Translations under genes and position numbers: made by a program | Assembly: GCF_900114715.1 (NCBI RefSeq) | Contig: NZ_FOTY01000002.1 | Coordinates: forward strand, 1-64,000 | DNA from: Salibacterium qingdaonense | GTDB lineage: Bacteria; Bacillota; Bacilli; Bacillales; Marinococcaceae | Length of the DNA stretch: 64,000 nucleotides | Reading direction: 5' to 3' | Shown here: positions 1 through 64,000 of the stretch, piece by piece | Position numbering within the stretch: position 1 is the stretch's first letter | Layout: every line of letters begins with the position of its first letter | Notes under the pieces: generated by a model | Databases searched by the model: none | Seen by the model: the letters and a program-made list of their open reading frames with translations, nothing else | What the model was told of the DNA's origin: nothing

Positions 1-55
1 CCTGCAGGGTTTCTATACGTGCGCGTTCAAATGTGCTAAGGTGTTGATAGCTCAT
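1..55 (-). CDS. IS30-family transposase, N-terminal fragment cut by window edge
   Basis: Only the first 18 codons are in the window, reading leftward from an ATG at 55. They give MSYQHLSTFERARIETLQ, which matches the usual start of IS30-family DDE transposases (a helix-turn-helix region beginning with a ...HLSxxER..IE pattern). A good GGAGGT ribosome binding site lies just upstream, at about 64-69. The rest of the protein is off the left edge, so it cannot be judged intact or broken. Family assignment rests on this short N-terminus and on the terminal-type sequence near 300-330. Confidence 0.6.
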   Translation of the reverse strand, partial: MSYQHLSTFERARIETLQ

Positions 56-121
56 GACAGCACCTCCGTGATTTGTTTGTGTGGTAACTAACATTTTACA
101 CGAAGCTGTCATGAGCTGCTT

Positions 122-292
122 TTTTGGGGAGGGCTCTCCTTTCCCACCCTTATGGTTAAGCCGTTCAAAACGATCTATCGTCGCTTTGAACGCCGCTTCC
201 AAGGGTGGGAAGCAGATAAGCCGTCAAGACCTTTCGCGGCATATCCTCGTTTCACTCCGGTATTCCACGATATCTTGACGCCTCCCCCAAAA
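122..292. repeat. Three nested or adjacent inverted repeats upstream of the transposase
   Basis: Three complementary pairs are visible. TTTTGGGGAGG (122-132) pairs with CCTCCCCCAAAA (281-292). CCCACCCTT (143-151) pairs with AAGGGTGGG (201-209) and encloses a further arm, GTTCAAA/TTTGAAC near 163-191. CGTCAAGA (222-229) pairs with TCTTGACG (273-280). Together they could fold the interval into a closed three-way structure, as DNA or as the transposase leader RNA. No reading frame explains the symmetry. Confidence 0.6.
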
Positions 293-330
293 CTTAAAGA
301 GTGTTGCACTTGATATTACAATCTGTCTTA

Positions 331-517
331 ACTAAAAAAGATCACCCCACCACAGATCAGGCTGTTGGCGGGGCTGTATCAAAAGACCGTTTACAGTCAA
401 AAGAATCGATGAACAAGGAGGGATGCGCTGCAGGCGGACATTCTTTCCGTTCATTCCTTCCGTTTCCCTGTTTTAAAAGGATGTGTGGACTTCTGTTCCG
501 CTATTTTTCTTTTTGTT
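331..517. other. Gene-free stretch downstream of nsrR
   Basis: No supported gene lies here. A short match to the GGGGCTGTATCAAAAG type of insertion sequence end occurs at 370-385, without partner end or transposase. The interval separates the IS30 end from the 3' end of nsrR. No clear terminator hairpin with a T-run was recognised for nsrR. Confidence 0.5.
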
Positions 518-952
518 TTAGGAAAGCAGGAGTTCTTTCAACTTCTCCGGATTGACGGTCACATCCTGCAGGGTGTAACGGTCCAGAACCTGTAGGTAGG
601 CGTAGAGTGCTTCATGGAGAATGCTCTGCAGCCGGCAGCTGCCGGTGAGAACACACATGCTGTTTTCCGGATCAAAACATTCCACCAGATCGAGGTTATC
701 CTCCGTCCGTCTTACCACCCAGCCGATATTAATATCTTCGGGGCTCTTAGCAAGGCGGATCCCCCCGTTTCTTCCTTTCACTGTTTCAATCAGTCCCAGT
801 TTGGATAGTTCATGTCCCACCTTTGTCAGATGGTTATATGATATGTGGTAGGCATTAGAAATCTGCTTAATGCTTGATAGTTTCGGGTGGTCGACAGCTG
901 CAAGGTAAATCAGCATACGCAGGGAATAATCGGTATATGACGTCAATTGCAT
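518..952 (-). CDS. nsrR: Rrf2-family nitric oxide sensing repressor NsrR
   Basis: 144 residues, the normal length for Rrf2 repressors. The N-terminal half is a winged helix (residues 1-70, with SYTDYSLRMLIYLA and KGRNGGIRLAKSPEDI, the hallmark segments of NsrR). Three cysteines, C92, C100 and C106, sit in the spacing used to hold the Fe-S cluster that reacts with NO. The gene is divergent from the flavohemoglobin hmp, the classic NsrR target, and a dyad overlapping the hmp promoter is a fitting operator. The product should repress hmp until NO damages its cluster. Confidence is high because sequence, cysteines and neighbourhood agree. Confidence 0.92.
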   Translation of the reverse strand: MQLTSYTDYSLRMLIYLAAVDHPKLSSIKQISNAYHISYNHLTKVGHELSKLGLIETVKGRNGGIRLAKSPEDINIGWVVRRTEDNLDLVECFDPENSMCVLTGSCRLQSILHEALYAYLQVLDRYTLQDVTVNPEKLKELLLS

Positions 953-1030
953 GATAAACTCTCCAATGTCTCATCTTGTTATTGCTACAATCGTACCACA
1001 TTTTCGCAGAATCGCCACATCATCTGCTTG

Positions 1031-1072
1031 TTGTCTGTGCTACAATTAAATATGTATTATATATGCATATTT
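1031..1072 (+). promoter_or_regulatory. hmp promoter with NsrR-type operator
   Basis: A -35 TTGTCT (1031-1036) and a -10 TATTAT (1055-1060), 18 bp apart, precede hmp. An imperfect 25-bp dyad, AAATATGTAT (1048-1057), 5-bp spacer, ATGCATATTT (1063-1072), covers the -10 box and has one mismatch between arms. Known NsrR sites are AT-rich dyads of the ATGTAT type. Binding here would block RNA polymerase. Site identity is inferred from position and from the divergent nsrR. Confidence 0.7.
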
Positions 1073-1089
1073 AAAGGAGGAGAACAAAG

Positions 1090-2325
1090 ATGTCTTCAAA
1101 TCAGACCTTACTTAAAGAGAGCACCATAGAAACCGTAAAGGCAACGGCTCCTGTACTGAGGGAAAGAGGAGCAGAAATTACCAACCACTTTTATAAAAGA
1201 ATGTTTGAACAGCATCCGGAACTTCTTCATATTTTCAACCAGACAAACCAGGAAAGCAAAAGGCAGCCGGAAGCACTGGCAGGAACGGTCCTTGCTGCGG
1301 CAGAAAATATTGATCAACTGGAAACAATACTTCCGGTGGTCCGGGAAATTGCCCATAAACATCGGAGTCTGCAGGTGAAGCCTGAGCATTATCCAATTGT
1401 TGGAGAGAATCTTCTGGCTGCCATGAGGGAAGTATTGGGAGAAGCAGCAACGGATGACATCATTGCAGCGTGGGGGGAAGCTTACAATGTGATCGCCGAT
1501 GTGTTTATTTCGGTGGAGCAGGAGATGTATCAGGAGGCAGCTGCTCAGACAGGCGGATGGGATGGTTTTCGTACCTTTACCGTGTCACAGAAAGTCAAGG
1601 AAAGCGACGTCATTACGTCCTTCTATTTAAAGCCGGTGGATGGCGGAACGCTGCCGTCATTTTATCCAGGACAGTATGTTACCGTCAAAGCTGACATTCC
1701 CGGTGAAAAATACCTGCATCTGCGGCAGTATTCCATGTCGGATGCACCGGGGCAGAATCATCTTCGTATCAGCGTAAAGCGTGAAGACGGAACAGATACG
1801 CTGCCTGATGGAAAAGTATCGACCTTTTTGCATCGACAGGTAGAAAAGGGAGATACGATGGAGCTGACGGCTCCTGCTGGTGATTTCCAGCTTCAGGATG
1901 GAGAGCGGCCGGTTGTTCTCATCAGCGGCGGCGTTGGTCTGACTCCGTTAATGAGCATGTTCCGCACGCTTGTTTCTGAAACGTCCCGGCCTGTCACTTT
2001 TATTCAGACAGCACGATCCCGCTCTATACATGCTATGCATGCGCACACCTCAAAAGCAGCGGAGGAACATGACCACGTATCGTACCATGTCTGCTATGAT
2101 ACGTGGACAGAGGAAGATCATGGCGATGTTTATGTACAAAAAGAAGGACATCTCGACGCGCAGTGGCTTCGTTCCATTGTCCCGGACGAAGAGGCGGATT
2201 ATTATTTCTGCGGTCCCATTCCGTTTTTACAGGCGGTGAACAAAATGCTGAAAGAAGAACTTAACATTCCTGCTGAGCGCAGACATTTTGAATTCTTTGG
2301 TCCTGCTGCCGACCTGGACGGGTGA
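1090..2325 (+). CDS. hmp: Flavohemoglobin, nitric oxide dioxygenase
   Basis: 411 residues. The cytoplasmic enzyme converts NO and O2 to nitrate with NAD(P)H. Residues 1-140 form the globin domain, with the B10 tyrosine at Y35 and the proximal haem histidine at H91 (IAHKHRSLQVKPEHY). The FAD domain follows, with GQYVTVK at 194-200 and the FAD motif RQYS at 212-215. The NAD-binding domain has ISGGVGLTPL (278-287) and CGPIPF (374-379). The start ATG has an AAAGGAGGAG site. It is divergent from nsrR and lies behind a promoter overlapped by an NsrR-type dyad. All catalytic landmarks are present. Confidence 0.97.
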   Translation: MSSNQTLLKESTIETVKATAPVLRERGAEITNHFYKRMFEQHPELLHIFNQTNQESKRQPEALAGTVLAAAENIDQLETILPVVREIAHKHRSLQVKPEHYPIVGENLLAAMREVLGEAATDDIIAAWGEAYNVIADVFISVEQEMYQEAAAQTGGWDGFRTFTVSQKVKESDVITSFYLKPVDGGTLPSFYPGQYVTVKADIPGEKYLHLRQYSMSDAPGQNHLRISVKREDGTDTLPDGKVSTFLHRQVEKGDTMELTAPAGDFQLQDGERPVVLISGGVGLTPLMSMFRTLVSETSRPVTFIQTARSRSIHAMHAHTSKAAEEHDHVSYHVCYDTWTEEDHGDVYVQKEGHLDAQWLRSIVPDEEADYYFCGPIPFLQAVNKMLKEELNIPAERRHFEFFGPAADLDG

Positions 2326-2374
2326 TAGATAAGAAAACGCCAGTTTCCCGGGGTTTTTATCGTATCCGGAAAAG

Positions 2375-2411
2375 AAAAAACCGGTCCGCTTTCCACGGCG
2401 GCCCGGTTTTT
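2375..2411. terminator. Bidirectional terminator between hmp and ktrA
   Basis: AAAAAACCGGTCCGC pairs with GCGGCCCGGTTTTT around a short loop, giving a GC stem flanked by an A-run and a T-run. It can end both the rightward hmp transcript and the leftward ktrA transcript. Confidence 0.85.
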
Positions 2412-2443
2412 CTGCATTATTTTTTCAGCAAAAGAGGTTGGGT

Positions 2444-3097
2444 TTACGTGTTTTCTTCAAACCGTTTCAGGTCATTTTTGTGGCCGATGACGATAAGAAT
2501 ATCATTCGCCTGTATCTCGTCTTCCGCCCGCGGGGAAATATTGAACTGTTTTCCGCGTTTAAGCCCGAGAATGGTGACGCCGAATTTAGCCCGGATATCC
2601 AGATCAATGAGAGATTTCTGGTTCATAAACGAAGGTGCCGCAATTTCTGCAATCGAGAAATCATCGGAGAGTTCGATATAGTCGATTACTTTGTCCGATA
2701 CCAGGTGCTGGGCAATCCGGTTTCCCATGTCATGTTCGGGGTGGATGATTTTATCTGCGCCGATTTTATCGAGTACTTTATGATGATAATAGTTCTGGGC
2801 TTTCACCCAAACGGATTCAATACCCATTTCTTTTAACAGCAGTGTACATAGAATGCTTGCCTGGATGTTGTCTCCGATGGCAACGATGACATGGTCAAAG
2901 TTTGTAATGCCGAGGCTGCGCAGGGATTTTTCGTCGGCGCCGTCGGCCACGGAGCTGTAGGTGGAATCGTTGACCATCTCATTCACTTTTGTTTCATTAA
3001 TGTCGACCGCCAGTACTTCGTGACCGAGCTTATGCAGCTCTGTGCTCACACTGACGCCGAATCGTCCCAATCCGATAATGGCAAATTGTTTTTTCAC
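2444..3097 (-). CDS. ktrA: Ktr potassium uptake regulatory subunit (KtrA-type RCK protein)
   Basis: 217 residues. Cytoplasmic gating subunit that binds nucleotides and controls a KtrB-type K+ channel. The RCK-N Rossmann fold has GLGRFG at 9-14 and the acidic end of the second strand at D32. KAQNYYHHKVLDKIGADKIIHP is the conserved dimer region, and an RCK-C domain ends in VIGHKNDLKRFE. The segments HEVLAVDIN and the C-terminus look closer to KtrA than to KtrC, but KtrC is possible. The start is GTG with a GGAGGAG site. No membrane subunit (ktrB) is adjacent, so the gene stands alone, as ktrC does in B. subtilis. Confidence 0.88.
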   Translation of the reverse strand: MKKQFAIIGLGRFGVSVSTELHKLGHEVLAVDINETKVNEMVNDSTYSSVADGADEKSLRSLGITNFDHVIVAIGDNIQASILCTLLLKEMGIESVWVKAQNYYHHKVLDKIGADKIIHPEHDMGNRIAQHLVSDKVIDYIELSDDFSIAEIAAPSFMNQKSLIDLDIRAKFGVTILGLKRGKQFNISPRAEDEIQANDILIVIGHKNDLKRFEENT

Positions 3098-3242
3098 GGT
3101 TCCTGTCTCCTCCTCCGTCTGCCTGTATTATTTCACGGGCAGAGTAACGAACGCGATGCAGCAAAGATAATTGTAATGTACTCTTTGCGTCCGTCGTTTG
3201 TCAATCGTAGATAAAACGAAATATTCTTCCAGTGATTTCAGC

Positions 3243-3626
3243 TCACTCATGGAGGATAGAGTCTGAATGAAGCGGGGAACGTTTCGAAAAATAAACATCC
3301 ATACAACGTCGGGCCTGTCGTTTTAAATTGGCGTTCAGGTAGCTGCTGGTTCCTTCGTAGCCCCGGCAGACGTAGGAGTAGCGTGAAAATATCCCGTCAT
3401 TTTGCTCAAACTGAACCCTCATTCGGTGTTTTTGCATATACGCTTTGATGGTGCGCATATCCTGATGAAGCAGCTGCAGCGCCTCCTGTATGACGCCGAG
3501 ATACGGATCTTTTACTTTGAATGCTCCATGTACGAACAATTCTCTGTCCTTTTCGAGCACTTTTTTGACAAGAGGAAGCAGAATATAGTAGTGAACCGTA
3601 ATATGCTCTTCTTCTTTGATCTGCAT
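3243..3626 (-). CDS. YhjD-like conserved protein of unknown function
   Basis: 127 residues, with no signal peptide or membrane segment. The pattern (short helical N-terminus, KDPYLGVIQEALQLLHQDM, then DGIFSRYSYVCRGYEG and a C-terminal helix with NANLKRQ) resembles the small YhjD family of Bacillus, from memory of that family. Function is unknown. The ATG has an AGGAGGG site and a good promoter upstream at 3662-3691. It reads in the same direction as ktrA, 145 bp away, and could be co-transcribed with it. The assignment is moderate and no function is proposed. Confidence 0.6.
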   Translation of the reverse strand: MQIKEEEHITVHYYILLPLVKKVLEKDRELFVHGAFKVKDPYLGVIQEALQLLHQDMRTIKAYMQKHRMRVQFEQNDGIFSRYSYVCRGYEGTSSYLNANLKRQARRCMDVYFSKRSPLHSDSILHE

Positions 3627-3661
3627 GACAGCCCTCCTGATAAGAACGTTTGTTTGTGTTT

Positions 3662-3691
3662 ATTATACCGAATGTACGTTCCTTTATACAA
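3662..3691 (-). promoter_or_regulatory. SigA-type promoter of the YhjD-like gene
   Basis: On the minus strand, -35 TTGTAT (3691-3686) and -10 TATAAT (3667-3662) are 18 bp apart and lie about 35 bp upstream of the start codon. The rest of the 3692-3963 gap holds the divergent leader of the IDEAL gene. TATACT at about 3791 is a possible -10 for it, with no clear -35. Confidence 0.55.
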
Positions 3692-3963
3692 GTGTTTCTT
3701 TTTGGTTAGAGTGGACAAACATTCCGGTTTGGGAAAAAGATTTTTTTTATGAACCGGGCATTTGATTCTTTTAAAGGAGCAGGGGGATGCGTTATACTAT
3801 AAGAAAGCGCATACAAAAACGTTTGAGGAATAACACATGTGGGTATGTTACCAGTAAGCACATAAAATAACACAGAGTCAGACGTAATGTATGTGGAAAA
3901 AACAGGAACAGCAGTCGACCAGCCGGCTTAAAATCGGTGGAAAAGATAGGGGGTTCCGCGAAA

Positions 3964-4263
3964 ATGTTACATCCTACGCATGAACAGCATTTCATGAAGA
4001 AAGTAAAATCCGATAAACATGGAAAAAGACCGTCAAGACAGGTTCTCCAGTCTTTGTATGCACAGATGATGATGGAACACGCCGTGTATCATTTTAATGA
4101 AGAACGTCTGCGCCGCTTGATTGATGAAGCACTGGATGCCGGGGATCCGGAACTGTTTCAGGAACTGACATCACACTACAATGCGTTAATTGGCGAATAT
4201 AGAGAGGGAAAAGTCATTTCCGAACAGGGATATGAACTGGAACTCGATTTTAAAACGAAGTAA
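3964..4263 (+). CDS. Small IDEAL-domain protein
   Basis: 99 residues. The IDEAL motif is plain at 51-61 (RLIDEALDAGD), in the middle of a helical protein with no membrane segment. The domain is named for this sequence and occurs in small Bacillales proteins such as YpiB and in ComK-related regulators. Its role is thought to be in protein-protein contacts. The start at 3964 is preferred because AGGGGGTT lies 8 bp upstream. A GTG in frame at 3937 has no ribosome binding site. Partners cannot be inferred from the neighbours. Confidence 0.75.
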   Translation: MLHPTHEQHFMKKVKSDKHGKRPSRQVLQSLYAQMMMEHAVYHFNEERLRRLIDEALDAGDPELFQELTSHYNALIGEYREGKVISEQGYELELDFKTK

Positions 4264-4281
4264 ACAGTACAGTAAAGGGAA

Positions 4282-4612
4282 TCTGGGACAAAAGTAAAAT
4301 AGGTGGAGGACAACACGAATGTCTTGCATCGTTGCTCAACAGTCGAATGGTAGCGGAGCCAAAATGCTTCGACTCCTGCGGGAACAGCACGAGTCTCGGG
4401 GACCCCGCAGGAAGCGGTTTTCTTCCGAGGAGGCTTGAGCCGTGCCCGCGGCAAAGAAGACACGGTGAGCCCCAGCGAACCGATGTCGCCCTTGTACTCT
4501 GGAGTGAAAGCGAAGCATTTTGGCGCAGCGGTTTGTCTCAGCAACGAAAAATGCCGAACGATTTTTTAAAATCGTTCGGCATTTTTCTATCTTATACAGG
4601 TTTTGTCCCAGA
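4282..4612 (+). repeat. Repeat family A, copy 1, with terminal inverted repeats
   Basis: A 331-bp non-coding element bounded by TCTGGGACAAAA (4282-4293) and its inverse TTTTGTCCCAGA (4601-4612). Inside are GC-rich segments around CCTGCGGGAACAGCACGAG and CCGAGGAGGCTTGAGCCGTG, and a strong hairpin with a T-run, AATGCCGAACGATTTT/AAAATCGTTCGGCATT, near 4551-4586. A second copy lies inverted at 11328-11602 and a decayed relative near 63330. It has no transposase, so it looks like a non-autonomous, MITE-like element. The hairpin may also end transcription from the IDEAL gene. Open frames within it are not credible genes. Confidence 0.8.
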
Positions 4613-4870
4613 CTCTTTTTTTGGTATACAGGAAAACACTATGTTTCCGCCCGGCAGCCAAGGCGTGCGGACGTCCTTTTACCGGTATGTAGTGTTCAAA
4701 TCCGCTCTTCCATTCTGAAAAAGCACAGGGGATTCAGACACAGGGTCCCGCGCATCCAAAAATGTAATATACTGTAACATGTAAGAACGGAAAGACCTTT
4801 CGCGCTGGATGTTCTCTTTTTCCGGCTTGTCTCATAAAATAATTGAAGCTGGAAAAAAGGAGAGTCTGTC

Positions 4871-6193
4871 ATGTCCTCCGTACTATGGAAAAATATATGG
4901 CTGCTGATGGGAGCGGCACTGCTCGGAGAGTGTCTGGAATTTACCATTAATATTGTGCTGGCACGGGAGCTTGGGGAGACAGGGTTGGGGCTTTATATGT
5001 CGATCCTTCCGGTTATTATGTTTCTTGCGGTCATTGCCGGTCTGGAGCTTCCTGCCTCTCTTTCTAAAGCAACGGCGGAAAAAGATCCAATGTATCACCG
5101 CAGTATACTGCAGCACACGTTTTACTTTGCATCAGGATTCACTATTGTCTGCCTGGCTGTTGGTACACTCATTTTTCCGCTGCTTCCAGTTTTCAATGAT
5201 TACCACCCGCTGCTTTCCTACCTTCTTTTGCTGCTTGTTCCCATCACTTCTTTTTCCTCTGTGGCCAGAGGGTATTTTATGGGCGCGAAGTACATGGGGA
5301 AGATTGCAGCAGCTAATGTATTACAACGGGTCACGCAGCTTGTGCTTCTTGTTATCGTATTCCGTTTTTTTCATGTTGAAACAGAGGCCGCGATTCTGCT
5401 CAGTCTGGTTACGCTGATTGCATCAGAGCTTGCGGTATGTATGTACTTGCTGCCGGCCTGTTTTCGCAGCATCAGACAGATGAAACAAAAGCCTCGGAAG
5501 CCGATTGAAAAAAGATCGGTTCTGCGTCTTTTACTGTCGGTGTCCCTGCCGGCTACGGGGCTTCGAATTTTTCACGCAGCTTCATTTGCGGTGAAACCTT
5601 TTTTGATAAAAGCAGCGCTGGTGCAGGCAGGAGTGGGGGTAGAAATGGCTGTCGTTCAATACGGGAAGCTGGCCGGGGTGGCATTTACAATCGGCTTTTT
5701 TCCCGCGTTTATCGCCCATTCGCTGCTTCTTGTTCTTATCCCAGCCGTATCTGAAGCGTATGCCAAAAAAGAAATTCATCAACTGGAAACGATGCTCCGC
5801 CGGATGGCTGGTTTTACGCTTATTTACGCAGTGCCGGCAGTGTGTCTGTTTTTCTTCTTTGCGGACGAATTGACAGCTCTTTTCTTTGAAGAGTCTCCCG
5901 CATCAGTTTATCTACAGCTCCTGACCCCTTATTTTTTCTTTCATTTTTTCGTTATTCCGATGCAGGCGTTTCTTATCGGGCTTGGGCTCGTGACAGATGC
6001 GTTTGTTCATTCAGTCTGGTCAACTTCTGTATCCTTTCTTCTTATGTATGTTCTTGGATCCATGCCTGAGCTTCGGATGGACGGCATTATTCTCGGGATG
6101 AACACGGGGGTTGTTCTGTTGGCAGGACTTCATGCAGCAACCATTCGGCACCGCCTGCAGGAGCCGATCGGCTGGAAGCTTCGGGAAATCTAA
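4871..6193 (+). CDS. SpoVB/YkvU-type lipid-linked oligosaccharide flippase family protein
   Basis: 440 residues and about 12-14 hydrophobic segments along the whole length. The pattern (LLGECLEFTINIVLARELGETGLGLY near the start, RGYFMGAKYMGKIA and long hydrophobic C-terminal helices) is that of the polysaccharide exporter/MATE-like MVF superfamily. The family includes SpoVB, YtgP and the shorter YkvU. The length fits YkvU (about 445) better than SpoVB (about 518). Members move lipid-linked sugar precursors across the membrane, several during sporulation. The ATG has an AAAAGGAGAG site. It is monocistronic by spacing. The substrate cannot be named. Confidence 0.75.
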   Translation: MSSVLWKNIWLLMGAALLGECLEFTINIVLARELGETGLGLYMSILPVIMFLAVIAGLELPASLSKATAEKDPMYHRSILQHTFYFASGFTIVCLAVGTLIFPLLPVFNDYHPLLSYLLLLLVPITSFSSVARGYFMGAKYMGKIAAANVLQRVTQLVLLVIVFRFFHVETEAAILLSLVTLIASELAVCMYLLPACFRSIRQMKQKPRKPIEKRSVLRLLLSVSLPATGLRIFHAASFAVKPFLIKAALVQAGVGVEMAVVQYGKLAGVAFTIGFFPAFIAHSLLLVLIPAVSEAYAKKEIHQLETMLRRMAGFTLIYAVPAVCLFFFFADELTALFFEESPASVYLQLLTPYFFFHFFVIPMQAFLIGLGLVTDAFVHSVWSTSVSFLLMYVLGSMPELRMDGIILGMNTGVVLLAGLHAATIRHRLQEPIGWKLREI

Positions 6194-6280
6194 AAAATAT
6201 CCGTACCGTGCATGGCGTTTCCCGGCAGAAATCGTTATACTGGTGAATAGTAGAATGACATGTAAACAGGGGGCATACCG

Positions 6281-6817
6281 GTGATCTTATCAGATCAGAC
6301 GATAAAGCAGATGATAGAACAGGAGACATTGCAGATTGACCCGGTGGATGATCATCAGATTCAGCCGGCTTCCGTGGACATCCGTTTAGGAACCCACTTT
6401 CTTAAAATAGATGAAAATGCGATAGAGGCGATTGCTCTTGATGAACCAGCACGTTATGTAGAATTCGAAAGCGAGGAAGTCATTATCCCGCCTCATTCGT
6501 TTCTGCTCGCGACAACAAAAGAATACATCCGCCTGCCGCATCACGTCACAGCGTTTGTGGAAGGCCGGAGTTCCATCGGGCGGATGGGGCTTTTTATTCA
6601 GAATGCCGGCTGGGTGGATCCAGGCTTCGAAGGCGAAATCACACTTGAATTGTATAATGCCAACCGGCTTCCCATACGGCTGAAAGCACAGCGCCGGATT
6701 GCCCAGCTCGTTTTTGCATTTATGGATCAGAAAGCTTCATCCCCTTATGACGGGAAGTACCAGGGACAAAAGAAAGCGGTCGGAAGTCAGGTTTATTTAG
6801 ATAAAGACTCCGACTGA
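6281..6817 (+). CDS. dcd: dCTP deaminase (dUTPase superfamily)
   Basis: 178 residues. Makes dUTP from dCTP for thymidylate synthesis, in the cytoplasm as a trimer. Conserved segments are QPASVDIRLG (28-37), the nucleotide loop EGRSSIGRMG (94-103), and AGWVDPGFEGEITLELYN (109-126), which contains the glutamate that activates water (E123 by comparison with E. coli Dcd). The start is GTG with AGGGGG upstream. Whether it also hydrolyses dUTP, as some bifunctional members do, cannot be told from sequence alone. No second dUTPase is in the window. Confidence 0.9.
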   Translation: MILSDQTIKQMIEQETLQIDPVDDHQIQPASVDIRLGTHFLKIDENAIEAIALDEPARYVEFESEEVIIPPHSFLLATTKEYIRLPHHVTAFVEGRSSIGRMGLFIQNAGWVDPGFEGEITLELYNANRLPIRLKAQRRIAQLVFAFMDQKASSPYDGKYQGQKKAVGSQVYLDKDSD

Positions 6818-6960
6818 TCTGGTCTTCACCGGAAAGGGGTTTTCTGTGCGCGGAAATCTCACTTCACGCTTAAAAAAATACAATTCCTTCATAATTTTCT
6901 TCATATGTCCGAAATAAAGAGTAGGACGAACCTGCTGTTTTCAGCAGAGAGGAGTAAAGA

Positions 6961-8799
6961 ATGAGAAAGAAGGCTTTGTTTATTACGGGTTTTTATTTTG
7001 CAGCAGGACTGTTATGGATTGTGATGAGCGATCGTCTGCTGCCTGGGGAAACCGCCCTGCAGACACTCAAAGGGTGTCTGTTTGTCGGAGCTGCTGCTAT
7101 GCTTCTTTACTTCGTACTGCAAAACCGGCTGGCAGCCAATCAGAGGCACCGCGAAGATAAAGAAAAAGCAGACCTTATGTATGAAGCGGTGTTTGACAAC
7201 GTCACGGATTTTCTGTTTATTGCGCACCTGCCGGAAAAAAACGCCCCGCTTCGTTTCCATAAATGGAACAAACGGGCGTCGGAATGGCTCGGTGAAAAGG
7301 GAGTACGCCCCTATTTGACTTTTCAGGAACTTTCCAGCAGAACCTGGGAAAAGGAAGCACTTCTGCAGCAGCACCGAATACTGGATAATAAACAGCTGAC
7401 CTTTGACTGGGAGATTACAGACGATTCAGCCCGGGAACTGCCGGTAAGAGTGAAAACCACCAAAACAGGGTTTTCAGACAGCCAGGTCATTATTGCAGCC
7501 TTCAAAGATGTGAGTGCCTATCAGGAAGCAGTACATAATATCTATGAGTTATCTTATTATGATAGAGCAACACAACTGCCGAATAAAGATTTCTTTGTAA
7601 GACACCTTCAGGAAATGGACACAAGACAGAACCGGATGGTCATAGCCATTTCTTTTCACCATTTCCGCCGTATCAGTGAAACAATGGGGGTGGACACAGA
7701 GCACAGGGCAGCAGCTGCAACAGCCGCAAAGCTCCAATCTGTCATTGGGGAGCAGGAAGCACTCGCCCGTAAGAACAATCATGAATTTCTGATGCTTCTT
7801 CTTCCGGAGAAAAACAGTACAGAGCAGATTGTACATGCGTTGGACCGCGCCTTTGAAAAGCCGGTAAAAATAAACGGCCGGGAGATTTTTGTATCCTTTA
7901 CAGCTGGTATTACGCAGGATGAAGATGGAAGCAGGAAAGCAGATCTTCTGCTTCAGCAGGCTGATATTGCTTATTCCCACGCGGAGCGGAGCAATCAGCG
8001 GTACGGGGTTTACCGGCCTGGTATCGAACAGGAAGCCCGAAAAAAATACGAGTTAGAAAATGATTTATATTTTGCAGTGGAGCGCGGGGAACTGTTCGTC
8101 ATGTACCAGCCGTTTGTTTACGGTAATAAGAGTGAAATCAAAGGAATGGAAGCGCTTCTTAGATGGAGGCATCCGGTCCACGGAATGATTCCTCCGTCCA
8201 CGTTCATCCCGATGGCTGAAGAGAACGGATTGATTCATCAACTGGGATGGTGGGTGCTGAAGGAAGTATGCAGAGAAGCTGGTCCTGTACTGAAGCGTCA
8301 CCGAAACTGGACAGCAGCTGTGAATCTTTCCAGCAGGCAGCTCGAGCATTCAGGCTTTATCAAAAAGCTCCCTGACCTTGTCCACGCTTATGAAATTGCG
8401 CCGCATCAGCTGGAACTTGAAATCACCGAGCGTACGATGATGCAGCCGGACCGGATGCTGCCTGTGCTAAAGCGTCTGAAAGAATACGGGTTCCGCCTGA
8501 GTCTTGATGATTTCGGGACAGGATACAGTTCATTGAGCCAGTTAAAAGAACTTCCGGTCGACACATTGAAAATCGACCGGTCTTTCATCGAAGACATGAA
8601 TGAAAAACAGAAGAACGCTGCGATTGTCAAAACGATTATCCACGCGGCCGGAAATCTGAATATGAAAGTGGTAGCCGAAGGAATCGAAAAAGCAGAGCAG
8701 GCACAGGAACTGCTGGCGATGGATTGTTTTTACTTCCAGGGGTACTATTTTTCCGTGCCGAAAACGATACAGGAGTTTTCGTGGAGCAGGGAAGCGTAA
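6961..8799 (+). CDS. Membrane PAS-GGDEF(degenerate)-EAL protein, probable c-di-GMP phosphodiesterase
   Basis: 612 residues. Two membrane helices (about 5-24 and 36-55) are followed by a PAS-like sensor (70-190). A GGDEF domain (195-350) has the signature degraded to NNHEF at 272-276. A complete EAL domain (360-605) follows. The EAL catalytic set is intact: E397 in MEALLRW, N455 in NLSSRQ, E487/E490 in EITE, D516-D517 in DDFGTGYSS, K537 in LKIDRS and E573 in AEGIE. It should therefore hydrolyse c-di-GMP, while the GGDEF part is probably inactive or a GTP-binding regulator. The ATG has GAGAGGAG, just after a small hairpin CTGCTGTTTTCAGCAG. Confidence 0.9.
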   Translation: MRKKALFITGFYFAAGLLWIVMSDRLLPGETALQTLKGCLFVGAAAMLLYFVLQNRLAANQRHREDKEKADLMYEAVFDNVTDFLFIAHLPEKNAPLRFHKWNKRASEWLGEKGVRPYLTFQELSSRTWEKEALLQQHRILDNKQLTFDWEITDDSARELPVRVKTTKTGFSDSQVIIAAFKDVSAYQEAVHNIYELSYYDRATQLPNKDFFVRHLQEMDTRQNRMVIAISFHHFRRISETMGVDTEHRAAAATAAKLQSVIGEQEALARKNNHEFLMLLLPEKNSTEQIVHALDRAFEKPVKINGREIFVSFTAGITQDEDGSRKADLLLQQADIAYSHAERSNQRYGVYRPGIEQEARKKYELENDLYFAVERGELFVMYQPFVYGNKSEIKGMEALLRWRHPVHGMIPPSTFIPMAEENGLIHQLGWWVLKEVCREAGPVLKRHRNWTAAVNLSSRQLEHSGFIKKLPDLVHAYEIAPHQLELEITERTMMQPDRMLPVLKRLKEYGFRLSLDDFGTGYSSLSQLKELPVDTLKIDRSFIEDMNEKQKNAAIVKTIIHAAGNLNMKVVAEGIEKAEQAQELLAMDCFYFQGYYFSVPKTIQEFSWSREA

Positions 8800-8806
8800 T
8801 TTTCAA

Positions 8807-8843
8807 GCGGTCCGGAGCTTTAATAAGCCGGACCGTTGTTTTT
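8807..8843 (+). terminator. Rho-independent terminator after the EAL gene
   Basis: GCGGTCCGG (8807-8815) pairs with CCGGACCG (8828-8835), followed by TTGTTTTT. Confidence 0.85.
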
Positions 8844-8884
8844 ATGTGTGCAGAGGCACACAAAAAGCCGGGGTTGCGTGAAAA

Positions 8885-8893
8885 TGTTATAAT
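8885..8893 (+). promoter_or_regulatory. Extended -10 promoter of the queCDEF operon
   Basis: TGTTATAAT is a perfect extended -10 element. No good -35 is seen 17 bp upstream. The leader of about 60 nt to queC contains the palindrome CCCGGTACCGGG (8923-8934). The preQ1-I riboswitch consensus, common before que genes in Bacillus, was not found. Confidence 0.5.
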
Positions 8894-8956
8894 GGGTTCG
8901 TTACAAAACACAGAATGGTACCCGGTACCGGGATTAGATAGAAAGAGGGATGGAAA

Positions 8957-9628
8957 TTGAGTTTTGCAGAGGAAAAGGCGGTAGTCGTATTCAGCGGCGG
9001 CCAGGACAGTACGACCTGCCTGTTCTGGGCGCTTGAAAGGTTTCAGGAAGTAACAGCTGTTACATTCGATTACGGTCAGCGGCATGACAACGAAATACAA
9101 ACGGCCAGGGACATTGCGGCTGATCTTGATGTGGAACATCACGTGCTCGACATGAGCTTGTTGAATCAGCTTGCTCCGAATGCCCTGACGCGGGATGACA
9201 TGGAAGTGAAAGAAGGGGAGGAAGGAGAACTTCCGTCGACGTTTGTGGAAGGACGGAACCTGCTGTTTTTCTCCTTTGCTTCGATCCTTGCTTCGCAAAA
9301 AGGCGCAAAACATGTCGTGACCGGCGTATGTGAAACAGACTACAGCGGTTATCCGGACTGCCGCGACGTATTTGTGAAATCATTGAACGTGACGCTGAAC
9401 CTGGCAGTGGGCAAAGAGTTTGTTCTTCACACTCCGCTTATGTGGCTTGATAAAAAAGAAACGTGGGAACTTGCTGATAACCTTGGCAGGTTGACGTATG
9501 TGAAAGAGAACACATTGACATGCTACCACGGCATCCGCGGCAGCGGCTGCGGGGAGTGTCCGGCCTGTAAGCTGCGTCAGGCCGGCTATGAGCAGTATAT
9601 ACAGGAAAAGGAACGGGAACTCGGATGA
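8957..9628 (+). CDS. queC: 7-cyano-7-deazaguanine (preQ0) synthase
   Basis: 223 residues. ATP-dependent conversion of 7-carboxy-7-deazaguanine and ammonia to preQ0 in queuosine biosynthesis. The PP-loop is SGGQDS (13-18). Zinc ligands are C189, C198, C201 and C204 (last three in the CGECPAC block), the QueC pattern. The start is taken as TTG at 8957, after GAGGGATGG, because it gives the usual N-terminus just before the PP-loop. It is first in the queC-queD-queE-queF operon and overlaps queD by 4 bp (ATGA), so translation is coupled. Confidence 0.95.
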
Positions 9629-10074
9629 TTCACCAATTTTATCCACAGGTGCCGCACACCTACCGCTATGAACTGAATAAGGATATGCAGCTTGCCGCTG
9701 CGCATTTTATTCCGGCAGCAGCTGCCGGGAAATGCGCGAATATACACGGGCATACGTACGTGATTAACGTGACGATAGCGGGAGACGAGCTGGATGATAC
9801 CGGATTTTTAGTTGATTTTAAAATGATAAAAGAACTTGTTCATGACCGCTTTGATCATTCGCTTTTCAATGACGATGATGCTTTTGCTGATACGCCTGAC
9901 AGTGATTCAGAAACGTTTCCAACGACGGAGGTCGTCGCGCGTACCATCTGGCAGAGCATCCAGAAAGAACTGGATACACGCTTCAATCAGCCCCGCTGTC
10001 TCCAGGTTATTGTCCGGGAAACGCCGACAAGTTATGTTGTGTACCGGGCAAAGGAAGGAGATTTCACGTCATGA
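9625..10074 (+). CDS. queD: 6-carboxy-5,6,7,8-tetrahydropterin synthase
   Basis: 149 residues, T-fold enzyme that makes 6-carboxytetrahydropterin from dihydroneopterin triphosphate, the first committed step of preQ0 synthesis. The zinc histidines H27, H41 and H43 (AAAHF and NIHGHTY) and catalytic C37 (AGKC) are present. The substrate glutamate lies in the C-terminal RETPTS segment. It overlaps queC upstream and queE downstream by 4 bp each. GTP cyclohydrolase I (folE), which feeds it, is not in this window. Confidence 0.95.
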
Positions 10075-10790
10075 AGAAGGTTCCTGTACTTGAAATATTC
10101 GGTCCGACGATTCAGGGGGAAGGGATGGTCATCGGCCGGAAAACGATGTTTCTGCGCACCGGCGGTTGTGATTACCGCTGCTCCTGGTGTGATTCGGCGT
10201 TCACATGGGACGGCTCGCAGAAACCGGATCTTCTGGAGGCTTCTGATATTGTGGAACGGCTGGAAATGGAAGGAGGATCCTTTTTCAATCACGTTACCAT
10301 TTCCGGCGGCAACCCGGCCCTCCACGAAGGTCTTGGTGAAGTGAACCGCCTGCTGCAGGAGAAAGGCATTCAAACAGCAGTGGAAACCCAGGGGAGTTTC
10401 TGGCAGGAATGGATGACAGAAATTGATGATGTGACGATTTCTCCTAAACCTCCCAGTTCCGGCATGAAGACAAACTGGGAGCAGCTGGATGCGTATATCA
10501 GACGCCTGAAAGACCGGGATACAAAAAAGGTGAGCCTGAAAGTTGTTATATTTGATGACACCGATCTTTCCTATGCAGCTGATGTTCATGAGAGGTACCC
10601 GGAAGTAGAGATGTTTCTGCAGACGGGAAATGACGAATTAAGTACAGCCGATGATCAGTGGCTGCTCTCTCATCTTTTGACCCGATATGAGTGGCTGGTG
10701 GAGCAGGTACTGCATGCCAACCGGCTGAATGATGTAAAAGTACTGCCGCAGCTGCACACACTGCTGTGGGGAAATAAACAGGGGGTATAA
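10071..10790 (+). CDS. queE: 7-carboxy-7-deazaguanine synthase (radical SAM)
   Basis: 239 residues. Radical SAM ring contraction of 6-carboxytetrahydropterin to 7-carboxy-7-deazaguanine. The cluster-binding CxxxCxxC is C33, C37 and C40 (CDYRCSWC), preceded by the substrate segment GPTIQGEG typical of QueE. TISGGNPAL is the SAM-binding GG motif. SPKPPSSG at about 124-131 is also QueE-like. It overlaps queD by 4 bp and its stop is 3 bp before the queF start, so the four genes form one transcription unit. Confidence 0.95.
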   Translation: MKKVPVLEIFGPTIQGEGMVIGRKTMFLRTGGCDYRCSWCDSAFTWDGSQKPDLLEASDIVERLEMEGGSFFNHVTISGGNPALHEGLGEVNRLLQEKGIQTAVETQGSFWQEWMTEIDDVTISPKPPSSGMKTNWEQLDAYIRRLKDRDTKKVSLKVVIFDDTDLSYAADVHERYPEVEMFLQTGNDELSTADDQWLLSHLLTRYEWLVEQVLHANRLNDVKVLPQLHTLLWGNKQGV

Positions 10791-10793
10791 TCC

Positions 10794-11285
10794 ATGCCGG
10801 AACGAAACGATATCGAGAACCTTTCCCATCTGGGGCAGGAAGAGACGTCCTATACGTTTCATTATGATCCTTCGCTCCTTGAAACATTTGAAAACGGTCA
10901 TCCAAACCGGGATTACTTCGTTAAATTCAACTGCCCGGAATTTACAACACTTTGTCCGAAAACAGGACAGCCTGATTTTGCTGCGCTGTATATCAGTTAT
11001 ATACCTGATGTACACATGGTGGAGAGTAAGTCATTGAAGCTGTACTTGTTCAGTTTCCGCAACCACGGCGGATTTCATGAAGATGCCATCAACACGATTG
11101 TTAATGATCTTGTCGATCTGATGAATCCTCGCTATCTTGAAGTGCTCGGGAGATTCACTCCGCGCGGAGGAATCTCCATTGATCCGTATGCCAATTACGG
11201 GCGCGCCGGCACAAAATATGAACAAATGGCAGAGACGAGACTGCTGTATCACGACATGTATCCCGAAAACATTAATAACCGTTAA
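10794..11285 (+). CDS. queF: NADPH-dependent 7-cyano-7-deazaguanine reductase
   Basis: 163 residues, the short unimodular QueF. It reduces preQ0 nitrile to preQ1 amine before insertion into tRNA. The catalytic cysteine is C54 in [12 protein letters not shown], with D61. The QueF motif [15 protein letters not shown] begins at E77. The start ATG has an AGGGGG site lying within the 3' end of queE. Last gene of the que operon, followed by repeat A copy 2, whose hairpin may act as terminator. The later enzymes tgt, queA and queG are not in the window. Confidence 0.95.
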
Positions 11286-11327
11286 ATGGATCTGGCAGCA
11301 ATACGATTAATAAATAGTCAAAAAGAG

Positions 11328-11602
11328 ACTGGGACAAAACCTGTATAAGATAGAAAAATGCCGAACGATTTTAAAAAATCGTTCGGCATTTTTCGTTGCT
11401 GAGACAAACCGCTGCGCCAAAATGCTTCGCTTTCCGCGGGCACGGCTCAAGCCTCCTCGGAAGAAAATCGCTTCCTGCGGGGTCTTGAGACTCGTGCTGT
11501 TCCCGCAGGAGTCGAAGCATTTTGGCTCCGCTGCCATTAGACTGTTGATCAACGATGCAAGACATTCGTGTTGTTCTCCATCTATTTTACTTTTGTCCCA
11601 GA
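11328..11602 (-). repeat. Repeat family A, copy 2, inverted
   Basis: A 275-bp element bounded by CTGGGACAAAA at the left and TTTTGTCCCAGA (11591-11602) at the right. It is the reverse complement of copy 1 at 4282-4612 over most of its length, but lacks a segment of about 55 bp around CAGCGAACCGATGTCGC. The GAACGATTTT hairpin (about 11355-11393) lies next to the queF end and resembles a terminator. The open frames it contains are incidental. Confidence 0.8.
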
Positions 11603-11672
11603 CCCTTTTTTGTGTCTAAAACAAACAGCTGCAAACACCTGGATCCGCCTGGAATCCGGGTGTTGTTTATGG

Positions 11673-11957
11673 TTATGATTCTTTGTCGGCATCGGCAGCG
11701 GCCTGCTTTGCTTCTTTTTTCAGAGCATTTAAATCTTCGGTCCATTGTTTGTACCGCCCTCTGCCGAATTCATACGTTTTTTCCCTGCGGCCGCGGTAAG
11801 CAGCATTTACTTTGGAAGGAACATTGACTGTCCATTCCCACAGCCCGGCCATTTGTCTGCGTGTTGTTTTTCCATTCTGGGGAGCCGTCAGAAGCGCAGC
11901 GGTAAAAGCGGAAAAAAAACCTGCGGCAGCACTAATCCACCGTACCTGTTTACTCAT
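11673..11957 (-). CDS. ytxH: YtxH-like small membrane protein
   Basis: 94 residues. One N-terminal hydrophobic segment (about 7-27, SAAAGFFSAFTAALLTAP) is followed by a basic, then acidic helical tail, the layout of YtxH-type proteins. Its start overlaps the end of the ytxG-like gene by 4 bp, as in the B. subtilis ytxGHJ order, and this supports the symbol more than sequence detail does. The family is tied to the general stress response in B. subtilis, but the biochemical role is unknown. No ytxJ follows; repeat A copy 2 comes instead. Confidence 0.65.
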   Translation of the reverse strand: MSKQVRWISAAAGFFSAFTAALLTAPQNGKTTRRQMAGLWEWTVNVPSKVNAAYRGRREKTYEFGRGRYKQWTEDLNALKKEAKQAAADADKES

Positions 11958-12406
11958 GATGTTTCGTTGCCTTCTTTAAATCCTTTGAGTGCCTTGCGCT
12001 TTTGAAACAGATAGTAGACAAGAGCAGCACCGCCATACAGCCCGCCTAAATCCCGGTTATCCGCTTTTTCTTTGGCTTCGTCCGTATTTTTCTTCATGGA
12101 ATCTGTCATATCGACAAGAGAAGAGGATAACTTTCTTGAAGCTTCACCGGCATCCCCGAGAATATAGAATAACGGATTCAATGTGCGCATTTTTTCATTT
12201 AAATCAAGGAGCGTCTCATTACTGTTATGAATGACCACACCGGTTTCTTTCATTACGTCATCAAGCTGATCCGGGAGTTTTTCAACTGTTTTATTTACTC
12301 CTCCGAGCACGTTGGTAAGATTGTGAAGCGTGCGTGCAAGGAAGATGACGAGTACGGCAAATGCAATAGCAATAATAAGTACACTAATTCCTACTAAATC
12401 CAACAT
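11954..12406 (-). CDS. ytxG: DUF948 membrane protein, YtxG-like
   Basis: 150 residues. A single membrane helix at 5-25 (GISVLIIAIAFAVLVIFLA) precedes a long heptad-rich region (ARTLHNLTNVLGGVNKTVEKLPDQL and on) predicted to be coiled coil, which is the DUF948 pattern. Residues near the C-terminus (GGAALVYYLFQKRK) are again hydrophobic and basic. It is the first gene of a two-gene unit with the YtxH-like gene. The ATG has an AGGAGGG site. Probably membrane-anchored with a cytoplasmic or external coil. Function is not known. Confidence 0.7.
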   Translation of the reverse strand: MLDLVGISVLIIAIAFAVLVIFLARTLHNLTNVLGGVNKTVEKLPDQLDDVMKETGVVIHNSNETLLDLNEKMRTLNPLFYILGDAGEASRKLSSSLVDMTDSMKKNTDEAKEKADNRDLGGLYGGAALVYYLFQKRKALKGFKEGNETS

Positions 12407-12460
12407 AATCCCTCCTAATGTATCTTTTTCCTATTCTATCATGAAACGCACAGTCTATGT

Positions 12461-12805
12461 TTATGATTCCCTTTGATTTGCAACAATATCCAGCATATTT
12501 CTGATGTATTCACCAACAACCGGTATTCCCGCCAGCTGGGTAAGAAGAAAAAACAATAAAGCAAGAAAAAGGGCGGTGCCAAGTGTTAACCCGACGCCGC
12601 GTGAGACACCGGCAATCAGATTCGTTTTAATAACCTCCGATGTTTTCGTATAATGATAGGCTAAATCTTTCATCCGTGAGTTTGTTGTTATTTCTTCCAG
12701 TTTACTCACCAGCATCTCCATTTTTTTCATTTCATCCCGTTCCGGCGGCTCCCTGCGTTTTTCAAGTTTTCTGTTTTTTGTCTCCTGTTCTTCAGACATA
12801 CTCAT
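12461..12805 (-). CDS. DUF5665 membrane protein
   Basis: 114 residues. A charged N-terminal half (many K/E/R, residues 1-60) is followed by SGV- and TLGTALFLALLFFLLTQL, one or two membrane segments at about 65-90, and a conserved tail GIPVVGEYIRNMLDIV. This arrangement matches DUF5665 proteins as I recall them. The ATG has GGGGG upstream. It lies 54 bp upstream of the ytxG-like gene in the same direction and may share its transcript. No function can be given. Confidence 0.6.
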   Translation of the reverse strand: MSMSEEQETKNRKLEKRREPPERDEMKKMEMLVSKLEEITTNSRMKDLAYHYTKTSEVIKTNLIAGVSRGVGLTLGTALFLALLFFLLTQLAGIPVVGEYIRNMLDIVANQRES

Positions 12806-12866
12806 CCCCCTTCATACATTCGACAAATTCCAATCTTCACATACCCCTTTTCTGCTGTACGTAAAC

Positions 12867-12893
12867 GAAAAAAAACTCCGGAAAAATCCGGAG
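12867..12893 (-). terminator. Terminator of phhB
   Basis: CTCCGG-AAAAAT-CCGGAG hairpin (12876-12893) with an A-run to its left, which is a T-run on the minus strand, ending the phhB transcript. Confidence 0.75.
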
Positions 12894-12902
12894 AAAAACA
12901 CT

Positions 12903-13199
12903 TTAGGATGTTATTTCGCTGAAAATCCGGTTGCAGGCTGCGGCGGAATCCATATCTTTTTCAGTAATGCCGCCCTGATCGTGCGTGGAATACCGGATGG
13001 TAATGGTTGTATGGTCAATCGTAACATGAGGGTGATGCTGTACTTCTTCGGCGTATTCCGCTACTTTGTTGACAAATGAAATACCTGTCAGAAATTCTTC
13101 AAAAGAAAAGGTCCGTTCAATGGTCTTCGCATCAGAACGTTTCCAACCGTCCAGTTCATTGAGTCTGCGTTCGATGGCTTCATTGTCGAGTGTACTCAT
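12903..13199 (-). CDS. phhB: Pterin-4a-carbinolamine dehydratase
   Basis: 98 residues, the usual length. Recycles the 4a-hydroxytetrahydropterin formed by aromatic amino acid hydroxylases. The active site pattern HHPHVTID (55-62) followed by TTHDQGG-type sequence (THDQGGIT) is the family signature. The ATG has GGAGGTG upstream. No phenylalanine hydroxylase is adjacent. In Bacillaceae the gene is often solitary and may have a wider pterin-related or molybdopterin-related role. Its neighbour on the other side, the DDAH-like gene, is divergent. Confidence 0.9.
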   Translation of the reverse strand: MSTLDNEAIERRLNELDGWKRSDAKTIERTFSFEEFLTGISFVNKVAEYAEEVQHHPHVTIDHTTITIRYSTHDQGGITEKDMDSAAACNRIFSEITS

Positions 13200-13346
13200 G
13201 GAACACCTCCTTCATTATATTCACAGCAAAACTCTTCCCTGAAACAAACTGTCTTAAACCTCAAAGGTGCATACTAAACCATGCGTAGGAAATAAAAGAA
13301 CAGGGAACCTTTTATGTATAGAAGGAAAGGAGAGAAACATTCAGTT

Positions 13347-14189
13347 ATGCAACATGGATTTGCAGAAAATGAATACGGACGTCTGACGGAAGTGCTGATG
13401 TGCAGTCCCGAGCAGATGAAAATCGTGGAAGTTATCAATGACACTCAGAAAAGATATAAAATGAAGAACATTAATCAGGAAAAGGCGGCAGCCCAGCATC
13501 AGGAACTAAGAACCGTCCTTGAAAATCACGGGGTACGTGTGCATCTGCTCCACCCAAAAGAAAATATGCCGGAACAGGTATTTACAAGGGATCTTGGATT
13601 TACATCAAGCAAAGGAATTCTTATCGGAAACATGAAGGAAAAAATAAGAGAGCCGGAAACAGCAAGTGTGAAACAATGGCTGGATGCAAATAGCTGGAGT
13701 TATAAAGAAATGGAAAAAGGAGCCATGGAAGGGGGGGATATTATTGTTGATGACCCCCTGCTCTTTGCTGGAGAAAGCAGCCGGACGACCCCGGACGCGC
13801 TGGATGAACTCGAAAGCTGGTTTCCGGAGAAAAAACTGGTCCGCATTCCACTGAAAAAGCATTATCTGCATCTGGACTGTGTATTTAATATCCTTTCTCC
13901 AGGCACGGCTGTCATTTATGAACCGGCATTGACCGATGAGGCGCTGCGTCATATCAGAATGCATTACCGGACGATTTCCATAGGGAAGGACGAACAGTTC
14001 CACCTGGCTGCAAATGTGCTTGGAATCGGTGCTCACACTGTTATCGCCCTCCCGAAGAATAAAAGGGTGAACGATCACTTGAAACAATGGGGATTTCACG
14101 TTATCGAAGTCGACCTTTCAGAAATTATAAAGTCCGGGGGCGCATTTCGCTGCGTAACATTCCCTCTCAAGAGGATGACCGAGATATGA
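13347..14189 (+). CDS. DDAH/amidinotransferase-family hydrolase
   Basis: 280 residues. Belongs to the guanidine-modifying pentein superfamily (dimethylarginine dimethylaminohydrolase, arginine deiminase, amidinotransferase). The catalytic triad of this class is visible: acidic EGGD (128-131), histidine H175 in HLDCVF, and nucleophilic cysteine C269 in GGAFRCVTFPL. The substrate may be methylarginine, arginine or another guanidine and cannot be chosen from the sequence. The start at 13347 is preferred (AAAGGAGAG upstream) over an in-frame ATG at 13314 without a site. A 49-codon frame overlaps its stop by 4 bp. Confidence 0.8.
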   Translation: MQHGFAENEYGRLTEVLMCSPEQMKIVEVINDTQKRYKMKNINQEKAAAQHQELRTVLENHGVRVHLLHPKENMPEQVFTRDLGFTSSKGILIGNMKEKIREPETASVKQWLDANSWSYKEMEKGAMEGGDIIVDDPLLFAGESSRTTPDALDELESWFPEKKLVRIPLKKHYLHLDCVFNILSPGTAVIYEPALTDEALRHIRMHYRTISIGKDEQFHLAANVLGIGAHTVIALPKNKRVNDHLKQWGFHVIEVDLSEIIKSGGAFRCVTFPLKRMTEI

Positions 14190-14335
14190 GAATGTTCTAT
14201 ATGGTTAAAGAGATAACGGCAGACGGCTCTAAGGTGTACAATGAACACGTATCGGTAAAATGTGCATCTTACCCCTCTGCTATCTTTTACAATGCGGCCA
14301 TCCTGACAAAAAAGGGACTCTTGGAATCCGCCTGA
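14186..14335 (+). CDS. Possible translationally coupled 49-residue protein
   Basis: The frame begins with an ATG that overlaps the TGA of the DDAH-like gene (ATGA at 14186-14189), with AGAGGA 11 bp upstream. The product would be MRMFYMVKEITADGSK... ending LTKKGLLESA, with no signal or membrane helix. The overlap arrangement favours real translation, but I do not recognise the sequence and the frame is short. It ends before the cruciform at 14367. Confidence 0.4.
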   Translation: MRMFYMVKEITADGSKVYNEHVSVKCASYPSAIFYNAAILTKKGLLESA

Positions 14336-14366
14336 GCGGCACAATCTCCAGGTATTTGTTCCAATG

Positions 14367-14415
14367 AACACGGTATAACCCAAATCAGCGCTGATTTGGG
14401 CCGCGATGCCGTGTT
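14367..14415. repeat. Nested palindrome, possible cruciform or hairpin
   Basis: A perfect 22-bp palindrome (14379-14400) has the half-site CCCAAATCAGC. It is enclosed by outer arms AACACGG (14367-14373) and CCGTGTT (14409-14415). There is no T-run after it, so it is not a standard terminator. It lies in the 264-bp gap between the DDAH-like locus and the accC promoter. Confidence 0.7.
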
Positions 14416-14534
14416 ACCGGGTACTTACCATTTGAAAATGTCCGGTATTCTAAAAAAACACTTGTAATAAAGCAGAATGGTACGTAAAATATGAAAGGAA
14501 AACTTGTCTTTATAGACGAAATAAGTGTTTCTTC

Positions 14535-14562
14535 TGTTATAGACAGACTGACCAGTCGGTCT
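14535..14562 (+). promoter_or_regulatory. accC promoter with TetR-type operator
   Basis: An extended -10, TG-T-TATAGA (14535-14543), is followed at once by the imperfect 18-bp dyad AGACTGACCAGTCGGTCT (14545-14562). The dyad follows the GACYGAC-GTCRGTC form used by many TetR-family fatty acid and acyl-CoA regulators. It would cover the transcription start. The TetR gene downstream of accC is the obvious candidate ligand-responsive repressor. Confidence 0.65.
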
Positions 14563-14599
14563 TTTTTAGATTTGGAAGCAATGGAGAGAAGGTGCTCAA

Positions 14600-15961
14600 A
14601 TGTTTAAAAGAGTATTGATCGCAAATCGTGGAGAGATAGCAGTGCGTATTATACGGGCATGCAGGGAGCTTGGAATTGAAACTGTAGCCGTCCATTCGGA
14701 TGCAGACCGCGAAGCTCTGCATGTTCTTATGGCCGATGAATCATACTGTATCGGGCCGAAGTCCTCTACGGAAAGCTATTTAAACAAAACCAATTTGATA
14801 GCCACAGCCCTGAAAACGGGGGCGGATGCAGTACATCCGGGATACGGCTTTTTGTCCGAGAACGCGGAATTCGCGGAGATTTGTGCCGACCACAACCTGA
14901 CGTTTATCGGGCCGTCAGCAGAAGCCATCAGTAAGATGGGAGCGAAAGCCGTTGCCAGGGAAACGATGAAGCATGCAGGTGTTCCAGTTGTTCCTGGAAC
15001 GGAAGGAATTATTGAAAATGAGCAGGAAGCCTTGAATACTGCAGAAGATATAGGCTATCCAGTCATAGTAAAAGCGACAGCCGGCGGCGGTGGAAAAGGC
15101 ATGCGGACAGCCGGTGATGCCGAGGGCCTGCAGCAGGCTGTCCAGATGGCCCAGCAGGAAGCGGCTACTTCGTTTGGCAACCCATCCGTATATATGGAGA
15201 AATTTGTTGAAGAACCAAGGCACGTTGAAATTCAAATCATGGCAGACAGGCACGGCAACGTTATTCATTTAGGTGAAAGAGACTGTACCATCCAGCGGAG
15301 ACACCAGAAGCTTGTCGAAGAAGCACCGTCTCCGGCCCTGGATGAAGAAACCCGCCAGGAGATGGGACGTGCTGCGGTGAATGCAGCCAAAGCCGTGGAT
15401 TACTGCGGTGCAGGTACGGTTGAATTTCTGCTGGATAAACATAATCAGTTTTATTTCATGGAAATGAACACACGGATTCAGGTGGAACATCCGGTGACAG
15501 AAGAAGTGACCGGGGTTGATCTTGTGAAAGAACAGATACTGGCAGCTTCAGGGCGCCCCCTCAGTTACCAACAGGAAGATATCAGAATCGAAGGATGGGC
15601 ACTTGAATGCAGAATAAACGCGGAAAATCCGAGCCGTAATTTTATGCCGTCGCCGGGAAGAATTGATACGTACCTGCCGCCGGGAGGCTTTGGAGTGAGA
15701 ATAGACAGTGCGGTGTATACAGGCTACACCATTACACCTCATTACGATTCCATGGTAGCAAAGCTGATTGTAAAAGGTGCCACCAGGGAAGAAGCTGTCA
15801 GCAGAATGAAGAGGGCTTTATCAGAATTTGTAGTCGAAGGTGTTTATACTACAATTCCTTTCCACGCGGCATTAATGGATCATGATGTGTTCCGTAAAGG
15901 GGACTTCACAACAGCCTTCCTTGAAGAACACCAGGTGATGGAATCATCCTCCGACGAATAG
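14600..15961 (+). CDS. accC: Biotin carboxylase subunit of an acyl-CoA carboxylase
   Basis: 453 residues, normal AccC length. The cytoplasmic enzyme carboxylates biotin on the carrier protein with ATP and bicarbonate. An N-terminal Rossmann part ([23 protein letters not shown]) is followed by the ATP-grasp domain with the glycine loop GGGGKGMR, catalytic [15 protein letters not shown] and a C-terminal [14 protein letters not shown] part. Its carrier, accB, lies two genes downstream with a TetR regulator between. The order accC-tetR-accB is unusual (accB-accC is normal). No carboxyltransferase is adjacent, so whether the substrate is acetyl-CoA or another acyl-CoA is open. Confidence 0.93.
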
Positions 15962-15976
15962 AAAGCAGGTGATACG

Positions 15977-16609
15977 GTGCCGGTAACAACTACAAAACAA
16001 CGGATAACGGATGCGGCCCTTCAGTTGTTTGAAGAGTCCGGATTTCATGCGGTGACTGTCGATAAGATAGTACAGAAAAGCGGAACATCCAAAGGCGGTT
16101 TTTATCATAACTTTAAATCAAAAGATGAACTGCTTTATACTATCCATGAATCTTTTATCACGTATATCATCGAAAAAGCCTATCAGGCGCATACAAGCTG
16201 GAATACTCCAGCGGAGAAGTTATATGAGACGGTTCATTCGTTTGTGCGTATGTTTGAAGTATACCAGGCCCATGTGACGGTCTTTTATCAGGAGAGTCTG
16301 TATTTATCTCCAGTTTATTTTGACAGTATAAAAAAGAAACGGGATCGTTACAAAGACATGATGTTTTCTGTCGTTGAAGATGGAAAAAACCAGGGGGATT
16401 TCCGACAGGAACTTCCCGTACCTATTACCTCTATGGCGATATTTGGTATGATAAACTGGACATATAAATGGTATAAATCCGATGGGGCGTATTCGGTACG
16501 GGAAATAGCTGATATTTATGCGGATTTAATTATGCAGGCGGTATTGACTGAAAAAGCCCGGAATAAACCGGAATACCAGCGCTTTTTTCTGGGGCATAAA
16601 GTAGGTTGA
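15977..16609 (+). CDS. TetR/AcrR-family regulator within the acc operon
   Basis: 210 residues. The N-terminal helix-turn-helix (10-55) has the family pattern TVDKIVQKSGTSKGGFYHNF-KSKDELLY. The C-terminal ligand domain includes FGMINWTYKWYKSDG, seen in TetR regulators of fatty acid degradation and acyl-CoA metabolism. The start is GTG with AGGTGAT upstream, 16 bp after accC and 37 bp before accB, so it is transcribed with them. It probably represses its own operon through the dyad at 14545-14562. The ligand (acyl-CoA is a fair guess) is not shown by sequence. Confidence 0.85.
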   Translation: MPVTTTKQRITDAALQLFEESGFHAVTVDKIVQKSGTSKGGFYHNFKSKDELLYTIHESFITYIIEKAYQAHTSWNTPAEKLYETVHSFVRMFEVYQAHVTVFYQESLYLSPVYFDSIKKKRDRYKDMMFSVVEDGKNQGDFRQELPVPITSMAIFGMINWTYKWYKSDGAYSVREIADIYADLIMQAVLTEKARNKPEYQRFFLGHKVG

Positions 16610-16645
16610 AAAATTTTATGAAATAGAGGACAAGGAGTGTAGTAA

Positions 16646-17125
16646 ATGTTTACGATGGATGAAATTAAAGAGTTAATCCGGGCGGTGGATGAATCTTCTG
16701 TCGGCGAATTAAAAATTCAGGGAGAAACACAGGAAAAAATCACAATTAAAAAAGAAGGTGCTTCCGGCGCGGCCGTCCAGCCTGCACCTTCGGTACAGCC
16801 GGTACAACCGGTGCAGCAGGCAGCACCGGCCCCTGCTGTGGAACCTGAAGATAAAGACCACGGTGCCCCGCAGAAAAATGATAATTTGAAAGAGATTGTA
16901 TCTCCTATGGTCGGCACGTTTTACCGTGCTCCTTCTCCCGAAGCAAGCATATATGTCAAAGAAGGAGACCAGGTCAAGGAAGATAGTGTTGTTTGTATCG
17001 TTGAGGCTATGAAGCTGATGAACGAACTTGAAGCGGAAATGTCCGGAGAAATTGTTGAAGTTCTAGTGGATGACGGAGAACTGGTGGAATACGGTCAGCC
17101 GTTGTTCCTTGTAGATCCAAAGTAA
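16646..17125 (+). CDS. accB: Biotin carboxyl carrier protein
   Basis: 159 residues. Carries the biotin between carboxylase and carboxyltransferase. An N-terminal helical part ([14 protein letters not shown]) is joined by a flexible Pro/Ala/Gln-rich linker (about 42-70, with [14 protein letters not shown]) to a biotinyl domain. The domain holds EAMKLMNE, with K123 the biotinylation site. The ATG has AAGGAG upstream. A strong terminator follows, closing the accC-tetR-accB unit. This is possibly a second AccBC pair in the genome, because its surroundings differ from the usual spoIIIA/folD locus of Bacillus. Confidence 0.93.
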
Positions 17126-17154
17126 AGCATATAACAGGGGAAGCCCTGGAGCAG

Positions 17155-17186
17155 AAAAGAGACGGTTCCGTTTTTCCGTCTCTTTT
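17155..17186 (+). terminator. Terminator of the acc operon
   Basis: AAAAGAGACGG pairs with CCGTCTCTTTT around a T-rich loop, followed by further T residues. Confidence 0.85.
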
Positions 17187-17212
17187 CGTCATCATAAAAG
17201 GGGGAAGCGGCA

Positions 17213-17803
17213 ATGAAGCGAGTACTGATCTGGTTTATGCACCCGGATCGAAACAGTTTTAATGGGACTGTACTGAAGACGCTGCAGCAGAGGTTGGAGC
17301 TGTGGGGTGTACAGACTCAGGTGCGCTGGATTCCGGAAATGGATATCTCCTTTCAGCTGACGAAAAACGAGTATCATGAATCCCTGAGCGGGAGATACCC
17401 GGAAGAGATACAATATGAACACTCCTGGATCAACTGGGCGGATGCTGTCCTTTTAATATTCCCCCTATGGTGGGGCGGTTTCCCTGCAGCAGGCAAAGGT
17501 TTTATGGACCGCGTGCTCTCTTATGGGTTTGCCTACACTATGGAGGGAGAAACCCCGGTGCCTAAAATGGAAGGGAAAAAGGTCGGGGCAGTATATACTA
17601 CCGGTGCGCCGAAGGAAGATTTTTGTTCATCGCGGGAACGTCTTGAAGCACTGTGGGATGAACAGATTTTTGCTTTCTGCGGCTTTGAGACCCTCCCCTT
17701 TCTACACCTTGGCAATGTTGTCCAGACCGATGAAGCCGGGCGCGACAAACGTCTTGGAAACGTAGAGAAGTATGCAGAAGAGCTTATTTCCACTACACCG
17801 TAA
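17213..17803 (+). CDS. Flavodoxin-fold NAD(P)H quinone oxidoreductase
   Basis: 196 residues. The fold is that of the NQO1/MdaB/KefF family, which reduces quinones with NAD(P)H through FMN or FAD. The conserved FPLWWGGFPAAGKGFMDRV (about 80-98) is the isoalloxazine-binding stretch, followed by GFAY and a TTGAP turn. Cytoplasmic. The ATG has AAAAGGGGG upstream and lies just behind the acc terminator, so it is expressed separately. A role in quinone or electrophile detoxification is inferred from the family. Confidence 0.82.
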   Translation: MKRVLIWFMHPDRNSFNGTVLKTLQQRLELWGVQTQVRWIPEMDISFQLTKNEYHESLSGRYPEEIQYEHSWINWADAVLLIFPLWWGGFPAAGKGFMDRVLSYGFAYTMEGETPVPKMEGKKVGAVYTTGAPKEDFCSSRERLEALWDEQIFAFCGFETLPFLHLGNVVQTDEAGRDKRLGNVEKYAEELISTTP

Positions 17804-17897
17804 ATCTTCCGTTTTGAGGGTGCGGCGAAAGAAGTGATATGATAGATAACTGGATACGCTGTACGTTTTTATTGATTGAAAAAAGGATGAGATACAG

Positions 17898-18467
17898 ATG
17901 ATTTGGATGTTGGATACCTGGCTTTTTTACCTGCTGTTGTCCGTGCTGCTTCTTGGCATCACTTTTTCAGTGGGAATTGTACTGCACCGGTTGATTCAGA
18001 AGAAAGAAAAAAAGACGAAGATGATAGAACGCGCAGCTGCGGTCATTCTTGCTGCTGTGATGGCAGCTTTATATTTATACGCTTCCGAGTGGTTCACAGA
18101 CAGAGCGGCTATGGGTGAACGTGTAGTAACAACTGATGGTATACAGGAAACACAGAGGGAACAAAGCGTGGTCATCCCCTTTGGATCGTATGCCGTTGTG
18201 GAGCGTCTTTACGATTTCGGCTATACACGGGACGAAGAACGCAGCGGCGAAACCATTCGTTATACATTCACCATTACTGATGCAGAAGTATTTCTCAAAG
18301 AGTATGAAAATTATATAGAAGGAAACGGTGTTTTCATCAATCGCGGGCGGATTGCTTTTGAGCAGCTTTATGAAGAAGAATGGCGGCCGCAACTGCCGCC
18401 TCGTTCGGAAGACAGCAGCACCGCTTTCCGCGGCGTAAAGGTAGAGCAAAGTGTGATTTCCCCTTAA
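17898..18467 (+). CDS. Unknown two-helix membrane protein
   Basis: 189 residues, not recognised. Two membrane helices (about 5-30 and 45-65) are joined by a short lysine-rich loop (QKKEKKTKM), which should face the cytoplasm. The C-terminal 120 residues should then lie outside. They include VVERLYDFGYTRDEERSGETIRYTFTITD-like beta-rich sequence. The ATG has AAGGATGAG upstream and a terminator follows. No neighbouring function explains it. Confidence 0.65.
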   Translation: MIWMLDTWLFYLLLSVLLLGITFSVGIVLHRLIQKKEKKTKMIERAAAVILAAVMAALYLYASEWFTDRAAMGERVVTTDGIQETQREQSVVIPFGSYAVVERLYDFGYTRDEERSGETIRYTFTITDAEVFLKEYENYIEGNGVFINRGRIAFEQLYEEEWRPQLPPRSEDSSTAFRGVKVEQSVISP

Positions 18468-18488
18468 CTTCTACTGAACGCTCGTTCC

Positions 18489-18520
18489 TTCCTCCTGCGG
18501 CAATAAGCGGGAGGATTTTT
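18489..18520 (+). terminator. Terminator after the unknown membrane gene
   Basis: TCCTCCTGC pairs with GCGGGAGGA around GGCAATAA, followed by TTTTT. Confidence 0.8.
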
Positions 18521-18603
18521 AAATATATCGGAGCCTTCCCTGCTTTGATGATAAGGTCTTTGCATTAACGCTTTACTGTAGAAAAATTTCATATTTACAA
18601 GAA

Positions 18604-18631
18604 TTGATCCATCTTATAAGATAAGTATAAC
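18604..18631 (+). promoter_or_regulatory. Candidate promoter of the ABC transporter operon
   Basis: -35 TTGATC (18604-18609) and -10 TATAAC (18626-18631), 16 bp apart, about 40 bp before the substrate-binding protein gene. No T-box or other known riboswitch consensus was seen in the leader. Confidence 0.45.
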
Positions 18632-18670
18632 TATAAGAAAAGCATACATATAAGAGGGGGAAAAGTACAG

Positions 18671-19690
18671 ATGGTGATTCGTCATTGGGGAAAAGTATTA
18701 TTGACAGGTCTGCTGTCCACTTCCGTATTGGCTGCCTGCGGGCAGGATGAAGGAAGTTCAGAAAATTCGGGGGAAGCAGAATCATCACAGGAAGAAGTTG
18801 TTCAGGTGGGAGCGACACAGATTGTGGAGCATCCTTCACTGGATGCAGCGTATAAAGGATTCAAACAGGGGCTTGAAGACAATGGCTATACAGAAGGCGA
18901 AAATATTGAATATGATATGCAGAATGCGCAGGACGATATGAGTAATGCTCAAACAATTGCCAATAATTTTATTTCAAGCGGAGTGGACCTTATTTTCGCC
19001 AATTCCACGCCGAGTGCGCAATCGGCTAAACAGGCCAGTTCTGAAACTCCTATCGTCTTCACTTCGGTAACAGATGCTGCAGAAGCTGGTCTCATAGAAA
19101 GCCCGGAATCCCCGGGAGAAATAATTACCGGGGTGATGGATCTTCACCCGGAAATGATTAACAAGACTGTGGATTTCATATCTGAAAACTTTCCACAAGC
19201 CAGTGTCGGCATGGTGTACAACGCCGGGGAACAGAATTCGGTGACGCAGGTGGAAGAAGTGAAGACCGCTATGGAAGGTACGGGGCTTGAAGCCGTAACA
19301 CGCAGTGTTTCCTCCTCTGCAGAAGTACAGCAGGCAGCGCAGTCTCTTGCAGGTGAGGCTGATGTCATGTATATTGTGACCGATAACACGGTCGTTTCGG
19401 CGCTGGAATCTGTAGTGGGAGTTGCAAATGAGCAGGATATCCCTGTGGTGGTAAGTGAACCGGATTCCCTGGAACGCGGCGGTCTTGTCACCTACGGTAT
19501 TGATTACGAGCAGATTGGGCACCGCGCGGGAGAAATGGCGGCCCGCATTCTGGACGGAGAAGCGTCCCCTTCTGATATTCCGGCGGAGTATCCCAAGGAA
19601 ATGCAGCTGATGATCAACCGGGACGCGGCTTCGGAACAGGGAGTAGAGATAAAGGAAGCATGGAAAGAAGAAGCAGAATTTATTAATTAA
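18671..19690 (+). CDS. ABC transporter substrate-binding lipoprotein (TrpX-like)
   Basis: 339 residues. A signal peptide ends in the lipobox LAAC (cysteine at about residue 23), then an acidic Ser/Glu-rich linker. The binding domain is of the ABC_sub_bind class (GATQIVEHPSLDAAYKGF, NFISSGVDLIFANSTPSAQSA, GIDYEQIGHRAGEMAA). The class includes streptococcal TrpX, a tryptophan-uptake protein, and relatives with other ligands. It is anchored outside the membrane and feeds the permease and ATPase downstream. A terminator-like hairpin between it and the permease gene should give more binding protein than membrane parts. Confidence 0.85.
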   Translation: MVIRHWGKVLLTGLLSTSVLAACGQDEGSSENSGEAESSQEEVVQVGATQIVEHPSLDAAYKGFKQGLEDNGYTEGENIEYDMQNAQDDMSNAQTIANNFISSGVDLIFANSTPSAQSAKQASSETPIVFTSVTDAAEAGLIESPESPGEIITGVMDLHPEMINKTVDFISENFPQASVGMVYNAGEQNSVTQVEEVKTAMEGTGLEAVTRSVSSSAEVQQAAQSLAGEADVMYIVTDNTVVSALESVVGVANEQDIPVVVSEPDSLERGGLVTYGIDYEQIGHRAGEMAARILDGEASPSDIPAEYPKEMQLMINRDAASEQGVEIKEAWKEEAEFIN

Positions 19691-19701
19691 TGATAAATCT
19701 G

Positions 19702-19740
19702 GTCCGGTCTGTGTTTACAAAGTAACGGACCGGACATTTT
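19702..19740 (+). terminator. Intra-operon attenuating hairpin
   Basis: GTCCGGTC pairs with GACCGGAC around a 16-nt loop, followed by ATTTTC. The T-run is weak, which fits partial read-through from the binding-protein gene into the permease and ATPase genes. Confidence 0.65.
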
Positions 19741-19843
19741 CATGTATAATAAGAAATGAAGTATCAGAGTGTTCCGAGTACCGCGTTTCCCGCGGGCAAT
19801 CTGAATTTTCTGGTGACCAAAGGAAAGGAGGGCGCATGCAGAT

Positions 19844-20845
19844 ATGTCGACCGCATTGTTCGGTTCTGTAGAAACCGGAATCATTTACGCATTAATGGCG
19901 CTTGGTGTTTACATATCGTTCCGGGTACTTGATTTTCCTGATCTCACAGTAGATGGAAGTTTTGTAACGGGATCTGCTATCGCCGCGGTGCTTATCACGA
20001 GCGGGCAGTCCCCGATTATTGCAACAGCAGCCGGGACGGCAGGGGGGTTTCTGGCGGGGTGCATTACCGGAATTCTCCATACGAAAGGAAAAATTAATCC
20101 TCTGTTATCAGGGATCTTAATGATGATTGCTTTATACTCCATCAATTTACGCATTATGGGGGGGCAGTCTAATGTGCCGCTCTTAAATGAACAAACAATA
20201 TTCACTATGATAACAGAATTCTGGACAAGTCTTGGCATCAGTCAGCCGGTTAACCAGTCTCTGGCCGGAATTGGCATTATGGATCCTGCCATTATTTTCA
20301 CGGCTTTGATACTGACATTCATCGTGAAGTTTATCACCGATTATTTTCTTAAAACAGAAGTCGGCATGGCCCTGCGCGCCACCGGTGACAATAAGTCTAT
20401 GATTCGCAGCTTTTCCGCCAATACGGATGGACTGATTATCCTCGGTATCGGTCTTTCCAATGCACTGGTCGCTTTATCTGGTGCCCTTGTTGCACAGCAG
20501 GGAGGCTTTGCTGATGCCGGTATGGGAGTCGGCATGATCATTATCGGACTGGCGTCTGTTATTATCGGGGAAGCTTTGTTTGGAACGAAGTCCATAGCAC
20601 GTACTACTTTCGCCGTCATTATCGGTGCTGTTATATACCGCATTGTTGTAACCATGGCTCTTTTGGCTGATTTTCTTGAGACAGGCGACATGAAACTCAT
20701 TACAGCGGTGATTGTTATCGGCGCGCTGATCACACCTAAGCTTATTGAATCACGCAGGGAAAAGAAAAGGCGGCTCCGGAAGAAAGCAGAGCTTTCCAGA
20801 GCAGCACCGGCGGAAGAAAGGAGCGGGCAGAATGCTTCGACTTGA
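19844..20845 (+). CDS. ABC transporter permease (TrpY-like, BPD_transp_2 family)
   Basis: 333 residues with about 8-9 membrane helices. The start (SVETGIIYALMALGVYISFRVLDFPDLTVDGSF) and MALRATGDNKSMIRSFSANT, the cytoplasmic loop that contacts the ATPase, are typical of the branched-chain amino acid type permeases of the TrpXYZ class. It ends in a basic tail (RREKKRRLRKKAE), consistent with a cytoplasmic C-terminus. Its end overlaps the ATPase start by 14 bp. It pairs with the binding protein upstream. Substrate unproven. Confidence 0.85.
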   Translation: MSTALFGSVETGIIYALMALGVYISFRVLDFPDLTVDGSFVTGSAIAAVLITSGQSPIIATAAGTAGGFLAGCITGILHTKGKINPLLSGILMMIALYSINLRIMGGQSNVPLLNEQTIFTMITEFWTSLGISQPVNQSLAGIGIMDPAIIFTALILTFIVKFITDYFLKTEVGMALRATGDNKSMIRSFSANTDGLIILGIGLSNALVALSGALVAQQGGFADAGMGVGMIIIGLASVIIGEALFGTKSIARTTFAVIIGAVIYRIVVTMALLADFLETGDMKLITAVIVIGALITPKLIESRREKKRRLRKKAELSRAAPAEERSGQNAST

Positions 20846-21626
20846 ACAGGTATCCCTGACATTTAACGAAGGAACGATGGATGAGAAAAAAGCCCTTCAA
20901 AACGCCAATATTGAACTGAAAAGCGGTGAATTTCTGACAGTTATCGGCAGTAACGGGGCAGGGAAATCAACGCTGATGAATGTGATTTCCGGGTCGGTCA
21001 TTCCAGATACAGGAAACATTTTCATTAATGGACAGGCTGTTACTCCTATGCAGGAATATAAGCGGTCACAGATGATCGGCCGGGTTTTTCAAAACCCATC
21101 GGCCGGAACCGCTCCTTCCATGACGATTGAAGAAAATTTATCTATGGCATGGTCCCGCAACAAAAAACGCACCTTGAAGCCGGGTGTTAATAAAAAGAAA
21201 AAAGAAGTATTCCAGGAACATTTGAAAACATTGAATCTGGGACTGGAAGACCGCATGACGGCACAGGTGGGACTTCTTTCCGGCGGAGAACGCCAGGCAT
21301 TATCGTTGTTAATGGCAACATTTACAGAACCTGACATATTAATGCTGGATGAACATACCGCCGCGCTCGATCCCTCGCGAGCGGAGCTGATTACCGGCAT
21401 TACCGCAGATGTAGTGGAGAAGTTCCAGCTTACGACACTTATGGTAACACATAACATGCAGCAGGCTCTGGATCTTGGAACACGCCTGATTATGATGGAT
21501 CAGGGCCAGATTATTCTGGATGTGGCAGGAGAGGAGAAACAGAATCTGACTGTCGAAAAGCTGCTCGAAGAATTTCAACGTCTCCGTGGTGAAAAAATGG
21601 CGAATGATAAAGCAGTGCTGGGCTGA
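20832..21626 (+). CDS. ABC transporter ATP-binding protein (TrpZ-like)
   Basis: 264 residues. Walker A is GSNGAGKST (39-47), the signature is LSGGERQALSLLMA and Walker B is ILMLDEHTAALDP, followed by the switch histidine in MVTHNMQQAL. All are intact. The start at 20832 has AAAGGAG upstream and gives a normal N-terminus; a longer in-frame start lies within the permease gene. It energises the transporter from the cytoplasm. The FAH-family gene begins 30 bp after it and is probably in the same operon. Confidence 0.9.
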   Translation: MLRLEQVSLTFNEGTMDEKKALQNANIELKSGEFLTVIGSNGAGKSTLMNVISGSVIPDTGNIFINGQAVTPMQEYKRSQMIGRVFQNPSAGTAPSMTIEENLSMAWSRNKKRTLKPGVNKKKKEVFQEHLKTLNLGLEDRMTAQVGLLSGGERQALSLLMATFTEPDILMLDEHTAALDPSRAELITGITADVVEKFQLTTLMVTHNMQQALDLGTRLIMMDQGQIILDVAGEEKQNLTVEKLLEEFQRLRGEKMANDKAVLG

Positions 21627-21656
21627 TAAGACACATTCGAAACAGGAGGAGAATAT

Positions 21657-22562
21657 ATGAAAACAGCTACCGTTAAGATAAAAGAAAAAGAGACCCCGGC
21701 TGTCATAACAGAAGATGAACAAGTAGTGGATATAACGGCTGCTGCTATGAAAAACGGTTCGGCTTATCAGGTTCCGGCCTCCATGATTCAGGCAGCCGCA
21801 GACGGAGAAAAGTTTTGGAAAGAAGCAAAGAACCTCGCAGAATGGGTTCTCGATAACAACCACAGCGACTGTGTTTATCCGCTCGAAGATGTCATTTTGT
21901 GCGCACCGGTCCCTGTCCCTCAAAAAAACATCATGTGTGCCGGCAAGAATTATAAAGACCATGCTGTAGAAATGGGAAGTGAAGCGGACATACCGGATGA
22001 TCCAATAATATTTACTAAAGCACCCACCACTGTCATAGGACCTGGAGAGGGAATAGACACGCATCCAGTTGTCACAAATGAAGTGGACTATGAAGGAGAA
22101 ATAGCAGTCATCATTGGAAAAGGTGGAACAGGCATCCCCAAGGAGCAGGCTGCTGACCATATTTTCGGGTATACACTCGTCAATGATGTGACCGCAAGAG
22201 ATCTCCAGCATAAACACAGTCAGTTTTTTCTCAGTAAAAGTATGGACACCTTCTGTCCTATGGGTCCATGGATTGTGGAGCCGGCAGAACTGGAGAGAAA
22301 AGATACGTTTCTGGAAACATATGTTAACGGAGAGCGCTGGCAGCGGGCAGCGATGTCCCAAATGATTTTTTCGGTTACCGACCTTATTGCAATTATTTCC
22401 CGGGCAATGACGCTTCAGCCGGGTGATATTATTGCCACCGGCACGCCTGCTGGAGTCGGAAAAGCATTTGATCCGCCTCGTCTTCTTCAGCCTGGAGATG
22501 AAGTGGTGGTCACTGCCCAAGGATTGGGACGGCTGACAAACCGGGTGAAACCATCATTATGA
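21657..22562 (+). CDS. Fumarylacetoacetate hydrolase family protein
   Basis: 301 residues. The N-terminal domain is short, and the FAH catalytic domain (about 80-301) carries the metal site residues: the ExE pair in DYEGEIAV and the aspartate in VNDVTARD. CAGKNYKDHAVEMG and TGTPAGVG are also conserved. Family members are hydrolases, decarboxylases or isomerases of beta-keto acids, including YisK and oxaloacetate decarboxylases. The exact reaction cannot be read from sequence. The ATG has CAGGAGGAG upstream, 30 bp after the ABC ATPase, so transport and breakdown of one compound is possible. Its end overlaps the convergent lipoprotein gene by 6 bp. Confidence 0.85.
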   Translation: MKTATVKIKEKETPAVITEDEQVVDITAAAMKNGSAYQVPASMIQAAADGEKFWKEAKNLAEWVLDNNHSDCVYPLEDVILCAPVPVPQKNIMCAGKNYKDHAVEMGSEADIPDDPIIFTKAPTTVIGPGEGIDTHPVVTNEVDYEGEIAVIIGKGGTGIPKEQAADHIFGYTLVNDVTARDLQHKHSQFFLSKSMDTFCPMGPWIVEPAELERKDTFLETYVNGERWQRAAMSQMIFSVTDLIAIISRAMTLQPGDIIATGTPAGVGKAFDPPRLLQPGDEVVVTAQGLGRLTNRVKPSL

Positions 22563-23294
22563 TACAGGGAGAACGAAAGGGAGCTCCCATTCCAACGGTT
22601 CCGTTCTGGACCGACCTGCCGTGATGGAGAATCGGTCCGCCGGTTGAAAGGCGAACTCCAAAGACCCTTCGTACGTTCCATTATTGTTCACGACAGTGTT
22701 TGTGAAAGCCGGGTAAATTTTTTCTCCTTCTACGTTCATGGACCAATCCAGTTTTCCGTCGGATATATGATCTTCAGCCTGAAAGTTCAACGTTTTCCCG
22801 TTTCTTTCCATGTTTGTTATTGTCAGTTCTTCTCTCGTAAGAGGAAAAGAATCAGCAGTGACATTTTGAAAGAGTACTTCCTCTGCATTGTTATCAATGA
22901 CCATGAGAAGCGGGGCTGTGAGATGACGGCTCTCTTCATGAAGGGGACCGGAAAATGACTGTTCAACCTTCACGATATGGCTTTGCTGCTGTTTTTGGCT
23001 GTAATGCGGGTCTCCGGTCGTCTGGTAGCTGTTTCCCTGATCATCTGACAACCGCTCGGGAAAACGTAACGTCACATCGGAAGAATCGATTTGTCTTGTT
23101 TCATCTTCTGCAGCAATCGAAAAAGAGAGGGAAAAGTTCGAGCCGTCGTTTTCGGTTCGAATTGTACTTTCATATGCTACGGTGTACAATTCATTGGAAA
23201 ACGTTGACACCTCTTCGGTAGATGAGGTGTCAGCATTGCTGCAGGCTTCAAGAAGTATAACAGCGGGAAGAAAAACGGCCAGAAACCGCTTCAT
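22557..23294 (-). CDS. Putative lipoprotein of unknown function
   Basis: 245 residues. A signal peptide ends in LLEAC, with the lipid-bearing cysteine at residue 18, followed by a Ser/Thr/Glu-rich tether. The remainder is beta-rich with no cysteine and no motif I recognise (TSNELYTVAYEST..., LTITNMERNGKTLNF...). It resembles secreted immunoglobulin-like or DUF4352-like folds in composition only. It would be anchored on the outer face of the membrane. It is convergent with the FAH gene and follows kamA, separated from it by a terminator. Confidence 0.65.
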   Translation of the reverse strand: MKRFLAVFLPAVILLEACSNADTSSTEEVSTFSNELYTVAYESTIRTENDGSNFSLSFSIAAEDETRQIDSSDVTLRFPERLSDDQGNSYQTTGDPHYSQKQQQSHIVKVEQSFSGPLHEESRHLTAPLLMVIDNNAEEVLFQNVTADSFPLTREELTITNMERNGKTLNFQAEDHISDGKLDWSMNVEGEKIYPAFTNTVVNNNGTYEGSLEFAFQPADRFSITAGRSRTEPLEWELPFVLPVS

Positions 23295-23406
23295 AACGTA
23301 ACACCCTTTTATTTATAATATGACAGGGACAGTTTAACATATTTACGCGGTTTTCGGGATGCAGCAGCAGACGGACCTGATGGTATAATAGGCTATAAAC
23401 AATACA

Positions 23407-23449
23407 AAACGCTTCCGGTTATCCAAAAAAGGGCAGCCGGAAGCGTTTC
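23407..23449 (-). terminator. Terminator of the kamA-family gene
   Basis: AAACGCTTCCGG pairs with CCGGAAGCGTTT around a loop of about 19 nt. On the minus strand the hairpin ends the radical SAM gene transcript, though the following T-run is short. Confidence 0.7.
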
Positions 23450-23471
23450 TTCAGAAATCTAATAAAATGTT

Positions 23472-24659
23472 TTATCTGGAAGCGACCCGGGATCGTTTGT
23501 TTGGTTTCTGCGGAATATCGGGCATGTCATTGACCGATACAACGTCTTCCGCTTTTTTCTCCGGCTGCTCCCAGTATTGTTCATTGCCGGGAAGGTCATC
23601 AAACCAGGAAGCATCATCCGGACAGTCGAGCACCATAAATTTGCCGTACTGACCATCCCTGGATTGGTGATATTTCAAATATGCTTTACCATGCTCAACC
23701 GCCAGTATTTCAATTTTTCCGGAAGTATGACTCATGGACAAACGTATACGTTTCCCAAGGCCGCTCGTTCTTGCTTTGGCTTCTTCCACCGCCTCGTAGG
23801 CTTCTTTGAGGGTGAGTACGAAATCATTGTTACCGGCAACGGGACGATTAATAAAGAAATAGTACGGAGTGACACCGGCCCAGGATAATGTATCAAGCAG
23901 TTCGGTCAGATCATCGGGATGATCATTGATTCCTTTCAGCACCGGGGTCTGGTTTACAATAACAGCACCAGCGTCATGGAGTGCCTGAAACCCCTTTTTT
24001 GCTTCTTCGGTTATTTCACGCGGATGGTTCACGTGGGCCATGATATAAATGCGGTGATCCGGTGTAGAATATTCACGAATCAGCTTCAACAGTTCTTCAT
24101 CTTCGTAAAAGCGCATTGGATTGAAGACAGGAAGTTTGGAGCCGATCCGGATAATTTTCACGTGTGGTATACGGCGGAGTTCTTCAATAATATAACGCAG
24201 TTTTTTGGTTGCAAGTATAAGAGGGTCTCCGCCTGTGAGGAGCACGTTATTGATTTCAGGGTGTTCTCTAATGTATTCAAGTCCTGGATCGACATCAATC
24301 ATTGCTTCTTTAACATCATTACGGAAAAGTCGTTTTCGGAAACAATAACGGCAGTAAGCCCCGCAGACTTCTGAACAGATGAGAAGAGCTGTGGTTTCGT
24401 ATTTATGCTGACATCCTGGTACGACATAATTAGTATCTTCATCCGATGCATCCCACCGCCCGTATTCTTCAAGCTCTCCTTCATTAGGTATCACGAGGTT
24501 CTTAATAGGGTCATTCGGATCTTCCCAGTTAATCAGGTTTAGATAGTACTCATTCACCCGGAATACAAACTTTTCTGTTATTTTTTTCAGGCGTTCTCTT
24601 TCTTCTTCCGGAATCTGCTCAATCTGATCAATCTTCGTCAAGTACTTGGGCTGTGCCAT
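23472..24659 (-). CDS. KamA-family radical SAM aminomutase
   Basis: 395 residues from ATG 24659 (AAAGGTGATG upstream); longer starts at 24671 and 24734 lack good spacing. The radical SAM cysteines are C99, C103 and C106 (CGAYCRYC), with LLTGGDP as the SAM motif. K315 in the SGKIE segment is the likely PLP lysine. The fold is that of lysine 2,3-aminomutase. However, in lysine aminomutase an aspartate (D330 of the Clostridium enzyme, in a QCD motif) binds the lysine side chain, and here the aligned site reads FIN, with N271. The C-terminus is also different. The substrate may thus not be lysine. No ablB-type acetyltransferase is adjacent. Confidence 0.85.
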   Translation of the reverse strand: MAQPKYLTKIDQIEQIPEEERERLKKITEKFVFRVNEYYLNLINWEDPNDPIKNLVIPNEGELEEYGRWDASDEDTNYVVPGCQHKYETTALLICSEVCGAYCRYCFRKRLFRNDVKEAMIDVDPGLEYIREHPEINNVLLTGGDPLILATKKLRYIIEELRRIPHVKIIRIGSKLPVFNPMRFYEDEELLKLIREYSTPDHRIYIMAHVNHPREITEEAKKGFQALHDAGAVIVNQTPVLKGINDHPDDLTELLDTLSWAGVTPYYFFINRPVAGNNDFVLTLKEAYEAVEEAKARTSGLGKRIRLSMSHTSGKIEILAVEHGKAYLKYHQSRDGQYGKFMVLDCPDDASWFDDLPGNEQYWEQPEKKAEDVVSVNDMPDIPQKPNKRSRVASR

Positions 24660-24824
24660 GTTTCGTATCATCACCTTTCTTTTGAGAATCCACAAACGTA
24701 AAATGTACTGGCATAAACAGTAAAAGTATAACAATTATTGTTCATAATAGTCAAAAAATAAACAGGAAACATTCCAGTAATCTTTTGCATCAAAAGCCGG
24801 CCTGATAAAAAAATGTGAGCAGTG

Positions 24825-24862
24825 AAAAAAAGCCTTTCGAAATAGTATCGAAAGGCTTTTTT
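24825..24862 (-). terminator. Terminator of the msmX-like gene
   Basis: AAGCCTTTCGA pairs with TCGAAAGGCTT, with an A-run on the left that gives a T-run on the minus strand and a T-run on the right, so it can work both ways. Confidence 0.85.
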
Positions 24863-24890
24863 CAAGGTCTGACAGCGGGGCGGGAAAATA

Positions 24891-25991
24891 TCAGCGGATA
24901 CGTGCTTCTGATTCCGGATCGAAGAAGTGCACTTTATTCATGTCAAAGGCCATTTCGACCGTGGTGTCCGCTTCAATTTCCGAACGGGAGTCAACTCTCG
25001 CTATCAGCTGTTGTCCTCCGATTGTGCTGTAAAGAATAATTTCAGCGCCGTTCATCTCCGCTACCTCAATCGGAAGGGACACTTTCGACTCTGGTGATGA
25101 TTCGAGAAATAATGGCTCGTCGTGGATATCTTCCGGACGCATTCCCATGAGAAGCGATTTGTTTTCAAACCCTTGATCGCGGAGTATTTTCATTTTTCCT
25201 TCCGGAACACCGATGGATATATTGTTCCCGATATTAAAGTAATTTCCTTCGAGTTTTCCTTCGAGAAAGTTCATAGCCGGGGAACCGATGAAACCGCCGA
25301 CAAAAATGTTTTCCGGGCTTTCATATACTTCCTTTGGACTTCCTACCTGCTGGATAATGCCGTCTTTTAAAATGACAATACGGGTTGCCATCGTCATAGC
25401 TTCAGTCTGGTCGTGGGTAACGTATATTGTAGTAGAATCCAGGCGTTTATGGAGCTTAATGATTTCTGCACGCATCTGCACACGCAGCTTGGCGTCCAGG
25501 TTGGACAGAGGCTCATCCATGAGGAAGACCTTTGGATCACGGACGATTGCGCGGCCAAGAGCAACACGCTGACGCTGACCACCGGACAGTGCTTTTGGTT
25601 TCCGGTCCAGATATTCTTCAAGTCCTAGAATGGATGCAGCATTATCGACTCGTTCTTTTATGTCTTCTTTTTTGAATTTTCGCAGTTTCAGGCCGAACCC
25701 CATATTGTCATATACGTTCATATGGGGATACAATGCATAGTTCTGAAACACCATTGCAATGTCCCGGTCTTTTGGTGGAATTTCATTCATTCGCTTGTCA
25801 TCAATCAGCAGGTCTCCTTCTGTAATATCCTCGAGTCCTGCAATCATCCGCAGAGTGGTTGACTTTCCGCACCCGGAAGGGCCGACAAACACGATGAATT
25901 CCTTATCTTCCACTTTGAGATTAAAATCATCAACCGCTGCTTCTCCGCCATCATATACTTTCTTGATCTGGTTCATTGCAATTTCCGCCAT
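24891..25991 (-). CDS. msmX: Carbohydrate ABC transporter ATPase (MsmX/UgpC family)
   Basis: 366 residues. Walker A is GPSGCGKST (37-45), the signature [14 protein letters not shown], Walker [14 protein letters not shown], and the switch histidine is in [12 protein letters not shown]-terminal TOBE/OB region (about 240-366) is typical of the sugar-importer ATPases. As in B. subtilis MsmX, it has no permease neighbours and probably energises several sugar importers. The ATG has AAGGAGCG upstream. A cre site matching the CcpA consensus lies between the -35 and -10 boxes, so carbon catabolite repression is likely. Confidence 0.9.
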
Positions 25992-26036
25992 CTTTTCCCC
26001 GCTCCTTTTTGTTGTTATTTTAATGGATTAATTCGT

Positions 26037-26064
26037 AGTATAGCGTAACAGGAAGCGTTTTCAT
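26037..26064 (-). promoter_or_regulatory. msmX promoter with CcpA cre site
   Basis: On the minus strand, -35 ATGAAA (26064-26059) and -10 TATACT (26042-26037) are 16 bp apart. TGAAAACGCTTCCT (26063-26050) fits the cre consensus TGWAARCGYTWNCW at every position and fills the spacer. CcpA binding would block the promoter. Confidence 0.7.
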
Positions 26065-26130
26065 ATAGAATAGTTGACCAAAATGAAAGCGGTATCTTTT
26101 GTGCATCGTGCATAAACTCTGTGTTACCGC

Positions 26131-27027
26131 CTATTTTTCAAGTTTTCTAATCAGCACATATAAGGCAGCAGCGTTGGCAAACTTTTTCATGTCGATGCCG
26201 ATTCTCTCAAAAATTTTATCGAGTCTGTACTGCAGAGTGTTCCGGTGCATGTGAAGTTCCTTTGCCGTAAGGCTCCGGTTTAAGTTGCAAAGGAAGAAGT
26301 GATACAGAGTTTCAACCAGTTCTGACTCCTTTTCAAGTCCGGCGAATGCATAGTGATAGAGTTCTCTCTGTTCATGCTCTTCCAGAAGCAAAAGGACAAA
26401 AGGAAGCATGTCATACTCCTGAAAGGTTCGTTCTTTTGGAAAAAGGGAACGTGAAAGCCGGAAAAGCCTTTTTTCTTGTGCAAAAATCTTTTTTATATCT
26501 TCTTCCGCGTGAACGCGCCTGCCTGCATAAATAAATACGTCCAGCAGTAAATCCGCAGCGAGGATACCGGCAAGCTCACCGGCATCAAATAAGGAGGTGT
26601 CTTCGGATGAATGCTCAGGCACGAGTACAAGAAGAAATTCCCTGGTGATGAAAACAGTCCGGACATGTTCATTGAAATAATACTGAATGGTTTCTCCAAG
26701 GTCGGACTGATTTTCATAAAGTTTTCGTCCTTCAAGATAGTACAACCGGAACGAAGCATACTGAGACAGCGAATCCGGCCGTTCGCCGCCGTCTGCAAAG
26801 TAGGTGAACCATTCACGATTTCCGCTTTGAAACGGAGCTTCTTTGTTCTGAAGGTCAAAAGAAAGCAAAAGCAGCTGTTGATCCCTTTCACTCAATTCCC
26901 TGGTTTTAATCGCAAAGGCTTCGGGAAAACGGCTGGAGTGAAAAATAGTGTGATATTCGCGCTCGGAGGCGGTGAGCTCTTTTTCATACACGGCGGAGGG
27001 AAAAAGACGTTTCAATGTGTTCAGCAT
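26131..27027 (-). CDS. PucR/CdaR-type helix-turn-helix regulator
   Basis: 298 residues. The C-terminal 60 residues contain the PucR-type HTH (SLTAKELHMHRNTLQYRLDKIFERIGIDM), used by regulators such as PucR and CdaR. The N-terminal 230 residues have no motif I can name and may be a sensor or GGDEF-like scaffold, as in CdaR relatives. It lies just upstream of msmX in the same direction, 139 bp away, and may control sugar or polyol uptake, though msmX has its own promoter. It is divergent from the AI-2E-family gene. Target and ligand unknown. Confidence 0.75.
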   Translation of the reverse strand: MLNTLKRLFPSAVYEKELTASEREYHTIFHSSRFPEAFAIKTRELSERDQQLLLLSFDLQNKEAPFQSGNREWFTYFADGGERPDSLSQYASFRLYYLEGRKLYENQSDLGETIQYYFNEHVRTVFITREFLLVLVPEHSSEDTSLFDAGELAGILAADLLLDVFIYAGRRVHAEEDIKKIFAQEKRLFRLSRSLFPKERTFQEYDMLPFVLLLLEEHEQRELYHYAFAGLEKESELVETLYHFFLCNLNRSLTAKELHMHRNTLQYRLDKIFERIGIDMKKFANAAALYVLIRKLEK

Positions 27028-27175
27028 GACAGGACGATCCTTTCTTCATCATTGTTACATTCATGCTACTAAGAATCGACGAATTTATCCATAGAAAAGC
27101 GTAAACATACCCATATGTGCAAGTAAATATATGGTACAATGGAACAATAAAATCATTAAGTAATGTGGTGATGGC

Positions 27176-28270
27176 ATGCCGGAGGGAAAATATTTTCGAC
27201 TCGGCTACGGGTTGATTATTGTATTATTGATTGTATATCTTGCAACATTGGTGGATTTCATATTCCAGCCCCTGGTTGTTCTGTTTTCCACCTTGTTTGG
27301 TCCTATCGTGATTGCAGGGGTGCTGTTTTATCTGTTTCGGCCGGTGGTGAACATCCTTTCCTGGAAACTGCCGAAAAGCCTGGCCATTCTTCTGCTGTAT
27401 ATTATTATTATTGGACTGCTGGTGCTGCTTGTCTTCGCGGTGGGACCGTCGCTTCAGAACCAGTTCAATAATCTCGTGAAGAATGCACCTTCTCTTATGA
27501 ATGAAGCACAACGGATGATTGTTAATCTGCAGAATCAGGAATGGTTCAACAACTTTATCGCTGAAATGGATTTTTCGTGGCGGGAAGTAACGACACGGGC
27601 AGGTGAATATGCCAATCAACTGTTTTCAGATATTGGGAGTAATATTGCAAATGTAGTAGGAATGATCACAAATGCTGTTATTATCATTCTCATTCTGCCG
27701 TTCATTTTGTACTACATGCTCAAAGAAGGAAAAAAAGCACCAAATTTCATTCTGAGGCTTCTGCCTGCTAAACAGGAAAAAGAAGGACGCCGTATTCTTG
27801 GAGACATGGATGAAGCGTTAAGCTCCTACATCCAGGGACAGATTATCGTCAGCTTTTTTGTAGGTATCTGTGTGTTTATCGGATATGTGATCATCGGACT
27901 CGATTATCCGCTTGTACTGGCTGCGGCAGCGATGTTTTTTAATATTATTCCATTTTTGGGTCCGTGGATCGGAACTCTTCCAGGCGTCATCGTTGGACTG
28001 CTCACCTCCCCTTTTATGGCACTGCTTGTCATTATCGTGGTTGTCATTGTGCAGCAGATTGAGAGTAACCTCATTTCTCCGCAGGTTATGGGGCGTAAAC
28101 TTGATATCCACCCTTTAACTATTATCCTGCTGCTTCTGGTTGCTTCCAATTTCGCCGGTATTGTCGGACTTCTTCTGGCAGTTCCGGCCTATGCGGTCGG
28201 CAAAGTAGTTGTCAGTCACACGTACAGATTGTTAAAGTTAAGGAACAAACCGCCGGAAGATACAACGTAA
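27176..28270 (+). CDS. AI-2E family (UPF0118) membrane transporter
   Basis: 364 residues with about 7-8 membrane helices. A soluble stretch (about 95-150, QNQFNNLVKNAPSLMNEAQRM) lies between helices, as in this family. The conserved C-terminal block includes FNIIPFLGPWIGTLPGVIVG and QQIESNLISPQVMGRKLDIHP. Family members export AI-2 or act as Na+/H+ antiporters in some halophiles, so the substrate is open. The ATG has GTGGTGAT upstream. TACAAT about 40 bp before it is a possible -10. The rhodanese gene follows after 32 bp and is probably co-transcribed. Confidence 0.85.
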   Translation: MPEGKYFRLGYGLIIVLLIVYLATLVDFIFQPLVVLFSTLFGPIVIAGVLFYLFRPVVNILSWKLPKSLAILLLYIIIIGLLVLLVFAVGPSLQNQFNNLVKNAPSLMNEAQRMIVNLQNQEWFNNFIAEMDFSWREVTTRAGEYANQLFSDIGSNIANVVGMITNAVIIILILPFILYYMLKEGKKAPNFILRLLPAKQEKEGRRILGDMDEALSSYIQGQIIVSFFVGICVFIGYVIIGLDYPLVLAAAAMFFNIIPFLGPWIGTLPGVIVGLLTSPFMALLVIIVVVIVQQIESNLISPQVMGRKLDIHPLTIILLLLVASNFAGIVGLLLAVPAYAVGKVVVSHTYRLLKLRNKPPEDTT

Positions 28271-28302
28271 CGGAAAGGTTTTTTAAGAGAAAGGAGATAA
28301 AC

Positions 28303-28674
28303 ATGGGATACGAATTGGACGGTATTGAACAGCTGGAAAAAGAAGAAGTGAAAAGTATCAGCGGAAAAAATGAAAAAAATCCGATTGTCATTGATGTACG
28401 GGAACCTTCGGAATACGTCGAAGGTCATATTCCGGGAGTGCCGCTGCTTCCCATGAATCAGGTTCCGGAAGTCGTTGACCAGCTTGATAAAGACAGAGAG
28501 TATCTTCTCGTCTGCCGCAGCGGCGGGCGGAGCCAGCATACAGCTCTTTATTTTAAGGATAACGGCATCGAGAATGTAAAGAATTTCGCCGGTGGAATGC
28601 TCGCATGGGATGAAGAAATGAATACCGGCATGGAAAACCCGGTGCAGGATGATATAGGCAGATTGTATAAGTAG
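28303..28674 (+). CDS. Single-domain rhodanese-like sulfurtransferase
   Basis: 123 residues. A single rhodanese domain with the active loop CRSGGRS (71-77), C71 being the persulfide-forming cysteine. IDVREPSEYVEGHIPG (30-45) is the matching N-terminal motif. Cytoplasmic, no signal peptide. It would transfer sulfane sulfur to cyanide or, in cells, to thiols or carrier proteins. The ATG has GAAAGGAGAT upstream. A terminator follows at once, so this ends the unit begun by the AI-2E-family gene. Confidence 0.9.
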   Translation: MGYELDGIEQLEKEEVKSISGKNEKNPIVIDVREPSEYVEGHIPGVPLLPMNQVPEVVDQLDKDREYLLVCRSGGRSQHTALYFKDNGIENVKNFAGGMLAWDEEMNTGMENPVQDDIGRLYK

Positions 28675-28704
28675 AAAAAAAGGCTCTATGCGGGCCTTTT
28701 TTTT
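28675..28704 (+). terminator. Terminator after the rhodanese gene
   Basis: AAAAAAAGGC pairs with GGCCTTTTTTTT around a short loop. Confidence 0.85.
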
Positions 28705-28746
28705 CTAAAAGAAACATAAATACAAAGGGACGGGGGAGAATGGCAC

Positions 28747-29643
28747 GTGAACATTAGAATAGTGTTGGGATGTTTGATGACACTTGGCCTTTTGTTTTCT
28801 GCAGTGGAGGCGGATGCCCGCACTCTGTTTCAGACAGACACAGGGCATAGAGGAGATAATGAGCAGAAGCAGCTGGAAGAAGAAACGGAAGAAAACAGAC
28901 TGGAGCATGATTTGTACATAGACGGGCAGCTCCAGACGCACACCGGAGGTCCGGTCTTTCAATCAGGTATACTGTATGTTCCTATACAAGCGGCAGTACA
29001 GGTGATGAATGATAAGGAAGATATAGACCGTAGTGTGCCGTATGAAGGAGAATCATCAATTGATTTCCTGAAAGAGCAGGACTATATTGAAGAGGTGGAT
29101 AATCAGGACGTGGTGAGAGTTTCCAACCTGCAAAAACTGGATATCCGGGCCGAATGGATAGATAATCCCGGGCGTCTGCATCTTGAAACCGCGGACCTCT
29201 TGACGGCAGGGGATATGCGTATTGGTGATTCAATGGAAGAAGTGGATAACACTCTGGATATCAACTGGAATACCGGGTTTGGAAAACCTTCAGACTACAT
29301 CGGTTTTCACGGGAACATGCATGAATTTACTTACACGAATCGTTACGGAGAAGAACGCTCCGGCGAAGTACCTGATATGCAGCTGGAAATCATAGACGAT
29401 GAGTTGACATACATGATTTTTTCGTCCACTGATTTTGAGACTGCAAAGGGAGCAGCGGTTGGGGATACACTGTTTGATGTCCGGCGCCTTCACGGTTCTG
29501 AATATATCGAACAGAAGATCGATGGCAAGACGGTGCACATTTATCACGTCAATGACGGCAGTTTATGGTTCATTGCCAATGAGGAAGAGGAAGTGGAGAG
29601 AATCGGTATATGGGGTTTTCAGCTCGAAGGGTATGAAAGATAA
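28747..29643 (+). CDS. Secreted protein of unknown function
   Basis: 298 residues, starting at GTG 28747 with GGGGGAG upstream. A signal peptide (IRIVLGCLMTLGLLFSAVEADA) has no lipobox, so the product is exported. Residues 55-90 (LYIDGQLQTHTGGPVFQSG and YVPIQAAVQVMN) resemble the copper amine oxidase N-terminal repeat found in many Bacillus wall proteins. The C-terminal half has two copies of a short motif, IGDSMEEVDNTL and VGDTLFDVRRLHG. Such (I/V)GD..E.V repeats also occur in CAP-associated domains. No catalytic residues are evident. Confidence 0.65.
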   Translation: MNIRIVLGCLMTLGLLFSAVEADARTLFQTDTGHRGDNEQKQLEEETEENRLEHDLYIDGQLQTHTGGPVFQSGILYVPIQAAVQVMNDKEDIDRSVPYEGESSIDFLKEQDYIEEVDNQDVVRVSNLQKLDIRAEWIDNPGRLHLETADLLTAGDMRIGDSMEEVDNTLDINWNTGFGKPSDYIGFHGNMHEFTYTNRYGEERSGEVPDMQLEIIDDELTYMIFSSTDFETAKGAAVGDTLFDVRRLHGSEYIEQKIDGKTVHIYHVNDGSLWFIANEEEEVERIGIWGFQLEGYER

Positions 29644-29728
29644 ACAGAGGTTTAGTGTGAAGCAAACGGGGAAAAAGAGTAAGAGCGGAAATTGAACATT
29701 CATTCAGGCACAAAACGGAGGTGTAAAC

Positions 29729-30040
29729 ATGAAAAAACGAAGTTTGCTTATACCCTCAGTAGTAGCAGGCGCTGTTGGAACCGCCACTTATTTCTTGACT
29801 GATGAGAAAAAAAGAGAAAAAGTGAAGGATGTGTCAAAACATACTGTTGCGAAATGGACAGGGAAAACAAAAGAAGATGAAGACCAGGAACTAAACGAAA
29901 AAGTCGGGCACTCGGGACCTTATGATTTCGAAGACAATGAAATGGTATCAGAAGGTGCCATGCACTCTGTGCATCATTTCGATAAAGCGGAAGAAAAAGG
30001 GGAAGAGCCGGTTCGAACAACGATAAAGGATAACAAATAG
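29729..30040 (+). CDS. Small unknown protein with an N-terminal membrane anchor
   Basis: 103 residues. A basic N-terminus and one short hydrophobic helix (6-23, LLIPSVVAGAVGTATYFL) precede DEKKREKVKDVSK, a layout like YtxH-type anchored proteins. The remaining 70 residues are very acidic and unstructured in appearance. I do not recognise a family. The ATG has ACGGAGGTG upstream and a strong terminator follows. Confidence 0.55.
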   Translation: MKKRSLLIPSVVAGAVGTATYFLTDEKKREKVKDVSKHTVAKWTGKTKEDEDQELNEKVGHSGPYDFEDNEMVSEGAMHSVHHFDKAEEKGEEPVRTTIKDNK

Positions 30041-30052
30041 AACCAGATTGTT

Positions 30053-30090
30053 ACTGCTGTGCCGGAATGAAAGACGGTACAGCAGTTTTT
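30053..30090 (+). terminator. Terminator after the small acidic protein gene
   Basis: ACTGCTGTGCCG pairs with CGGTACAGCAGT around GAATGAAAGA, followed by TTTTT. Confidence 0.88.
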
Positions 30091-30431
30091 ACATAACAAA
30101 ACGGCAGGGCCGGTCCTGCCCCCAAAAACCCGGGTGGGAAGAAAAGAGAATGGTTTTTCCTTTTAACCCTGTAAGGTTTAAAGTACAATGGAACGGGATA
30201 GGTTGTTTCAAAACAATAATCAAACATAATACGAGCCGATGGTACAGGATTTAAAATCGAATCTTATGATACAGGAATACATATTGAGCATTACGTTTTG
30301 ATTAAAGAATCCGGCAGGAACAACGACAGCATATCAAACCGGTGAAGCGTGCTGTCCTTAAATCAAACTATCTTTGACCGTCCGGGCGGTTCAACATATT
30401 CAGCAGCAAGCTGTAAGGTGGTGGATATTCC
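30091..30431. other. 341-bp gap before yitT-like gene, with a hairpin and a possible gene remnant
   Basis: GGCAGG/CCTGCC form a small hairpin at 30103-30120. An open stretch without a start codon (30220-30345) reads ...ADGTGFKIESYDTG and ends at TGA 30343. A second short frame before it carries an ATG. Together they could be a decayed small gene, but I cannot identify it. No promoter or riboswitch was recognised with confidence. Confidence 0.3.
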
Positions 30432-31277
30432 ATGATTACAAGAAATTCAACAATACTGAAAGAATTGCAGAAAGTTATAATCATCGTTATTTCCACCTTG
30501 GTGATGGCCGTCGGATTGAACACATTTTTGATACCCGCCGATGTCTTTTCAAACGGTGCTACAGGGGTTGCACAGTTGCTTGCTGCCCTTTTTCCACTTT
30601 CCACCGGTGCGTTTTTGCTGCTTGTCAATATTCCAATCGCACTCTTAGGCTGGTACAAGGTAGGGAAACTGTTTACTTTTTACAGTTTCCTGCACGTTGC
30701 ACTGACCACGTTCTTTCTTGAAATCGTGCCTGTAAATGCCCCGTCGGAAGACATCCTTCTAAACGCTGTGTTCGGTGGTGTCATTACGGCAATGGGGGCG
30801 GCTTTCCCATTGAAATGGGGGGCTTCTGCCGGAGGACTGGACATTGTAGCGCTTGTGCTTGCGCGATTCAGTGACCGGCCGGTTGGAACCTATTTCTTTA
30901 TGTTGAACGGTATCATTGTGCTCGCGGCCGGTCTATTATTTAACTGGGAAAGTGCGCTTTACACCCTGCTGGCTGTATATGTCAGTTCCCGTGTGATTGA
31001 CACCATTCATACGCGCCACGTAAAAGTCACAGCTATGATTGTGACAAAGCAGCCGGATGTTCTGCGCGAAGCGATTCATCAGCATATCACCCGCGGGATT
31101 ACAAGAATCCCTGCTAAAGGCGGCTATGATTACAGTGAAAAAGAAGTGTTGATGATTGTTATTACAAGGTATGAGCTCTTTGCTTTGCGGGAGGTCATTG
31201 AAGAAGTGGATCCAAGTGCTTTCACTAATATTGTTACGACAACCGAAATCTTTGGCATGTTCCGTAAAGATAATTAA
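30432..31277 (+). CDS. YitT-family membrane protein (DUF2179)
   Basis: 281 residues. Five to six hydrophobic helices fill residues 12-200, with the family segments LNTFLIPADVFSNGATGVAQL and PLKWGASAGGLDIVAL. A soluble C-terminal DUF2179 domain (about 205-281, VKVTAMIVTKQPDVLREAI...) ends the protein and may bind a ligand on the cytoplasmic side. Function in Bacillus is unknown; several paralogues are normal. The ATG has AAGGTGGTGG upstream. Its end overlaps the convergent azlD by 4 bp. Confidence 0.85.
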   Translation: MITRNSTILKELQKVIIIVISTLVMAVGLNTFLIPADVFSNGATGVAQLLAALFPLSTGAFLLLVNIPIALLGWYKVGKLFTFYSFLHVALTTFFLEIVPVNAPSEDILLNAVFGGVITAMGAAFPLKWGASAGGLDIVALVLARFSDRPVGTYFFMLNGIIVLAAGLLFNWESALYTLLAVYVSSRVIDTIHTRHVKVTAMIVTKQPDVLREAIHQHITRGITRIPAKGGYDYSEKEVLMIVITRYELFALREVIEEVDPSAFTNIVTTTEIFGMFRKDN

Positions 31278-31594
31278 AATAAACTTCCCTGAAATAAAGG
31301 GGTGAGAATGGTAAGAACAGCGATGGAGCCAAGTACAACCACAATTAACCCACCTCCGGTAAGTGAAATCAGAAAGGCTGCGGCAATACCGGTGATTCCA
31401 AACAATGGATTGTCGTGAATGAAGACTGCTCCCGGGAAAATAAGAGCTCCTAGTGCAGCATACGGCACATTTTTTAGAATCCCTTCTATTTTCGGAGGGA
31501 TTTTTTCAGTACGAAAAAAAACAAACGGAAGCATTCTTGGAATGTAGGTTACCAGGGCCATGCCAACAATGATAATGATTATTTCCCGGGACAT
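31274..31594 (-). CDS. azlD: AzlD-type branched-chain amino acid exporter small subunit
   Basis: 106 residues with four hydrophobic helices, and the AzlD pattern VTYIPRMLPFVFF near the start and AALGALIFPGAVF in the centre. AzlC and AzlD together export branched-chain amino acids or their analogues. It follows azlC directly (stop and start adjacent). Its 3' end overlaps the convergent yitT-like gene by 4 bp. Confidence 0.88.
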   Translation of the reverse strand: MSREIIIIIVGMALVTYIPRMLPFVFFRTEKIPPKIEGILKNVPYAALGALIFPGAVFIHDNPLFGITGIAAAFLISLTGGGLIVVVLGSIAVLTILTPLFQGSLF

Positions 31595-32344
31595 TTAAAA
31601 CTCCTCCTTTGCATCCTGATGCGTTTTGATTTGATGCGGCGCAGCCCACTCTATAAGTACTGCGGACAAAGTAACGGAAAGAATCAGTGCCCAGCCTTCG
31701 GCCAACCATAACGAAAAGAGACTGTTCATTACCGCAGCGGAGCAGGCTAGAAAAATCACTTTTCGGTGCTTTTTCAAGGAAGGAGTGAGTAGTGCGATAA
31801 ATAGAGCGTACAGTGCAAATGTCAGGCTCTGTTGTAAAATGGAAGGAAGCAGATCGCCGATACCATGCCCCGCTGCTGAAAAGCCGGCCCAGCTTAAGTA
31901 AGAAATCAAAAAAACACCATATACGTAAGCGGAGCTGATTGTCCCTTCTTTCATGGAAGTGACAGCAAAGACTTCATCCGTAATACCAAAGGCGTAACCC
32001 GCTTTTTTAAACGGGTGGTCCGGGAGTACCTTTTCATTTAAAGAAGCACTCATAAGTAAATGCCGGATATTGACGATGAAGGTCGTGAAAATGATTTCAA
32101 ACGCCCCGGTACCTGCTGCAAGCAGGCTGAGAGCCATGTACTGGGCGGCACCAGCAAACACGAGCATGCTCATAAGCAGTGTTTCCAGGGTTGTTAATGG
32201 AACGGTCTGGGCAATGAATCCAAAAGTTATGGCAGCCGGGACATAGCCAAGTGCAATGGAAGATCCGTCTTTTAAACCGTATATAAATGGGTGGAATGAC
32301 CCGGTTACAGATAATTCTTTCAACAGAGGCATCCTTTCTAACAT
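31595..32344 (-). CDS. azlC: AzlC-type branched-chain amino acid exporter large subunit
   Basis: 249 residues from ATG 32344. An upstream TTG at 32371 lacks any ribosome binding site, and the chosen start also has only a weak one, so the N-terminus is uncertain by a few residues. About 7-8 membrane helices, with ALGYVPAAITFGFIA, FAGAAQYMALSLLAAG and VNIRHLLMSASL, the AzlC hallmarks. It forms an operon with azlD. An XRE-cupin regulator is divergent, and a perfect palindrome in the shared promoter region is its likely operator. B. subtilis instead controls azlBCD by the Lrp-type AzlB. Confidence 0.88.
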   Translation of the reverse strand: MLERMPLLKELSVTGSFHPFIYGLKDGSSIALGYVPAAITFGFIAQTVPLTTLETLLMSMLVFAGAAQYMALSLLAAGTGAFEIIFTTFIVNIRHLLMSASLNEKVLPDHPFKKAGYAFGITDEVFAVTSMKEGTISSAYVYGVFLISYLSWAGFSAAGHGIGDLLPSILQQSLTFALYALFIALLTPSLKKHRKVIFLACSAAVMNSLFSLWLAEGWALILSVTLSAVLIEWAAPHQIKTHQDAKEEF

Positions 32345-32407
32345 GTGAAACTTCTGTTTCACAGTGTGCAAGCAGGGTAGCGTTCACGAATGTATTATAG
32401 TATGATA

Positions 32408-32429
32408 ATTGTATGTTATAACATACAAT
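32408..32429. promoter_or_regulatory. Perfect 22-bp palindromic operator between azlC and its regulator
   Basis: The half-site ATTGTATGTTA is repeated exactly inverted, centred between 32418 and 32419. A minus-strand TATAAT (32399-32394) just beside it can serve azlC, and TATGAT (32401-32406) can serve the regulator. A protein bound here could control both genes. Confidence 0.7.
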
Positions 32430-32446
32430 ACGTCAAGGTGGTGCAC

Positions 32447-33004
32447 ATGAAAAAAGATCAGCTCAATGCTCATATCGGAAAGAAACTCCGGGAGGTTAGA
32501 AACAGAAAAGGTTTCAGTCTTGATGAAACAGCAGAGCGGACAGGAGTCAGTAAACCAATGCTTGGACAAATGGAGCGCGGGGTTTCCAATCCAACCGTAG
32601 GGACTCTCTGGAAGATAGCCGACGGCCTGCAGGTCCCTTTTACAACATTTGTAGAAGTAGAACGTCCCCCCGCTGCAAAAATCAGTTATGATGAATTGGA
32701 AATACTGGAAGGGGAACGGGGAGGATTCGATGTAAAGCCTGTATTTTCCAAAGACAGCCACACGCCATTTGAAGTGTTCTATGTCGATTTGTCCCCGAAC
32801 CGTCACTATTATTCCGATGCCCACCAGGAAGGGGTGGAGGAATATATTTTTCTTAATAAAGGAGAGCTTTGTGTTGTCGTCGGCAGCGATACATTTCATT
32901 TGCAGCAGGGAGATGCTCTTCGTTTTGAAGCAGACTTTGACCACGGTTACATCAATGAAACAAAAGAAACGGTGCACTTTATGATGATCATCTACTATTC
33001 GTAA
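32447..33004 (+). CDS. XRE-family regulator with C-terminal cupin domain
   Basis: 185 residues from ATG 32447 (AAGGTGG upstream); an in-frame start at 32390 lies in the operator region and has no site. The HTH is at about 8-62 (LREVRNRKGFSLDETAERTGVSKPMLGQMERG). A cupin fold follows (105-185, with HQEGVEEYIFLNKGELCVVVG and QQGDALRFEADFDHGYIN), the usual small-molecule sensor of this class. Divergent from azlCD, so it probably regulates amino acid export, perhaps in response to an amino acid. The ligand is not deducible. Confidence 0.85.
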   Translation: MKKDQLNAHIGKKLREVRNRKGFSLDETAERTGVSKPMLGQMERGVSNPTVGTLWKIADGLQVPFTTFVEVERPPAAKISYDELEILEGERGGFDVKPVFSKDSHTPFEVFYVDLSPNRHYYSDAHQEGVEEYIFLNKGELCVVVGSDTFHLQQGDALRFEADFDHGYINETKETVHFMMIIYYS

Positions 33005-33020
33005 AAATGTGTTAGTTCAC

Positions 33021-33328
33021 GCCTGTTGATTTACCATATAAAGGAATGGGAAAGGGTTCTATGAGGAGGGGGGATCTGTGATCAAAGCATGTATCCTCTT
33101 TCTTTTTCGTTGGACGGAGCCGTCTGCCCGACTCCAGCGGGAGAAGCGTCAGCCGAAGATCACCGGAGGCTCATACGAGGTGAGTCAGATCGGCGTTGGC
33201 ACAGGACGTGCCGAACTTAGCCGATCCTCCTTTACCACGATATAGCTGAGGCGACGCCCGCGGAAAGCGGGCAGGAAAGGCGGAGTCTAACGAATCGAAT
33301 CCTATATTTGGAAATAAACAGCCGTGGT
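33021..33328 (+). repeat. Repeat family B, copy 1 (full length)
   Basis: About 308 bp, starting GCCTGTTGATTTACCATATA and ending near AAACAGCCGTGG. It contains a long hairpin: TGCCCG, GCGGG and GCGTC on the left pair with GACGC, CCGC and CGGGCA on the right. An inner hairpin has GATCGGC/GCCGATC and GGCAC/GTGCC arms. Copies lie at 34708-35016 and 56827-57073, all in the same orientation. It fills the gap between the XRE-cupin gene and the GNAT gene. No conserved reading frame survives comparison of the copies. Confidence 0.85.
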
Positions 33329-33333
33329 GTCAG

Positions 33334-33786
33334 TTAGAAGCGGAACCCGTACCGTTTGGAGACAACATCATAGAACCCAAGAGAGTTGTACAGTGCTTTG
33401 GTTGCTGCGTTACTGACCCCGGTTTCCAGTTCAATCCCTTTAATGCCCTGGTTTTCGGCCCAGTATATAATTTTCAGTAGAAGATTTTTGGCTATACCTT
33501 GGTTACGGTGTTCTTTATGTACGTATAAATCATTCAGCCAGATATAATAACCGCCTTTCTCAAGGGAAATGCTGAGGTTGAAAAAAGCTGCTCCAACAAC
33601 AGCACCGTCAGATTCAGCGACAAAAATATGGGCGCCTGAGTGTTCTTGAAGGGTGAGATGGATGGATTCTTTTAATAATTCGCAGGCATTATCCCGCCCG
33701 ATGGAAGCCATCTGCTCCATCAGCAGATCCGTCACTTCTTCGCGCAGGCTTTCCGGTGCATTTTTAGGTATTTCGTAAATGTTCAT
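33334..33786 (-). CDS. GNAT-family N-acetyltransferase
   Basis: 150 residues. The acetyl-CoA-binding loop RNQGIAKNLL (about 97-106) follows the strand IWLNDLYVHKEH, and the C-terminal ETGVSNAATKALYNSLGFYDV is the usual last part of the fold. It is cytoplasmic. The substrate, small molecule or protein, cannot be told. The ATG has AGGAGGAG upstream. The HAD gene lies 26 bp upstream in the same direction, so the two may be co-transcribed. Repeats of family B flank the pair on both sides. Confidence 0.82.
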   Translation of the reverse strand: MNIYEIPKNAPESLREEVTDLLMEQMASIGRDNACELLKESIHLTLQEHSGAHIFVAESDGAVVGAAFFNLSISLEKGGYYIWLNDLYVHKEHRNQGIAKNLLLKIIYWAENQGIKGIELETGVSNAATKALYNSLGFYDVVSKRYGFRF

Positions 33787-33812
33787 GAGTCAGGTCTCCT
33801 CCTTTACCTGTA

Positions 33813-34649
33813 TTATTTCTGTTTTTCAAATTTTTTCTTATCGGTCAAATGGAGGCGCTCCTCCAAATAAACAGCAATCCCTTCGTCTTCATTGCTGTAT
33901 GTCACTTCTGCCGCTGCCTGTTTCGCTTCCGGTGAAGCATTTCCCATAGCAACGCCGCTTCCTGCTTCGGACAGCATTTCAATGTCGTTATCCTCGTCAC
34001 CAAAAGCAATCACATCATCCAGCGTCAGCCCGCAGTAACGAGCTGCTTTCTCAAGGCCCGCTGCTTTATTGTTGCCTGTACTGATAATTTCAATCATGTG
34101 ATGCGGCGCCCCCCAGGATCGTTGTTCAATCCCCTGCGCGTGTTCTCCGGAGATGAGGTGACGGAGCTCCTCGGCATGCTCCAGTTTCGGGTAGACAAGA
34201 AGAGAAGTGGGGCCGCTCTTAAGCAGTGTCTTCAGATCACCGCACGCTGCAGGATCCGTGTGGAGTGCGAACATATCAAGAAATGTTTCATCATAGTCGT
34301 GGAGGAACACATCATCCACCACTTCCGCCATCATATTATTTACCTGAAATGCCTTACACGTATCAATAATGGTTTTTGCCGTTTCCAGATCAAGCGGAGA
34401 ATGGTAAGTCTGAAAAGAAGCGTCCCCCGGGTGATGTACATACGCCCCGTTGAAATTAACGATAGGAGTGTCCAGGCCAAGCTGCTGGTAATACATTTTA
34501 CTGGCCCGGTAAGGCCTTCCGGTAGCAATCGCAATGAGGTGCCCCATTTTTTTTGCTTCCTGGAGCGTTTTGTACGTTCTGGTCGAGATGGTCTTGTCTT
34601 CTTTCAGCAGGGTGCCGTCTAAATCCAGTACAATTAAATGTTTTTCCAT
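33813..34649 (-). CDS. Cof-type HAD-IIB phosphatase
   Basis: 278 residues. Motif I is DLDGTLL (9-15), with the two nucleophile-site aspartates. Motif II is in ATGRPY, and motif IV is FGDEDNDIEMLSEAG near the C-terminus, with a C2-type cap between. The family hydrolyses sugar phosphates, flavin phosphates or similar. Closest in feel to YkrA/YwtE-like Bacillus proteins. It is followed by the GNAT gene. The ATG follows an AGGCGAGGG stretch. The substrate is unknown. Confidence 0.87.
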   Translation of the reverse strand: MEKHLIVLDLDGTLLKEDKTISTRTYKTLQEAKKMGHLIAIATGRPYRASKMYYQQLGLDTPIVNFNGAYVHHPGDASFQTYHSPLDLETAKTIIDTCKAFQVNNMMAEVVDDVFLHDYDETFLDMFALHTDPAACGDLKTLLKSGPTSLLVYPKLEHAEELRHLISGEHAQGIEQRSWGAPHHMIEIISTGNNKAAGLEKAARYCGLTLDDVIAFGDEDNDIEMLSEAGSGVAMGNASPEAKQAAAEVTYSNEDEGIAVYLEERLHLTDKKKFEKQK

Positions 34650-34707
34650 GGCGCTTACCCTCGCCTTTCTGTCAGGAAGTCACTGCTGCTCCAAAGTCTT
34701 GTTCCAT

Positions 34708-35016
34708 GCCTGTTGATTTACCATATAAAGGAACGGGGAAGGGTTCTATGAGGAGGGTGCATCTGTGATCAAAGCATCTATCCCCCTTTCTTTTTCGTTG
34801 GACGGAGCCGTCTGCCCGACTCCAGCAGGAGAAGCGTCAGCCGAAGATCACCGGAGGCTCATACGAGGTGAGTCAGATCGGCGCCCGGCAGGACGTGCCG
34901 AACTTAGCCGATCCTCCTTTACCACGATATAGCTGAGGCGACGCCTGCGGAAAGCGGGCAGGAAAGGCGGAGTCCGACGAAACGCTTCCTATATTTGCAT
35001 AATCAACAGCCGTGGT
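34708..35016 (+). repeat. Repeat family B, copy 2 (full length)
   Basis: About 309 bp. The ends carry the inverted pair CTGTTGATT (about 34710-34718) and AATCAACAG (35001-35009), which marks the element boundaries better than in the other copies. The outer hairpin arms begin with CGTTGGACGGAG and end with CGGAGTCCGACG. The inner hairpin GATCGGC/GCCGATC is present, with a small deletion against copy 1. It is in the same orientation as copy 1, 1.7 kb away. Confidence 0.85.
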
Positions 35017-35185
35017 CTTGTTCATCAGATTGTAAGAAATAACTTAAAAATGTACCATGAATCATGAGTATAATGCGCCTCAAATATGCTAATATGATGA
35101 AAAGAGTGTGCGTGTCCTATTTTACTTCAGCTGGCGTTGAAATGAAAGTTTCTGCTTAAATTGAAGAAGAAGGAGGTGGACGGCA

Positions 35186-36112
35186 ATCGCGGATTTTTTT
35201 TCGACCTATTCTTTTCGTGCGTTGTGGACTCCGGAACTTATAGTCGTTCTGGCTCTTACAGCTTTCATTTATTACAGTATAATTTTGAAAAAAAGGCATA
35301 ATTTCAAAGGAACGGACAAGTATTTTGTCCGCCGGAATATATACTTTCTGCTTGGTTTGGCTGCTTTGTATCTCGGTTGGGGCAGTCCATTGTATGTAGC
35401 AGGTCACTCTATTATTACACTCCATATGACACAGATGGTATTCGCCTACTTTGCAGCGGTGCCGTTGTTCATTCTCGCGATTCCGAAATGGCTCCTGCAA
35501 TCAGGAATCGATTGGTGGAGGAAAAAAGCGGAATGGATCTACCGTGTTTTGCTGCACCCGGTTATTGGTTTGATTACATTCAATGCTTTGTTTTCTTTTT
35601 ATCATATTCCCGTCGTTTTTGATGAAGTGATGCAGGCGCCGGTGATTCACAGTCTTTATCAGGGAGCGCTGTTTGCCTCCGCTTGGCTGATGTGGTGGCA
35701 CATGCTTTCACCGCTTCCATCCGGATATAAGCTCCCGGACCTGCGCCGGATTGTCTACATTTTTGCAAACGGTATTCTGATCACACCGGCCTGCGCGATG
35801 ATTATTTTTGCAGGCAGCCCGCTTTATGAAACGTATACGAATCCTGCTGTATGGTCGGAAGTAATGGCCTACTGCCTGCCGCCGGGCACTTCACCTCCGA
35901 CATCGATGATGAATGACGGGGCAGGCACGATGTCGTTTCTGGATGCTCATTCTGATCAGCAGCTGGCCGGGGTGGTTATGAAGATATCGCAGGAATTGGT
36001 GTATGTCACAACCATTGGATATGTATTCAAACAGTGGCTTGCCAAAGAACAGCCGAAAGAGGGAGAATGGACCATCAGCGATATCCCGGCCGATACAGAT
36101 CATTTAAAATGA
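35186..36112 (+). CDS. ctaG: Cytochrome c oxidase assembly factor CtaG
   Basis: About 308 residues with seven membrane helices. CtaG is needed to build the CuB site of caa3 oxidase in Bacillus. The N-terminal FRALWTPE, GWGSPLYVAGHSIITLHMTQM, NALFSFYHIPVVFD, ITPACAMIIF and AGVVMKISQE are family segments, with the likely metal ligands H and M. The start is odd. The family N-terminus (..FFSTYSFRALWTP) is in frame only back to a stop at 35162 and contains no ATG/GTG/TTG before TTG 35222. An ideal AGGAGG (35171-35176) sits 9 nt before ATC 35186, so AUC initiation is proposed. It lies next to SCO and a redoxin gene. Confidence 0.85.
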   Translation: MADFFSTYSFRALWTPELIVVLALTAFIYYSIILKKRHNFKGTDKYFVRRNIYFLLGLAALYLGWGSPLYVAGHSIITLHMTQMVFAYFAAVPLFILAIPKWLLQSGIDWWRKKAEWIYRVLLHPVIGLITFNALFSFYHIPVVFDEVMQAPVIHSLYQGALFASAWLMWWHMLSPLPSGYKLPDLRRIVYIFANGILITPACAMIIFAGSPLYETYTNPAVWSEVMAYCLPPGTSPPTSMMNDGAGTMSFLDAHSDQQLAGVVMKISQELVYVTTIGYVFKQWLAKEQPKEGEWTISDIPADTDHLK

Positions 36113-36137
36113 GAAAGTTTGAAAGAAGGGTGAAGCG

Positions 36138-36761
36138 ATGAAGCGTATCATGCTATTGGCAGGTGCAGGGCTTTTGCTGGCGGTGCTTGGCGGCTGCGGC
36201 TGGTTGTATCAGATCGGCCAGCCGCAGGGAGCTCAGAATGGCAGCAGTTTGACGGACGCAGACCTGTCCCTCCCCTCCTTTTCCTTTACAAACCAGGACG
36301 GGGAAACAGTGACAAACGAGGATCTTCAAGGGGAGTACGTGATTGCTGATATGATTTTCACGAACTGTCCGACCGTCTGTAATACGATGACCCCGAATAT
36401 GCTCAACCTGCAGGGTCAGATTGAACAAGCAGGACTGGAAGACGTAAGAATGGTGTCATTCACAGTTGATCCAAAACGCGACGATCCGGAGACATTAACG
36501 AAGTACGGCCAAAACTACGGGGCCGATTTCAGCAACTGGGATTTTCTCACCGGCTATTCGGTGGAAGAAATCAAACAGTTATCGAAGAATTCCTTTCTAA
36601 GTGCATTGAACCAGGATACCGGTGACCAAAATATTATCCATGCAACCGCCTTTTTCCTTATTGACCCAAAAGGGAATGTCGTAAGAAAATACGATGGTCT
36701 GGAAAACGACACAGAACCTATACTGGATGACCTGAAACGTTTGACGCCCGTTAATCGGTAA
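36138..36761 (+). CDS. SCO1/SenC-family copper chaperone lipoprotein
   Basis: 207 residues. A signal peptide ends in the lipobox LGGC (C20). The thioredoxin-fold domain carries the copper site CPTVC (C77 and C81, in FTNCPTVC) and the distal histidine H168 (IIHATAF). SCO proteins load or reduce the CuA site of cytochrome oxidase subunit II on the outer membrane face. The gene is 25 bp after ctaG and 26 bp before the redoxin gene, so the three form one transcription unit for oxidase copper assembly. The ATG has AAGAAGGGTG upstream. Confidence 0.92.
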   Translation: MKRIMLLAGAGLLLAVLGGCGWLYQIGQPQGAQNGSSLTDADLSLPSFSFTNQDGETVTNEDLQGEYVIADMIFTNCPTVCNTMTPNMLNLQGQIEQAGLEDVRMVSFTVDPKRDDPETLTKYGQNYGADFSNWDFLTGYSVEEIKQLSKNSFLSALNQDTGDQNIIHATAFFLIDPKGNVVRKYDGLENDTEPILDDLKRLTPVNR

Positions 36762-36787
36762 CATTTGTACAGAAAGGAGGTGGGAAC

Positions 36788-37294
36788 GTGCGGTCACTGA
36801 AGAAATATACCGGGTTCCTTGTGATGACGGTGTTGGCAGTTTTGGCTGCCGCTGCCTGCGGACAGGAAGAAGGCGGTGGTGAGATGTCGCTGGATAACGA
36901 AAACTGGGAATCTGTCAACCTCGCAGATAAAGAAAACCCTACTGTGCTTTTTCATTTCACCGGTGTCAATTGAAGCCACTGTGTTTCGCAGCTCGTGCAG
37001 CTGCAGGAGAATATGGAATTGTTTGAAGACATGGAAGCTGATATTTATACCATCAGCAATGATTCCCCGGAAGCACATAAAGAATTAAAAGAGCAGATGG
37101 GTTTTACCTTTACCATGTTGTCTGATGCTTCCCTTGATGTTGTAGAAAAAGCCGATATGGCCGGAGAAGGAATGTCGGTAAGAGGCTACTCGGTCTTTAA
37201 TGGAGACGGAGAGCTCATCACATCACAAGAAGATGATTTATGGGGAACGAACATTGAAAGCACTGCTGAAAAAATAAAGAATGCATTAAATTAA
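36788..37294 (+). CDS. Thioredoxin-fold lipoprotein with in-frame UGA at the first CxxC cysteine; candidate selenoprotein
   Basis: 169 codons including the stop if TGA at 36971-36973 is read through. The start is GTG with AAAGGAGGTG. The signal peptide ends in AAAC (C24). The fold is redoxin/AhpC-TSA-like: ENPTVLFHFTGVN, then UGA, then SHCVSQLVQLQ, then ADIYTISNDSPEAHKEL and TFTMLSDASLDVV. The UGA is codon 62, exactly where family members have the first cysteine of CxxC, giving U-S-H-C. The frame is intact on both sides and has coding character throughout. A 6-bp hairpin follows at 36988-37004. Third gene after ctaG and SCO. Alternatives are a nonsense mutation or a base error. No Sec machinery is in the window. 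Confidence 0.7.
36988..37004 (+). promoter_or_regulatory. Candidate bacterial SECIS hairpin
   Basis: GCAGCT (36988-36993), loop CGTGC, AGCTGC (36999-37004). The stem starts 14 nt after the UGA at 36971-36973, and the loop G lies 22 nt after it. Bacterial SECIS elements have a stem soon after UGA and a G in the first two loop positions, both seen here. A competing hairpin, CTGTG/CGCAG with a TTT loop, overlaps its left arm, so the fold is not certain. Confidence 0.5.
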
Positions 37295-37299
37295 ACAGA

Positions 37300-37333
37300 A
37301 GCTGGCCCCGTAACATGGGACCAGCTCTTTTTT
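37300..37333 (+). terminator. Terminator of the ctaG-SCO-redoxin unit
   Basis: AGCTGGCCCC pairs with GGGACCAGCT, followed by CTTTTTT. Its position after the redoxin frame suggests that the full frame, not the part before the UGA, ends the transcript. Confidence 0.88.
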
Positions 37334-37537
37334 GGTTTGACGGGAATACTTTCATTACAGGAAGTCTAAGCTTATCTTCATAAGAATGACTTTTCCCGCG
37401 CTGCGCATTTTATACCACGTTGTGTATATACATACATTTATGCGCAAAAAGACCATTAAGGTAAAAAGCTTAAATAACATTGCCAGGGCGGATACCGAAT
37501 CATTGAAAAATGAGTATAGAAAAATATAAAAATACAG

Positions 37538-37566
37538 TTGCATTAATATATATTCACACTTATAAT
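37538..37566 (+). promoter_or_regulatory. arg operon promoter with ARG box
   Basis: -35 TTGCAT (37538-37543), 17-bp spacer, -10 TATAAT (37561-37566). The spacer carries TGCATTAATATATATTCA (37539-37556), close to the AhrC/ArgR box, an AT-rich dyad of the TGAAT-ATTCA form. Arginine-dependent repression of the operon is expected. Further AT-rich sequence lies upstream (37513-37537) and may hold a second, weaker box. Confidence 0.75.
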
Positions 37567-37610
37567 AATAAGAAAAGAGGATGTATAAAGATAAAACGAG
37601 GTGCAAGTTT

Positions 37611-38642
37611 ATGAAAGCAGCGATCGTGGGAGCAACTGGATACGGAGGAATAGAATTAATACGCCTGCTTCACAGTCATCCTGATATAGAGAGCATGACC
37701 GTATTCTCTTCTTCTCAGGAAGGGAAACAGATGGCGGAAAGTTATCCTCATGTCACAGGTATTGTAGAACTCACCCTGAAAGATATCGAACCAGAAAGGC
37801 TGAAGGAACACGATGTCGTATTTCTATCTACGCCACCCGGGGTGTCCGCTGAACTAAGCGCAACATTGAATGGTGGAGTCAGAATAATTGATCTTTCCGG
37901 AGATCTCCGGTTAAAGAATGCGGATACTTACCGCCATTGGTATGGACGGGAAAGTGCACCGGACGCTCTTCTTCAGGAAGCGGTATATGGATTGACCGAA
38001 TGGCATAGAGAAGAAGTCCGTACAGCGGGACTGCTTTCCAATCCGGGATGCTACGCGACCACGGTGCTAACAGGCATTCTGCCGCTTATACAAAAACAGG
38101 CTGCAGAAGCAGGTGACTTGATTATAGATGCAAAATCGGGAACGACAGGAGCAGGACGCTCTCCATCGGCGATGACGCATTTCAGTGAAATGAACGACAA
38201 CCTTAAAATTTACAAAGTCAATGAGCATAAACATACACCTGAGATGGAACAGGAACTTACACGTTTCAGTGGAAAGGAAGCCCCCGTTACATTCAGTCCT
38301 CATCTTGTGCCAATGACACGCGGCATTATGGCGACAATGTACGTTCCGCTGTCACCAGGGTGGCAGCAAAAGGACCTGGAGAATCTGTTTGAACAGTGTT
38401 ACAGAAACAGTCCTTTCGTAAGGATTCGAAAAGACGGGGCGCTGCCGTTCACAAAAGAGGTGTATGGGACCAATTACTGTGATATAGGCTTTACTGTGGA
38501 TGAACGCACCGGGCGCGCCACTATTGTTTCTGTCATTGATAATTTAATGAAAGGTGCCTCCGGCCAGGCCGTCCAGAATATGAATCTGATGTTCGGCTTT
38601 CCGGAGACCAGAGGACTTGACTATATTCCAATGTATCCATAG
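37611..38642 (+). CDS. argC: N-acetyl-gamma-glutamyl-phosphate reductase
   Basis: 343 residues from ATG 37611 (GAGGTG upstream). An in-frame ATG at 37581 is nearer to the promoter but lacks a site. It reduces N-acetylglutamyl phosphate to the semialdehyde with NADPH. The Rossmann motif is VGATGYGGIELIRLL at the N-terminus, and the catalytic cysteine lies in NPGCYATT. First gene of argCJBD-carAB-argF, behind a promoter with an ARG box. Confidence 0.96.
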   Translation: MKAAIVGATGYGGIELIRLLHSHPDIESMTVFSSSQEGKQMAESYPHVTGIVELTLKDIEPERLKEHDVVFLSTPPGVSAELSATLNGGVRIIDLSGDLRLKNADTYRHWYGRESAPDALLQEAVYGLTEWHREEVRTAGLLSNPGCYATTVLTGILPLIQKQAAEAGDLIIDAKSGTTGAGRSPSAMTHFSEMNDNLKIYKVNEHKHTPEMEQELTRFSGKEAPVTFSPHLVPMTRGIMATMYVPLSPGWQQKDLENLFEQCYRNSPFVRIRKDGALPFTKEVYGTNYCDIGFTVDERTGRATIVSVIDNLMKGASGQAVQNMNLMFGFPETRGLDYIPMYP

Positions 38643-38681
38643 CCAGCATGTCATTAATAGATTAACAGGGGAGAGAGAAGC

Positions 38682-39914
38682 ATGGGAACGGTATACAAAA
38701 CCGAAAACATTACAGAAATAAGCGGTGGAAGCATTATCACCCCGAAAGGTTTTAAAGCAGCAGGCATTCATACGCAGGTGAAGCGGAAACGAAATGATCT
38801 TGGGGCCATTCTGTGTGATGTGCCGGCTTCGAGTGCAGCTGTCTATACGTTAAACAAAATACAGGCCGCTCCCCTGCAGGTAACAAAAGAAAGTATCGCC
38901 GAAGAAGGGAAACTGCGCGCCATTATTATTAACAGCGGAAATGCCAATGCCTGTACCGGAGAGGAAGGACTGCAGGACGCTTATACGATGCGCAGCGCAG
39001 CGGCAGAAACGTTTCAGCTCCCGGTCCACCAAGTGGCTGTGAACTCTACCGGCGTCATCGGTGAACGACTTTCGATGGACAAAATTGTGCCGGGCATCCA
39101 GGAGTTGCAGCCCATGCCCGCCTTTAAAGATGCGGACCAGTTCAATGAAGCTATCATGACGACCGATACGGTGAAAAAGCATGCCTGCTTTCAAACGACG
39201 ATTGATCATACACAGGTCACGTTCGGCGGCGCCGCCAAAGGGTCCGGCATGATTCATCCCAACATGGCTACCATGCTCGGTTTTGTCACAACAGATGCTG
39301 TAATCGAGCCGGAGTATCTTCAGCAGGCTTTGTCGGAAGTGACCAACAGAACATTCAACTGTATTACAGTAGACGGCGATACGTCGACCAATGATAATGT
39401 GATTGTGATGGCGAGCGGACATGCGGGAAATGAACCGTTGACCCCGTCCCACCCGGAATGGGATACGTTCCTTCACGGCCTGCAGATCACCTGCGAGGAA
39501 CTTGCCCAAAAAATAGCCCGGGACGGAGAAGGAGCTACGAAACTGGTAGAGGTGAAAGTGGACGGAGCACTGAATGATCATGAAGCAGCAAAGGCTGCGA
39601 AACAGATTGTCGGAAGTGACCTGGTGAAGACAGCCATTTACGGCACCGATGCCAACTGGGGCCGGATTATCGTTGCCCTTGGATACAGCGGTGTAGACCT
39701 GGACCCGGAAGCCATAGACATTTCTCTCGGTCCGATTAAAACATTAGAAAACAGTCGTCCTGTCTCCTTTTCGGAAGAAGATGCCAAAGCGTATCTTGAA
39801 AAGGAAGAAATAACCATTAAGGTGAATCTGCATTCAGGAAGCGGATCCGGAAAAGCCTGGGGATGTGATCTCAGTTATGAGTATGTCAGAATAAACGCCG
39901 GTTACCGGACGTGA
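38682..39914 (+). CDS. argJ: Bifunctional ornithine acetyltransferase / N-acetylglutamate synthase
   Basis: 410 residues. Transfers the acetyl group from N-acetylornithine to glutamate (and can use acetyl-CoA), closing the arginine acetyl cycle. The precursor cleaves itself at Ala-Thr in HPNMATML; T197 becomes the nucleophile. The oxyanion segment NSTGVIGE (121-128) is present. The ATG has AGGGGAGAGAG upstream. Second gene of the operon. Monofunctional or bifunctional type cannot be decided from sequence, although argC-argJ order without argA favours the full cycle. Confidence 0.95.
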   Translation: MGTVYKTENITEISGGSIITPKGFKAAGIHTQVKRKRNDLGAILCDVPASSAAVYTLNKIQAAPLQVTKESIAEEGKLRAIIINSGNANACTGEEGLQDAYTMRSAAAETFQLPVHQVAVNSTGVIGERLSMDKIVPGIQELQPMPAFKDADQFNEAIMTTDTVKKHACFQTTIDHTQVTFGGAAKGSGMIHPNMATMLGFVTTDAVIEPEYLQQALSEVTNRTFNCITVDGDTSTNDNVIVMASGHAGNEPLTPSHPEWDTFLHGLQITCEELAQKIARDGEGATKLVEVKVDGALNDHEAAKAAKQIVGSDLVKTAIYGTDANWGRIIVALGYSGVDLDPEAIDISLGPIKTLENSRPVSFSEEDAKAYLEKEEITIKVNLHSGSGSGKAWGCDLSYEYVRINAGYRT

Positions 39915-39934
39915 TGCAGGAAGGAGGAAGCGGG

Positions 39935-40738
39935 ATGAAACATGTTATTGTCCTTAAGTGCGGAGGTTCCACTCTTGAGAATCTAAAGGCGGATTTTTTT
40001 GAAAGCATAGCAGCTATGCAGAAGAAAGGACTGCACCCTGTCATCGTTCACGGCGGCGGGCCTGCAATTAACCGCAGATTAGAAAAAGACCATGTTCCCA
40101 CCGAATTTGTGGAAGGTCTTAGAAAGACAACACCTCAAGTGCTGGAAGCAGTAGAAAAAGCATTGACAGGCGAAGTGCGCCGCAAACTGGTGCAGGCCCT
40201 TGAAGAGAGCGGTGCCCCGGCACACGGAGTCACAGGTAGTGAGAATGACCTGCTTCAGGCTTCCCCGGTGGATGTAGAGACCCTGGGACTTGTCGGAGCC
40301 GTTGACACTGTTCATACAAAACGGCTGGAAGAGCTTATAGAAAGTGGCTGTATTCCTGTCATCGCTCCCATCGCTTCCTCTGAAAGTCACGGCCGGCTGA
40401 ATGTGAATGCCGACGCTGCTGCTGCCGCTGTGGCAACAGCGCTTGGAGCCGGAGAACTGGTTTTTGTTACGGATGTAGACGGTGTACTGCGGGACGGCAG
40501 GCTGGAAGAAACACTTACAGAGTCATCTGTCACAAAATACATCGATCAAGGTATTATTTACGGTGGGATGATACCGAAAGTTAAAGCCGCAGCCGCGTGC
40601 CTCAAAGGATCCATTAATAAAGTAACCATCGCCAACGGAAACGGAAAAAACAAGAATGAAGATGGAACTTTGAAAGGGACGACCGTTGTAAAAGAACCTA
40701 CTTCAACCGATCATAAGATAGAGATGCTGGATAACTAG
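39935..40738 (+). CDS. argB: Acetylglutamate kinase
   Basis: 267 residues from ATG 39935 (AAGGAGG upstream); an in-frame ATG at 39911 overlaps argJ but has no site. Phosphorylates N-acetylglutamate. The amino acid kinase fold has LKCGGSTLEN at the start, HGGGPAINR as the substrate/phosphate loop and FVTDVDGVL, then GGMIPKVKAA near the C-terminus. There is no N-terminal arginine-sensing helix extension, so it is probably of the arginine-insensitive type. Confidence 0.95.
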   Translation: MKHVIVLKCGGSTLENLKADFFESIAAMQKKGLHPVIVHGGGPAINRRLEKDHVPTEFVEGLRKTTPQVLEAVEKALTGEVRRKLVQALEESGAPAHGVTGSENDLLQASPVDVETLGLVGAVDTVHTKRLEELIESGCIPVIAPIASSESHGRLNVNADAAAAAVATALGAGELVFVTDVDGVLRDGRLEETLTESSVTKYIDQGIIYGGMIPKVKAAAACLKGSINKVTIANGNGKNKNEDGTLKGTTVVKEPTSTDHKIEMLDN

Positions 40739-40749
40739 GAGGGGCAGCA

Positions 40750-41928
40750 ATGGAAAATCAGGAAGATACCGTCTGGGCAGACGAAGAGTTATTTCCAACC
40801 TACAAACGGTGGGATGTAACATTTGCGAAGGCAGAAGATACTACAATTACGGACACAAACGGAAAGACGTACCAGGATTTCATGGCCGGTATTGGAGTCG
40901 TCAATCTCGGACACAGTCATCCCTATGTCGTGCAGGCAGTGGAAAAACAGCTGCATGAGGGCTGGCATGCGTCGAACTTTTTCCACTACAATCAGCAGCA
41001 GGAAGCAGCGCATCTTTTGACATCACACTCATGCGGGGATCTTGTTTTCTTTGCAAACAGCGGGGCGGAAGCTAATGAAGCTGCCATTAAGCTGGCAAGA
41101 AAACATACAGGCCGCAAAAAAATCATCAGTTTTGTCCAGTCTTTTCACGGCAGAACATTCGGGAGCATGGCCGCTACCGGACAGACAGCGGTTCAGGAAG
41201 GATTCGGACCGATGCCGGAAGGGTTTGTCCGGCTTCCTTTCAATGACGTGAGTGAACTGGAGAAAGCCATTGATGAAGACACCGCTGCTGTACTGATTGA
41301 AATGGTCCAGGGAGAAGGCGGAGTACGTCCGGCTGATCAAGCGTTTGTCACGGCGGTGGAAGAAAAGGTGAAAAAAAGTGGAGGACTGCTTGTCTGCGAT
41401 GAAATTCAGACCGGCATCGGCCGCACCGGCACTCTTTTTGCCCACGAACAATACGAAATCGAGCCGGACATCATAACAAGTGCTAAAGGACTTGGGAACG
41501 GGTTTCCGGTAGGTGCGATGATCGGAAAACAGTTTTTGAAAGAATCTTTTGGACCAGGCAGCCATGGCACAACATTCGGTGGGAACCCGCTGGCGATGGC
41601 GGCTGTCAAAGCGACGCTGCAGACACTCTTTGAAGAAAAGTGGATAAAAGCGGCAGCCGCAAAGGGAGAACGATTCCTGAACGAACTCGACCAGGAGCTC
41701 CGTTCTCTTCCGGTTGTCAAAGACGTCAGAGGCATGGGAATGATGGCTGGAGTAGAATTGACAGAGTCATCAGCACCCGTTATTAAGGAACTTCGGGATA
41801 AAGGGATGCTTGTTATTGGAGCGGGGCCGAATGTCATCCGTATGCTTCCTCCTCTGACAATGAAAGAAGAAACGCTTCTGGAGGGTGTTCAGGATATCAA
41901 AGAAGCCCTTTCTTCCATACAGTCATAG
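40750..41928 (+). CDS. argD: Acetylornithine aminotransferase
   Basis: 392 residues. PLP-dependent class III aminotransferase that makes N-acetylornithine. The PLP lysine is in TSAKGLGNGFPVGAM, and the cofactor segments FFANSGAEANEAAIKLAR and CDEIQTGIGRTG are intact. The ATG has AACTAGGAGGGG upstream, 11 bp after argB. Fourth gene of the operon. Confidence 0.95.
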   Translation: MENQEDTVWADEELFPTYKRWDVTFAKAEDTTITDTNGKTYQDFMAGIGVVNLGHSHPYVVQAVEKQLHEGWHASNFFHYNQQQEAAHLLTSHSCGDLVFFANSGAEANEAAIKLARKHTGRKKIISFVQSFHGRTFGSMAATGQTAVQEGFGPMPEGFVRLPFNDVSELEKAIDEDTAAVLIEMVQGEGGVRPADQAFVTAVEEKVKKSGGLLVCDEIQTGIGRTGTLFAHEQYEIEPDIITSAKGLGNGFPVGAMIGKQFLKESFGPGSHGTTFGGNPLAMAAVKATLQTLFEEKWIKAAAAKGERFLNELDQELRSLPVVKDVRGMGMMAGVELTESSAPVIKELRDKGMLVIGAGPNVIRMLPPLTMKEETLLEGVQDIKEALSSIQS

Positions 41929-41961
41929 ATTATAAGCAGGATTTGAGGAGGATTTGTATCA

Positions 41962-43044
41962 ATGAAGGGATATATAAAGCTCGAAAATGAGGAACTATTT
42001 GAAGGTACGATTGAAACAGAAGAGCAGCAGGACATTTACGGAGAAATTGTCTTTTTCACCGGAATGACCGGTTATCAGGAAGTGATGACGGATCCGTCTT
42101 TTTATGGTCAGATTGTCGTTTTTACTTATCCCCTCATCGGAAATTACGGGTGGAACCCGTCGGACTATGAAAGTCATCATCCGCAGCCGGCCGGTTTAGT
42201 TATAAGCGAAGCCTCCCCGGATGCTTTTCATTACGAAGCCGAACAGACAATAAAAGAAGCCGCAGAACATGCAGGGATTCCACTCGTCACAGGTGTCGAC
42301 ACCAGGACACTCGTGAAAAATATCCGGGAGAAAGGGGATATGGGAGCCGTTATTACGACATCTCCTGCCAAAGCAGATCCCGGGAGTTATGAACCAATCG
42401 GCAGTAAAATGCTGATAGATGACGTAACAGTTCAGGCTCCTGAAACAATCGGGAGTGGAGAAGAGCACATTGTACTGCTGGATTTTGGATATAAACATTC
42501 CATGGCGCATCGTTTAAAAGAAAAAGGATGCAAGGTGACTGTTGTACCATATGACACGGATCAGAGAGAAATTGCGTCTCTTCATCCGGACGGTCTGCTG
42601 TTTTCCAACGGACCGGGGAACCCGAAACAGCTTCATCATCTTCTGGATCATTACCGTGAACTCTCCCGGCTGTACCCGAGTCTTGGTATATGTATGGGAC
42701 ACCAGCTGCTTGCCCTTGCATACGGCGCCGATACTGAAAAGCTCCGCTTTGGGCACCGCGGGGCGAATCAGCCGGTACAAGACACCACAACGGGCAGAGT
42801 GTTCATGACGTCACAGAATCACAGTTATGTAGTGAAGGAAGATTCTCTTCCCGCTGGTGAATTCGCCGTGCGTTTCAAAAATATTAATGATCAGTCCATT
42901 GAAGGGCTGTCTCACACATCACGTGATATTACGACGGTTCAGTTCCACCCTGAAGCTCATCCGGGACCTGCTGACAGCGAAGAAATACTGGACCAGTTCC
43001 TTGAACATCTGAAGAACAAAGGGAGAGAAAAAACCTATGCCTAA
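41962..43044 (+). CDS. carA: Carbamoyl phosphate synthase small (glutaminase) subunit, arginine type
   Basis: 360 residues. An N-terminal CarA-specific domain includes FFTGMTGYQEVMTDPSF. The C-terminal class I glutamine amidotransferase has its nucleophile in LGICMGHQLLAL, with catalytic His-Glu in FHPEAHPGP. It delivers ammonia to CarB. Position within the arg operon marks it as the arginine-specific enzyme, distinct from pyrAA. Its end overlaps carB by 8 bp. The ATG has GAGGAGG upstream. Confidence 0.95.
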   Translation: MKGYIKLENEELFEGTIETEEQQDIYGEIVFFTGMTGYQEVMTDPSFYGQIVVFTYPLIGNYGWNPSDYESHHPQPAGLVISEASPDAFHYEAEQTIKEAAEHAGIPLVTGVDTRTLVKNIREKGDMGAVITTSPAKADPGSYEPIGSKMLIDDVTVQAPETIGSGEEHIVLLDFGYKHSMAHRLKEKGCKVTVVPYDTDQREIASLHPDGLLFSNGPGNPKQLHHLLDHYRELSRLYPSLGICMGHQLLALAYGADTEKLRFGHRGANQPVQDTTTGRVFMTSQNHSYVVKEDSLPAGEFAVRFKNINDQSIEGLSHTSRDITTVQFHPEAHPGPADSEEILDQFLEHLKNKGREKTYA

Positions 43045-46000
43045 AGATACAACGATAGAGAAAGTGCTTGTCATCGGATCCGGGCCGATTGTTATCGGTC
43101 AGGCGGCTGAATTTGATTATTCCGGAACCCAGGCTTGTCTGGCACTGCGTGAAGAAGGAATCGAGGTCATTTTGGTAAACAATAATCCTGCAACGGTCAT
43201 GACCGATGAAGCCTGTGCCGATAAAGTCTATTTCGAACCGCTTACAGTCGAATCTGTGGAAAAGATCATACAGAAAGAAAAACCTGACGGACTGCTTGCC
43301 ACACTCGGTGGTCAAACCGGGTTGAACCTTGCCTTTTCTCTTGAAGATGAAGGCATTTTCGAAAAATACAGCCTGAAGCTGCTGGGGACACCGGTAAGTT
43401 CCATCAAGCAGGGAGAAGACCGGGAGGCATTCCGCGGGCTTATGCATGAACTGGGTGAGCCTGTTCCAGAGAGCGACATCGTGGAAAAAGAGGAAGAAGC
43501 GCTGCAGTTTGCCAAAACGGCAGGTTATCCGATTATTGTACGTCCTGCCTATACGCTTGGAGGCGGCGGAGGAGGTATCGCTTATAATGAAGAAGAACTC
43601 CGCTATATCATTGGCGGCGGTCTTGAAGCAAGCCCCATACACCAGTGCCTCGTTGAAAAAAGTATCGCCGGGTTCAAAGAAGTGGAGTACGAAGTCATGC
43701 GTGATGCCAATGACACCTGTATTACAGTATGCAACATGGAAAACATTGATCCGGTCGGTGTTCATACAGGGGATTCCATCGTAACGGCTCCGTCCCAGAC
43801 ATTGACGGACGTAGAGTATCAAATGCTGCGGGCTTCTTCACTGAAAGTAATCCGCGCCCTTGGTATTGTAGGCGGATGTAATATTCAATTTGCTCTGGAT
43901 CCACACAGCAAATCATATTATTTAATCGAAGTGAATCCGCGGGTCAGCCGGTCTTCGGCTCTTGCTTCCAAGGCTACCGGGTATCCTATTGCGCGTATGG
44001 CAGCGAAAATCAGCGTCGGCTATCATCTGCATGAACTGCTGAATCCGGTAACCGGACATACGTATGCCAGTTTTGAACCGGCGCTGGATTATGTGGTCGT
44101 CAAATTTCCGCGGTGGCCGTTTGATAAATTCGTTCATGCCGACAAACAGCTCGGCACACAGATGAAAGCTACCGGAGAAGTCATGGCGATAGAACGAAAC
44201 CTTGAAGCGGCTATGCAGAAAGCGGTTCGTTCACTGGAAATTAAAACGACGGGACTTGAAGTCCCAGGGATGAACAAAAAAGAAAAAGATACCCTTTACG
44301 CGGAATTGAACCGCCAGGATGATCAACGCTTTTTTATCCTGCTGGAGCTTCTCCGCAGAGGAGAAACAACCCTTGAGCTTCACCGCCTCACCGGCATCGA
44401 CCTGTTCTTCCTGCGCTCGTTTGAGAAACTCGTATCACTGGAAAATGACATCCGCAGCAAAGCCTGGGAAAATGTAACGAAAGAACAGTTATATACTTGG
44501 AAAAAGGCAGGCTTTACCGACGGATGGATGGCTCTTCAGTGGAATGTAGATCCGGCTGCGGTGTACCGCAAACGCAAGCAGTGGAATCTGATGCCGTCCT
44601 ATCACATGGTGGATACGTGCGCAGCCGAGTTCACGGCGGAAACTCCTTACTACTATTCCAGCTGGTATACAGAAGGAGACGAAAAAAAGGAAACCGGTAA
44701 ACCGAAACTGCTCATTGCCGGGTCCGGTCCCATCCGGATCGGGCAGGGAATAGAATTTGATTACTGCTCGGTACATGGTGCAATGGAAGTGCAGAAAGCA
44801 GGGTTTGAAGCGGTCATTGTCAATAACAATCCTGAAACCGTAAGTACTGATTTTGAGATGGCTGATCATTTGTATTTTGAACCGCTCACCCCGGAAGATG
44901 TGATACATGTTGCTGAAACAGAGCAGGTGGAAGGAATCATTGTGCAGCTTGGCGGACAGACTGGTATTTCGCTCACCGAAGAACTGGAAAAGGCAGGCTG
45001 GAAGGTGCTCGGAACATCTTCGGATACCATCGACCAACTTGAAGACCGCGGTCGTTTTTACGAGTTTATGAATGAGGTGGGGGTACCTCACATTCCAGGA
45101 AAAACGGCTTATAACCAGGAAGATGTCATAGAAAAAGCTGCACAGATCGGATATCCGGTCCTGGTCCGCCCGTCTTATGTCATCGGAGGACAGGGCATGG
45201 CTGTTCGTACAACGGAAGCAGAGCTGCTTGAATACCTTAATGACAGTGGAAAAGAAGTGGAGTATCCTGTACTTATTGACGCCTACCTGCCGGGTACGGA
45301 GCTCGAGGTGGATGTGCTCACTGATGGAACAGATATTTTCATCCCGGGGGTTTTTGAGCATGTGGAACGGGCGGGAGTGCACTCCGGTGACTCGATGGCT
45401 GTCACGCCGCCTTTTTCCATATCACTGGAAGTGAAACAAAAACTCGCAGCGTACACCGAAAGAATTGCCAAAGGAATGGATTTTAAAGGAATCTTTAACA
45501 TTCAATTTGTTTATGACGGAGATGCCCTCTATGTTATAGAGATTAATCCGCGCGCATCCCGGACCGTTCCGATTTTTTCAAAAGTGACGGGCATTCACAT
45601 GGTGGAAGGTGCAGTGGAAATGTTTCTTGGAACGCCGCTTAAAGAATGGAGCAATGGACGGACCGGCCTGCATACAGAGACGTCATATTACACCGTGAAA
45701 GCACCGGTCTTTTCCAACGACAGGCTTCCTGGTATTGACCCGCTTTTGGAAGCGGAAATGAAATCGACCGGGGAACTGATCAGTATCGCTCGGGATAAGG
45801 ATGAAGCATTTAATAAGGCGTTTGCCTGGTCGGAAGCGCAGGTACCGGTCCTATTTAAGAAAAAGGGATTGATTTTCTGCGACATTGATGAAACAGTCAG
45901 CACCGCCGCTGCTCCGTCTCTGAAAACGCTGGAGGACAAAGGGTATATCATCGTGACCCGTCACGATATGACATTTGAGGAGTGGCTTCATCATCCAGAT

Positions 46001-46204
46001 GCTGTGGCCCTGTTCAGCATTCCAAAAACCGGTTATTCAACAGGAAAAGAGATGCGCCAGGAAGCCCTCAAACAACGGAAAACGATTGTCACCAATTCTG
46101 ATACGCTGACGGTCATGGTGCAGGCGATGATCGGAACAGCAGAAGAACCCCGTTCAATAGAAGAATGGCTGGAGACAAATACAATGGCTGATGAAGGAGT
46201 TTGA
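43037..46204 (+). CDS. carB: Carbamoyl phosphate synthase large subunit, arginine type
   Basis: 1055 residues, with two homologous ATP-grasp halves. The first (1-~400) carboxyphosphate half begins VLVIGSGPIVIGQAAEFDYSG, and the second (~550-930) carbamoyl phosphate half begins LLIAGSGPIRIGQGIEFDYCS. An oligomerisation part lies between, and a C-terminal regulatory MGS-like domain follows. Both halves have their glycine loops and the EVNPRVSRSS / EINPRASRTV metal segments. The start overlaps carA, so translation is coupled. Its C-terminal domain looks shortened or diverged against pyrimidine-pathway CarB, in keeping with an arginine-specific enzyme. Confidence 0.96.
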   Translation: MPKDTTIEKVLVIGSGPIVIGQAAEFDYSGTQACLALREEGIEVILVNNNPATVMTDEACADKVYFEPLTVESVEKIIQKEKPDGLLATLGGQTGLNLAFSLEDEGIFEKYSLKLLGTPVSSIKQGEDREAFRGLMHELGEPVPESDIVEKEEEALQFAKTAGYPIIVRPAYTLGGGGGGIAYNEEELRYIIGGGLEASPIHQCLVEKSIAGFKEVEYEVMRDANDTCITVCNMENIDPVGVHTGDSIVTAPSQTLTDVEYQMLRASSLKVIRALGIVGGCNIQFALDPHSKSYYLIEVNPRVSRSSALASKATGYPIARMAAKISVGYHLHELLNPVTGHTYASFEPALDYVVVKFPRWPFDKFVHADKQLGTQMKATGEVMAIERNLEAAMQKAVRSLEIKTTGLEVPGMNKKEKDTLYAELNRQDDQRFFILLELLRRGETTLELHRLTGIDLFFLRSFEKLVSLENDIRSKAWENVTKEQLYTWKKAGFTDGWMALQWNVDPAAVYRKRKQWNLMPSYHMVDTCAAEFTAETPYYYSSWYTEGDEKKETGKPKLLIAGSGPIRIGQGIEFDYCSVHGAMEVQKAGFEAVIVNNNPETVSTDFEMADHLYFEPLTPEDVIHVAETEQVEGIIVQLGGQTGISLTEELEKAGWKVLGTSSDTIDQLEDRGRFYEFMNEVGVPHIPGKTAYNQEDVIEKAAQIGYPVLVRPSYVIGGQGMAVRTTEAELLEYLNDSGKEVEYPVLIDAYLPGTELEVDVLTDGTDIFIPGVFEHVERAGVHSGDSMAVTPPFSISLEVKQKLAAYTERIAKGMDFKGIFNIQFVYDGDALYVIEINPRASRTVPIFSKVTGIHMVEGAVEMFLGTPLKEWSNGRTGLHTETSYYTVKAPVFSNDRLPGIDPLLEAEMKSTGELISIARDKDEAFNKAFAWSEAQVPVLFKKKGLIFCDIDETVSTAAAPSLKTLEDKGYIIVTRHDMTFEEWLHHPDAVALFSIPKTGYSTGKEMRQEALKQRKTIVTNSDTLTVMVQAMIGTAEEPRSIEEWLETNTMADEGV

Positions 46205-46207
46205 AAA

Positions 46208-47164
46208 ATGAATAATGCAGAACGGGTACAACCGTTAAATAACCTTAAAAACAGAGACGTTCTGACGCTGCTGGACTTCACGGCAGAGGAAATACACGAT
46301 CTGCTTCATCTGGCGGAATCCTTAAAGGAAGACAAAAAATCAAGACCCGTGCACCCCTTGCTCGAAGGGAAATCGCTCGGGATGATTTTTGAAAATGCTT
46401 CGACGAGAACAAGAGTCTCTTTTGAAACAGGAATGACGCAGCTTGGAGGACATGCGTTGTTTTTAAGTCCAAGAGATATGCAGATCGGCCGCGGTGAGCC
46501 GGTGAAAGATACCGCCAACGTTCTTTCGCGGTATGTAGACGGTATTATGATCCGGACAAACTCTCATGAAACAGTGGAGGAACTGGCAGCTCACGCAGAT
46601 GTTCCGGTTATCAATGCACTTACGGACGCGTATCACCCCTGCCAGGCTCTGGCTGATTTACTTACAATCAAGGAGCATAAAGGAAAACTCAAAGGATTGA
46701 AAACTGCTTTTGTCGGTGATGGCAACAATGTCGCTCATTCTTTTTTGATTGCCTGCCTGAAAGCAGGGATGGAAGCGTCCCTTGCTGTACCAAAAGGGTA
46801 TGAACCGGATGAAGAAATATGGAAAGAAATCGAAAAGACAGCAAAGCACCATCAGGCGGCCTTGACGCTCACCTATTCTCCGCAGGAGGCGGTGAAAGAT
46901 GCGGATGTGATCTATACAGATGTGTGGGCCAGTATGGGATTTGAAGAAGAGCAGGGAACACGGGAAAAAGATTTTTCCGGGTTTCAGATTAATGAAACGT
47001 TGTGCGCAGACGCTGATCCTTCTTTCCTTTTCATGCACTGTCTGCCAGCACACCGCGGGGAGGAAGTATCAGCCGGGATCATTGACGGCATCCATTCGGT
47101 TGTGTATGATGAAGCAGAAAATCGTCTTCATGCTCAGAAGGCGCTGCTTGCTTCCATTATGTAA
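46208..47164 (+). CDS. argF: Ornithine carbamoyltransferase
   Basis: 318 residues. Joins ornithine and carbamoyl phosphate to citrulline. The carbamoyl phosphate loop is STRTRVSF, and the ornithine-binding HCLPAHRGEEV has the catalytic cysteine in HCLP. VINALTDAYHPCQALADLLT is also conserved. It starts 4 bp after carB, with AGGAG in the carB 3' end. Last gene of the arginine operon; argG and argH are not in this window. Confidence 0.96.
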   Translation: MNNAERVQPLNNLKNRDVLTLLDFTAEEIHDLLHLAESLKEDKKSRPVHPLLEGKSLGMIFENASTRTRVSFETGMTQLGGHALFLSPRDMQIGRGEPVKDTANVLSRYVDGIMIRTNSHETVEELAAHADVPVINALTDAYHPCQALADLLTIKEHKGKLKGLKTAFVGDGNNVAHSFLIACLKAGMEASLAVPKGYEPDEEIWKEIEKTAKHHQAALTLTYSPQEAVKDADVIYTDVWASMGFEEEQGTREKDFSGFQINETLCADADPSFLFMHCLPAHRGEEVSAGIIDGIHSVVYDEAENRLHAQKALLASIM

Positions 47165-47262
47165 TCAGGAACATGAAAGCTGCTTTGACAGCAACGCTGC
47201 TGTTAAGGCAGCTTTTTGAAATGGAAAGGAACGAAACGGTGGCGGTGAAAGTAGGTGGAAAG

Positions 47263-47424
47263 ATGAAATCATTGTATACAGGGGCCTTTATTTTTTGTGT
47301 GGTTCTTTTACTTACGTTCAGTATCCTCCGCTATGCAGTAAATACGGGAGAAGGAATGGCTGTTATCGGAGCGCTTCTCATAGCGGTCCTTTCAGAATGG
47401 TGGTACCGGAAAAGGTGTTCATAG
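47263..47424 (+). CDS. Small two-helix membrane protein at the yjzD position
   Basis: 53 residues from ATG 47263 (AGGTGGA upstream); longer in-frame starts have no site. Two membrane helices (about 3-22 and 28-45) end in WWYRKRCS. It lies between argF and med, the place of yjzD (DUF2929) in B. subtilis, and has a similar size and hydropathy. Homology to YjzD is likely by position but not proven by sequence. Function unknown. Confidence 0.55.
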   Translation: MKSLYTGAFIFCVVLLLTFSILRYAVNTGEGMAVIGALLIAVLSEWWYRKRCS

Positions 47425-47466
47425 GCACGACGGGACGAGCATAATTGTCTAAGCAGAGGTGTCTGT

Positions 47467-48507
47467 ATGAAACAGGAAAGGGAGTGGCGGTGTATGCATG
47501 GAGCAGGAACCGCGTGGAAAATATGGGTGCTTTGCTCTACGCTGATAGGGTCGGCCCTGCTTATTGGATGTGAAAATCCTGTATCGAGCGAATCCGAAGA
47601 AAATCGAGCTGCCCTGCTGCTTGAACATACCATTGATGAGCAGAGCTGGAACCGTAAAGGGTATCAGGGGCTGCTTAAGATTCAGTCGGAGCTTGGAATG
47701 GAAGTAAGTTATCATGAGAATATTTCAAACTTGCCGGAGCTGAAAGAAGAAGTAAAACATCTTCACCAAGAAGGAGTGGACCTTGTTTTCGGTCACGGAA
47801 AAAGGTTCGGAGACAGGTTTATGAAAATCCAGGAATCGTATCCTGACATTCGTTTTGTCAGTATCAATGGCAGTACCGGCGCCAAAAACGTTACATCGGT
47901 CCAGCTTAAAGGGTATGCCATGGGATATTTTGCCGGCAGGCTGGCCGGAGAAATGACCGGAACAGATACCATTGCTGTCATTGCAGCCCGGTCATGGCAG
48001 CCGGAAGTCAACGGATTTAAAGAAGGAGCAAAAAGCAGTAAGCCGTCGGTTGAAGTCATATCAACGACAACGGGAAGTTGGAATGATAAAGAGAAAGCGC
48101 TTCAGAAACTGCAGAAGGTTACAGAGGAGCATGCTGATATTGTATACCCTGCCGGAAATGGATTTCACGTTGATGTTATAAACAAGGCGAAAGAACAGGG
48201 ACAAAAAGCAATCGGTTATATAGGGGATCAATCGGACCTTGGAGAAGCGGCTGTACTGACAAGTACGATACAGCATGTGGAAAACGTGTATCGGATGGTT
48301 GCTGAAAAGCATCAACAAGGGGAGCTCAAAAACGGGGTGGAAACGTATGGTTTTGAAGAAGGTGCCGTATCTCTCGGCCCTTTCAGTCCGGAAGTTCCCG
48401 AAGAACTCCGCCAACAGCTCAACAAAGAAATGGATCATTATAAGAAAACAGGGGAACTACCTGGTGTCCGCAGGGAAACGGGAAACCAGCGGCAGGAGAA
48501 AAAGTAA
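47467..48507 (+). CDS. med: Med-like BMP/PnrA-family lipoprotein
   Basis: 346 residues. An N-terminal signal ends in LLIGC, with the lipid cysteine at about 35. The body is of the BMP (PnrA-like) binding protein fold: GKRFGDRFMKI, YAMGYFAGRLAGEMTGTDTIAVI and NGFHVDVINKAKEQGQKAIGY. In B. subtilis the same position before fabHA is held by med, a positive factor for comK expression; the name rests on this synteny. Two starts are possible, 47467 (AGAGGTG) and 47494 (GGGAGTGG). The comZ gene that follows med in B. subtilis is absent; a terminator comes next. Confidence 0.75.
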   Translation: MKQEREWRCMHGAGTAWKIWVLCSTLIGSALLIGCENPVSSESEENRAALLLEHTIDEQSWNRKGYQGLLKIQSELGMEVSYHENISNLPELKEEVKHLHQEGVDLVFGHGKRFGDRFMKIQESYPDIRFVSINGSTGAKNVTSVQLKGYAMGYFAGRLAGEMTGTDTIAVIAARSWQPEVNGFKEGAKSSKPSVEVISTTTGSWNDKEKALQKLQKVTEEHADIVYPAGNGFHVDVINKAKEQGQKAIGYIGDQSDLGEAAVLTSTIQHVENVYRMVAEKHQQGELKNGVETYGFEEGAVSLGPFSPEVPEELRQQLNKEMDHYKKTGELPGVRRETGNQRQEKK

Positions 48508-48539
48508 CAAAAACATGCACTATTATATTATATATCACG

Positions 48540-48566
48540 ACCTGCCTGTTTTCGGCAGGTTTATCT
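48540..48566 (+). terminator. Terminator after med
   Basis: ACCTGCC (48540-48546) pairs with GGCAGGT (48554-48560), followed by TTATCTT. The rest of 48508-48749 has no ComZ-like frame. Confidence 0.65.
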
Positions 48567-48638
48567 TATGCTATGAACATCTCTGTATTATGCTGCATTT
48601 ACTTGAGGAAGACGAACGTCATTTCTGAAGTGGTGTAG

Positions 48639-48683
48639 TGGACATTCCATATTGGATGATATAAAATTAAAACCAGGTCATAA
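48639..48683 (+). promoter_or_regulatory. fabH-fabF promoter with FapR-like operator
   Basis: -35 TGGACA (48639-48644), 17-bp spacer, -10 TAAAAT (48662-48667). TTAAAACCAGGTCATAA (48667-48683) starts at the end of the -10 box. It matches the FapR consensus TTAGTACCWNGTACTAA at 13 of 17 positions by my count. FapR repression, relieved by malonyl-CoA, is therefore likely, as for fabHA-fabF of B. subtilis. Confidence 0.6.
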
Positions 48684-48749
48684 GATGAAGTGTAAACTCT
48701 ATAGGTGGTTATCAACCTGTGGTCTTTGAACAAAGAGGAGGAACGATAA

Positions 48750-49685
48750 ATGAAACAATCAGGAATCTGGGGTATGGGCTCATTTACCGAAGGTCGGGTA
48801 GTGACAAATACAGAACTGGAAAAAACGCTGGATACAAGTGATGAATGGATTCGGACGAGAACGGGTATTGAAAGAAGAGTGTTCGCCGAGGATGACGTTG
48901 ACACCTCGGATATGGCATACTATTCATCAATAGAGGCTTTACAGGAAGCAGGCCTGGACGCGTCCGACCTTGATCTGATTCTGGTTGCCACTGTTACGCC
49001 CGATTATCCTTTTCCATCGGTTTCTTCCCTGCTGCAGGAGCGGCTTGGTGCTCACAAAGCAGCGGCTATGGATATAGGGGCGGCCTGCGCCGGATTTATA
49101 TATGGTCTGGCGACAGCGGATCAATTTATCAAAACAGGCATGTATGAGCACATTCTTATTGTTGGAGCGGAGAAACTATCTAAAGCCACTGATATGAATG
49201 ACCGCAATACAGCTGTACTCTTCGGTGATGGAGCCGGGGCTGCTGTAGTGGGACCAACATCGGAGAGCAGAGGTTTTTTCTCGTTTGAATTAGGTTCCGA
49301 CGGAAGTGGTGCAATGCATATCCGGCAGGATCCGCAGATTATTATGAATGGGCGTGAAGTGTTTAAGTTCGCTGTCCGGCAAATGGGCGAGTCTTCCATC
49401 AATGTATTGGAAAAAGCCGGACTAACCAAAGACGATGTGGATTTTCTCGTGCCGCACCAGGCTAATATCCGCATTATGGAGGCGGCCAGGGAAAGACTGG
49501 AACTTCCAAAAGAAAAAATGGCAACCACCGTCCAGTACTACGGAAATACTTCTTCTTCTTCCATACCAATTGCTCTCGTCGAGGAATTAAAAAATGGTAA
49601 AATAAAGGACGGAGATCTTGTTGTTATGGTAGGTTTTGGTTCGGGGCTTGTCTGGGGAGCTACAGCAATGCGCTGGGGACGCTGA
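48750..49685 (+). CDS. fabH: Beta-ketoacyl-ACP synthase III
   Basis: 311 residues. Starts fatty acid chains by joining a short acyl-CoA to malonyl-ACP. The Cys-His-Asn triad is present: C113 in AACAGF, the histidine in VPHQANIRI, and the asparagine in YYGNTSSSS. The ATG has AGAGGAGG upstream. It precedes fabF in one unit under a FapR-like operator. Placed after med, as fabHA in B. subtilis. Confidence 0.96.
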
Positions 49686-49735
49686 TCCACCAATCAAATC
49701 AGAGAAAAGAACGCAGAACAAAGGAGAGGAAAGAC

Positions 49736-50980
49736 ATGAGTGAAAATAACCGTGTAGTGATAACCGGAATGGGGACTGTAAATCCAGTCGGTCTTGATGC
49801 CGCCTCATCCTGGAAAAATATAACCGACGGAATGAACGGCATCGGGGAACTTACGCGGCTTAATAAAGAAGAGTTTCCAATGAAAGTAGCTGCAGAAGTC
49901 CAGGACTTTGAGGCTTCCGATTTCTTTGATGGAAAAGATGCCAGAAAAATGGACCGCTTCACCCAGTTTGCCGTTGCTTCTGCAAAAATGGCTCTGAAGG
50001 ATGCGGATTATACGATAACTGACGATAATGCCGAACATGTAGGAGTATGGATAGGATCTGGAATCGGTGGTATGGAAACGTACGAAGAGCAGTTTAAGAA
50101 ATTTAACGAAAAAGGATACAAACGGGTCAGTCCATTTTTCGTACCGATGATGATTCCGGACATGGCTTCCGGACAGGTGTCGATTATGACTGGTGCCAAA
50201 GGAATTAACTCTTGTACAGTAACAGCCTGCGCGTCCGGTACCAACTCCATCGGTGACGCCTTTAAAGTCATCCAGCGGGGAGATGCCAAGGTGATGATTA
50301 CCGGCGGAGCGGAAGCACCGATTACGAATATGGCGGTAGCCGGCTTCAGTACAGCAAAGGCCATCACAACCAGTGATGATCCAGCTTCTGCTTCACGTCC
50401 GTTCGACAAAAACCGCGACGGCTTTGTTATGGGAGAAGGCGCAGGGGTGTTAATTCTGGAATCCCTGGAGTCTGCCAAAAGCCGCGGCGCGCACATTTAT
50501 GCAGAAATCAAAGGCTACGGTGCCACCGGGGATGCCTATCATCTGACAGCTCCCGCCCCGGAAGGAGAAGGCGCTGTCCGGTCGATGCAGAAAGCGTTGG
50601 AGGACGCAGATTTGCAGCCTGAAGATATCGAATACGTCAATGCACATGGAACCAGTACCGCCTACAATGATGAATATGAAACAACCGCTCTGAAAACGGT
50701 ATTCGGTGAACACGCGTATCAGATGGATGTCAGCTCCACAAAATCCATGACCGGGCACCTGCTTGGCGCTGCCGGAGCCATTGAAGCCATCTTCACGTTG
50801 AAAGCTATTGAGGAAGGTGTTGTCCCTCCTACGATCAACTATGAAGAAGAAGACCCGGCGTGTGACCTTCATTATGTTCCGAATGAAAAGAAAGAACGGG
50901 AAGTCAAAGCGGCGCTGAGTAACTCCCTCGGCTTTGGCGGTCACAACGCCACTCTCATCTTTCAGAAATATGAAGAGTAG
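49736..50980 (+). CDS. fabF: Beta-ketoacyl-ACP synthase II
   Basis: 414 residues. Elongates acyl-ACP with malonyl-ACP in the cytoplasm. Catalytic residues are C165 in TACASGTNS, the first histidine in [11 protein letters not shown] and the second in [10 protein letters not shown]. The C-terminal [12 protein letters not shown] gate is normal. The ATG has AAAGGAGAGG upstream, 50 bp after fabH. A strong bidirectional terminator follows. Confidence 0.96.
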
Positions 50981-50983
50981 AAC

Positions 50984-51021
50984 AAAAGAGACCCAGCCGT
51001 CGGCACGGCTGGGTCTCTTTT
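50984..51021. terminator. Bidirectional terminator between fabF and the LCP gene
   Basis: AAAAGAGACCCAGCCGT pairs with ACGGCTGGGTCTCTTTT around a 4-nt loop. It can stop fabF (rightward) and the convergent LCP gene (leftward). Confidence 0.92.
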
Positions 51022-51035
51022 GTATTTGTATACTC

Positions 51036-52130
51036 TTAATAACTGCTTTCTTCTTCATCGTCCTCTTCGGAAGCGGTTTGTATGTCTTCTGAGGAAGAAG
51101 ACTGGTTCAAAAACTGCTGAAGTTTTTCCTTGTTGGCCTGTTTATCCATTTCAAGCACAAGGCCTGCATGGGTGTATCGTGCATTTTGATACGTATCTTC
51201 AAGCGGAACCCGCATCGTGTTGATATCATTAATATCACTCAGCAGGACGTCTTTTCCAAGGCTGAGCATTTTCCCGGTAGAGACATCCGTATCAATGTTC
51301 GGGCGGACAGCGCCGATCAGCTGCGGAATTTTTGTCACACTGCTGAAGGACAGCACTTCGTCTTTCAGGAGACTCAGCATCTTCTGCTGGCGTTCCACTC
51401 TGCCGAAATCATTGTTTTCTCCCCCTCGGTAACGCACGTATTCCAGTGCTTCTTCCCCGTCCAGCTTCTGTGTTCCCGGCTGAAAATCAATATTTACATT
51501 ACCGGAATGGTCGTTATAATACATCCGTTCCTGTATGTCTACTTCTATTCCGTCAGGAGCCACTGTATCGACAACTTCTACGAAACCATCAAAATTGACT
51601 GTGGCATAATGATCGATCGCAATATCGAAATTTTCCTCTATTGTGTCACTCAGGAGATCAACACCCCCGTAGGCAAAAGAGGCATTAATTTTATTGTTCT
51701 CATAACCGGGAATATCTACATAAGAATCCCGTAGAATAGAAGCAAGGTGGACATTATTGTTTGAAGGGTTATAATTTGCGAGCATAATCGTATCCGTGCG
51801 CTGAGATCCTGACTCCTCTTCATCATCTACGCCGACCAGAAGAAAAGTAAGGTTCTCATCGGATGCATGATCAGCGTCATTATTTGAACCGTTACCGCTG
51901 TTTTCTTTCGAAGAGTCCGGTGGTGATTCTCCGCTGTTTTCACTGGAGTTATTATCTATCTGCTCTGTAGACGTATTGTTATCCTGTTCTTGTGTCGCGA
52001 ATGGCCGGCCGTCTTTGGAAAGCGTGGTGAATGTGGCAGTGACAGCCAGCACCGCAATAAGAAATGTTAAGAAGTAAAACTTCTTCTTTGCTGATGATGA
52101 TCTGCGGTATCGTTTTTTCTCTCTTGCCAC
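51036..52130 (-). CDS. LytR-CpsA-Psr family cell wall glycopolymer transferase
   Basis: 364 residues from GTG 52130, which has GAGGGGGTT 6 bp upstream; the in-frame ATG 52151 has none. A basic N-terminus and one membrane helix (about 17-37) are followed by a long Ser/Asn/Glu-rich linker (45-95). The LCP domain has FLLVGVDD, RTDTIMLANYNP, ILRDSYVDIPG and YVRYRGG-NNDFGRVERQ, with the arginines and aspartates that bind the pyrophosphate of the lipid-linked substrate. Family members attach teichoic acids or other polymers to peptidoglycan outside the cell. A Ser/Glu-rich C-terminal tail is notable. Confidence 0.88.
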   Translation of the reverse strand: MAREKKRYRRSSSAKKKFYFLTFLIAVLAVTATFTTLSKDGRPFATQEQDNNTSTEQIDNNSSENSGESPPDSSKENSGNGSNNDADHASDENLTFLLVGVDDEEESGSQRTDTIMLANYNPSNNNVHLASILRDSYVDIPGYENNKINASFAYGGVDLLSDTIEENFDIAIDHYATVNFDGFVEVVDTVAPDGIEVDIQERMYYNDHSGNVNIDFQPGTQKLDGEEALEYVRYRGGENNDFGRVERQQKMLSLLKDEVLSFSSVTKIPQLIGAVRPNIDTDVSTGKMLSLGKDVLLSDINDINTMRVPLEDTYQNARYTHAGLVLEMDKQANKEKLQQFLNQSSSSEDIQTASEEDDEEESSY

Positions 52131-52238
52131 TATATTAACCCCCTCAGACATTCAACCATGATTATAACAGAAAAAAAGGTAACTTTTGAATGAAAAATTG
52201 AAAAAATAAAACACCATTTGATGAACAATGCAAAAAAA

Positions 52239-54776
52239 TCATTCCTGCTGTCGAATATAACGCAGTGCTTCGTCCCGTGTTGTAATCTCTTTGTCCAGCA
52301 TTTTCTGTTCGAGTGAAAATAAATAATCCCGGAAATCCGGACCGGGCGCGAGCCCTGCAGCTTTTAAATCATGACCATTCAGAAGCGGCTTGAGTTCACT
52401 CCGCTTTTTTCTGTATTGCAAAAGAAATCCGGCTTGCTTTTGGTCTGTGGCAATGGATGCAAAGAAAAGGGCCTCGTCCGACACGCGGGAAGCATGGAAG
52501 TGGAAATTTCCCAGACTGATCCATTCTTTCTCATCCAGAAGGTAAAACAGATAGGACGTATTCTCCACAACGCTTTTCTGTTTCTTGGTGACAGCTGCTG
52601 CTTCTGCTGATTTAACCGTGTCTGTGTGCGTCAAATACAGACAGAAGAGGATGCAGAACCATTCCGGCAGATCTCCCGGCTGTTCCGGGGAATGTAGATA
52701 AAGCTGCAGCACGTCCTTTGTTTGACGGGTCCAGGCGGCACCGGGGAAAAAAATAGGGAGAACACCAAGTTCATCAAGACGCGACAGACTTTGAACAGGA
52801 TCAGCTTCCTTTAATAATGTCTGGAACTCAGCGGTGATTCTCGTGCGCGACAACGAAGAAACGGCTGATACCGAATAATGGATAAATGCCGTTGTTTCTT
52901 TGCTCATACGGAACTGAAAACGCTGTTCAAAACGAATGCCTCGTAGTATTCTGGTCGGATCTTCGACAAAACTCAGGTTATGGAGCACACGCAGTTTCTT
53001 TTGGTTCATATCCTCTCTACCGTGAAAATAATCAATCAGATCCCCGAAATGGGATGGGTGGAGAGAGGCAGCCATGGCATTCATTGTGAAATCCCTGCGG
53101 TACAGATCTTCTTTAATGTTGGAGCGTGATACGGTTGGAAGAGCCGCGGGTGTTTCGTAGTATTCGGTGCGTGACGTTGTAAAATCTACACGCCGCCCGG
53201 ATGGAAGGGTCACAGTAGCCGTTCCGAATGTTTCATGAACTGCAACGGTTCCATCAAACCGGTTTGCTGTCTTTTCAGCAAGTGACATCCCATTGCCTTC
53301 CACCACGATATCGATATCTTCCCCTTTCTGTCCCAGCAGAATGTCTCTTACCATTCCTCCGATAATGAAGGCATTCATATGATCTGCGGCCGCTGTCTCA
53401 CCGACGGTTTTCAACAGCTGAACAACATCTGTAGAAAGAAGAGTTTCTATCTGCGTTTTTACATTGACCTTTTCATATGATTTATCAAAAGACTGCTGCT
53501 GCAGTTGTTCAATAACGTCGGTTCGTGAGACGATACCGAGGATTTTTCCATTATTCATGACAGGAACACGTCCAATGTTATGCCGGATGAATATATTCTG
53601 TATTTCCTCAAATGATGCCGTTTGGGAGACGGTGATGCAGTCGGTGCTCATATATCCTTTAACAGGTGCATGTCCAAGGTTATGCTGAACAGCTTTATCG
53701 ATGTCACGGCGGGAGATGATACCGATCAGCTTGTCTTTTGTATTCACAACAGGAAATCCGTTATGGCCGTAGTAAATGAGACGTTTTTTTGCTTCATCGA
53801 CCCGGACGTCTTCCGTGATGGTCTTTACAGGAGCAGACATAATCGTTTCAGCGGTGATCGGGGAAGAGATGGACTGTAAAAGAAGCTTATTCACTGTTTT
53901 GAGAATATCAGCTGGATCTCCATCTTTCACAGAAGCCGAGGCTGCGCGGTTATGACCACCTCCGCCGAAATGCTGCATGACCGGAAGCAGGCTGATTCGG
54001 GTGGAGGCGGAACGACCGATGATGAACACTTTGTTTTTCATGGCGGTCACGGTGACTACAGCATCAGCACCTGTCGTTTCCATCAGCCGGGATGTTATAA
54101 CATTCAGGCTTCCTGCGTAATGTTCGGTTTCAATCATGGAAGTGATGACATCAAGCCCTTTTCCGCCGATATGTTCACAAGAGTCAAGGTACTTGCGGAA
54201 GACCTCCTGCTGCCGGGCAGAAAGCGTATTTTCAGAAAACTGCTGTACAAGTTCAAGGTCCAGGCCGTGCTCCATCAGAAATACTCCTGCTTTTAAATCA
54301 CGCAGCGTCGTTCCGGGGTAGGAAAAGGAGCCTGTATCAGTATACAGACCGAGTGCAAATAGTGTTATCTCGGACTCAGACGGTACCCATTCCCGCTTTA
54401 TCCATTCTTCGAGCAAAATGGTAATACACGCTCCAGTGTTATCAAGATAATAGGTGCTGTGCCTGCGTTTTTCTTCTTCCGAAAGAGTGTGGTGGTCAAA
54501 AACGGTAACCAGAATATCATCTTCTTCCAAAAACGCACCAGGAGTACGTTCGAGAGACGGTGTATCGGTTACAATAATGTGATTAACGTCATCCCACGGA
54601 GCGTCTTCTTCAGGGATAAAGGGAAAATGATCACGGTATATGGCAAGGTATTGTTTCACCTGTTCAGATTGTCTGCCGGAAAGTACCATAACAGCATTGG
54701 GGTATAAAGCAGATGCCGCTGCCATAGAAGCCAGGGCGTCAAAATCCATGTTTTCATGGGAAAGAATCACTTCCAT
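52239..54776 (-). CDS. Fusion of DHH phosphoesterase, two CBS domains and CCA/poly(A) nucleotidyltransferase
   Basis: 845 residues. A DHH domain (1-~200) has the metal motifs HENMDFDAL, TDT and FDHH (93-96), followed by DHHA1 with GGGGHNRAAS. Two CBS motifs follow (about 300-430, VKTITEDVRVDEAKKRL... and ...SRTDVIEQL). The C-terminal part is a class II nucleotidyltransferase with the catalytic GGMVRDILLGQKGEDIDIVV, RRDFTMNAMA and DPTRILRGIRF, then helical RNA-binding sequence. It thus joins nanoRNase/oligonucleotide hydrolase-like and tRNA 3' end adding parts, with CBS nucleotide sensing. Similar fusions exist in other bacteria and are poorly understood. It is 2 bp from the upstream gene. Confidence 0.9.
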   Translation of the reverse strand: MEVILSHENMDFDALASMAAASALYPNAVMVLSGRQSEQVKQYLAIYRDHFPFIPEEDAPWDDVNHIIVTDTPSLERTPGAFLEEDDILVTVFDHHTLSEEEKRRHSTYYLDNTGACITILLEEWIKREWVPSESEITLFALGLYTDTGSFSYPGTTLRDLKAGVFLMEHGLDLELVQQFSENTLSARQQEVFRKYLDSCEHIGGKGLDVITSMIETEHYAGSLNVITSRLMETTGADAVVTVTAMKNKVFIIGRSASTRISLLPVMQHFGGGGHNRAASASVKDGDPADILKTVNKLLLQSISSPITAETIMSAPVKTITEDVRVDEAKKRLIYYGHNGFPVVNTKDKLIGIISRRDIDKAVQHNLGHAPVKGYMSTDCITVSQTASFEEIQNIFIRHNIGRVPVMNNGKILGIVSRTDVIEQLQQQSFDKSYEKVNVKTQIETLLSTDVVQLLKTVGETAAADHMNAFIIGGMVRDILLGQKGEDIDIVVEGNGMSLAEKTANRFDGTVAVHETFGTATVTLPSGRRVDFTTSRTEYYETPAALPTVSRSNIKEDLYRRDFTMNAMAASLHPSHFGDLIDYFHGREDMNQKKLRVLHNLSFVEDPTRILRGIRFEQRFQFRMSKETTAFIHYSVSAVSSLSRTRITAEFQTLLKEADPVQSLSRLDELGVLPIFFPGAAWTRQTKDVLQLYLHSPEQPGDLPEWFCILFCLYLTHTDTVKSAEAAAVTKKQKSVVENTSYLFYLLDEKEWISLGNFHFHASRVSDEALFFASIATDQKQAGFLLQYRKKRSELKPLLNGHDLKAAGLAPGPDFRDYLFSLEQKMLDKEITTRDEALRYIRQQE

Positions 54777-54778
54777 TA

Positions 54779-55123
54779 TTATTCCTCCGGATTGTCGTTT
54801 TTGATGTGCATCAGCTGCCGGTGAAATTCTTTCAGCGCAAGCGGAAGTATATATTCAACGGTTTGGTTGGATCGGGGCATACCAACCTGTTCGAAATAAG
54901 ATTGGATATCCTGAATTTGTTCCTGCTGTTCCCGGTAAAGCCTTATCGAAGAGACATACGTTTCATTTCCAAGGTGGGCGGCTGTTTCGTTAATGTCCTT
55001 GGCCAGCTCGTCCAGCTGCGCTATTTTTCGGTACAGTTCCTGTTGTTGTTTTTCCCGGTGGGTTCCCACTATTCCATCCTCCTGCATAGACTGGTATGAC
55101 TTAGTAATGAAGTATTGTTTCAT
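54779..55123 (-). CDS. Unknown helical protein upstream of the DHH-CBS fusion
   Basis: 114 residues, rich in Gln/Glu/Lys with long amphipathic helices (THREKQQQELYRKIAQLDELAKDI). There is no membrane segment and no motif I recognise. It ends 2 bp before the fusion gene, whose ribosome binding site lies within its 3' end, so the two are co-translated. A helper or regulator of the fusion enzyme is possible but only by position. Confidence 0.6.
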   Translation of the reverse strand: MKQYFITKSYQSMQEDGIVGTHREKQQQELYRKIAQLDELAKDINETAAHLGNETYVSSIRLYREQQEQIQDIQSYFEQVGMPRSNQTVEYILPLALKEFHRQLMHIKNDNPEE

Positions 55124-55296
55124 ACAAATTTCCGCTGAAAAAAGGATTCAGGTTACAGTTTGACGAAAGTTTTCTTATTTATACTGGTACTGCGGCATAC
55201 AGCCGTGATGAGTCTGCCTGTATGATTTATATACAAGTATAAAACATACATCCTTGTTGTGTCGTGGAAGGCGAATGGAAAAAGGAGAGAATACTC

Positions 55297-55503
55297 ATGA
55301 TTGTCAGAGTACTCGTACTCGTTACAGGGTTTGGCCTGGCCTCTGCGGGAGGAGTTAGTATTATAGCTTTCCTGAACTACATTCCGGCGGGTTTGTCAGC
55401 GGTTGAATTTGTGATTTTTCTTCTGCAGCGCTCGGAATCCGCCCTGTTTATTTTAGGGTGTGTTTTGATTACAGGGAGTATATACTGGCCCGAAAATTCA
55501 TGA
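55297..55503 (+). CDS. Small two-helix membrane protein
   Basis: 68 residues from ATG 55297 (AAAGGAGAG upstream). Two hydrophobic segments: 1-25 (IVRVLVLVTGFGLASAGGVSI) and about 43-62 (ALFILGCVLITGSIYW). A short polar stretch joins them. Not recognised. It precedes yjbA in the same direction by 84 bp. The ribosome binding site and hydropathy support a real gene. Confidence 0.55.
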   Translation: MIVRVLVLVTGFGLASAGGVSIIAFLNYIPAGLSAVEFVIFLLQRSESALFILGCVLITGSIYWPENS

Positions 55504-55587
55504 GAATATTCCATCCGGTCATGAGAATAAAACAATTTTTGTCTGACTATACTGTTGATACAAATGGATAGCAAGGAGGGTGTAAGA

Positions 55588-56337
55588 ATGCCCCGAATCC
55601 GTGATGTGTGGATTAACTGGTTTGAAGGGGAAGAAAATGGATACAATGTCTGTCCTTTTCATGAATGGAATGCAGAAGACCGGATTGAAGTGCTTGATCA
55701 GGCAGAGATTGTGAAAGTATCAGAACGATTGTACGATTATGTAGAGAATCGGCTGGAAGATATTCCTGAACCGCTGCTGCATGAAGTATTTCAAAAAAGT
55801 ACGCTGCGAAAAAAGATGACAAGGATAACGCTGGATTATTGTTTTGTAATGTTTGATGGGTGGAGGGTGCTGGCTGTTGATACGCTTGGGTATAAAACGC
55901 CGATCCGAAAAAGCCGCCTTGCTCCGAAACATGAAAGAACCGTGAGAGAAATTATGGAACATGACAAATCTTCCGTATTTGACATCAAGGACATCGTTGA
56001 TGAAAAAGAGTACCATATCCTTTCGCCGCACCCGGATTATATGACCGGTTTAACGAGAAAAGAACGGCAGCTTAAACAGCTCCTTTTCATGGCGATGGAC
56101 CAATTGTATACATCCGGAGAATCAGCAGAAGTGCGGTATTGGTTCACAGAGTGGGACCCTGCCGTTTATGAAGAAATCCAATGCAGCATAAATAAAGAAA
56201 CGATGTGGCAGCAGTTTTTTGATCAAGTGAGAGACGGATGGTCCGTTCATCACTATGAATTATGCAGGAAAATGATAAAAGGTCACCCGTTTTTTGAAAA
56301 GCTGTGGAATATGCAGCACGAAGAAGAGGTGAAATGA
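55588..56337 (+). CDS. yjbA: YjbA-family (UPF0736) protein
   Basis: 249 residues from ATG 55588 (AAGGAGGGTG upstream); an in-frame ATG at 55555 has no site. The family opening IRDVWINWFEGEENGYNVC and CFVMFDGWRVLAVDTLGYKTPIRKSRL are conserved in YjbA proteins. In B. subtilis yjbA lies next to trpS, and it does here too (trpS convergent, 815 bp on). Soluble, acidic, function unknown. Confidence 0.85.
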   Translation: MPRIRDVWINWFEGEENGYNVCPFHEWNAEDRIEVLDQAEIVKVSERLYDYVENRLEDIPEPLLHEVFQKSTLRKKMTRITLDYCFVMFDGWRVLAVDTLGYKTPIRKSRLAPKHERTVREIMEHDKSSVFDIKDIVDEKEYHILSPHPDYMTGLTRKERQLKQLLFMAMDQLYTSGESAEVRYWFTEWDPAVYEEIQCSINKETMWQQFFDQVRDGWSVHHYELCRKMIKGHPFFEKLWNMQHEEEVK

Positions 56338-56407
56338 AAAGGCTTTACACTTACGCTGTTGTTCCATATAATAATAAGCAGAAAAAGTTTGTAAAGCAGG
56401 TGATGAC

Positions 56408-56521
56408 ATGGATGGACTGGCTTATGCTGTCATGCAGGGATTTACAATTCTCTTCGCAGTGGGAACCATAGGTTTTAGTGTATTGATAGGGAAAATCTGG
56501 AGAAAACAAAAGGGATACTAA
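56408..56521 (+). CDS. 37-residue single-helix membrane protein
   Basis: The frame reads MDGLAYAVMQGFTILFAVG..., with one membrane helix (about 8-28) and a basic end (KIWRKQKGY). CAGGTGAT lies about 5 bp before the ATG, and a strong terminator follows within 35 bp. These signals favour translation, but the frame is short and unrecognised. It may share the yjbA transcript (70-bp gap). Confidence 0.5.
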   Translation: MDGLAYAVMQGFTILFAVGTIGFSVLIGKIWRKQKGY

Positions 56522-56553
56522 AAACGGCTGAAGTCCGGTTAGTATGACCGAAA

Positions 56554-56597
56554 CCCCCGTGCGATTCTTCGAAGAATCGTGCGGGGTTTTATTTTTA
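56554..56597 (+). terminator. Strong terminator after yjbA and the small membrane gene
   Basis: CCCGTGCGATTCTT pairs with AAGAATCGTGCGGG (14 bp, two of them G-U in RNA), followed by TTTTATTTTT. Confidence 0.9.
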
Positions 56598-56644
56598 GAC
56601 CGGTGTTTTTGAGGAGCCGGATCCAGCGTTGATACCGTTTGAAT

Positions 56645-56776
56645 GAGAATCAATCGAGAAACTTGGAGAATCGATCGAGAAATTATGGGAATCAATCGAG
56701 AAAAGTGAAAAAATAGAGAGAATCGATGCAGAAATGACAGAATCGATGCAGAAATACCGAGAATCGATTCATAAAG
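56645..56776. repeat. Degenerate tandem repeats of about 20-22 bp
   Basis: Six imperfect units share the core GAGAATCRATCGAGAAA or its variant GAATCGATGCAGAAA. The first three carry ATCGAGAAA and the next two ATCGATGCAGAAA, so two sub-types are arranged in blocks. Spacing varies from about 20 to 29 bp. There are no uniform spacers as in CRISPR. It is non-coding and lies between the yjbA terminator and repeat B copy 3. Confidence 0.65.
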
Positions 56777-56826
56777 GTGTCCGTAAGTAATAAGGTGGGG
56801 AGAATAAAAGAAAACCTTCTCAGCAC

Positions 56827-57073
56827 GCCTGTCGATTTACCATATAAAGGAATGGGGGCAGGTTCTATGAGGAGGGTGTATTTGTGATCAAAGCATGTAT
56901 CCCCCCTTTCTTTTTCGTTGGACGGAGCCGTCTGCCCGACTCCAGCGGGAGAAGCGTCAGCCGAAGATCACCGGGTGATTTTCCCGGTAGCTGAGGCGAC
57001 GCCCGCGGAAAGCGGGCAGGAAAGGCGGAGTCCAACGAAACGCTTCCTATATTTGGATAATTAATAGTCGTGC
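56827..57073 (+). repeat. Repeat family B, copy 3 (inner module replaced)
   Basis: About 247 bp. Both flanks of the outer hairpin (CGTTGGACGGAGCCGTCTG to CGGAGTCCAACG) match copies 1 and 2. The inner 75-bp hairpin with GATCGGC/GCCGATC is missing and replaced by the short hairpin ACCGGG-TGATTTT-CCCGGT. Same orientation as the other copies. The terminal inverted repeat has decayed at the right end. Confidence 0.85.
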
Positions 57074-57084
57074 CTTCTCAGGAT

Positions 57085-57119
57085 AAAAAAACCGAACGAT
57101 TCATGAAAGAATCGTTCGG
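57085..57119 (-). terminator. Terminator of trpS
   Basis: CCGAACGATTC pairs with GAATCGTTCGG around ATGAAA, with an A-run at 57085-57091 that is the T-run on the minus strand. Confidence 0.85.
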
Positions 57120-57151
57120 AAAAAGTCGTTGTATTCCAAAACGCGCTTTGT

Positions 57152-58186
<1,035 letters not shown>

Positions 58187-58296
58187 TTATCATATCGAAA
58201 GTCGCCCCCTCCGTAAACCACAATCACAGAGGGACATGCATGTCTTCTGCTGTTCAGGCATACACTGACCACAGAGTATACCTAAAGGGTGGTTTC

Positions 58297-59451
58297 ATGC
58301 GCATTCACATATGGACAGCCTCTATAGGGGCCGGCCACAATGAAGCAGCCCGGGTGCTGCAGCAGGAATGGAGGACACAGGGACATACAGCAGAGATCTA
58401 TTATCCGCTCGAAACCGGTCCGCATTTATTTTTTAAGCTTGGTAAGAATGGGTACAAGCTGCTCGTAACATGGTTTCCCTCTCTCTGGAGACACCTTTCA
58501 GAAAAAAAACTGCCGGTTCAAAGCGCGGTCCCGCCGGGAGGATGGTGGCCGGAGACTATTCGGACGGCGCTCGATGCAGATGCTGTCGTATCTGTCCATC
58601 CTATCCTGACAGCTCTGGCAGCTTCGGCGAAGGGAAAGTGTCCGAATATAAAGCTGTTTCATGCAGCAACAGACTATTGGCACGTACCGGCAGCCAACCT
58701 CCCGGAAGTGGATGGAGTGTTTCTGCCAAAGCAGGTGGGGACAGACCATCCGGCATCCCCGGTAATGCCGTTTGGGATACCGGCATACTTTCAAAAAAGT
58801 CCTTTTTCGAAAAAAGAATGCTGCCTGGCAAACGGATGGGACCCGGAAAAGCCGCTTATTTTGATGAGCGGAGGAGGGGAAGGTCCATTCCCTTATCAGA
58901 AACTCCTTCGCGCCACCCGGAACCTCCACCCCTTGTGTACGATCGTACTATGCAGCGGGAAGTGGAAAGAGCCGCGCCGGATGGTGATGGAAGGTCATGA
59001 CGTATTCTTGTATCCATGGAGGAAGGAGTTCAAAAATTATCTTCAGATATGCGATGTTCTCGTTACAAAAGCCGGGGGTATGACGCTGACAGAGGCGTTT
59101 CTCTATGAAACCCCTGTCGTCATAACTGCTCCTCTCCCCGGACAGGAAGAAAAGAACGCCCGTTATGCCTTGTGCCGTCAGGCCGCCCGGCAGGGAAACT
59201 GTCCCGATACGGTATGGAAGCATGTATCAACACTGCTGCAGTCACCGTTTGAGAGAGAACGTATGAAAAGAAGACAAAAGCGGCTTCAGCAGCCGGATAG
59301 TGTGAAACGGATAACCCAAACGGTATGCCGGGTCGTCACTGCTTCCGGTGCTTCAGCCCCATATATACCGCAAGTACAGGAACAGCGGCAAGCAGAGTCA
59401 GCCCAAGCGGGGTTTTTCCAAGAAGCGGAAACCAGTTTGACAAAAGAATAA
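58297..59451 (+). CDS. UgtP/MGD-type glycolipid glycosyltransferase
   Basis: 384 residues from ATG 58297 (AAAGGGTGG upstream); longer in-frame starts have no site. The N-terminal domain opens with WTASIGAGHNEAARVLQQEW, the MGD synthase/UgtP pattern. The C-terminal GT-B domain has LMSGGGEGP and the donor site TKAGGMTLTEAFLYETPVV and PGQEEKNA. It probably transfers glucose or another hexose to diacylglycerol at the inner membrane face. The last 38 residues overlap a small antisense gene and look non-conserved. Confidence 0.85.
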   Translation: MRIHIWTASIGAGHNEAARVLQQEWRTQGHTAEIYYPLETGPHLFFKLGKNGYKLLVTWFPSLWRHLSEKKLPVQSAVPPGGWWPETIRTALDADAVVSVHPILTALAASAKGKCPNIKLFHAATDYWHVPAANLPEVDGVFLPKQVGTDHPASPVMPFGIPAYFQKSPFSKKECCLANGWDPEKPLILMSGGGEGPFPYQKLLRATRNLHPLCTIVLCSGKWKEPRRMVMEGHDVFLYPWRKEFKNYLQICDVLVTKAGGMTLTEAFLYETPVVITAPLPGQEEKNARYALCRQAARQGNCPDTVWKHVSTLLQSPFERERMKRRQKRLQQPDSVKRITQTVCRVVTASGASAPYIPQVQEQRQAESAQAGFFQEAETSLTKE

Positions 59452-59503
59452 AAGCAGCCGCCGTTGCGGTCAGGATGTAAAGAATAACCCGTAAAATGTT
59501 CAT
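59336..59503 (-). CDS. Small two-helix membrane protein overlapping a glycosyltransferase gene
   Basis: 55 residues from ATG 59503 (GAAGGTGG upstream). Two membrane helices: LRVILYILTATAAAFILLSNW and LGLTLLAAVPVLAVYMGL, then a basic KHRKQ end. Its 3' 116 bp lie antisense within the end of the glycosyltransferase gene, so both cannot be under free selection there. Hydropathy and ribosome binding site favour this gene being real; in that case the glycosyltransferase tail is the by-product. A longer in-frame start at 59596 would run into the tlpA-like gene. Confidence 0.6.
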   Translation of the reverse strand: MNILRVILYILTATAAAFILLSNWFPLLGKTPLGLTLLAAVPVLAVYMGLKHRKQ

Positions 59504-59540
59504 GTAAACCACCTTCAGATCATGAAAGGAAGGATCTTTC

Positions 59541-60083
59541 ATGCGATTTTTCCAGAAAAGATTAATGTTTATGACCTTATGCGGTCTCATATGCATAACC
59601 GGTTTATTTTATCAGGCTTCTTATAATCCAGCAAAGCCGGCCTCCGGTTATCCGGCTGCCGGACAGGCTGAAGCGGCAGCAGACCTTAAGCTTGAAGGAA
59701 TGGATGAACAAACTTATGAACTGTCTTCCTTTATGGATAAGCCGCTGCTTGTCACTTTTTTTGCAAGCTGGTGCGGTATCTGCAGTCGTGAACTGCCGCA
59801 GCTGTCCGCTTACCAGGAAAAACACAAAGAGAACTGGAACATGGCAGCCATAAATGTGACAAAAGAAGAGATTAATTTGGAAGGTGTTCGTTCATTTGCA
59901 CGTGGTCTTACGGTCCCGGTTCTTTTGGATAGAAAAGGGGAAGCGATGGATCATTTCGGGGTGAGAGGAGTTCCCGCTTCTTTTTTACTGAATGAACGAG
60001 GTGCCGTCATCAAGAGATTCTACGGCCCGATTGAAAAAGACGAGCTGGAAAAGGCATTGTCGGATGTTCAGGCCGGAGCCTGA
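59541..60083 (+). CDS. TlpA/ResA-type membrane-anchored thiol-disulfide oxidoreductase
   Basis: 180 residues. An N-terminal uncleaved anchor or signal (about 8-26, LMFMTLCGLICITGLFYQAS) leads to a thioredoxin-fold domain outside the membrane. The active site is WCGIC (CxxC), in FFASWCGICSRELPQLS. GVRGVPASFLLNERGAVIKRFYG contains the cis-proline. Family members reduce apocytochrome c or other exported disulfides. The ATG has AAAGGAAGG upstream, with only 37 bp to the divergent small gene. In contrast to the redoxin at 36788, both cysteines are encoded as normal. Confidence 0.87.
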   Translation: MRFFQKRLMFMTLCGLICITGLFYQASYNPAKPASGYPAAGQAEAAADLKLEGMDEQTYELSSFMDKPLLVTFFASWCGICSRELPQLSAYQEKHKENWNMAAINVTKEEINLEGVRSFARGLTVPVLLDRKGEAMDHFGVRGVPASFLLNERGAVIKRFYGPIEKDELEKALSDVQAGA

Positions 60084-60128
60084 GGACAAAGTGGAGAGAT
60101 CACCCTCTTTGTCCCGGGAATCAGTGTA

Positions 60129-61133
60129 CTAAAAAATGAAAATAAAATACGATGTCAGGAAATAAACGAGAATAAGGAGTGCTGACGGCCAAGGGTAAAA
60201 GTGAAAATCTTTTTTCCTGCCGCGAAGCACCGAAAACAACACAATTGCTGCCAGCAGACTGACCGCACCTGCCGTAATCTGATGAACAGGGTTGGAAGAG
60301 GCAATGATTGGACCATTCAAAAACCCTGCATCACTGACGAACAACAGAATAACATTGAAAAGATTACTCCCGAGAATGGATCCAAGTGCGAGGTTATGAT
60401 TGTGCAGCTGCAGCGCGACAAGAACAGCGACTGCTTCCGGCAGGGAAGTGGAAGCTGCAATCAGAAAACTCCCCACAAAACTGGAGCCAAGACCGGTCTG
60501 CACCGCAATTTGATCTCCTGTAATGGTTAACATCGACCCGGCGCCGAGAATGACAATGGCGGCAATAACAAAACCGACACCGGCATGTTTCAACGAGGTG
60601 GCGTAGGAAGGAGACGTTTCATCTTCTACTGCTGGAGCCGCTTCCTGCCCGGGTTCGCTGTTTCCAGTTTTTTTATTGATGAAAGTGATGCCGGCGATGT
60701 AGACAGCAAAGATAACAAATGTATCGAGACCGATCCAGAACAAAGACGCCTCGGTTTGAATAAACATGGCTGCCAGTACCAAAAGAGCAAGCAGGATACC
60801 AAGTGATGCCGTGTAGGCGTGGGAGACATCCGTGCGCGAGAACAGTTTTTCTCTGCGGTAGTACAGGTCAAAGGCCGCAATAATCAGTAAATTGAACATA
60901 TTGCTGCCGAGAACGTTTCCTACTGCGATATCCGGGTTATCAAGAAATACTGCAGTTAAACTGGTCGTCACCTCCGGAAGAGATGTGGCTCCGGCAAGAA
61001 GCAGTGTACCTACCATCAACCCTCCCCATTTCGACTTAATGCTGATGACATCAGCATAGGTGGATAATTTAACAGCAGCAATAACCGTAATAACAGCTGC
61101 CACAGCAAACAGGAAAAAAACCATCAATTTCAC
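60129..61133 (-). CDS. CaCA-family cation/Na+ (or H+) exchanger, probable Mn2+ or Ca2+ exporter
   Basis: 334 residues with ten membrane helices in two inverted halves. The two alpha repeats are GATSLPEVTTSL...GNVLGSNMFN in the first half and AASTSLPEAVAVL...GSILGSNLFN in the second. They carry the conserved acidic E and N residues that bind the cation. A polar loop near 155-180 (GNSEPGQEAAPAVEDE) splits the halves. The start ATG has AAAAAGGAGTG inside a hairpin. The leader carries a yybP-ykoY riboswitch, which senses Mn2+, so manganese export or a mixed Ca2+/Mn2+ role is the best inference. Confidence 0.88.
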   Translation of the reverse strand: MKLMVFFLFAVAAVITVIAAVKLSTYADVISIKSKWGGLMVGTLLLAGATSLPEVTTSLTAVFLDNPDIAVGNVLGSNMFNLLIIAAFDLYYRREKLFSRTDVSHAYTASLGILLALLVLAAMFIQTEASLFWIGLDTFVIFAVYIAGITFINKKTGNSEPGQEAAPAVEDETSPSYATSLKHAGVGFVIAAIVILGAGSMLTITGDQIAVQTGLGSSFVGSFLIAASTSLPEAVAVLVALQLHNHNLALGSILGSNLFNVILLFVSDAGFLNGPIIASSNPVHQITAGAVSLLAAIVLFSVLRGRKKDFHFYPWPSALLILVYFLTSYFIFIF

Positions 61134-61161
61134 TCCTTTTTCTATAAAAAAGGGAGAAACA

Positions 61162-61225
61162 TAAAAAAGACCTTTTTATAAAAAGACCGAAAAAAGATAC
61201 TTCGCTCCTTTTATAAAAAGGTCTT
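61162..61225 (-). terminator. Expression platform of the riboswitch: long terminator hairpin
   Basis: On the minus strand, AAGACCTTTTTATAAAA (61225-61209) pairs perfectly over 17 bp with TTTTATAAAAAGGTCTT (61183-61167), and a T-run follows. Each arm also contains a short self-complementary CCTTTT-AAAAGG element. A third such hairpin covers the ribosome binding site of the exchanger gene (about 61136-61153). Confidence 0.75.
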
Positions 61226-61229
61226 GCGC

Positions 61230-61345
61230 ACATTCACTGCAGCTGACGAAAAGAACGCAGTGAAGCTTAATGAACCGAGTACACTACCCGCATACTGTCC
61301 TGACGATTCATTAATCCTATTGGACGCTACTCCCCTTCTTATTCC
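61230..61345 (-). promoter_or_regulatory. yybP-ykoY (manganese) riboswitch aptamer
   Basis: On the minus strand the hallmark GGGGAGTAGCGTCC (61335-61322) is followed some 20 nt later by TCGTCAGGACAG, the second conserved part of the yybP-ykoY motif. A further stem and the terminator follow. The class binds Mn2+ and turns on exporters. Position directly before a CaCA exchanger supports the call. Exact 5' and 3' limits are estimated. Confidence 0.8.
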
Positions 61346-61472
61346 ATAATAAACATACCACCAGATTCAGGTGGCGTCAATATAAAAAAACAGGACGAAC
61401 AGGCAGGAAAATCGGGAAAATACCGCAAAGTATTACATTGCCTAAAAAAAGGTTCAAGAAGGGAGAGGCTGT

Positions 61473-61745
61473 ATGAAATTATTTGCTGTACTGCTTCCAT
61501 TAAAAGACAAAGAATTATCGCAGACACACAGGCCCGAGCATCTTCAGTTTCTGGAAGAACAAAGGAACAAGGGAAACGTAGCCGCCAATGGTAAATTCAC
61601 GGATGGTTCCGGCGGACTGGTAATATACCGTATGCCGGATAAAGAAGCGGTGGAAGAACTTGTTTTGAATGATCCGTTTGTAAAACATGGAGCCCGCCAT
61701 TACCATATACACGAATGGGAAATGGTTTCCGGCGAATGGGAGTAG
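61473..61745 (+). CDS. YciI-family protein
   Basis: 90 residues, a ferredoxin-like small fold. RPEHLQFLEEQRNKGNVAANGKF carries the conserved histidine-aspartate region of the family, with DPFVKHGARHYHIHEW at the end, typical for YciI-like proteins. No reaction is known for most members. The ATG has GGGAGAGG upstream. The dehydrogenase gene starts 13 bp later, so the two are one unit. Confidence 0.85.
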   Translation: MKLFAVLLPLKDKELSQTHRPEHLQFLEEQRNKGNVAANGKFTDGSGGLVIYRMPDKEAVEELVLNDPFVKHGARHYHIHEWEMVSGEWE

Positions 61746-61758
61746 AAGGAGGAAGCCT

Positions 61759-62625
61759 ATGGCTGTAATAGGATTTATCGGACTTGGAAACATGGGCATG
61801 CCGATGGCACGAAATCTAGTGCAGTCGGGATACCTAGTCTATGGTTTCAATCGATCAAAAAAGAAAGAAGAAATGTTTGAAGAGCTGGGAGGGCGTAAGG
61901 CGGAATCTCTGTCTTTAATAGCAGAAAAGGCGGATGTTATTATGACCTGTCTGCCCGAACCAAAAGATGTACAAGACGTCCTGTCTGAGCTCTTTGAACT
62001 GGGAATCGGCGGTTCGCAGATCATCGATTTCAGCACCGCATCTCCTGCTCTTCATGAAGATATGAAGGAAAAAGCATCACGTGAAGGAGTGGAGTATCTC
62101 GATGCCCCGGTAAGTGGAGGCACGGCCGGGGCAGAAGCTGGAACCCTTTCGATAATGTGCGGCGGGGAAGAAGATGCATTCGAAAAAGCCCGCCCTCTCT
62201 TTGATGTACTTGGTGCCAGTATCACACATACCGGTCCAGCCGGAAGCGGGACGAAGGTGAAACTGATCAACCAGTATATGGTCGGTATGCATACCGCAGC
62301 CGTCGGGGAAGCACTCCATCTTGCCGAAGAATCCGGCATTGATCAGAAATTGCTCTATGACGTTCTTAGTCAAAGCTTTGCACAAAGTAAGATTTTTGAT
62401 AGACACTACCCTGATTTTATCGCCGCGGATAGAGAAGAACCGGGCTTTGCATTATCCCTTCTTTTAAAAGACCTGAATCTTGCGGGAGAGATGGCAGGAA
62501 ATGCAGAAGTGCCGCTTGAAGCCGGGAGAAAAGTGAAAGAAATGTTTGAAGATGCAGACCAGCAGGGCTACGGGAATAAAGATATGAGTGCTTTTTACCA
62601 GTATACTTCTGGAAAACACTACTGA
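61759..62625 (+). CDS. Beta-hydroxyacid dehydrogenase (3-hydroxyisobutyrate/tartronate semialdehyde reductase family)
   Basis: 288 residues from ATG 61759 (AAGGAGG upstream); a longer in-frame start lies within the YciI gene. The N-terminal NAD(P) motif is IGFIGLGNMGMPMARNL (GLGxMGxxM). The substrate motif DAPVSGGTAGAEAGTL and the catalytic lysine segment GSGTKVKLINQ follow. Members reduce or oxidise 3-hydroxy acids such as 3-hydroxyisobutyrate, glycerate or glyoxylate. The substrate is not decided. Probably co-transcribed with the YciI gene. Confidence 0.9.
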   Translation: MAVIGFIGLGNMGMPMARNLVQSGYLVYGFNRSKKKEEMFEELGGRKAESLSLIAEKADVIMTCLPEPKDVQDVLSELFELGIGGSQIIDFSTASPALHEDMKEKASREGVEYLDAPVSGGTAGAEAGTLSIMCGGEEDAFEKARPLFDVLGASITHTGPAGSGTKVKLINQYMVGMHTAAVGEALHLAEESGIDQKLLYDVLSQSFAQSKIFDRHYPDFIAADREEPGFALSLLLKDLNLAGEMAGNAEVPLEAGRKVKEMFEDADQQGYGNKDMSAFYQYTSGKHY

Positions 62626-62742
62626 AGGGACTCGTGTAAAGGGGGAGAGCCGCCCGTGCACTTTTCTTTTCATTCTCTCCCGGATTCGTTACAATAAGCT
62701 TTGTATGTCAAAGTATTTCACGAATTTTTGGGAGGGATAGCA

Positions 62743-63297
62743 GTGAAAATTGCTGCGATAGTAGGAAGTACAAGAAAAGAATCATTTAATCTAAAACTGG
62801 CCCATTTTATGAAAGAGCGGTACGCGGATCAGTTTGAATTGGATATCCTGGAAATCGGCCATCTGCCGTTTTACAATCAGGATGAAGAAATGACTCCAAC
62901 GGCTGAAGTTGTAGAGTTCAAAAAAAATGTTGCTGATGCGGATGCTGTATTGTGGGTCACGCCGGAATATAACGGGACAATCACCTCTGCGATGAAAAAT
63001 GCCATAGACTGGCTGTCCCGCGTCGATCAGGTGATGATCGGGAAACCATCCTGGATCGTTGGAGCTTCAATGGGAGCTCTTGGAACAGTGAAGGCTCAGT
63101 CGCACCTGCGCGATATTCTCTTTGCCCCGGGGCTTTCTTCTCCGGTCCTTCCGGGAAATGAAGTATTGATCGGTTCTGTCCACGAAAAAGTGGATGAAAA
63201 TGGCTATCTGGCAGATGAAGGAACAATTGCCTTTCTGGATGCTACCGTAGAAAATGTGCGTCCATGGTTGGAAAAGCAAGCTGCTGTTCGAAACTAA
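62743..63297 (+). CDS. NADPH-dependent FMN reductase family protein
   Basis: 184 residues from GTG 62743 (GGGAGGG upstream). Flavodoxin-like fold: phosphate loop GSTRKESFN near the start, and FMN contacts PEYNGTITSAMKNAIDWLSR in the middle. Family members reduce FMN, quinones, azo dyes or chromate with NAD(P)H. The longer in-frame start at 62701 has no site. Separate from the dehydrogenase gene by 117 bp. Followed by a repeat-like region with a hairpin. Confidence 0.87.
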   Translation: MKIAAIVGSTRKESFNLKLAHFMKERYADQFELDILEIGHLPFYNQDEEMTPTAEVVEFKKNVADADAVLWVTPEYNGTITSAMKNAIDWLSRVDQVMIGKPSWIVGASMGALGTVKAQSHLRDILFAPGLSSPVLPGNEVLIGSVHEKVDENGYLADEGTIAFLDATVENVRPWLEKQAAVRN

Positions 63298-63329
63298 GGG
63301 GCAGTAATGGACCAAAATACAAAGAGTCC

Positions 63330-63601
63330 GGGACAAACAATACCGATTCACTGATTATCCGAATGATGGGACAAGCAGCTGCGCTCCGGCCTGCTGTTCC
63401 ATCATTCGGATTTTTTGATCAAAGGTTTTCCTCCAGGCAGCAACCAGTTTGTTTGTCTTTCGTCCGTCAGCAGATCAGCACCTGAACCTGGTGTCCGGCA
63501 GCCATCCTTGCACCCTGGAGTGAAAGCAGAGCATTTGGACAAAAGGGTGCAGTATGAAAAAAGTGCCGGACGATTCAACATTGAATCGTCCGGCACTTTT
63601 T
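63330..63601 (-). repeat. Decayed relative of repeat family A
   Basis: The left end CCGGGACAAACA is like the family A terminus, and CCTGGAGTGAAAGCAGAGCATTT matches the inside of copy 1 (CTCTGGAGTGAAAGCGAAGCATTTT). The right part ends in a long T-flanked hairpin. Between them the sequence has diverged or been replaced. Together with the terminator this fills the 356-bp gap before the last gene. Confidence 0.55.
63557..63601. terminator. Bidirectional terminator hairpin
   Basis: AAAAAGTGCCGGACGATTC pairs with GAATCGTCCGGCACTTTTT around a 6-nt loop. It can stop the FMN reductase transcript and the leftward gene at the window edge. Confidence 0.88.
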
Positions 63602-63653
63602 AGTTGGTAATGATTTTGTTCCGGTTTTTTTGCAAAAAAGCGTCATTCTTTTG

Positions 63654-63998
63654 TTATATGTCGCTGGTCTGTTTTTCCGCGGAAGGTTTCAGAGCTTTGT
63701 CGATAAGTTGATCGAGTTCGACAATCTGCCGGTGGGCTCTTCTTTCTGAAATCCAGCGGTAATGATGCTTTCCTTCCGGTTCTTCATCAAGCTCATCCGC
63801 CTTGGCAACAATCTGCTGAAGCGTGCTGAGCTGCAGCTGGTCATGATCGACAGGGAGAAAAGAGTCTGTATGCAAAAGCACTGCCACAGAAATTTCTTTG
63901 GCAGCGGCAGGATCTTCCCCCAGACGTATCAGCAGCTTATGGGCGCGCTCTGCTCCTTTGATAGCATGAATATCGTTATTTCTGTAAAGATCAAAATC
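63654..63998 (-). CDS. C-terminal part of a protein running off the right edge
   Basis: 114 codons are visible, open from the window edge to TAA at 63654. The frame includes NNDIHAIKGAERAHKLLIRLGEDPAAAKEIS, then a Gln/Leu/Glu-rich helical region and RWISERRAHRQIVELDQLIDKAL. The AH... and LLHTDSFLP segments vaguely recall an HD-domain phosphohydrolase, but the metal ligands cannot be confirmed without the N-terminus. Start and full function are unknown. Confidence 0.6.
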   Translation of the reverse strand, partial: DFDLYRNNDIHAIKGAERAHKLLIRLGEDPAAAKEISVAVLLHTDSFLPVDHDQLQLSTLQQIVAKADELDEEPEGKHHYRWISERRAHRQIVELDQLIDKALKPSAEKQTSDI

Positions 63999-64000
63999 CC

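Follow-up and report, generated by a model that had tools for sequence, protein, structure and literature searches.

The locus lies within the window (the whole 64,000-nucleotide stretch of Salibacterium qingdaonense DNA that was analysed, taken from a 3.5 Mb genome assembly of 68 contigs that is 99% complete). The following features are found there:

35222-36112, + strand: ctaG, cytochrome c oxidase assembly factor (caa3_CtaG, 321.4 bits; cut-off 279.35)
36138-36761, + strand: gene for an SCO1/SenC-type copper lipoprotein, 26 nt upstream of the selenoprotein gene (SCO1-SenC, E 7.7e-34, and synteny)
36773-36780, + strand: Shine-Dalgarno-like AAAGGAGG (from the sequence)
36788-37294, + strand: very probable selenoprotein gene, for a 168-residue lipoprotein of AhpC-TSA/peroxiredoxin fold (from the sequence, translation through the TGA, profile and model)
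36788-36859, + strand: signal peptide and lipobox AAA-C, with Cys24 (from the translation; Cys24 aligned in 75 of 81 rows)
36971-36973, + strand: in-frame TGA, very probably read as selenocysteine 62 in U-S-H-C (same column in 19/19 orthologues and 80/80 named loci)
36988-37004, + strand: bSECIS-like stem-loop of six pairs with the 5-nt loop CGTGC (from the alignment and a published rule)
37299-37333, + strand: terminator-like hairpin, then a T-run (from folding; in the pattern scan the hairpin appears solely on the - strand)

The frame opens with a GTG at 36788, carries the single TGA as its codon 62, so that residues 62-65 read U-S-H-C, and closes with a TAA at 37292-37294. Translated with the TGA as Cys, the protein matches AhpC-TSA over residues 33-143 (65.1 bits, E 7.4e-18; cut-off 26), and the part after the TGA also does so by itself (38.2 bits, E 1.6e-9). 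The preliminary description had reported a frame broken by one TGA that gives U-S-H-C, together with a strong ribosome binding site, a lipobox and family sequence on both sides of the TGA, and all of these are seen again here, though the lipobox Cys is absent from its column in 6 of the 81 aligned rows and is clearly missing in three of the relatives (L093, L106 and L110). The terminator that it placed right after the stop fared less evenly; the hairpin and T-run are there, with a fold of -17 kcal/mol (z -2.94; 3 of 200 shuffles equally good), but the terminator pattern scan finds one site in the region against a shuffle mean of 2.2 and reports the hairpin on the opposite strand only.

A search of 61 genomes, the window's own and 60 relatives, gave 19 best matches at E 2.7e-20 or better, each with exactly one TGA, and all 19 in a common alignment column. 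Among named genomes a scan turned up 91 relatives, and the analysis covered the best 80; each of these 80 has exactly one in-frame TGA, always at the position seen in the window, and their titles include Salibacterium, Alteribacillus, Halalkalibacter, Alkalihalophilus, Cytobacillus, Neobacillus, Mesobacillus, Planococcus and others. That scan searched with two peptide patterns; since one was taken from the QLVQL stretch, where the hairpin is encoded, it could miss Cys forms. A profile search that covered 397 genomes from the order is independent of these patterns; its profile came from Sec forms, namely the 19 top-scoring matches of the relatives search, and rows were given down to about 47 bits. 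One in-frame TGA, in some cases with an end stop in addition, is present in 80 of the 81 rows at 59.9 bits or above, the exception being a C-terminal fragment in G166 (positions 106-168) that falls short of the TGA site. The position was checked in 30 of the 80 TGA rows, and in all 30, as in G111, the TGA falls on the UxxC site. Apart from the G166 fragment, rows without a TGA score 58.9 bits or less, and those that were read are other redoxins of the PrxQ, ResA-like and WCPVC types. As to whether homologues have Cys or Sec here, a point raised in the preliminary description, the TGA is kept in the relatives, and neither they nor the named loci nor the results of the 397-genome profile search, with its model from Sec forms, yielded a Cys form of the family. 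With the TGA read as Cys, Thr58, position 62, Cys65, Arg132 and Gly133 are identical in all 81 rows.

In a FastTree analysis of 81 family members with 16 other redoxins the family is grouped, with weak support (0.63). A search of 398 genomes of the phylum gave six rows outside the order, which were set aside as members of other redoxin families, one of them with a peroxiredoxin-type TPVU motif; plasmid relatives gave no match at E 1e-8. One member very like those of Cytobacillus (L092) comes from JAGGRA010000010.1, a record titled Pseudomonas sp. ISL-84 that is probably misnamed.

The TGA could in principle be a nonsense mutation or a sequencing error, with the locus a pseudogene or a source of only a short N-terminal lipoprotein. 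It had been argued beforehand that a random nonsense mutation would rarely hit this codon, and this holds good: chance placement is excluded because the position is conserved in 80/80 named loci (the best 80 of 91). After the TGA, dN/dS by the Nei-Gojobori method is 0.006-0.23 in 10 of 11 pairs (one pair was not computable, and the lowest value, 0.006, depends on saturated dS), and this purifying selection indicates that the second half is not decaying in the compared pairs. A decayed copy does exist in L042 of genome G011, where the TGA is kept, a TAA follows shortly after and the frame is lost; it is the one such copy seen among the matches in the 60 relatives, its genome still has selA, and it speaks for the pseudogene reading. 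The preliminary claim of a downstream half without decay, for which frameshifts in close strains were named as the contrary sign, accordingly stands for the 10 pairs under purifying selection and gives way at L042; G166, which has a C-terminal fragment alone, also counts against it.

The stem-loop lies 15-31 nt 3' of the TGA in 78 distinct sequences, with 20 nt from the TGA to the loop. Its positions pair in 99.4% of cells over these sequences; shuffling gives a mean of 95.5%, and sliding the stem at most 41.2%. Pair 36-46 is A-U in 39, G-C in 34 and G-U in 5 sequences and is never mispaired; it joins the wobble base of Gln68 to the first base of Leu72, both changes are silent, and its covariation gives a Fisher value of 8e-17, uncorrected and with shared ancestry ignored. 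Four of the six pairs are invariant and are uninformative because they never vary, and in 3 rows a further pair, 33-49, does not form. TTA is used for none of the 160 Leu codons in the stem, while elsewhere in these genes it is the commonest Leu codon (464 of 1434). In 78/78 distinct rows the second loop position is G, and the base after it is T in 77 of them and G in the other. The published bSECIS rule, as worded in the available text of PMC13188914, has a G (often then G/U) in the first two loop positions and a loop 16-37 nt from the UGA, and the stem-loop after the TGA fits it. The hairpin is singled out by the alignment alone and not by the z-scores of single-sequence folding, which are ordinary near the TGA (-0.31, -0.34 and -0.10), and the minimum-energy fold of the 42-nt stretch differs from the stem; these ordinary energies are the second point in favour of a pseudogene or an error.

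Also present is a 99-codon ORF that starts at GTG 36995 and matches AhpC-TSA alone, so that the locus might yield two proteins, a short lipoprotein and, by restart at this GTG, a separate C-terminal piece. To judge from the predicted model, the restarted product would have neither Cys65 nor the opening strands of the fold. Thr58, position 62 and Cys65 are invariant over the junction in 81/81 rows, and the spacing from the lipobox to position 62 keeps to 35-40 residues in 19/19 orthologues; because of these invariant residues and this steady spacing the two-protein reading was rejected, and we regard it as extremely improbable.

The presence of sel genes, another matter raised in the preliminary description, is clear, since selA, selB and selD are all found above cut-off in the genome along with a tRNA-Sec of 58 bits (cut-off 47), which ARAGORN also calls as SeC (tca). 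At a loose E-value, tRNA-Sec, selB and selD each match in 14/14 control genomes and selA in 4/14; therefore only matches above cut-off were counted, which in the same 14 genomes leaves 5 for tRNA-Sec, 2 each for selB and selD and 1 for selA. The genome's selD has an in-frame TGA of its own in the context KAGUGCK, which we take to be the position where Sec is known in SelD. Across the order, selA occurs in 180 of 397 genomes (about 45%); it is present in 76/76 genomes with a family TGA row as against 104 of 321 others, and, in the relatives set, in 19/19 genomes with a family match as against 13 of 42 without, shared ancestry being ignored in both comparisons. One relative (G015) has a second, apparently split selA copy at C1:3864654-3865911, with an intact selA far off on the same contig.

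With the TGA conserved in the named loci and profile rows, the part downstream of it under purifying selection and selA in all 76 carriers, a pseudogene or sequencing error was rejected as very improbable. The conserved TGA, the co-occurrence with selA, the covarying hairpin and the purifying selection, together with the sel genes of the host, make it very probable that 36788-37294 is a genuine selenoprotein gene, as first proposed.

The structural model of the protein, based on 81 sequences, has a pLDDT of 88.6 and a peroxiredoxin fold (Foldseek E 2.3e-10); structure comparison (VIA) relates it to AhpE and PrxQ with Z up to 18.4 and an rmsd of 2.4 over 135-138 residues. All five profile alignments shown set the columns of the peroxiredoxin PxxxTxxC signature against the protein in one way, with Pro at Thr58, Thr/Ser at position 62 and the peroxidatic Cys at Cys65, and in all five Arg132 is aligned with the conserved peroxiredoxin Arg. 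The first reading had been of a thioredoxin-fold protein with the TGA at the first CxxC position. Its U-S-H-C is retained here, though the fold is peroxiredoxin-like and the TGA takes the place of the Thr of TxxC.

These likenesses raise the possibility that the same selenoprotein is mainly an extracytoplasmic peroxidase with no special tie to SCO, in which Cys65 (or Sec62) would reduce peroxides and the invariant Arg132 would have its usual place. That the nearest folds and sequences are PrxQ, AhpE and AhpC, and that Cys65 and Arg132 align as described, argues for this, as does the neighbourhood of most family members (see below); against it, PxxxTxxC is not kept, Pro having become Thr58 and Thr/Ser having become Sec62, and a UxxC pair is typical of thiol:disulfide oxidoreductases. 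We consider it a serious contender, a little short of an even chance.

Sec-containing Prx-like UxxC proteins (PF00578) and redoxin UxxC proteins (PF08534) are both listed in reviews, as far as the available texts of PMC13188914, PMC9312934 and PMC2398784 go, and in Table 1 of the first of these the UxxC proteins are named thiol:disulfide oxidoreductases. The closest known kind is that of the Prx-like thiol:disulfide oxidoreductase selenoproteins (UxxC/UxxU; 'Prx-like 1' of the GOS set), with PF00578 and UxxC in common according to the accessible parts of PMC13188914 and PMC2398784. The latter gives 225 Sec and 2,740 Cys forms for GOS Prx-like 1, while the window family, which is set apart from it here by description, consists of lipoproteins seen here under almost only Bacillales names and yielded no Cys form. 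The AhpC-TSA domain and the UxxC motif (position 62 and Cys65 in 81/81 rows) are both present, and by the rule of same domain and same motif, as found in the available text of PMC13188914, the protein would be assigned to the PF00578 UxxC group, as a new lineage within a known kind. Taking Thr58, Sec62, Cys65, Arg132 and the predicted fold together, we would place it with the Prx-like UxxC thiol:disulfide oxidoreductases. The 'redoxin family protein' selenoprotein (PF08534, UxxC) is also close, since the window protein has UxxC and matches PF08534 above cut-off (39.6 bits; cut-off 26.6), though below its AhpC-TSA score of 65.1, in a comparison by description only. The PrxQ/BCP, AhpE and AhpC peroxiredoxins share the fold, with Cys65 at the peroxidatic position and Arg132 conserved, but have PxxxTxxC where the window family has TxxxUxxC, and the Sec-peroxiredoxins in the available Table 1 of PMC13188914 have TxxU, with Sec at the other position of the motif.

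Two NCBIfam models are related by name: the SelL-related NF040769, a redoxin with selenoprotein members, to which the window protein scores 22.3 bits (cut-off 120), and the TUGYCR thioredoxin fold (seleno)protein NF053656, a UxxC redoxin, which gives 21.8 bits (cut-off 100) with the Alkalihalophilus orthologue L065 and no match with the window protein at E <= 0.001. Neither the window protein nor any of the four relatives tried scores as high as the cut-off of an NCBIfam model. No description of the lineage was found in the available text of PMC13188914, PMC9312934, PMC1794560, PMC5029168, PMC2398784 and PMC12013277, and words beginning 'Bacill' are absent from the main text of PMC13188914 and of PMC12013277. 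A 2006 table gives three selenoprotein families with three proteins for Bacillales (PMC1794560, in the part available), and a member of the window family could be among these three.

In the clade of the window the gene directly follows ctaG and the SCO gene on the same strand, and the order ctaG-SCO-redoxin is found in 21/21 loci with upstream sequence (L072 is cut off); argC lies downstream in 22/22 loci of this clade, about 3 kb off in L062. Over the whole set, the ctaG-SCO neighbourhood is seen in 21 of the 80 named loci (the best 80 of 91). The 58 loci of the other clade (Cytobacillus, Neobacillus, Mesobacillus and others) show no ctaG, SCO or argC match in their flanks (up to 4 kb a side); their most widespread neighbour cluster covers 14 of the 58, at differing distances. 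CcmH-like genes occur in the flanks of two UDYC-type members, L076 (about 3 kb off) and L121. One could suppose from this that the selenoprotein chiefly serves to reduce SCO/CuA cysteines when cytochrome oxidase is assembled. The conserved gene order, the CxxxC visible in the SCO protein of the window, which we take to be the SCO motif, and the two CcmH-like genes agree with such a role; the 58 loci without ctaG or SCO in their flanks tell against it and favour instead a peroxidase with no SCO tie. Such a chief role seems to us rather unlikely. The SCO link is a lineage trait, since it is found in the window clade and not in the 58 other loci, and therefore the general thiol/selenol or peroxidase function is kept as the core functional claim.

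The preferred reading remains that of a selenoprotein whose most likely job would be thiol/selenol redox work outside the cytoplasmic membrane. SelB, guided by the hairpin just 3' of the codon, would insert selenocysteine at the UGA, and the product would be exported and anchored through its lipobox to the membrane's outer face as a lipoprotein of predicted peroxiredoxin fold with a Sec62-x-x-Cys65 redox pair. Sec62 may attack a disulfide, or may resolve the Cys65 sulfenic acid that peroxide reduction leaves; a membrane thiol donor would presumably then re-reduce the Se-S bond so formed. For the window clade a local role in keeping SCO/CuA cysteines usable is plausible, because the gene there directly follows ctaG-SCO on the same strand.

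Bacillus relatives that carry the family are mostly aerobic. A Sec-only family in such culturable organisms would suit as a model for extracytoplasmic selenoproteins, and in annotation genes of this sort may pass for truncated genes or pseudogenes. Of the order's sampled genomes, about 45% have selA, yet the literature found, in the texts available, says little on selenoproteins of Bacillales. It is conceivable, if unlikely, that a Sec-only lipid-anchored redoxin is a main reason why many Bacillales keep selenocysteine, with selenium tied to aerobic respiration through SCO/CuA assembly in the clade of the window.

Within the families searched, the selenoproteins seen in the genome are SelD, the window protein and a SelL-like redoxin only. 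The last of these, on another contig (L174:1538-2101; G000 C33, about 82,037-82,600), has the motif LRHPGUPYC, with one TGA after a likely GTG start, and scores 89.3 bits to the SelL-related NF040769 (cut-off 120). Two homologues of the FDH alpha subunit (G000 C37:44108-46114 and C19:33298-35346), one of them above cut-off, have no in-frame TGA. Between selD and selB sits a PhnCDE-like ABC transporter (L175:3941-6488), whose binding protein passes the cut-off of the phosphonate-type subfamily TIGR01098 (186 bits; cut-off 112) and stays below that of the putative selenate binding-protein model TIGR04553 (162 bits; cut-off 250); a part in selenium uptake is possible. Adjoining selB is a GT4 glycosyltransferase (L175:6566-7822), below cut-off both for SenB (88 bits; cut-off 300) and for a GPMC-system glycosyltransferase (221 bits; cut-off 400), which may possibly act in selenium metabolism.
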